A stretch of 21,965 bases of DNA from IMG/VR virus record IMGVR_UViG_3300019850_000039, positions 1 to 21,965 of that record; one strand, written 5' to 3'. Origin of the DNA: a virus. The position numbers and the translations under genes were made by a program. Below the pieces are notes generated by a model. That model worked only from the letters and a program-made list of their open reading frames with translations, searched no databases and was not told where the DNA came from. Positions 1 to 21,965 of this stretch are shown one piece after another (within the stretch, counting starts at the first letter, position 1; every line of letters starts with the position of its first letter).

Positions 1-1145
1 GTATAATTATCCCTCTTTAAAACTATTTTCCTTAATGCAGGTTGTACTTCCCTTGAAGTATTAGTCTTATACCCTTTAGGGTATAATATTTGTTTATATG
101 TAGGGCATGCTTGTTTGCATGTATCAGAACAATATAAATTACATTCCCCCGATCCTTTTCCATTTATACATTTTATTTTACTTACTACAGATTTCAAAGA
201 AGGTATATACCATGAATCACAATACATGCATTTTACTTCAAGGATATTATTGTCTTCTATATTTCTTTTGCAAGCAATACCATAAGGACTTAATTGTTTT
301 ATGTATGTATCATATAAAGGTATATCATTACTTGAATATTTTTTTTCATATAAACCTGCACATTTAGGACAACCATATTTAAGATGTATATGATTAGATG
401 ATCTTTGTTCAAAAATACCATGTACAGGACATATAATTTTTACTTTATCTTTATTGTTTTTATATTGTACTAAAGAATAATTGTACTTATCACCATGAAC
501 TTTCTTTGCATCAATGATAAATTGTTCAGTTGATTTTGTTTTATTATTTGATCTTTTAATAACACCACATTTAAGGCATCCCTGTCCTTGTAAATGATGA
601 CCTGGTCTTTGTTCAAAAATACCATGTACAGTACATATAATTTTTACTTTATCTTTATTGTTTTTATATTGTACTAAAGAATAATTGTACTTATCATTAT
701 GTACTTTTCTGGCATCAATGATAAATTGTTCAGTTGTTTTTCTTTTCTTATTTGATCTTTTAATAACACCACATTTAAGGCATCCCTGTCCTCTTAAATG
801 AGAACTTGGTATTTGTTTAAACATTCCATGTACAGGACATATAATTTTTACTTTAGTATTACAGTTTTTATATTGTACTAAAGAATAATTGTACTTATCA
901 CTATGTACTTTTCTGGCATCAATGATAAATTGTTCAGTTGATTTTTTAATTTTACCTGAGCATTTAAAACATCCATTTCCTTTCAAATGAGAATTTGGTA
1001 TTTGTTTAAACATTCCATGTACAGGACATATGATTTTTATTTTAGTTTTTGTATTCTTATATTCAACAAGTTTATAATTATATTTATCACCATGTATTTT
1101 CTTTGCATCAATGATAAATTGTTCAGTTGTTTTTCTTTTTGTCAT
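1..1145 (-). CDS. HNH homing endonuclease with four zinc-finger repeats (3' end outside window)
   Basis: The frame is open from an ATG at 1145 to the left edge, about 381 codons, so only the C-terminus is missing. It opens with MTKRKTTEQFI and carries four tandem repeats of about 65 residues. Each has a C-x2-H pair in an IICPVHG-type motif and, about 16 residues later, a C-x2-C pair (GCxKC), giving one predicted zinc site per repeat. A Cys-rich middle domain follows (CMYC, then a CSDTCKQAC cluster). The visible part stops at LKRDNYT, just before the HNH zinc knuckle seen in the sister genes, so roughly 60 residues lie outside. It starts 2 bp after the stop of the unknown gene at 1148-1714. 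All four repeats are of the IIDA[KR]KVH type, unlike the other copies. Mobile-endonuclease function is inferred from the intact relatives; the repeats resemble DUF723-type treble-clef domains, recalled rather than searched. Confidence 0.88.
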   Translation of the reverse strand, partial: MTKRKTTEQFIIDAKKIHGDKYNYKLVEYKNTKTKIKIICPVHGMFKQIPNSHLKGNGCFKCSGKIKKSTEQFIIDARKVHSDKYNYSLVQYKNCNTKVKIICPVHGMFKQIPSSHLRGQGCLKCGVIKRSNKKRKTTEQFIIDARKVHNDKYNYSLVQYKNNKDKVKIICTVHGIFEQRPGHHLQGQGCLKCGVIKRSNNKTKSTEQFIIDAKKVHGDKYNYSLVQYKNNKDKVKIICPVHGIFEQRSSNHIHLKYGCPKCAGLYEKKYSSNDIPLYDTYIKQLSPYGIACKRNIEDNNILEVKCMYCDSWYIPSLKSVVSKIKCINGKGSGECNLYCSDTCKQACPTYKQILYPKGYKTNTSREVQPALRKIVLKRDNY

Positions 1146-1147
1146 TT

Positions 1148-1714
1148 CTAACAATTCCCTTTTACAACATTACCATTGTCATCTACAGTATTATGAATAA
1201 TAAATGGTTTTACCTTTACATATCCTTTTACAATATTATTATATTTTTTAATCTCATCTGTGCCCCAAATAAATGTATTATCAAGAACATTTATCATAAA
1301 TACAGATTCTATAATATTTATTCTTGAATCAAACATATCATTCAAAATAATTGCAATATAAGAAGATATATATGGTTTTATAGTATGACTGAACCCTATA
1401 GAACAACAAATATTATCATTATCTTCATATAATTCTATATATACCATTTCATTATATATAATTATAGATTCTGTTTGTTTTATTAAGATATATTCCCATT
1501 TATTAAATGTATGCGTTAAAGCATCATTCATAAGTTTTAAATACATATACACTTTAGGATTGATTAAATCACCATTTTTTTTAATTCGTTTAAGAAGATG
1601 CAAAGTATTTTTTGTTTCTTTAACATCTATATCAGTTTTACTTTCCTTATTTTCAAAATGAGAAATCCAATCATCAATATCATAATCTTTATGCTGTTTA
1701 ATATCATTTTTCAT
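1148..1714 (-). CDS. Hypothetical protein, 188 aa
   Basis: I do not recognise this protein. It is mostly charged at the N-terminus (MKNDIKQHKDYDIDDWISHFENK), then alternates short hydrophobic stretches likely to be beta-strands, with no clear membrane segment, signal peptide or Cys/His cluster. The start at 1714 is supported by an AGAGG Shine-Dalgarno about 7 nt upstream and by a TATAAATA late-promoter match just before it. Its last residues include NTVDDNG, encoded by a DNA stretch that recurs almost unchanged in the gene at 3339-3671. The homing endonuclease at 1-1145 begins 2 bp after its stop. The gene is probably real from its length, ribosome binding site and tight junction. Confidence 0.7.
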   Translation of the reverse strand: MKNDIKQHKDYDIDDWISHFENKESKTDIDVKETKNTLHLLKRIKKNGDLINPKVYMYLKLMNDALTHTFNKWEYILIKQTESIIIYNEMVYIELYEDNDNICCSIGFSHTIKPYISSYIAIILNDMFDSRINIIESVFMINVLDNTFIWGTDEIKKYNNIVKGYVKVKPFIIHNTVDDNGNVVKGNC

Positions 1715-1728
1715 AATATCCTCTATAT

Positions 1729-1736
1729 TATTTATA
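1729..1736 (-). promoter_or_regulatory. T4-type late promoter candidate (TATAAATA)
   Basis: The minus strand reads TATAAATA, the -10 octamer recognised by T4 gp55-family late sigma factors, about 14 nt before the ATG at 1714 and directly ahead of an AGAGG ribosome binding site. A gp55-like gene is present at 9620-10060. The octamer also occurs by chance inside coding sequence in this AT-rich DNA, so position rather than the match gives it weight. Confidence 0.45.
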
Positions 1737-1750
1737 TAGTTATACTTATA

Positions 1751-2860
1751 TTATTCATAATCTCTAAATTCAATTCCTACTCCAAAAATAGGTGTTCCAT
1801 TTTCAGATTTTTCTTGATATCTTACTGTAAGCATTTTATTCATATATTGTTCTACATCATTATACTGTTGTTCTCTTACAAGAAATGATCCTTTAGGTCT
1901 TACATCAAAGGTTTCATCATTATCTGTTTTACAAACCCATATAACAAGGTTTTTGATGGTTCCATTATCATCCCATTCTTCTTTTTTATATCCAATAACT
2001 TCAAATTCATTATCGAAGAATTCTTTATATTTTTGCAAACATTTTGGTCTATCATTAAACTGATAATATGATGTTTTATCTCTTACAATAATACCTTCAA
2101 AACCTTCTGAAACAAATTGATCATGATATTTTTTAAATTCTTCATAAGAATCAACATTATAAACAGGAACAAGTTTAATAATACTGTTATTATTAACTAT
2201 TTTTTTCAACATACTATAGCGTTCAGAAAAGGTTTTATCAGGAATAGCAAGATCATAAACCCAGTATTCAATTTCTTCTGTTAATCCTTCTCTGTATTTT
2301 TTAACACGTCTTACAATTTCTTGAAATGTTAAATCGTGTTTATATAATTCACCATCAGGACTTAGATTATTAAAAATATCAAACTCTTTTTTAATATGAT
2401 TCATTACAACATGTTCTTTACATTCACGAGATAACAATCTTTCATCACCTCTATGAAGATAAGAAATTGCTCTTATACCATTATATTTAGGTTGAACAAT
2501 AATATTTGACCAATCATTGCATTTTTCAGGTTTAAATGTTTTTGCCAACATAGGTTTAAGATATAATGGTTCTTCATCAATTTTATCAATATCATCAATC
2601 CAATTATCTTTAATATGATCTTTCCAAAAGTTTTCAGCAATAAACAATGCATTTTCATAAGGTGTTTTTTCATTACTTCTGCCGATATTGGTTCCTTTTT
2701 TAATATACCTGTTATTAACTCGTTCTTTATATCCTATAAAACCCGACTTCCTAATAATAACAGGAATATCATTTTTATCAATTTCAACAGAAATACACCA
2801 TTTTGATGTTTTGTTATTTTTTGCTTTTTTATATAATACTGGAAAACAGGTTTCTTTCAT
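1751..2860 (-). CDS. ATP-dependent DNA ligase
   Basis: The enzyme seals nicks in duplex DNA through a ligase-adenylate intermediate, in phage replication and repair. Residues 1-95 form a WGR-like N-terminal domain (KKGTNIGRSNEKTPYENAL), as found in large-phage and giant-virus ligases. The nucleotidyltransferase core follows: motif I QPKYNGIR with adenylated Lys about 125, DGEL at 169-172, YWVYDLA near 200, motif IV EGFEGIIVR at 252-260 and motif V lysines in LQKYKEF near 277-279. The C-terminal OB domain ends in the typical LTVRYQE...VGIEFRDYE. Motif I has Asn where KYDG is commonest, a tolerated variant. An in-frame ATG lies 12 bp upstream at 2872, but GGAG sits 6 nt before the ATG at 2860, so I chose 2860 (369 aa). 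A strong promoter lies just upstream at 2896-2923. Confidence 0.93.
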   Translation of the reverse strand: MKETCFPVLYKKAKNNKTSKWCISVEIDKNDIPVIIRKSGFIGYKERVNNRYIKKGTNIGRSNEKTPYENALFIAENFWKDHIKDNWIDDIDKIDEEPLYLKPMLAKTFKPEKCNDWSNIIVQPKYNGIRAISYLHRGDERLLSRECKEHVVMNHIKKEFDIFNNLSPDGELYKHDLTFQEIVRRVKKYREGLTEEIEYWVYDLAIPDKTFSERYSMLKKIVNNNSIIKLVPVYNVDSYEEFKKYHDQFVSEGFEGIIVRDKTSYYQFNDRPKCLQKYKEFFDNEFEVIGYKKEEWDDNGTIKNLVIWVCKTDNDETFDVRPKGSFLVREQQYNDVEQYMNKMLTVRYQEKSENGTPIFGVGIEFRDYE

Positions 2861-2881
2861 TTTAATCTCCATAATTAAAAA

Positions 2882-2913
2882 TAGGTTTTGATGTTATTAT
2901 ACATCAAAACCTA
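2882..2913 (-). terminator. Hairpin with T-run upstream of ligase
   Basis: A perfect 13-bp inverted repeat (2882-2894 with 2901-2913, 6-nt loop) is followed on the minus strand by ATTTTT. It looks like an intrinsic terminator for the small-gene operon upstream. The loop overlaps the -10 box of the ligase promoter, so the same DNA may end one transcript and start the next, or the repeat may be an operator. Confidence 0.55.
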
Positions 2914-2923
2914 AAAAAGTCAA
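2896..2923 (-). promoter_or_regulatory. Sigma70-like promoter for DNA ligase
   Basis: On the minus strand, TTGACT (2923-2918) and TATAAT (2901-2896) are separated by 16 bp. This is close to consensus for the host housekeeping sigma factor and well placed for the ligase start at 2860. The -10 box lies in the loop of the inverted repeat at 2882-2913. Confidence 0.65.
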
Positions 2924-2938
2924 TATTTATTTTTATTT

Positions 2939-2964
2939 ATTTGAATAAAAGACTTTATTCAAAT
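2939..2964 (-). repeat. Inverted repeat after the small-gene operon
   Basis: An 11-bp perfect stem (2939-2949 with 2954-2964, 4-nt loop) begins 10 nt past the stop of the gene at 2974-3342. No U-run follows on the minus strand, so it may protect the mRNA 3' end or act jointly with the hairpin at 2882-2913. Confidence 0.45.
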
Positions 2965-2973
2965 ATTCAACAT

Positions 2974-3342
2974 TTATACCCTGATATTAGTGTTCCATAT
3001 ATCATCCTCATTTACTTTACATGTACTCCAGATATTATCCTCTTTTTCTACATCAACAAATTCATCATCAAACTCATCCTTATCAAATTCATCTAATGCA
3101 TCACCAATATCATCAATGATACAGGAAATTCTATCTGATAATCCATTTGTTTCACAACAACATTCAACATTATCTACATCTTTATCCGGTGTTAGTGCAA
3201 CAGGAGTATTAAGTTTTGATAAAATCATAAAAACATCTGCCAATACAGAATTTGTAACATTATTCTCATCTACTGATTCACAAAGAGCATCATAAATTGT
3301 ATCAATATCTTGTTGTGTAAGTGTAAATTCATAATCATTCAT
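2974..3342 (-). CDS. Hypothetical acidic protein, 122 aa
   Basis: I do not recognise this protein. It is strongly acidic (runs such as DEFDKDEFDDEFVDVEKED), has a CCC cluster in its middle (ECCCET), and ends with two similar short segments (EDNIWST and EDDIWNT). No signal peptide or membrane span is visible. The frame is open for 16 more codons upstream, but an AGAGGA Shine-Dalgarno lies 7 nt before the ATG at 3342, and that ATG overlaps the stop of the preceding gene as ATGA (3339-3342). I therefore call the start at MNDYEF, with translational coupling to the upstream gene. It is the last gene of a five-gene operon. Its acidic character would fit a DNA mimic or an inhibitor of a host protein, but nothing in the sequence proves that. 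Confidence 0.72.
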   Translation of the reverse strand: MNDYEFTLTQQDIDTIYDALCESVDENNVTNSVLADVFMILSKLNTPVALTPDKDVDNVECCCETNGLSDRISCIIDDIGDALDEFDKDEFDDEFVDVEKEDNIWSTCKVNEDDIWNTNIRV

Positions 3343-3671
3343 TTTGTTTCCTCTATTTTGTTGTTTTGTTGTTTTTGTATATAAAGACATTTTTTATATA
3401 CATCTTGTTTAATTTTTTTTTCAGTTAATTTAAAATCACTAATTCCATCAATATAACCTTTTACATGAAAATATTCACAAAACCCATTATCATCTACAGT
3501 ATTATTTGTTTTTATTTTATTAAACCCATCTATATAACAATCATAAGCTATATTTGATAAAGATAAACAAACATCATTATTTAAAGGTTTATTTTTATGA
3601 TTAACCACAAAGGCATCTAAAGATAAAACAAATACAATAATCAATGTTAAGATGAAAAATTTCTTTTTCAT
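3339..3671 (-). CDS. Small exported or membrane-anchored protein, 110 aa
   Basis: The family is unknown. It begins MKKKFFILTLIIVFVLSLDA, a basic start followed by about 16 hydrophobic residues. This is a signal peptide (possible cleavage after SLDA) or an N-terminal anchor, placing the rest in the periplasm. The remainder is soluble and contains four Cys (C35, C45, C65 and C95), which would allow disulfides. It overlaps its neighbours by ATGA at both ends (3668-3671 upstream, 3339-3342 downstream), so it is translationally coupled in the operon. The stretch NTVDDNG is encoded by DNA almost identical to a stretch near the end of the gene at 1148-1714. Confidence 0.72.
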   Translation of the reverse strand: MKKKFFILTLIIVFVLSLDAFVVNHKNKPLNNDVCLSLSNIAYDCYIDGFNKIKTNNTVDDNGFCEYFHVKGYIDGISDFKLTEKKIKQDVYKKCLYIQKQQNNKIEETK

Positions 3672-3859
3672 TTATATAATACCTTACCATTTTCTTGAAG
3701 GTTTGTTAAATGAATCAATGAATGATTATAAACCTTAGAAAACACTTGATTTTCTTTTTCAAGATGTTTCATAAAATCTGAAACTTCATTAATATTCATC
3801 TTTGCAATTTTCTTCCATTTTTTCTGAGTTTTTACTTTGTTTCCATATCTACGAGCCAT
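3668..3859 (-). CDS. Small basic hypothetical protein, 63 aa
   Basis: I do not recognise this protein. It starts MARRYGNKVKTQKKWKKIAK, a strongly basic stretch that could contact nucleic acid, followed by a predicted helical segment (VSDFMKHLEKENQVF). An AAAGG ribosome binding site lies about 9 nt before the ATG. It begins 15 nt after the stop of the upstream gene and its stop overlaps the next start as ATGA, so it is a coupled member of the five-gene operon. No function can be assigned. Confidence 0.62.
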   Translation of the reverse strand: MARRYGNKVKTQKKWKKIAKMNINEVSDFMKHLEKENQVFSKVYNHSLIHLTNLQENGKVLYK

Positions 3860-3874
3860 TTCTGTTACCTTTAT

Positions 3875-4048
3875 TTAAAGTTTAATAGGAGTATATACCT
3901 TTGAAATTTCTTTTTGATATATATTAAAAAAATCATCTATTTCTTTTTTTGTATATTTTTTACTAATAATAGTTTTAATATCACTATATATCAAAAAACC
4001 AATATATTTCATTCTATTAGTAATTATAGAATCCTTTTTCTTTTTCAT
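3875..4048 (-). CDS. Small hypothetical protein, about 57 aa (start uncertain)
   Basis: The family is unknown. Translated from the ATG at 4048 it begins MKKKKDSIITNRM and continues with a basic, mainly helical sequence (KKYTKKEIDDFFNIYQKEI). The frame is open further upstream, overlapping the gene at 4017-4226. None of the possible ATGs (4096, 4066, 4048, 4012) has a good Shine-Dalgarno. The ATG at 4012 sits 4 nt after the upstream stop and would give a 45-residue protein by reinitiation. The 4048 start is a compromise. Tight packing between two supported genes is the main argument that it is real. Confidence 0.45.
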   Translation of the reverse strand: MKKKKDSIITNRMKYIGFLIYSDIKTIISKKYTKKEIDDFFNIYQKEISKVYTPIKL

Positions 4049-4226
4049 AATATAATTGTACACCATGTTGATATCTTGTATAATTATCCATATCAATTTT
4101 AATAACTATATAATCTATTTTATTATTATTGTATCTATTTAATTTACATACATGTTCAAATTTTGTTGATGTTATACTATCAACTTTCTTATCAACAATT
4201 ATTGCCTTGTGATTACATCCCAACAT
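4017..4226 (-). CDS. Small hypothetical protein, 69 aa
   Basis: I do not recognise this protein. It is the first gene of the five-gene operon and has the clearest signals: AAGGGG about 7 nt before the ATG, and the TTGACA/TATAGT promoter at 4261-4290. The protein begins MLGCNHKAIIVDKK and contains C-x-H (residues 4-6) and H-x-C (25-27). This spacing could bind a metal, but the motif is too short to name. The second half alternates charged and aromatic residues in what look like beta-strands. Early phage operons of small overlapping genes often carry host-takeover functions, which is only a contextual guess here. Confidence 0.65.
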   Translation of the reverse strand: MLGCNHKAIIVDKKVDSITSTKFEHVCKLNRYNNNKIDYIVIKIDMDNYTRYQHGVQLYYEKEKGFYNY

Positions 4227-4260
4227 AATATACCCCTTTGTTTATTTTTATAATGAAATC

Positions 4261-4290
4261 ACTATAACACTAATAATAATACAATGTCAA
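4261..4290 (-). promoter_or_regulatory. Strong sigma70-like promoter for the small-gene operon
   Basis: On the minus strand a perfect TTGACA (4290-4285) and TATAGT (4266-4261) are separated by 18 bp, 35 nt before the ATG at 4226. The -35 box lies in the downstream arm of the hairpin at 4286-4327. Confidence 0.68.
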
Positions 4291-4327
4291 TATAAAAATA
4301 CACCCATAGATATATTTTTATATTGAC
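4286..4327 (-). terminator. Long hairpin after the exported repeat protein gene
   Basis: A perfect 15-bp inverted repeat (4286-4300 with 4313-4327, 12-nt loop) begins 9 nt past the stop of the gene at 4336-5238. The stem is AT-rich, and its descending arm contains a T5 run and ends in TTGAC, which is the -35 box of the next promoter. It probably limits read-through into the small-gene operon. It is a weak terminator by composition, and an operator role is possible. Confidence 0.5.
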
Positions 4328-4335
4328 TACTGTTT

Positions 4336-5238
4336 TTATTGAATAAATGCAAATGTTAGAAATGGTTTCTTATTATAACTGGCTTTTCCTTGAGAATATC
4401 CGGTGCCACCTGCACCGACTGAACCTGCTCCATCGGCATCGGAATTAACTGTTGCATAATTATATGAAGCACCAATACCCCAACCATTTGAAACAAGTTC
4501 AAGTTTTACACCTTCACTCATCAAAACAACATTATGAGCACCTAATACTTTTGCTTCTTTTACTAAAGCCATAAATAATTCAGGAGAATTAACATCAACA
4601 TCATCTGTATCAATAGTCCCTAAAGCAATTGGCTTATTGCCTTTACTTTTCAATTCTTTTTCAATATCACTACCTTGAATACAAAATAATACTTTATTTA
4701 CATCGTTATCAATAGGTTTTCCAACCATGGTTATATCAATATCAACATCATCTACATTAAAATCACTATCTGTAGTTTCCATTACATTCCATGTTCTTAC
4801 AAGATCAATAATATTGACTGCTGGAATGAAATTAGAACCTTTATTACCTAATGGAGATGCAAATAATGTTGGCATATTTCCATATTTAACATCTGTTGGT
4901 GTAGGCAGATTTCTAATAGGCTTTTCTTCATTAAAAGAATCTTTAAAAGACACTTCTGAATTTCCTGAATCACTAACACTTTGACTTTGCCCTTGACTTT
5001 GCCCTTGAGATGCATTTCCTGAATTACTAATACCTTGTGCCTGCCCTTGAGATGCATTTCCTGAATTACTAATACCTTGCATCTGTCCTTGTGCCTGCCC
5101 TTGCATCTGTGCCTGTCCTTGTGCCTGTCCTTGTGCCTGTCCTTGATTACAATTTCCTGATTCACACGCATATGAACTTGTGCTAATAAAAAATCCAGAA
5201 AAAATCAAACAACTTAATACTACTAACATTTTTTTCAT
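4336..5238 (-). CDS. Exported protein with Gln/Gly-rich repeats, 300 aa
   Basis: A signal peptide (basic MKKM, hydrophobic core, likely cleavage after SSYA at residues 21-24) sends this protein out of the cytoplasm. Residues 31-94 are low-complexity: QGQAQ and QMQG units, then two copies of GISNSGNASQGQ and a diverged SVSDSGNS. The rest is a folded-looking domain of about 200 residues with an acidic beta-rich part and the stretch VLGAHNVVLMSEG. A Gly/Ser-rich segment near the end leads to FLTFAFIQ. AAGAGG lies 7 nt before the ATG. It follows the lipoprotein gene by 10 nt and must share its promoter. I do not know the family. An envelope role, such as superinfection exclusion or surface modification during infection, is inferred from export and pairing only. 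Confidence 0.8.
   Translation of the reverse strand: MKKMLVVLSCLIFSGFFISTSSYACESGNCNQGQAQGQAQGQAQMQGQAQGQMQGISNSGNASQGQAQGISNSGNASQGQSQGQSQSVSDSGNSEVSFKDSFNEEKPIRNLPTPTDVKYGNMPTLFASPLGNKGSNFIPAVNIIDLVRTWNVMETTDSDFNVDDVDIDITMVGKPIDNDVNKVLFCIQGSDIEKELKSKGNKPIALGTIDTDDVDVNSPELFMALVKEAKVLGAHNVVLMSEGVKLELVSNGWGIGASYNYATVNSDADGAGSVGAGGTGYSQGKASYNKKPFLTFAFIQ
4957..5148 (-). repeat. In-frame low-complexity repeats coding for Gln/Gly/Asn/Ser
   Basis: This stretch encodes residues 31-94 of the exported protein. It holds many copies of a 12-nt unit coding for QGQA/QGQM and two longer near-identical copies of a unit coding for GISNSGNASQGQ. Such arrays expand and contract by slippage, so copy number probably differs between related phages. 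Confidence 0.8.
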
Positions 5239-5248
5239 AACAAACCTC

Positions 5249-5650
5249 TTATTTATTATACCCTTTAATTTTTAAAACAGGAGAATTATATATTAAATCA
5301 CCTGTATCTGAATCTATGATGGATATATTCACTGATTCATTTTTAAATTTTTTAATAACCGGTAATTTATATAAAATAGTATTATATTTAATATATCCAG
5401 TATATATATTCTCTGTAACAGATAAATGCTTATTTTGTAAATCGTATTCATATATTATAGTAAGAGTATATCGAATATTATCACTATTGTCAATATCTAT
5501 TCTTAAATTATTGTTCTGTAATGTAGATATTACATTTATATTATATTTAAATATGTTTTCATTATACCCATTTGTTACCATAATATTTGATGAACTACAA
5601 CCAACCAATAATAATAACAAAAATACACCAATTACATTTTTAATATTCAT
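5249..5650 (-). CDS. Phage lipoprotein, 133 aa
   Basis: From the ATG at 5650 the protein reads MNIKNVIGVFLLLLLVGCSSS: basic start, hydrophobic core and a lipobox (LVGC, Cys18) followed by serines. This is a signal for lipid attachment and envelope anchoring in a Gram-negative host. The remaining 115 residues are beta-rich, without further Cys or recognised motifs. An in-frame ATG eight codons upstream (5674) is less likely, because AGAGG sits about 8 nt before the ATG at 5650. It is the first gene of a two-gene unit with the exported repeat protein at 4336-5238, under the promoter at 5681-5709. Phage lipoproteins of this size sometimes block superinfection, but the family is not recognised. 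Confidence 0.8.
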   Translation of the reverse strand: MNIKNVIGVFLLLLLVGCSSSNIMVTNGYNENIFKYNINVISTLQNNNLRIDIDNSDNIRYTLTIIYEYDLQNKHLSVTENIYTGYIKYNTILYKLPVIKKFKNESVNISIIDSDTGDLIYNSPVLKIKGYNK

Positions 5651-5680
5651 TTTATTTTCCTCTTTTTTAATCATATATAC

Positions 5681-5709
5681 ATCATATATGATAAAAAAGA
5701 GATTGTAAA
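5681..5709 (-). promoter_or_regulatory. Sigma70-like promoter for the lipoprotein unit
   Basis: On the minus strand TTTACA (5709-5704) and TATGAT (5686-5681) are separated by exactly 17 bp, about 30 nt before the lipoprotein start. The -10 lies in a small palindrome (ATCATATATGAT). The -35 matches that of the gp32-like gene's promoter. Confidence 0.65.
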
Positions 5710-5764
5710 AATAAAAATGTAATTAAACTACATACATTTTTGTAATTGGATAATTAGATATTAA

Positions 5765-5800
5765 AAAACCTGTATCCTTTTATAAAAGGATACAGGTTTT
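5765..5800 (-). terminator. Perfect 36-bp palindrome, intrinsic terminator
   Basis: All 18 base pairs are complementary about a centre at 5782.5. On the minus strand the hairpin ends in GG followed by six T, a good intrinsic terminator 42 nt past the stop of the endonuclease gene at 5843-6976. It isolates that gene from the lipoprotein unit. Confidence 0.85.
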
Positions 5801-5833
5801 ATTTAAATATAACTGTTTTTATTTTATTTTACT

Positions 5834-5841
5834 TTCCTTAC
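5834..5841 (-). other. Vestigial endonuclease 3' tail (GTAAGGAA)
   Basis: The sequence right after this endonuclease's stop matches the stop/Shine-Dalgarno overlap found after the sister genes at 17729-17736 and 21805-21812. Here no start codon follows, only the terminator, so the tail appears to travel with the gene. Confidence 0.5.
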
Positions 5842-5842
5842 T

Positions 5843-6976
5843 CTATTTGCATTCTTTTCTTTTATAATCATTTATACCACATTTATCAGCTTTATGTATA
5901 TTATTATGACAATCTTTACATAAAATAATACAATTATCTGCATCTGCGGATTCAATAGGATTTATTTCTATACCTTCATAATGATGACAATGTAATATTG
6001 TATCAGTTGCACCACACCTTTGACAAGTATAATTATCTCTTTTTAAAACAAGTTTTCTTAAAGGTTCTTGCACTTCTCTTGAAGTATTGGTTCTGTAATC
6101 CTTATACCCTTTAGGATATAAAATTTGTTTATATGTAGGACATGCTTGTTTGCATACATTGGAACAATATAAATTAGATTCTCCTGATTGTTTTCCATTT
6201 ATACATCGTATTTTACTATATACAGAACTTAATGTAGGTATATACCATCTATCACAATACATACATTTAACCTCTAATATATTTTTATCTTCTTTGTTTC
6301 TTCTGCAAGAAACACCATAAGGGCTTAATTGCTTTGTGTATGTATCATATACAGGTATATTATTAGTATAATATTGTTTTTCATATACACCTGCACATTT
6401 AGGACATCCTTGTTCAAGACTTGTATGATTTCTTGGTATTTGTTCAAATATACCATGTACAGGACAAATTATTTTTATTTTAGTATTGTTATTTTCATAT
6501 TGTACTAAAGAATAATTATATTTATCACCATGTATTTCTTGTGCTTTTTCTATAAATTCTTGTGTTGAATTTTTAACATTATCCACACATTTAGGACAAC
6601 CACAACCTTTTAAATGAATTTTAGGTATTTGTTCAAACATCCCATGTATAGAACATATAATTTTTACTTTAGCATAACGATTTTTATATTGAACTAATTT
6701 ATAGTTATATGTATCACCATGTTTGCAATAAGCATCTTCTATAAATTGTTCAGTTGTTTTTTTTAATTTATTGTAAATATATATTTCTGCACATTTAGGA
6801 CAACCATGTCCTTGTAAATGTGAATTTGCTTCTTGTTCAAATGTACCATGTATAGGACATATAATCTTTACTTTAGTTTTATTGTTTTTATAATCAACAA
6901 GTTTATAGTTATATGTATCATAATGTTTGCAATAAGCATCTTCTATAAACTCTTCTGTAGTTTTTCTTTTTGCCAT
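5843..6976 (-). CDS. HNH homing endonuclease with three zinc-finger repeats
   Basis: The 377-residue protein has three parts. Residues 4-195 hold three repeats with zinc ligands C40/H43/C59/C62, C108/H111/C127/C130 and C171/H174/C191/C194. Residues 205-300 are a Cys-rich middle domain (CMYC and CSNVCKQAC). Residues 305-377 are an HNH nuclease: knuckle C318-x2-C321, catalytic H in HCHH (329-332), N348, and C353-x2-CH with H361. Free-standing phage enzymes of this kind cleave a relative lacking the gene and are copied in by repair; the repeats probably read DNA sequence. There is no clear ribosome binding site, and the start at 6976 lies 7 nt from a 38-bp palindrome, so translation may be weak or controlled. 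It sits between the gp32-like and lipoprotein genes as a self-contained cassette with its own terminator. Confidence 0.92.
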   Translation of the reverse strand: MAKRKTTEEFIEDAYCKHYDTYNYKLVDYKNNKTKVKIICPIHGTFEQEANSHLQGHGCPKCAEIYIYNKLKKTTEQFIEDAYCKHGDTYNYKLVQYKNRYAKVKIICSIHGMFEQIPKIHLKGCGCPKCVDNVKNSTQEFIEKAQEIHGDKYNYSLVQYENNNTKIKIICPVHGIFEQIPRNHTSLEQGCPKCAGVYEKQYYTNNIPVYDTYTKQLSPYGVSCRRNKEDKNILEVKCMYCDRWYIPTLSSVYSKIRCINGKQSGESNLYCSNVCKQACPTYKQILYPKGYKDYRTNTSREVQEPLRKLVLKRDNYTCQRCGATDTILHCHHYEGIEINPIESADADNCIILCKDCHNNIHKADKCGINDYKRKECK

Positions 6977-6983
6977 TATAAAT

Positions 6984-7021
6984 ATAAAAATAAAGCATAT
7001 AATTATATGCTTTATTTTTAT
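6984..7021 (-). terminator. Perfect 38-bp palindrome between the gp32-like gene and endonuclease
   Basis: The two 19-nt halves (centre 7002.5) are fully complementary. It lies 20 nt past the stop of the gp32-like gene and 7 nt before the endonuclease start. The minus strand reads TATTTTTA at the descending arm, so it could terminate the gp32-like transcript, though the stem has only two G-C pairs (one GC dinucleotide per arm). A TATAAT sits at its centre without a good -35. Confidence 0.55.
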
Positions 7022-7041
7022 TTAATTATTGTTAATATATT

Positions 7042-7986
7042 TTACATACTATCAAGTTCGGCCAATAAATCATCATCACTCATATTGGACTGTTCATTTG
7101 AACTATTGTACTGTTCATTTGAACTATTGTACTGTTCATTTGTTTGTTGTACTTCTACTTTTTCTGTTTCTTCTTCTTTATTAGATACTTTCATGAATTT
7201 TAAAAATTGTTCTTCTACATCATCATATAACATTTCTGATTTAAGAAGATCTTTGTTTTCATCTACATCCATCATAGAATTATTGATATAATCATCAATT
7301 GATTGACAGGTATTCATTATTTCTTCTATTTCACTTTCTGTTTTAGCAATACTTGAAGATCTTTTAGCAAAAGTTGTAAGAGAATAATCAGGCCAAACTT
7401 TTCCATTTTTATCAGGCTTCTTTGCACCAATTGATATAATCAAATTATGGCCATTTTGAGGGTCGAAGATATCATATCCCCATCCATTTTCTGTATCAGT
7501 AATTTCTTTTCTAATTAATGTTTCAATTGTTTGTGGAAAATTATAAAGAAATGTTTTGTTAGCAAATTTCTTATCATTATCTTGTTCATCTACATCTCTT
7601 GGATCACGAATAACATAAATGTTACCAACATATTTTTCTTTTCTCTTATACTGATAGGCTTTTTTCTTATCTGATGCAGATCCTTTATAAAGAAGTTGTG
7701 TCGCATGACACCAAGGACAGTATTCATTCATATCATGTGTTTTAGGACACATAATAAAATTCCAATTTTCACCTGATTGAAACATATGATAATAATACTT
7801 TTTATAAAAATTGCCATCTGGATCAGTTAATAAACGAGAATGATATTCTTTTGGTTTATCAAAAGTTCCCATTTTTGGATTAGGATATACTCTTGCAAAA
7901 TCTACATTATTTTTATCTGCGGATTTATCATTCTCTCTCTCTTGTTTAAACTCTTCAAACTTATCTTTATTCACCCATTTACTCAT
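7042..7986 (-). CDS. 32: gp32-like single-stranded DNA-binding protein
   Basis: This replication and recombination protein coats ssDNA cooperatively and recruits the polymerase and helicase loader. The zinc ligands H67, C80, C90 and C93 have exactly the spacing of T4 gp32 (His64, Cys77, Cys87, Cys90). The basic N-terminus matches the cooperativity domain, the core is an OB-fold region with many aromatics, and the acidic C-terminus (SDDDLLAELDSM) is the partner-binding tail. At 314 aa it is close to T4's 301. Before the acidic end a linker repeats NEQYNSS in tandem. GGAG lies 8 nt before the ATG. Promoter TTTACA-17-TATAAT (8085-8113) and a leader of about 90 nt precede it, so autogenous translational control, known for T4 gp32, is plausible. 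A gp59-like candidate lies upstream as in T4. Confidence 0.93.
   Translation of the reverse strand: MSKWVNKDKFEEFKQERENDKSADKNNVDFARVYPNPKMGTFDKPKEYHSRLLTDPDGNFYKKYYYHMFQSGENWNFIMCPKTHDMNEYCPWCHATQLLYKGSASDKKKAYQYKRKEKYVGNIYVIRDPRDVDEQDNDKKFANKTFLYNFPQTIETLIRKEITDTENGWGYDIFDPQNGHNLIISIGAKKPDKNGKVWPDYSLTTFAKRSSSIAKTESEIEEIMNTCQSIDDYINNSMMDVDENKDLLKSEMLYDDVEEQFLKFMKVSNKEEETEKVEVQQTNEQYNSSNEQYNSSNEQSNMSDDDLLAELDSM
7089..7142 (-). repeat. 21-bp tandem repeat in the gp32-like gene
   Basis: Two identical 21-bp units (7089-7109 and 7110-7130) and 12 bp of a third encode the seven-residue repeat NEQYNSS in the linker before the acidic tail. The unit length is a multiple of three, so copy-number changes keep the frame. 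Confidence 0.85.
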
Positions 7987-8022
7987 AATACGTTCTCCAT
8001 TTTTTCTTTCTTTGATATTGGC

Positions 8023-8078
8023 ACACTTAATAAGCCGTTATCTATTTCTTTTAACTGTTTATACTGTTTTTTAAGTGT
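8023..8078 (-). promoter_or_regulatory. Long-range stem in the gp32-like mRNA leader (candidate operator)
   Basis: ACACTTAA at 8023-8030 is complementary to 8071-8078, near the predicted 5' end of the transcript, with a 40-nt A-rich loop. T4 gp32 represses its own mRNA by binding an unstructured A/U-rich leader next to a pseudoknot. This leader has a comparable layout, but the fold is inferred by eye. Confidence 0.3.
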
Positions 8079-8084
8079 TTAATA

Positions 8085-8113
8085 ATTATAATATTTTTAT
8101 ATTAAAATGTAAA
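8085..8113 (-). promoter_or_regulatory. Sigma70-like promoter for the gp32-like gene
   Basis: On the minus strand TTTACA (8113-8108) and a perfect TATAAT (8090-8085) are separated by 17 bp. It lies just after the stop of the 48-residue gene and about 100 nt before the gp32-like start, allowing expression of that gene apart from the structural genes. Confidence 0.7.
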
Positions 8114-8116
8114 AAA

Positions 8117-8263
8117 TTATTCATTAAGATTCATTTTTTTATATTTCTTATCTTTTTCTTGTTTCTCTTGTAATGTTTGACCATTACCAAATAACAATTG
8201 TTCATTAGTATCATTTTTTTGCTTATTAGGTTTATCTAAGTATGGTTTCGTGTTCTTTTTCAT
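8117..8263 (-). CDS. Small charged hypothetical protein, 48 aa
   Basis: This short gene overlaps the 3' end of the gene at 8232-8834 by 32 bp in another frame. It reads MKKNTKPYLDKPNKQKND at the start and continues hydrophilic and Lys/Gln/Glu-rich to MNLNE, with no hydrophobic core, so it is probably disordered or a small helical binder. AAAAGGA lies 5 nt before the ATG at 8263, which together with the tight overlap is the main support. A TATAAATA octamer at 8299-8306 lies 36 nt upstream. T4 has gene 33 in this neighbourhood, but gp33 is 112 aa and I see no match, so the position is no evidence of identity. Confidence 0.6.
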   Translation of the reverse strand: MKKNTKPYLDKPNKQKNDTNEQLLFGNGQTLQEKQEKDKKYKKMNLNE

Positions 8264-8834
8264 AAATATCCTTTTGTTTATTATCAAGTAATTCTATATA
8301 TTTATAGTTCTTATACATTAATTTCATCCAATCATCATAATTATTAAAAATATGATATAACATTTCAGTTTCAATATCAGAAAAATCAATATATTTATTT
8401 TTGATGCAATACATTATAATAACAGAATTTATTCTATTAAATATATAATCTGTTATAATGAGTTTTTGATTATTATCATATTTTTTGCAATATCTATATA
8501 AAGGTATATTAATATAATTAAAAGAAGTATCAATATCATCTTTTGAAACTTTTATTGATCGTTTTATTATTTTATCTTGTTGTTGATATTTTTCTAATAT
8601 ACGATTATCAAGGAATTTTGCATAGTTGAATGTTTTCCATAATGAAAATCCGTATTTTAAATATAATTCAGGATTTACATTTGAATATATTGTATTAAAG
8701 TATTGTGATAATCTATCTATATTCAATAATGATTTTAATGATAACCGTTTTCTATATACATTTTCACTTGGTATTTTTGGATTATTGGACTTTAACTGTC
8801 TATACAATTTATAAACATCATAAGATGTTATCAT
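8232..8834 (-). CDS. Candidate gp59-like replicative helicase loader, 200 aa
   Basis: In T4, gp59 (217 aa) loads the gp41 helicase onto gp32-coated ssDNA, and its gene lies directly upstream of gene 32. This all-helical basic protein has nearly that length and sits upstream of the gp32-like gene with only the 48-residue gene between. Its start MITSYDVYKLYRQLKSN resembles T4 gp59 (SVYKLYLMIKQ), and a block near the C-terminus (KNKYIDFSDIETEMLYHIFN, then DDWMKLMYKNYKYIELLD) aligns by eye with SNIISFETFILLDSFLNII and the following NNYSIKLKAYRKIL. The comparison is from memory, so identity is moderate at best. AGGTGA lies 6 nt before the ATG, 15 nt after the fibre-like gene. An unrelated helical tail or head protein remains possible. 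Confidence 0.5.
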   Translation of the reverse strand: MITSYDVYKLYRQLKSNNPKIPSENVYRKRLSLKSLLNIDRLSQYFNTIYSNVNPELYLKYGFSLWKTFNYAKFLDNRILEKYQQQDKIIKRSIKVSKDDIDTSFNYINIPLYRYCKKYDNNQKLIITDYIFNRINSVIIMYCIKNKYIDFSDIETEMLYHIFNNYDDWMKLMYKNYKYIELLDNKQKDIYEKEHETILR

Positions 8835-8849
8835 ACTATCACCTATTAT

Positions 8850-9620
8850 TTAGAAATCACCAATTGCCATATATTCAAGTTTGTAATTATGAGAATCCAT
8901 TTGTCCTGAAAACATTGCTTTAAAACCACCTGTTGTTTTTTCTGTAATTGTTGTTGCATATATAGATGCACTTGGATCAACAGTATTAGTTATTGTTGTT
9001 AATACAACATAATCAGTATTTGCTGGTTTATTATTAAAAGATATATAAACCCATCTATCACCTGCACTTGGAGAAACAGAACCAGAAGGAATATCATAAG
9101 GTAATGATGTTGTACCATATTCCTTAATAACAAATTCAGAAGAATCATGGTCGTCAAGCAAATCAGCATTTAAATTATCCACCTTTTTATTTGAATTAAT
9201 TATAAATGGTGGTTCTGTAATAGGCCCTACAATATCTGTATCAATTATTAAAGGATCATAAAATTTAGCTCCTGATGGTGTAATAGTTAATACATTATTT
9301 ATATCTATATTTAAACCACTTGTGCCTGATGATATTGTATTAGTTTTGATTTCATTAGAATATAATGTATTAATAAAAGCATTACATAAAACCCATCTCC
9401 CCCCATCATCATGCAAAGGATCTACATTATCTAAAGGTATAACTATATTAGGTATATTATTATTTGATCCGTTATTAGAATCATATTTATACCAAAATAT
9501 ATTATCTGTATTTCCTGAATCTTTTAATACACATAAATCACCATGTCTAACATATGATTTAGGTATTTTATTTATTGATGTTTCTCTTCCTGTAAAGCTA
9601 TCTGCTCCTAAAATTCTCAT
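8850..9620 (-). CDS. Tail fibre or baseplate-associated structural protein, 256 aa
   Basis: The N-terminus (HGDLCVLKDSGNTDNIFWYKYD, then GGRWVLCN) resembles beta-rich modules seen in phage baseplate and fibre proteins. The middle contains VDNLNADLLDDHDSSEF, a good match to the NADLLDG-x-xSSEF repeat of T4-type fibre and short-fibre proteins. The C-terminal 80 residues are beta-rich and could be a trimerised tip. No enzyme motif is visible. The ATG at 9620 shares one base with the stop of the sigma-factor gene (TAATG), so the two are translationally coupled; GAGG lies within the sigma-factor end. The likely role is host attachment or baseplate decoration. At 256 aa it is short for a receptor-binding fibre and may attach to longer proteins elsewhere. 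Confidence 0.7.
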   Translation of the reverse strand: MRILGADSFTGRETSINKIPKSYVRHGDLCVLKDSGNTDNIFWYKYDSNNGSNNNIPNIVIPLDNVDPLHDDGGRWVLCNAFINTLYSNEIKTNTISSGTSGLNIDINNVLTITPSGAKFYDPLIIDTDIVGPITEPPFIINSNKKVDNLNADLLDDHDSSEFVIKEYGTTSLPYDIPSGSVSPSAGDRWVYISFNNKPANTDYVVLTTITNTVDPSASIYATTITEKTTGGFKAMFSGQMDSHNYKLEYMAIGDF

Positions 9621-10060
9621 TATTTATGATCCTCTTCTATATCTAATAATGATGTATAATCTATTGATTTATAACTATAAAACAAATCATTATTTACCAT
9701 ATCTTTATTGTTATAAAGTGTTTCTTTTATATCACCATGTCTTTTCTGTTTCTTTATATACTCTTTAAAAGAATTATAACATATTCTTGATACATATCCA
9801 TAAGGATTATTGCTTTTTTCAGGATTGAAATTTTTACTATACTTGACACATGTTAATACTGCTTCATTTATCATATCTTGTTTCCATGTATAACCTATAA
9901 AATTCCATCTATTAGACATATTAGATGCTATATCAATAAACATTTTTCCTAAATTTTCAGAAATTATACCAGTATTTTTATATTGTTTAAATTCCTCTAA
10001 TATATCTTTATTATTTACATAATAATGTGCAGTATTCTTTTTCTTTTTTGAATTTTTCAT
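9620..10060 (-). CDS. 55: gp55-like sigma factor for late transcription
   Basis: T4 gp55 directs host RNA polymerase to TATAAATA late promoters together with gp33 and the sliding clamp. The match lies in HYYVNNKDILEEF at the start and RWNFIGYTWKQDMINEAV, NPYGYVSRICYNSF and EYIKKQKR through the middle, which parallel T4 gp55 (YNYVNNKELL, RFNFSGYTQSWKQEMI, NPHAYITQACFNAF). At 146 aa it is shorter than T4's 185. The C-terminus SIDYTSLLDIEEDHK could hold the clamp-binding segment (SLDFLYE in T4), but this is not certain. A weak AAAG ribosome binding site precedes the ATG. It sits inside the structural block, unlike in T4, and its stop overlaps the next start. A TATAAATA octamer upstream of the gene at 1148-1714 is a candidate target. 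Confidence 0.85.
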   Translation of the reverse strand: MKNSKKKKNTAHYYVNNKDILEEFKQYKNTGIISENLGKMFIDIASNMSNRWNFIGYTWKQDMINEAVLTCVKYSKNFNPEKSNNPYGYVSRICYNSFKEYIKKQKRHGDIKETLYNNKDMVNNDLFYSYKSIDYTSLLDIEEDHK

Positions 10061-10079
10061 ATCTTTATTATACTATTTA

Positions 10080-10436
10080 TTATATTTTATGTAAATCATT
10101 TTCAAATTTTCTTTTAATATCTTCAAATTCATTATTAATATTGTTATATTTTTTATACATCTTTTCTATTTGTTTCTTTTTTAATATAACATCATCAATA
10201 TTCTTTATAGATTCTAAACAAAATCCATATTTATATGAACCTTTATAATATCTTTTTAAATCATTATTTATGTTATTAACCATATCTATTGATTTTTTAA
10301 TATAATTATATTTTTCACTTAATTTATCAACTACATTAATATAATCATCATTTTTTATAATATCTATTTTTAATGATTTAAATGTGGATACTTCTTCTGT
10401 ATCTGATGATAATTTCATATAATCATATAAACGCAT
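10080..10436 (-). CDS. Hypothetical helical protein, 118 aa
   Basis: I do not recognise this protein. It is rich in Lys, Asn, Asp and Ile and looks largely helical with coiled-coil tendency in its last 40 residues (KKKQIEKMYKKYNNINNEFEDIKRK is broken into heptad-like spacing). There is no membrane span or metal site. CAGGT lies within the end of the preceding fibre-like gene, whose stop is 4 nt before this ATG, so the two are coupled. Its place between structural genes and the late sigma factor fits either a small chaperone or assembly factor, or a transcription accessory protein. There is no direct evidence for either. Confidence 0.65.
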   Translation of the reverse strand: MRLYDYMKLSSDTEEVSTFKSLKIDIIKNDDYINVVDKLSEKYNYIKKSIDMVNNINNDLKRYYKGSYKYGFCLESIKNIDDVILKKKQIEKMYKKYNNINNEFEDIKRKFENDLHKI

Positions 10437-10440
10437 AATA

Positions 10441-11394
10441 TTAACCTGATATTTTAGTCCATATTTGGATATTTGGATGTAATGGTTGATTATCTGAATT
10501 TACTGTTATCCTAATATTATCTCTATCAATATATGTTACTGTTGTCATTTTTTCTATTTCATGCGTAGCATTATTATAACAAGTAACATGAGGATAATAT
10601 GTATCTAAATTATGATTTATATTATAATACCAATCAATATTGTTTCCTGTATTGATCCAATCATTTTCTGTTATAAGAATTTCATAAGATCTCATCATAT
10701 TGATATATAATTCATGCATATCTTTATTAGATAACACTTTATTTCTTAATGGATCTACACTATTAAGATCAACTTCTTGTAATCCATGAGGTGGGCCTGC
10801 AGATACATTATAATTTTGTATAGTGCTTTCTACATGTTGTGACCATTCCCATCCTAAATCATTTGATATTATTTTATTTCTTATATTATCTGTTTGTGTA
10901 ACATCAACATATTCAAGACCATGAGGATTAGATAATTCAACCCTACTTGCTTCATGACTATTCCATTTACACACTAATGCATCAGATACAAGTTTATTTA
11001 ATTCTGTTGATATAGCACCACTTGAACTTGCACTTGCACATGATGATAAATTTGCTGGAAATGCAGGTTCTGACATAGGTAAAATATTTACATAATCTAT
11101 CATACCATGAGTAACACCAATTCTTTTCCAGTCAATTTTAAATTTTTGATCATGTCTATATCCATGTGTTTCTGTTATATCACCAATCCAAAATTCATAA
11201 TACCCATTTTCAAGTGTTTGTATTTGTGGGCCACCTGTAAAATTAGTATCAGAACATGTATTATAAGAACTATATTCATCTAAATAAATACATGCTAATG
11301 TATCAGAACCAGCCAATTTTACTGTTATATCAGCATTTTCTATTGGTTCTCCTGCTTCATTAACAATGAAACCCCAAAAATGATATCTTGCCAT
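10441..11394 (-). CDS. Baseplate/tail fibre protein with N-terminal Ig-like domain, 317 aa
   Basis: Residues 1-95 (FWGFIVNEAGEPIENADITVKLAG ... ENGYYEFWIGD, in separate strands) look like a carboxypeptidase-regulatory or transthyretin-type beta-sandwich common in phage tail proteins. The middle has two similar units (NPHGLEYVDVTQTDNIRNKIISND and PPHGLQEVDLNSVDPLRNKVLSN, each about 50 residues apart), an internal duplication. The last 75 residues carry an INHNL segment like the HNLG modules in the wedge gene upstream. It lies 20 nt after that gene with AGAGGA before the ATG, so it belongs to the baseplate operon. The role is probably an attachment or connector protein; no T4 equivalent is certain. 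Confidence 0.7.
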   Translation of the reverse strand: MARYHFWGFIVNEAGEPIENADITVKLAGSDTLACIYLDEYSSYNTCSDTNFTGGPQIQTLENGYYEFWIGDITETHGYRHDQKFKIDWKRIGVTHGMIDYVNILPMSEPAFPANLSSCASASSSGAISTELNKLVSDALVCKWNSHEASRVELSNPHGLEYVDVTQTDNIRNKIISNDLGWEWSQHVESTIQNYNVSAGPPHGLQEVDLNSVDPLRNKVLSNKDMHELYINMMRSYEILITENDWINTGNNIDWYYNINHNLDTYYPHVTCYNNATHEIEKMTTVTYIDRDNIRITVNSDNQPLHPNIQIWTKISG

Positions 11395-11414
11395 TATTAT
11401 TTCCTCTTTTTATT

Positions 11415-13910
11415 TTATGTTGTTTTTTCTATATGATAATGTAATGTAAACATAACATCAGGTGGATTATATGTATCAGAACATTTTGTATAAAATAATA
11501 AATTACCATTTTCATGATAAATAGCTATTTCATTAAAAATAAATGATTCTTCTTGTGGTACTATTCTTTGTATATAATATGCTTCTGGTCTTTCTATAAT
11601 ATAATCAGCATTGGATTCATATACAGGTTGTTCACCATTATCCATATCACCTATATATCTAAATAATTTTATAGTAACATTACCAAAATTAAAATTATCA
11701 AGATTAAAATTGCCTATCCTTAATAATACTATATATCCATCTTGAGGATGATCAAATTCTAATTTCATGACATCTGGATCACCTAATATAAATTCTGATG
11801 GATTTATTCTTTTATTATTTGTATCATATACATTTGCTATTACACCATTTGTACCAAGATTATGAACTACATTCCATTCTGTTGCAGGTGTGTTTTGAAA
11901 AAATACAACATTACCTTCTGATAATACATCTCTTCTTGTTATAGTTGTTCCTGTAGAAAAATTAGCTAATGAACTAATATTACTAACTAATTCTAAATCA
12001 CCTTCATATTCTTTTTCATCATCTTCATTAAAATTGATAATCAATTTTTGATTGTTGAGATTATTTGTAATATCCCATAAATTATTTATGGGTTGCTGTG
12101 TTTTTGATTCATCAGCTATTTTTAATAATGCAAAACCTGTTATAGGTTCATTAAACAATACACGACATACACTTGTTGAGTCAAAAATTATACTTGATGG
12201 TATTATTTCATTAAAAATATCATCAAAAGTTTGAATATGTAAATGACCTCCAAGATTATGATGTATTATCCATTCATTAGATATTGTATTTTGTTTATGA
12301 ATATAACCCCCAACAACTAAACTATAATAATATTCATTTTTACTTAATACAAAAGCGGTTTTTCCGGCAACACCTTCATATAAAGAAACAAATTTATTAG
12401 AAAAATTAGTTTTAGGTGCTAATACTATTCTATAATGTGAAACTCTATTAACAGGTCTTAAATATTCCCAATATGAACTTATATTTTCCCATGTTTCTTT
12501 AGATAATACTTTATCATTATCAAGTGATTCTGTACTTAAATCTATTTCAACTATATAATGAGTGCTTAATAATTTACCACAAGTATCATAATTATCAACA
12601 GTACAAGGATAAGTATTTTGTGTATAATACATTAAACCAGCACCACCTGATATAGGTGGTTGATGATATTCAGGTTTTGTAGTATATATAACATCATACC
12701 ATTCATCAGCAGGGACATTTGTTGTTTGATTTGTATTACTATAATATGGATAATTAGGCCATGTATTTATATCAGCAGGATTTATACTACTTGGCCAATT
12801 AGGCCAAGATGCAACATCTTTTATATGCCATCTTTCATATAAATTTAATCTATTTTTTGTATTTGTTAATATACGCCATAAAATAAAGAAATCTGTATAT
12901 GTTCCTTTTCTTTTAAGAATCCATATCATATCTCTTACAAATTCTCTTTTTTGTAATTCAGGAATATTAAATATCTCAACATCAAACATATCATAAAATT
13001 TAGATAAATATCCAAGATATTCAATAGATGTATTCATAGCATCTATAAGATCCCATACATCTTTTAATTGATTATATTCTTCTTGATATAATTCATCAAA
13101 GAATATATCCATAAATTCTTTAAATTTAATGGTTCTCTGATGTTCTGGAACAGCATTCATTATGAAATTTTTCATACCATAAAATATAATACGACAATCG
13201 TAATCATTATCATCTTTAAATATTCTATGAAATAACAAGAATATATTATCATAATCAATATAATTTCTTATATCTATATCTATACCCCATTTATCTTCAT
13301 AATAATCATGGGCCATTGTTTTAAGCCAATCATGAAATAAAGAATCTTTACGCCAATATGTTTCTCTATTATTATTAAAAGCTCCATTAAAACCAGCATT
13401 TAATGATGTATTATATTCATCAAATTCATAATATGTGCCTGATAATGATGCAACTATTGTATCACCTGGCTTTATAGAATGACCTGCATCATGTGCAGTA
13501 AAATTGAATCTATCATCTTCTGTTGATAAATATTTAACATATATTGGTATATATCCAACATTAGGTTCTTTTACATAGAAATGAACAATACCATTACCAT
13601 TAGCATTAATATTAACAAATGGAGATACAATATATGAATTATCTGTTCTTATTTCATTAGGATTATAAGAATAATCTATATTAAACACATTTATTTCAAA
13701 ATTTGTAAAGACAACATCATCACCTGTATCATCATCAAAAGTCCAAAATCCATCAATATATGATGCACTTGTATTATCAACAAATGTACTAACAAATAAA
13801 ACATCCCATTTATATGATAAAATAGGCAAATCTATATGTTTGGTTTTTTTGATTTCATCAAAAAAATCACTTATCATAAAATATGGTGAATCACTAAACT
13901 TACCTTGCAT
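11415..13910 (-). CDS. Baseplate wedge protein, gp7/gpI-like, with receptor-type modules
   Basis: At 831 aa this is the largest protein here. Residues 1-180 are beta-rich. Residues 270-350 contain helical YLGYLSKFYDMFDVEIF, then QKREFVRDMIWILKRKGTY and FFILWRIL, characteristic of P2 gpI-type tail proteins and wedge proteins of T4-related phages. After a Trp/Pro-rich link (SWPNWPSSINPADINTWPNYP) come two copies of an HNLG module (about 545-600 and 678-733: EWIIHHNLGG and EWNVVHNLGT), then a beta-rich C-terminus. AAGG lies 7 nt before the ATG, 8 nt after gp6-like. With gp25-like and gp6-like just upstream it should form the baseplate wedge. The HNLG modules are additions not known to me from T4 gp7. 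Confidence 0.78.
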   Translation of the reverse strand: MQGKFSDSPYFMISDFFDEIKKTKHIDLPILSYKWDVLFVSTFVDNTSASYIDGFWTFDDDTGDDVVFTNFEINVFNIDYSYNPNEIRTDNSYIVSPFVNINANGNGIVHFYVKEPNVGYIPIYVKYLSTEDDRFNFTAHDAGHSIKPGDTIVASLSGTYYEFDEYNTSLNAGFNGAFNNNRETYWRKDSLFHDWLKTMAHDYYEDKWGIDIDIRNYIDYDNIFLLFHRIFKDDNDYDCRIIFYGMKNFIMNAVPEHQRTIKFKEFMDIFFDELYQEEYNQLKDVWDLIDAMNTSIEYLGYLSKFYDMFDVEIFNIPELQKREFVRDMIWILKRKGTYTDFFILWRILTNTKNRLNLYERWHIKDVASWPNWPSSINPADINTWPNYPYYSNTNQTTNVPADEWYDVIYTTKPEYHQPPISGGAGLMYYTQNTYPCTVDNYDTCGKLLSTHYIVEIDLSTESLDNDKVLSKETWENISSYWEYLRPVNRVSHYRIVLAPKTNFSNKFVSLYEGVAGKTAFVLSKNEYYYSLVVGGYIHKQNTISNEWIIHHNLGGHLHIQTFDDIFNEIIPSSIIFDSTSVCRVLFNEPITGFALLKIADESKTQQPINNLWDITNNLNNQKLIINFNEDDEKEYEGDLELVSNISSLANFSTGTTITRRDVLSEGNVVFFQNTPATEWNVVHNLGTNGVIANVYDTNNKRINPSEFILGDPDVMKLEFDHPQDGYIVLLRIGNFNLDNFNFGNVTIKLFRYIGDMDNGEQPVYESNADYIIERPEAYYIQRIVPQEESFIFNEIAIYHENGNLLFYTKCSDTYNPPDVMFTLHYHIEKTT

Positions 13911-13918
13911 ATTATACC

Positions 13919-15754
13919 TTATATCTCTGTGTAAAATCTACACATTTCAATAACAACCATAGGATATTGATCATATCCAAGTTCAATAGTTCTTAATTTA
14001 TTATCTATATATAAATCATATGAATCATGTTCATACATAGGATATAAATTATCAGTATTAGGTTCATAAATATATTGTTTATTACTACATGATAATTCAT
14101 GTGTATATGTTGATAATTCTCTTAATACTAAATTATCAACACCCTTTATATTTTTAAATTCATCAGTATCTGATATAATACTTTGATCAAGTATAAAATT
14201 ATGAATATCCATAAATGATATTTCTTCATGATAATTTCTGAATACCCTATTAAAAAAATAATTTAATTTATTCTTTACATCATCACGAACATCTGTATAA
14301 TTATATGTTCTTTTTATTCTTATTCCAATATCAAATCTAAAATATACCAAATTAGGTAATACTGGAACTTCATAAGCATTTAACATTTTTCTTGGTTCAA
14401 GATATTGTAATAAATTATCTCTAAAATCAATATTATATGAAATAGGTATTTCTATATCATGTGATAAAGATGCATCATTATTTTCTGTCCATGTTACAAT
14501 TGACGTATTTATAGTACCCGGAATAAATAAAGCCTCATATCCTTTTGGTGGTACTACAGATATATATACTTTATTATATTCAAGAACATTTCCTGGATCT
14601 ATTTCTTGTTCCCCCCACGCATATCCTTTAGCTACATTACTTCTTGCTTCAAGATGATATGTATAATCCTTTGAAGTAACATTTCTATACTGAGAATGAA
14701 CATTGCTTCTTGAAGATACTTTTATATCTTCAATATTTTCATAATCAGATCCAAGTATAGAAGATTCATCATTTGTAAATTGAAGTATTTGTTCTGTTGG
14801 TATTCTTATATCTTTTGTTATATTATATATAATAAAATTATTAATATTTGTAGGATTATCTATTATGTTTTTACCTATAACACCATTTTCACCATTTGAA
14901 TTTAACAAAGTAACTGTTATTTCATCAGTTGATTTAGGAACTTTTCTTGCTGAATCAAATCTTAAAACATATCTTTTATATTTGTCATAGACAAACATAA
15001 AGACATTATCAAAATCTTCTTTTAATCCTGACATTTCACTATAAAAATCACTAACACGAACCCATTGTTCATTATTAACTCTTACTTCTATAGATGGAAC
15101 TATATATGGAAATGTACCATTATCATAATTATGAAATGGTAAAAATATTTCATTATCTATCATATCTTTATATGTATATGATAAAGTTTCTATAGTACCT
15201 TCTTTCATATAAAAATCAAATGAAACAGTAATACCATTACTTCCACTTACTATAGGAGTATCATCTGTTGATATATTAAAAATATATTCATCTGTTGTAT
15301 TATATGAAATTGACGCATTATCTATAGTTGATTGACCTATATCTATTGTTTGCCATGGTGCTATCATTATTTGATCACCATCAGAAATATAAGTGGTTGT
15401 TATTCCTGTATTATCATCTATTGAAGAACAACTTAATATAGTATCTATAGATACATAAGATGATATTATACCTCTTGGATAATATCCTTTTTGTAAAGCA
15501 AGAGAATGTACAGTTTCATATACATTTGCTGATTCCATATAAACATTTTTAGCTACCATATTTGTATGAAATGAATTAAAATCTGATACATATGCTAATA
15601 ACTCTAATATCATGGTCATATTAGCACCATGATAATTATAATCACGAAATGTTTCTGATTGTTTTAATAATTCTACATTTTTAGCTAATGCAGTAGCAAA
15701 ATCAGATTCTAAATATTCTGGAATTAGTTCATTATAATTTTTATCTTTTGACAT
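13919..15754 (-). CDS. 6: Baseplate wedge protein gp6-like (gpJ family)
   Basis: T4 gp6 forms the continuous inner ring of the baseplate and couples wedge movement to sheath contraction. The N-terminus here shows the family signature: ILELLAYVSDFNSFHTNMVAK, then ESANVYETVHSLALQKGYYPRG, which matches the corresponding T4 gp6 region in pattern. The middle is beta-rich, and the C-terminal third (DVRDDVKNKLNYFFNRVFRN near residue 500, then ISFMDIHNFILDQS) is the gpJ-type helical domain. At 611 aa it is slightly shorter than T4 gp6 (660). AAAGGA lies 8 nt before the ATG. It lies 27 nt after gp25-like and 8 nt before the gp7/gpI-like gene, the order expected for a wedge operon. Confidence 0.88.
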   Translation of the reverse strand: MSKDKNYNELIPEYLESDFATALAKNVELLKQSETFRDYNYHGANMTMILELLAYVSDFNSFHTNMVAKNVYMESANVYETVHSLALQKGYYPRGIISSYVSIDTILSCSSIDDNTGITTTYISDGDQIMIAPWQTIDIGQSTIDNASISYNTTDEYIFNISTDDTPIVSGSNGITVSFDFYMKEGTIETLSYTYKDMIDNEIFLPFHNYDNGTFPYIVPSIEVRVNNEQWVRVSDFYSEMSGLKEDFDNVFMFVYDKYKRYVLRFDSARKVPKSTDEITVTLLNSNGENGVIGKNIIDNPTNINNFIIYNITKDIRIPTEQILQFTNDESSILGSDYENIEDIKVSSRSNVHSQYRNVTSKDYTYHLEARSNVAKGYAWGEQEIDPGNVLEYNKVYISVVPPKGYEALFIPGTINTSIVTWTENNDASLSHDIEIPISYNIDFRDNLLQYLEPRKMLNAYEVPVLPNLVYFRFDIGIRIKRTYNYTDVRDDVKNKLNYFFNRVFRNYHEEISFMDIHNFILDQSIISDTDEFKNIKGVDNLVLRELSTYTHELSCSNKQYIYEPNTDNLYPMYEHDSYDLYIDNKLRTIELGYDQYPMVVIEMCRFYTEI

Positions 15755-15781
15755 TCTATTATCCTTTATAATTTTTATGTT

Positions 15782-16153
15782 TTATACAGCTCTAATTACA
15801 TCTGTAAAAACATAAGATGTATCCCCTTCTGATATTACTTTATATGTTAATTGAACAACATACATATTAGAATCTGGTTTAGCAGTAACATGCAAATTTT
15901 CAACTTTTATTCTATCTTCCCACATTTTTATAGATTGTAATAATAATTCACCTAATCTTTGTGCAGTTATTTGATCAATTTGTTCAAATAAAATACCCCA
16001 TGATGGACTGGCAAAAGGCCATAACATTCTGCGTGAACCTTGTAATGTTTTCCAAATATTAATCAAAGAATTTTGAATGGCATCATTTTCTTCCATATCA
16101 TTAATATCACCATCAACCTTCTTTTCAAAATTTATATCTAAATCTTTCCACAT
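15782..16153 (-). CDS. 25: Baseplate wedge protein gp25-like (GPW/gp25 family)
   Basis: A sheath-initiator and wedge protein joining gp6 to the first sheath ring. At 123 aa it has the usual family length (T4 gp25 132 aa). The core LQGSRRMLWPFASPSWG at about residues 37-53 corresponds to the conserved loop before the G-x-P segment, followed by helical EQIDQITAQRLGELLLQSI and the strand RIKVENLHVTA. The well-known EPR-type motif of the family appears altered here (SRRMLWP). AAAGGAG lies before the ATG at 16153, 45 nt after the spike gene. No lysozyme function is implied, despite old annotation of this family. Confidence 0.88.
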   Translation of the reverse strand: MWKDLDINFEKKVDGDINDMEENDAIQNSLINIWKTLQGSRRMLWPFASPSWGILFEQIDQITAQRLGELLLQSIKMWEDRIKVENLHVTAKPDSNMYVVQLTYKVISEGDTSYVFTDVIRAV

Positions 16154-16198
16154 TAAAATGAACTCCTTTTATTATATACTTATAATAAAATATAAACA

Positions 16199-17719
16199 TT
16201 ATACAATTACACTTCCTTTTTCTTCACATTCCATAGGCGGACAAGGATCTGGCTCTGGTGGTATATCTGAATAATCAAGCACCGGTGGTAATGGTGGTAC
16301 AGGTGGCGGTGGAATAGGATCTGGCTCTGGTGGTTTTATTATAATTGGTGGTAATGGTGGAATCGGTGGTGCTGGTGCAACAGAAGAAACAGCAGCTACT
16401 GCACTACCTGGCCCTGCTTCACTTGGTTCTGCTGTAACAGCTGTATCAGCATCTATCGCCCATTTAGCACATCCATTAGCAATACCACCCCATGTAAGAA
16501 CATCAGCAATATTAGTTATTGCTGCAAAATCATTAAAAGTACCAGCTTTAAAAGTAATAGTTGGAGCCTCAAGAATTATTTCTGTATCTGATTGTAAATG
16601 TATAGTATCAATACTTTCTATTTTTCTTTTTCCAACACTAAAATCTTCCCAGTCAAAACCAACTATATATGTTTTATTTGATATTGTAAATGAATTTTCA
16701 TTACCAATAATCATTTCATTATCACTTTCACCAACAAATCTATCTTTACTTCCACTAACCCAATCAACACTATTATCACCTACATATAATTTTCTTTTAT
16801 TATCAGTATATATTACCTCATTATCATATATATGATATATCATATCAACTAATACATCTTTCCTATCATTGATATGTATTTTAGAATATCTATTTAAATA
16901 TATCTCATCCCATTGATCTAACATAACTAATGAAGTTCTATTAGTATCAATCTTCCTATGATAATCATTCATAACATGTTCGAATTTCATATCATCACAA
17001 ATATCCCATCGCTTTTCAGCATTTCTAATGGTCATCTGACCAATTTCACCAATCTCGATGTATGAATTTGAAGGATGATAAATATGATAACGACGATTAG
17101 CTTCCGTATCATCTATTTCAGTATATATTCCAGAATGACTATACATAACTGTATTAAATGGATATTGTGCCTGATACATTGGTGGGTATTCATCCCAAGT
17201 ACCAGCAAAAGCAATCATAACACCTATATCTTGTTTAGGAAGTTTTACTTCAAGTAATGTAGTTTCTCCAAGTTTATCTCGTTTCATTAAACGGTGAGTA
17301 TCTGGTTCTTCAATCCAATCTGCTCTCGGAAATTCAGCCATTGGATCATTAAAACCTTCTGCAGGATTTGCAGGTTCAATTGGATTGCCAGGAATAGTAG
17401 CAAAATAACGTGGTTGCATCCAATTTCCATTCTCAAAAAATACCCAGACATAAGAGCCGTGTAACGGTACTGTCCAAATTCCGTTTCCAGAAACAGATCC
17501 TTGATACAATCCATAAGCAGGTTCAGCCCATGGCAATTCTTTAGTTGGAATTCCACGTTTATCTGTTTTATCCTTTAATTCATCATGAACACCCCAAACT
17601 CTAACACGACATCTGCATAATCGTTCTGGATCAAATCTGCATTCCACAACACCTCGATAAATACCATAAAATTTATCTGTTTCTGTTTCAAAATCGTATA
17701 TACTATTTTTTATTGGCAT
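16199..17719 (-). CDS. 5: Baseplate spike protein gp5-like, no lysozyme domain, proline-rich tail
   Basis: This protein should form the central trimeric spike that pierces the outer membrane. Residues 15-110 form the OB-fold (YRGVVECRFDPERLCRCRVRV, then GSYVWVFFENGNWMQPRYFA), as in T4 gp5 and VgrG. After a linker, residues 145-420 are beta-rich with short repeating strands (KIHINDRKDVLVDM, KRKLYVGDN, NEMIIGNEN), fitting a beta-helix. The lysozyme domain of T4 gp5 is absent. Residues 450-506 are unusual: runs of PPIPP and PPPP with EPDP units, ending CPPMECEEKGSVIV. AAGGA, carried by the endonuclease upstream, lies 10 nt before the ATG. The gp27-like hub should be its direct partner, but two endonuclease genes separate them. 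Confidence 0.87.
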   Translation of the reverse strand: MPIKNSIYDFETETDKFYGIYRGVVECRFDPERLCRCRVRVWGVHDELKDKTDKRGIPTKELPWAEPAYGLYQGSVSGNGIWTVPLHGSYVWVFFENGNWMQPRYFATIPGNPIEPANPAEGFNDPMAEFPRADWIEEPDTHRLMKRDKLGETTLLEVKLPKQDIGVMIAFAGTWDEYPPMYQAQYPFNTVMYSHSGIYTEIDDTEANRRYHIYHPSNSYIEIGEIGQMTIRNAEKRWDICDDMKFEHVMNDYHRKIDTNRTSLVMLDQWDEIYLNRYSKIHINDRKDVLVDMIYHIYDNEVIYTDNKRKLYVGDNSVDWVSGSKDRFVGESDNEMIIGNENSFTISNKTYIVGFDWEDFSVGKRKIESIDTIHLQSDTEIILEAPTITFKAGTFNDFAAITNIADVLTWGGIANGCAKWAIDADTAVTAEPSEAGPGSAVAAVSSVAPAPPIPPLPPIIIKPPEPDPIPPPPVPPLPPVLDYSDIPPEPDPCPPMECEEKGSVIV

Positions 17720-17728
17720 TTTTTATAT

Positions 17729-17736
17729 TTCCTTAC
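17729..17736 (-). promoter_or_regulatory. Ribosome binding site of the spike gene, supplied by the endonuclease gene
   Basis: GTAAGGAA overlaps the stop codon (TAA, 17733-17735) of the endonuclease gene at 17733-18869 and is the only Shine-Dalgarno before the spike ATG at 17719. The same arrangement recurs at 21805-21812, indicating termination-reinitiation through a tail that belongs to the mobile gene. Confidence 0.7.
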
Positions 17737-18869
17737 TTTTCTTTTTGACATTCTTTTCTTTGATATTGTTTAATGCCACATTTATCAGCTTTATGTATTT
17801 CATTATGACAAGCTTTACATAAAGTTATACAATTATCTGCATCTGCGGATTCAATAGGATTAACTTCTATACCTTCATAATGATGACAATGTAATATTGT
17901 ATCAGTTGTACTACATCTTTGACAGGTATAATTATCCCTCTTTAAAACAAGTTTCCTTAATGCAGGTTGTACTTCTCTTGATGTATTGGTCTTATACCCT
18001 TTAGGATATAAAACTTGTCTATATGTAGGGCATGCTTGCTTACATTCAATAGAACAATAAAGATTACATTCTCCTGATCCTTTACCGTTTATACATTTTA
18101 TTTTACTTTTTACAGAACTTAATGTAGGTATATACCATGAATCACAATATGTACATTTAACTTCTAATACATTTGAATCTTCTTTATTTCTTTTACAAGT
18201 AATTCCATATGGTTCTAATTGCTTTGTGTATTTATCATATACAGGTATATTGTTGCTTGTATATTTTTCTTCATATTTACCTGCACATTTAGGACATCCT
18301 TGTCTAAGACTTGTATGATTTCTTGGTATTTGTTCAAATATACCATGTACAGGACATATAATTTGTACTTTGATGTTATTATTTTTATATTGTACTAAAG
18401 AATAATCATATTTATCACCATGTATTTCTTGTGCCTTTTCTATAAATTCTTGTGTAGAGTTTTTAATATTACCAGCACATTTATAACAACCTCTTTTTAA
18501 ATGGACATGATTTCTTGGTATTTGTTCAAATATACCATGTACAGGACATATAATCTTTATTTTATCTCTATTATTTTTATATTGTACTAAAGAATAATCA
18601 TATTTATTACCATGTATTTTTTTAGCATCTTCTATAAACTGTTGAGTTGTTTTTCTTAATTTATTTGATATTGATATATCTGAACATTTATGACAACCAG
18701 ATCCTTGTAAATGAACTCTTGGTTTTTGTTCAAAGACACCATGTACAGGGCATATAATTTTTATTTTATCACATGATCTTTTATACTCAACAAGTTTATA
18801 ATTATATTTATCACCATGAATACAATAGGCATCTTCTATAAACTGTTGAGTTGTCTTTCTTTTTGCCAT
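17733..18869 (-). CDS. HNH homing endonuclease with three zinc-finger repeats
   Basis: The 378-residue protein has three repeats in residues 4-195, each with C-x2-H and C-x2-C ligands; the second and third end in IPRNH-type segments instead of the usual HLxG. A Cys-rich middle domain (CTYC, CSIECKQAC) and a complete HNH domain follow (RDNYTCQRC, HCHHYEG, ADNC, CKACHNEIHK). It is the second of two endonuclease genes placed head to tail between the hub and spike genes, starting 3 bp after the stop of the gene at 18873-20426. The first repeat is the YC-x-HGDKYNYKL type, the second resembles AKKIHGNKYDYSL, and the third AQEIHGDKYDYSL. Its last 50 codons are about 90% identical in DNA to the partial gene at the right edge. 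Homing function is inferred from the domain plan and position. Confidence 0.92.
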   Translation of the reverse strand: MAKRKTTQQFIEDAYCIHGDKYNYKLVEYKRSCDKIKIICPVHGVFEQKPRVHLQGSGCHKCSDISISNKLRKTTQQFIEDAKKIHGNKYDYSLVQYKNNRDKIKIICPVHGIFEQIPRNHVHLKRGCYKCAGNIKNSTQEFIEKAQEIHGDKYDYSLVQYKNNNIKVQIICPVHGIFEQIPRNHTSLRQGCPKCAGKYEEKYTSNNIPVYDKYTKQLEPYGITCKRNKEDSNVLEVKCTYCDSWYIPTLSSVKSKIKCINGKGSGECNLYCSIECKQACPTYRQVLYPKGYKTNTSREVQPALRKLVLKRDNYTCQRCSTTDTILHCHHYEGIEVNPIESADADNCITLCKACHNEIHKADKCGIKQYQRKECQKEK

Positions 18870-18872
18870 TTT

Positions 18873-20426
18873 TTATATTTCATTACTTTCCTTGATTCCT
18901 TCTTTGCATTCTTTTCTTTGATATTGTTTAATGCCACATTTATCAGCTTTATGTATTTCATTATGACAGGTTTTGCATAGAGTAATACAATTGTCTGCGT
19001 CAGCAGATTCTATAGGATTTATTTCTATACCTTCATAATGATGGCAATGTAATTCAACATTAATTGCACTGCACTTTTGACATGTATAATTATCCCTTTT
19101 TAAAACAAGTTTCCTTAATGCAGGTTGCACTTCTCTTGATGTATTGGTCTTACCTTTATTATACCCTTTAGGATATAAAACTTGTCTATATGTTGGACAT
19201 GCTTGTTTACATTCATTGGAACAATATAAATTAGATTCTCCTGATTGTTTGCCATTTATACATTGTATTTTGTGTGTTACTGATTTCAATGTAGGAATAT
19301 ACCATGAATCACAATACATACATTTGACTTCTAATATATTATTGTCTTCTTTGTTTCTTCTACAAACAATTCCGTAAGGGCTTAATTGCTTTATATATGT
19401 ATCATATAAAGGTATATTATTATTTGCATATATAATTCCTTCATATTTATGCCCACATTTAAGACAACCTTTTCCTTGTAAATGATTATTTGGTATTTGT
19501 TCAAATATACCATGTTTAGAACATATAATTTTAATATTGATATTTAAATTTTCATATTGTACTAAAGAATAATCATATCTATCACCATGTACTTCTTGTG
19601 CTTTTTCTATAAATTGTTGTGTTGTTTTATATTTACCATTGCATTTTTTACATCCCTGTCCTTTTAAATGATGATTTGGTGTTTTTTCAAACATACCATG
19701 TACAGGACATATAATTTGTACTTTAGTATTACTATTTTTATATTGTACTAAAGAATAATTATACTTATCACCATGTACTTTTCTTGCATCAATAATAAAT
19801 TGTTCTATAGTTTTTCTATTATTTATAATCACACATTTAGGGCAACCAGATCCTTGTAAATGATTACTTGATGTTTGTTTAAAAATACCATGTACAGGAC
19901 ATATAATTTTTATTTTCTTATTTGATCCTTTATAATTAACTAATTTATAGTTATACTTATCACCATGCTTACAATAAGCATCTTCAATAAACTGTTGTGT
20001 GGTTTTTTTTAATTTATTTGATATTGATATATTTCTACATTTAGGGCAATTGTTTCCATTTAAATGATTATTTGGTTTTTGTTCAAACACCCCATGTATA
20101 GGACATATAATTTTAATTTTAGTATTATTGTTTTTATAATCAACAAGTTTATAATTATATTTATCACCATGAACTTTTTTAGCATCAATAATAAATTGTT
20201 CAGTTGTTTTTCTTTTCTTATTTGATAATTGTATAATGCTACATTTAGGGCAATTTTGTCCTCTTAAATGATTGCTTGGTATTTGTTCAAATATACCATG
20301 TATAGAACATATAATTTTTATTTTTATTGAATTATTTTTATACTGTACAAATTTATAATTATATTTATCACCATGAACTTTTTTAGCATCAATAATAAAT
20401 TGTTCAGTTGTTTTTCTTTTTGCCAT
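18873..20426 (-). CDS. HNH homing endonuclease with five zinc-finger repeats
   Basis: At 517 aa this is the longest copy, with five repeats. Predicted zinc ligands are C40/H43/C59/C62, C108/H111/C127/C130, C176/H179/C195/C198, C240/H243/C259/C262 and C302/H305/C321/C324. The Cys-rich middle domain (about 335-420) and HNH domain follow: C449-x2-C452, HCHH at 460-463, N479, C484-x2-CH and H492. The C-terminus extends to GIKESNEI, longer than in the sister at 5843-6976. An AAAGG ribosome binding site precedes the ATG, and promoter elements lie at 20439-20494, so this gene may start its own transcript after the hub gene. Repeats 1, 2 and 4 are IIDA[KR]KVH type, 3 is YCKHGD type and 5 is AQEVHGD type, a mosaic of the types seen in the other copies. 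Confidence 0.93.
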   Translation of the reverse strand: MAKRKTTEQFIIDAKKVHGDKYNYKFVQYKNNSIKIKIICSIHGIFEQIPSNHLRGQNCPKCSIIQLSNKKRKTTEQFIIDAKKVHGDKYNYKLVDYKNNNTKIKIICPIHGVFEQKPNNHLNGNNCPKCRNISISNKLKKTTQQFIEDAYCKHGDKYNYKLVNYKGSNKKIKIICPVHGIFKQTSSNHLQGSGCPKCVIINNRKTIEQFIIDARKVHGDKYNYSLVQYKNSNTKVQIICPVHGMFEKTPNHHLKGQGCKKCNGKYKTTQQFIEKAQEVHGDRYDYSLVQYENLNINIKIICSKHGIFEQIPNNHLQGKGCLKCGHKYEGIIYANNNIPLYDTYIKQLSPYGIVCRRNKEDNNILEVKCMYCDSWYIPTLKSVTHKIQCINGKQSGESNLYCSNECKQACPTYRQVLYPKGYNKGKTNTSREVQPALRKLVLKRDNYTCQKCSAINVELHCHHYEGIEINPIESADADNCITLCKTCHNEIHKADKCGIKQYQRKECKEGIKESNEI

Positions 20427-20438
20427 TTTTATACCTTT

Positions 20439-20494
20439 AATTATATATTATAATACAATTATATATTATAACATATTTCAATATAAAATGTAAA
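20439..20494 (-). promoter_or_regulatory. Promoter region with duplicated AT-rich box before the five-repeat endonuclease
   Basis: On the minus strand TTTACA (20494-20489) and TATAAT (20470-20465) are 18 bp apart. The 15-bp box around the -10 (20457-20471) is repeated exactly at 20439-20453, giving a second TATAAT one and a half helical turns downstream. The gap between the hub and endonuclease genes holds nothing else. Confidence 0.5.
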
Positions 20495-21796
20495 TTAAAT
20501 AAATGCCATATCTGGCAATCCACCTGATGTACCACCCATCGGCACCGATGCATCGTTCACTTTCGCTGCAGGAACAAGTCCTGGATCTGATTCATGATAG
20601 CCGTTTTTAATTAGTACAAGTTTTTGTTGATATACTGGAGTAGATGCGGGTGACCATTGATGCGTAACACTTTTTACTAAAAATAATCCTACCATATTAG
20701 CGTCAATTTGTATTTCATCAGAAGCACTTGGCCACTTGATCTCAATCATGCCACCGGCAAAACGATCTGCATGTCCTTCAAGGGTACATTGTACTGTTTG
20801 TTGAAGACAATATCTTTTAATCCAATCAGCATAATAAATATTTTTTAATATTTCTTCATTGTTTTCATTTATATTGATATGAGGTTTATAGTCTCCAATA
20901 TCTGTATCATCTGTTATGGCAAATAATGATTTTGAACCAAGACACATAAATTTAGTTAATGCTTCCATATAATTTACATCTACTTTGATATATTTTTTTC
21001 TTTCTATATCCCAACATAACATATATGCACCTATCAATTTTCTCATATTTTGTTTATCAGGTCTATTGATAGAATAACCTTTTATATTATTGATATTATA
21101 TTCATTATGAGAATAAACCATATATAATGAATCCAAAGGTGGCATACTTGGGCCTTGTTCAAGTAATGTTTCAAGAGATATTACATTAAATAAATCTGTA
21201 CCAGAATCTTTTGTATTTGAATAATATATATATCCGGGAACACCTGTTGCTGCACTTGTACATCTATTTGATAACCATTTAACACATTGAATAGGTGTTT
21301 TAAGACCATTATAAAAATATTTTATAGTTTCTGGGCAATTTTCAAATTCACCTAATTCTATTTCAGCCATAACCTCAAGAATATAATGTGAAATATCCAT
21401 ATATGTATAACATGCATCTGAAAATGACCTTGTGTGCTTCCAAAAATGTAATTTTTTATAATTACTATCTATACCAAATATTTCTATAACATGTCTATTT
21501 TTTTGATTTGAATTATTTGCATTAACTTTTAAGATATTAAATGTAAATTCTTTTGAAGAATATCCTGAAAGACCTATTAACGATTCATATGAAATTGTGA
21601 CTTTTTCATTACCTATAATAGGAAGCATTTCATGTAATCCTTTAGTATCTTTTGTAACAATATGAATTGTTTTACAATAAGAATATATGTCCTCGAACAG
21701 CCGAACAAATGAGATGTCATTATTATCCAAAACACATGTATCTTTACCACCTGATATAACTACAGAAAATCTATGTTGAACTTCAGCATTTGCCAT
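20495..21796 (-). CDS. 27: Baseplate hub protein, gp27-like
   Basis: The hub trimer joins the tail tube to the gp5-type spike. The 433-residue protein starts with a beta-rich domain (HRFSVVISGGKDTCVLDNNDISFVRL is broken by a loop after VVISGG) and ends with the characteristic hub strands GMIEIKWPS, VGLFLVKSVTHQWSP and YQQKLVLIKNGY, as in gp27/gpD-type hubs. Position supports this: apart from two mobile endonuclease genes, the next gene is the spike and then gp25-like. T4 gp27 is 391 aa. The Gly/Pro-rich end (VPMGGTSGGLPDMAFI) may be flexible. The ribosome binding site AAGGAAA comes from the tail of the endonuclease gene at 21809-21965, the stop of which lies 12 nt upstream. Confidence 0.8.
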   Translation of the reverse strand: MANAEVQHRFSVVISGGKDTCVLDNNDISFVRLFEDIYSYCKTIHIVTKDTKGLHEMLPIIGNEKVTISYESLIGLSGYSSKEFTFNILKVNANNSNQKNRHVIEIFGIDSNYKKLHFWKHTRSFSDACYTYMDISHYILEVMAEIELGEFENCPETIKYFYNGLKTPIQCVKWLSNRCTSAATGVPGYIYYSNTKDSGTDLFNVISLETLLEQGPSMPPLDSLYMVYSHNEYNINNIKGYSINRPDKQNMRKLIGAYMLCWDIERKKYIKVDVNYMEALTKFMCLGSKSLFAITDDTDIGDYKPHININENNEEILKNIYYADWIKRYCLQQTVQCTLEGHADRFAGGMIEIKWPSASDEIQIDANMVGLFLVKSVTHQWSPASTPVYQQKLVLIKNGYHESDPGLVPAAKVNDASVPMGGTSGGLPDMAFI

Positions 21797-21804
21797 TTAA
21801 TATT

Positions 21805-21812
21805 TTCCTTAC
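21805..21812 (-). promoter_or_regulatory. Ribosome binding site of the hub gene, supplied by the endonuclease gene
   Basis: GTAAGGAA overlaps the endonuclease stop codon (21809-21811) and is the only Shine-Dalgarno before the hub ATG at 21796. Sequence and position match 17729-17736. Confidence 0.7.
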
Positions 21813-21965
21813 TTTTCTTTTTGACATTCTTTCCTTTGATACTGTTTAATACCGCATTTGTCAGCTTTATGTATATCATTATGACAATCTTTACATAGAA
21901 TAATACAATTGTCTGCATCTGCGGATTCAATAGGATTAACTTCTATACCTTCATAATGATGACAA
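21809..21965 (-). CDS. HNH homing endonuclease, C-terminal 52 codons only (5' end outside window)
   Basis: The visible part reads CHHYEG, PIESADADNC, LCKDCHNDIHKADKCG and ends KECQKEK, the second half of the HNH domain with the catalytic His, Asn and CxxCH...H of the other copies. The N-terminus and repeat array lie beyond the right edge, so the number of repeats is unknown. DNA identity to the 3' end of the gene at 17733-18869 is about 90% by eye, pointing to recent duplication or gene conversion. It lies directly upstream of the hub gene, so the hub is flanked by endonuclease genes on both sides. Confidence 0.9.
   Translation of the reverse strand, partial: CHHYEGIEVNPIESADADNCIILCKDCHNDIHKADKCGIKQYQRKECQKEK

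Follow-up and report, generated by a model that had tools for sequence, protein, structure and literature searches.

Shine-Dalgarno sequences at the 3' ends of HNH endonuclease genes inserted before baseplate genes of an uncultured T4-like phage, and their possible use by the downstream genes

Results

The window, i.e., the whole stretch of DNA analyzed here, is a 21,965-bp contig from an uncultured phage (26% GC) and has T4-like baseplate genes on its minus strand. Along the direction in which these are transcribed, the end of an endonuclease gene is followed by a gp27-like hub gene, endonuclease genes of 517 aa and 378 aa, a gp5-like spike gene, gp25 and gp6, beyond which lie a free endonuclease copy (6976-5843) and, at the other contig end, a partial copy (1145-1). 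This fifth, partial copy (minus strand, approximately 1-1145) was overlooked in the original prediction, which had listed the other four, and its position means that the contig both begins and ends within a copy of the endonuclease repeat. The features of the region are as follows.

21809..21965, minus strand: last 51 codons of an HNH endonuclease copy that is cut off by the contig end and immediately precedes the hub gene
21797..21813, minus strand: AGTAAGGAAAATATTAA, comprising the endonuclease end with its stop TAA (21809-21811), the Shine-Dalgarno (SD) sequence AAGGA and the hub leader
20495..21796, minus strand: gp27-like baseplate hub gene, 433 aa (PHROG 350 tail protein, E=6e-24)
20427..20494, minus strand: AT-rich 68-nt leader from the hub stop to the first endonuclease, ending TTAAAGGTATAAAA
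18873..20426, minus strand: endonuclease copy 2, 517 aa, with treble-clef/DUF723 repeats and a C-terminal HNH domain
18870..18889, minus strand: AAAGTAATGAAATATAAAAA, leader of endonuclease copy 3; including the ATG, 22/23 nt equal the spike leader
17733..18869, minus strand: endonuclease copy 3, 378 aa (PHROG 681/559/119/144 endonuclease; HNH region similar to PDB 5h0m)
17720..17737, minus strand: AGTAAGGAAATATAAAAA, comprising the stop TAA (17733-17735), the SD and the spike leader
16199..17719, minus strand: gp5-like spike gene, 506 aa, with Gp5 OB and trimerisation domains
5843..6976, minus strand: endonuclease copy 4, 377 aa, with no gene immediately downstream
5832..5842, minus strand: AGTAAGGAAAG tail, kept after the TAG stop of copy 4
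1..1145, minus strand: N-terminal part of endonuclease copy 5, which is truncated by the start of the contig

The hub protein is 70-82% identical to its counterparts in three endonuclease-free contigs, L006, L007 and L010. In place of a typical gp5 C-terminus, the spike protein has a long proline-rich tail at its end (PPLPPIIIKPPEPDP..., window 16199-16420), and positions 4336-5238 encode a secreted-looking protein with a signal-peptide-like N-terminus followed by a long GQAQ/SNSGNASQ repeat region. The 68-nt gap at 20427-20494 holds an imperfect repeat, TTATAATATATAATT, which is possibly a promoter.

The endonuclease copies in the window consist of treble-clef/DUF723-type repeats and a C-terminal HNH domain, with the partial copies showing only one part each. 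The HNH assignment is based on matches to PHROG HNH families (E down to 6.5e-12, residues 297-373) and on the match of the HNH endonuclease 5h0m to copy 3 (E=2.5e-4); the match of copy 4 to Pfam HNH (E=6.2e-4) is just under the Pfam cut-off. The syntenic intergenic sites at the hub, spike and gp53-like genes (the name "gp53-like" being positional and provisional) are occupied in the window or in G001 and empty in L006, L007 and L010. A group I intron or an intein was rejected, as Rfam gave no match in the window, L012 or L067 and the neighboring genes are intact at the hub and spike sites. As part of the overall explanation given below, the endonucleases are thus fairly probably free-standing HNH genes, putatively homing, that have spread by copying within a T4-like phage.

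Scans of contigs found other close copies only in IMGVR 3300019850_000034, _000046 and _000079, while a scan of bacterial genomes found no relatives of the endonuclease and a megablast of the region against phages gave no match. A DNA-pattern match in L158 was discarded as a chance match, the surrounding stretch translating with stops. The alignment scan yielded mostly relatives of the N-terminal repeats with other C-termini, which served as a control set only. A 204-kb phage contig, IMGVR 3300037424_000485 (L054-L065), was found to encode approximately 18 paralogous HNH endonucleases that have the same C-terminal domain but differ in their N-termini; some of them apparently lie inside genes.

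Three exact matches to AGTAAGGAAA were found in the window, all on the minus strand (5833-5842, 17728-17737 and 21804-21813) and all at HNH endonuclease 3' ends; since 100 dinucleotide shuffles gave a mean of 0.09 matches and a maximum of 2, pure chance was rejected as the origin of this pattern. At the spike junction, the endonuclease at 17733-18869 ends GAAAAGTAAGGAAATATAAAAA-ATGCC and the spike starts at 17719, and at the hub junction the endonuclease at 21809-end terminates GAAAAGTAAGGAAAATATTAA-ATGGC and the hub starts at 21796. The original prediction that the motif overlaps the endonuclease stop and is the only SD of the spike and hub genes was borne out at these coordinates. The predicted anti-SD pairing is -6.1 kcal/mol at both junctions, compared to a mean of -4.6 kcal/mol for other window genes and -1.4 kcal/mol for random 19-mers. 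At the tandem junction, the gene at 18873-20426 ends GGAAAGTAATGAAATATAAAAA-ATGGC and the next endonuclease starts at 18869. Over 90.8 kb, comprising the window and three contigs with the same gene family, GTAAGGAAA is limited to those three sites, and TAAGGAAA occurs within 30 nt upstream of 2 of the 83 non-endonuclease ORFs, which we read as hub and spike; the gp53-like gene is absent from this count because its start is masked by a longer ORF call. Copy 4 reads AAATAG-AGTAAGGAAAG, so that, as predicted, the motif is kept where no gene follows, but it lies just past the TAG stop and does not overlap it. Downstream of this tail is a hairpin with a T-run (approximately 5768-5800) and no gene start. 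Taken over the copies, the SD overlaps the endonuclease stop in two and follows it in three.

Viral contigs scanned with the spike yielded L006 (70% identity), L010 (93%, over 109 aa at the contig end) and L007 (62%), as well as two further, more distant spike relatives, and in all of these contigs the spike directly follows the hub. A scan of viral contigs with the hub protein gave no confirmed relative, and the hub was recovered via the spike loci. The hub-spike gap of L006 and L010 is 24 nt long, versus 68 nt between the hub stop and endonuclease copy 2 in the window, and ends AAGAGGAAATACAG-ATG, while the spike leader in the window is GTAAGGAAATATAAAAA-ATG (TAAGGAAATATAAAAA-ATG). Because L006 and L010, which are endonuclease-free, already have AAGAGGAAATACAG-ATG, the spike SD may be native and the spike junction is ambiguous.

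At the hub, the start codon in L006 and L010 and the stop codon of the preceding gp53-like gene overlap (TTTATAATGGC), and the hub SD lies inside the gp53-like gene, which ends TTAGRGATTTATAATGGC; nothing resembling GTAAGGAAAATATTAA is found at the hub start, and TAAGGAAA is absent from the empty hub sites in L006, L007 and L010. For the gp53-like gene, too, the native SD lies within the end of the preceding gene or close beside it (GTAAGAGG in L006 and L010, AAAAGG in L007). The native SDs at the hub and gp53-like genes are thus unlike the endonuclease tail. The original prediction had expected endonuclease-free relatives to lack the leader found in the window; this held for the hub and gp53-like genes and was nearly contradicted at the spike.

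At the occupied sites, the hub start reads GTAAGGAAAATATTAA-ATG and the gp53-like gene is preceded by TAAGGAAAG. In IMGVR 3300019850_000034 (L067), one copy lies before the gp53-like gene and a second lies exactly at the former start of the hub, where the contig ends; the 5' side of this occupied site reads ATTAAGGATTTATAA-A-ATGCCAAAAAG. At the right end of the window, 46 nt overlap the end of IMGVR 3300019850_000034 exactly, and although this overlap falls within a repeat, the two are probably neighboring contigs of one genome. Taken together, the window and L067 suggest that the native SD of the hub now serves the endonuclease and that the hub in turn relies on the SD with which the endonuclease ends. 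At the occupied gp53 site, the SD (TAAGGAAAGCAAGGAAG) comes from the endonuclease and the native SD upstream is gone, so that by sequence the sole SD at both the hub and the gp53-like gene derives from an endonuclease end. The strength of these SDs equals that of the native ones, with predicted energies (kcal/mol) of -6.0 (native) and -6.1 (occupied) at the spike, -2.9/-5.6 and -6.1 at the hub, and -5.4 to -6.5 and -5.4 at gp53. Several of the endonucleases have weak leaders of their own (-2.8 to +2.2).

The extent of the mobile unit was analyzed in an alignment of ten endonuclease 3' ends anchored on the last Cys codon. After this codon, 16/17, 16/17 and 17/17 nt (AAATAGARTAAGGAAAG, a stretch that includes TAAGGAAA) are identical among the copies at three unrelated loci (free copy, gp53 and split polymerase), dropping to 7-9/17 in the next block; the spike and hub copies match at 20/20 nt and then at 8/17. 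None of the random 17-mers drawn from the contigs reached 16/17. Coding identity for the same copy pairs is 88-94%, and the untranslated tail is therefore as conserved as the gene, while nothing is conserved upstream of the endonuclease ATG. Since paralogues at unrelated sites share the SD-bearing tail and then diverge abruptly, the putative mobile unit of one tail lineage is shown to begin at the ATG and to end approximately 11 nt past the stop, SD included.

These alignments bear on the possibility that the SDs are all native leaders of the respective target genes, with the endonucleases having inserted just upstream and having carried nothing beyond their stop codons. The similarity between GTAAGGAAATATAAAAA-ATG in the window and AAGAGGAAATACAG-ATG in L006 and L010 fits such a history. 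So do the approximately 18 related endonucleases of the 204-kb contig, which share no common tail and have SDs after their stops only where a gene follows, and a second type of endonuclease at the left ends of IMGVR 3300019850_000034 and _000046, where 141 nt are common, no SD tail is shared and an SD follows in one. However, the hub and gp53 have native leaders that differ from the tail and are located upstream of the insertion, within or adjacent to the preceding gene; copy 4 (5843) retains the tail where no gene follows; and copies at unrelated loci match at 16-17/17 nt. These observations make native leaders an unlikely source of the signal as a whole. The 141 nt at the two left ends are the 3' end of this second endonuclease type, after which the contigs diverge; their length looks like an assembler k-mer.

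The signal is not found throughout the family. TAAGGAAA is present in 5/10 known 3' ends, and the rest have a coding A/G-rich tail (KEGxxE) or none: AAGGAA(A/G)G is translated in w517 and L068b, and L066a, L066b and L069a differ. In the wider family (79 loci, with ORF starts taken mechanically), endonuclease-to-gene junctions averaged -1.3 kcal/mol versus -1.8 kcal/mol for other junctions, i.e., there was no SD enrichment. Given this, the 5/10 ends and the missing tail in the 204-kb contig, a signal common to all family members was rejected, and the predicted ribosome-binding site (RBS) tail belongs to one lineage within a single phage population and not to the family. As they come from one phage population, possibly from one genome, the tail-bearing copies are not independent evolutionary tests.

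The same observations could indicate a tail that moves along with the gene without ever having been selected as an RBS, being a by-product of A/G-rich C-terminal Lys/Glu codons (KEGxKE, KECQKEK) or a leader captured earlier, e.g., that of the spike, which acts as an SD by luck. The nearby AAGGAAG or AAGGAAAG of L068b and w517, which is coding (KEGKEG, GIKES) whereas in others it is untranslated, the missing enrichment in the wider family and the resemblance of the spike leader to the tail are all consistent with such an origin. Three copies, on the other hand, keep AAGGAAAG untranslated after TAG and as conserved as coding sequence, even if recent copying could also explain this; we regard the by-product origin as possible but somewhat doubtful.

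The tandem junctions appear to have a different history. The original prediction that the junctions of the gene at 18873 and of the spike share GAAATATAAAAAATG is correct, but GAAATATAAAAAATG proved to be part of a 22/23-nt near-identical leader that precedes both the second endonuclease (copy 3) and the spike (spike-site sequence AAAGTAAKGAAATATAAAAA). Likewise, on the minus strand of L066 (approximately 2614-5105), tandem endonucleases have leaders that are identical at 35/35 nt before both starts and duplicate the 3' end of the upstream gene (KMLDEK-stop). Duplication of the leader would be a second way for a downstream start to keep its leader, and it is the better explanation of the tandem junctions. 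As a general account, in which insertion duplicates the target leader and the copy lands between the two, it is improbable, given that the hub, gp53 and L068a sites have no clear matching leaders on both sides and that the duplicated leader in L066 has no SD.

Discussion

Our overall explanation, which we hold to be reasonably probable, is that a homing endonuclease at a start codon takes the RBS of its target at the hub and that its tail returns one. Within co-directed operons, endonuclease genes would have landed on or close to the start codons of essential structural genes, as mobile segments that start at the endonuclease ATG and, in one lineage, end approximately 17 nt after the last Cys codon, closed by an A/G-rich tail with TAAGGAAA. 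At the hub site, the endonuclease would occupy the old translation start and inherit the native SD, while the hub, likewise the gp53-like gene and possibly the spike, would be translated from the SD in the endonuclease tail. The native leader of the displaced gene would be left upstream, where it can decay, as seems to have happened in G001 before the gp53-like gene. Under such an RBS swap, loss of the endonuclease by deletion would deprive an essential gene of its only RBS.

The original prediction of a mobile unit with a built-in reinitiation signal is thus retained for the SD tail on paralogues at unrelated loci, but the tail closes only 5/10 ends, and downstream translation probably occurs through ordinary SD-directed or coupled initiation. 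Candidate origins of the tail are a selected module, a by-product of Lys/Glu codons and a leader that was picked up at one site and then taken along to further ones. The strongest version, that a dedicated 3' RBS module evolved in one homing-endonuclease lineage, which takes the RBS of the target and returns its own and so makes an essential virion gene translationally dependent on a parasite, seems to us rather unlikely.

Several free-standing HNH endonuclease genes per genome, with measured marker exclusion, are described for lactococcal Skunavirus phages; the enzyme family differs (I-HmuI-like or GVE2-like), and no RBS role turned up in the text that was searched (PMC12724721). The free-standing endonucleases of the T4 seg/mob type are intergenic, mostly promoter-less and co-directed with their neighbors, often with poor initiation signals of their own, and some contain promoters for an essential downstream gene (segG/gene 32), which has been argued to favor retention (PMC2988022). 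Some seg/mob genes carry a control element for the gene behind, as the units in the window would, and several copies of the window family also have poor SDs of their own. By comparison, the element here would be translational and lies at the very 3' end, with downstream dependence predicted from the sequence, and the enzymes have treble-clef repeats and HNH domains instead of the GIY-YIG domain of Seg and occur in many copies in one genome region. The likeliest reading is therefore that the finding represents a translation-level analogue of the promoters embedded in T4 seg/mob genes. The open-access literature searched yielded no paper in which the tail of an endonuclease gene serves as the RBS of the gene that follows. 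If true, an RBS swap at insertion, with a ribosome-binding site in place of the embedded promoters of the T4 case, would explain hard-to-lose endonucleases and could be an answer to how promoter-less selfish genes land before essential phage genes without killing the phage. The alignments also show that a mobile endonuclease gene can have its 3' boundary beyond its own stop codon.

In phage Aeh1, mobE is reportedly inserted in nrdA, and seg43(25) is said to be located at the split gene 43 of Aeromonas phages. Insertion in these cases separates off a downstream coding segment, which must then have a start of its own, whereas the insertions in the window are at gene boundaries and not inside genes. 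A split polymerase locus is also found in L012 and L068. The ORF behind the L068a copy was considered as the C-terminal half of the polymerase and rejected, as it is an unrelated small ORF and motif C lies further on. In L012 (2151-6816), an HNH endonuclease and several small ORFs interrupt DNA polymerase B between its motifs B and C, an arrangement that resembles the split gene 43 of Aeromonas phages.
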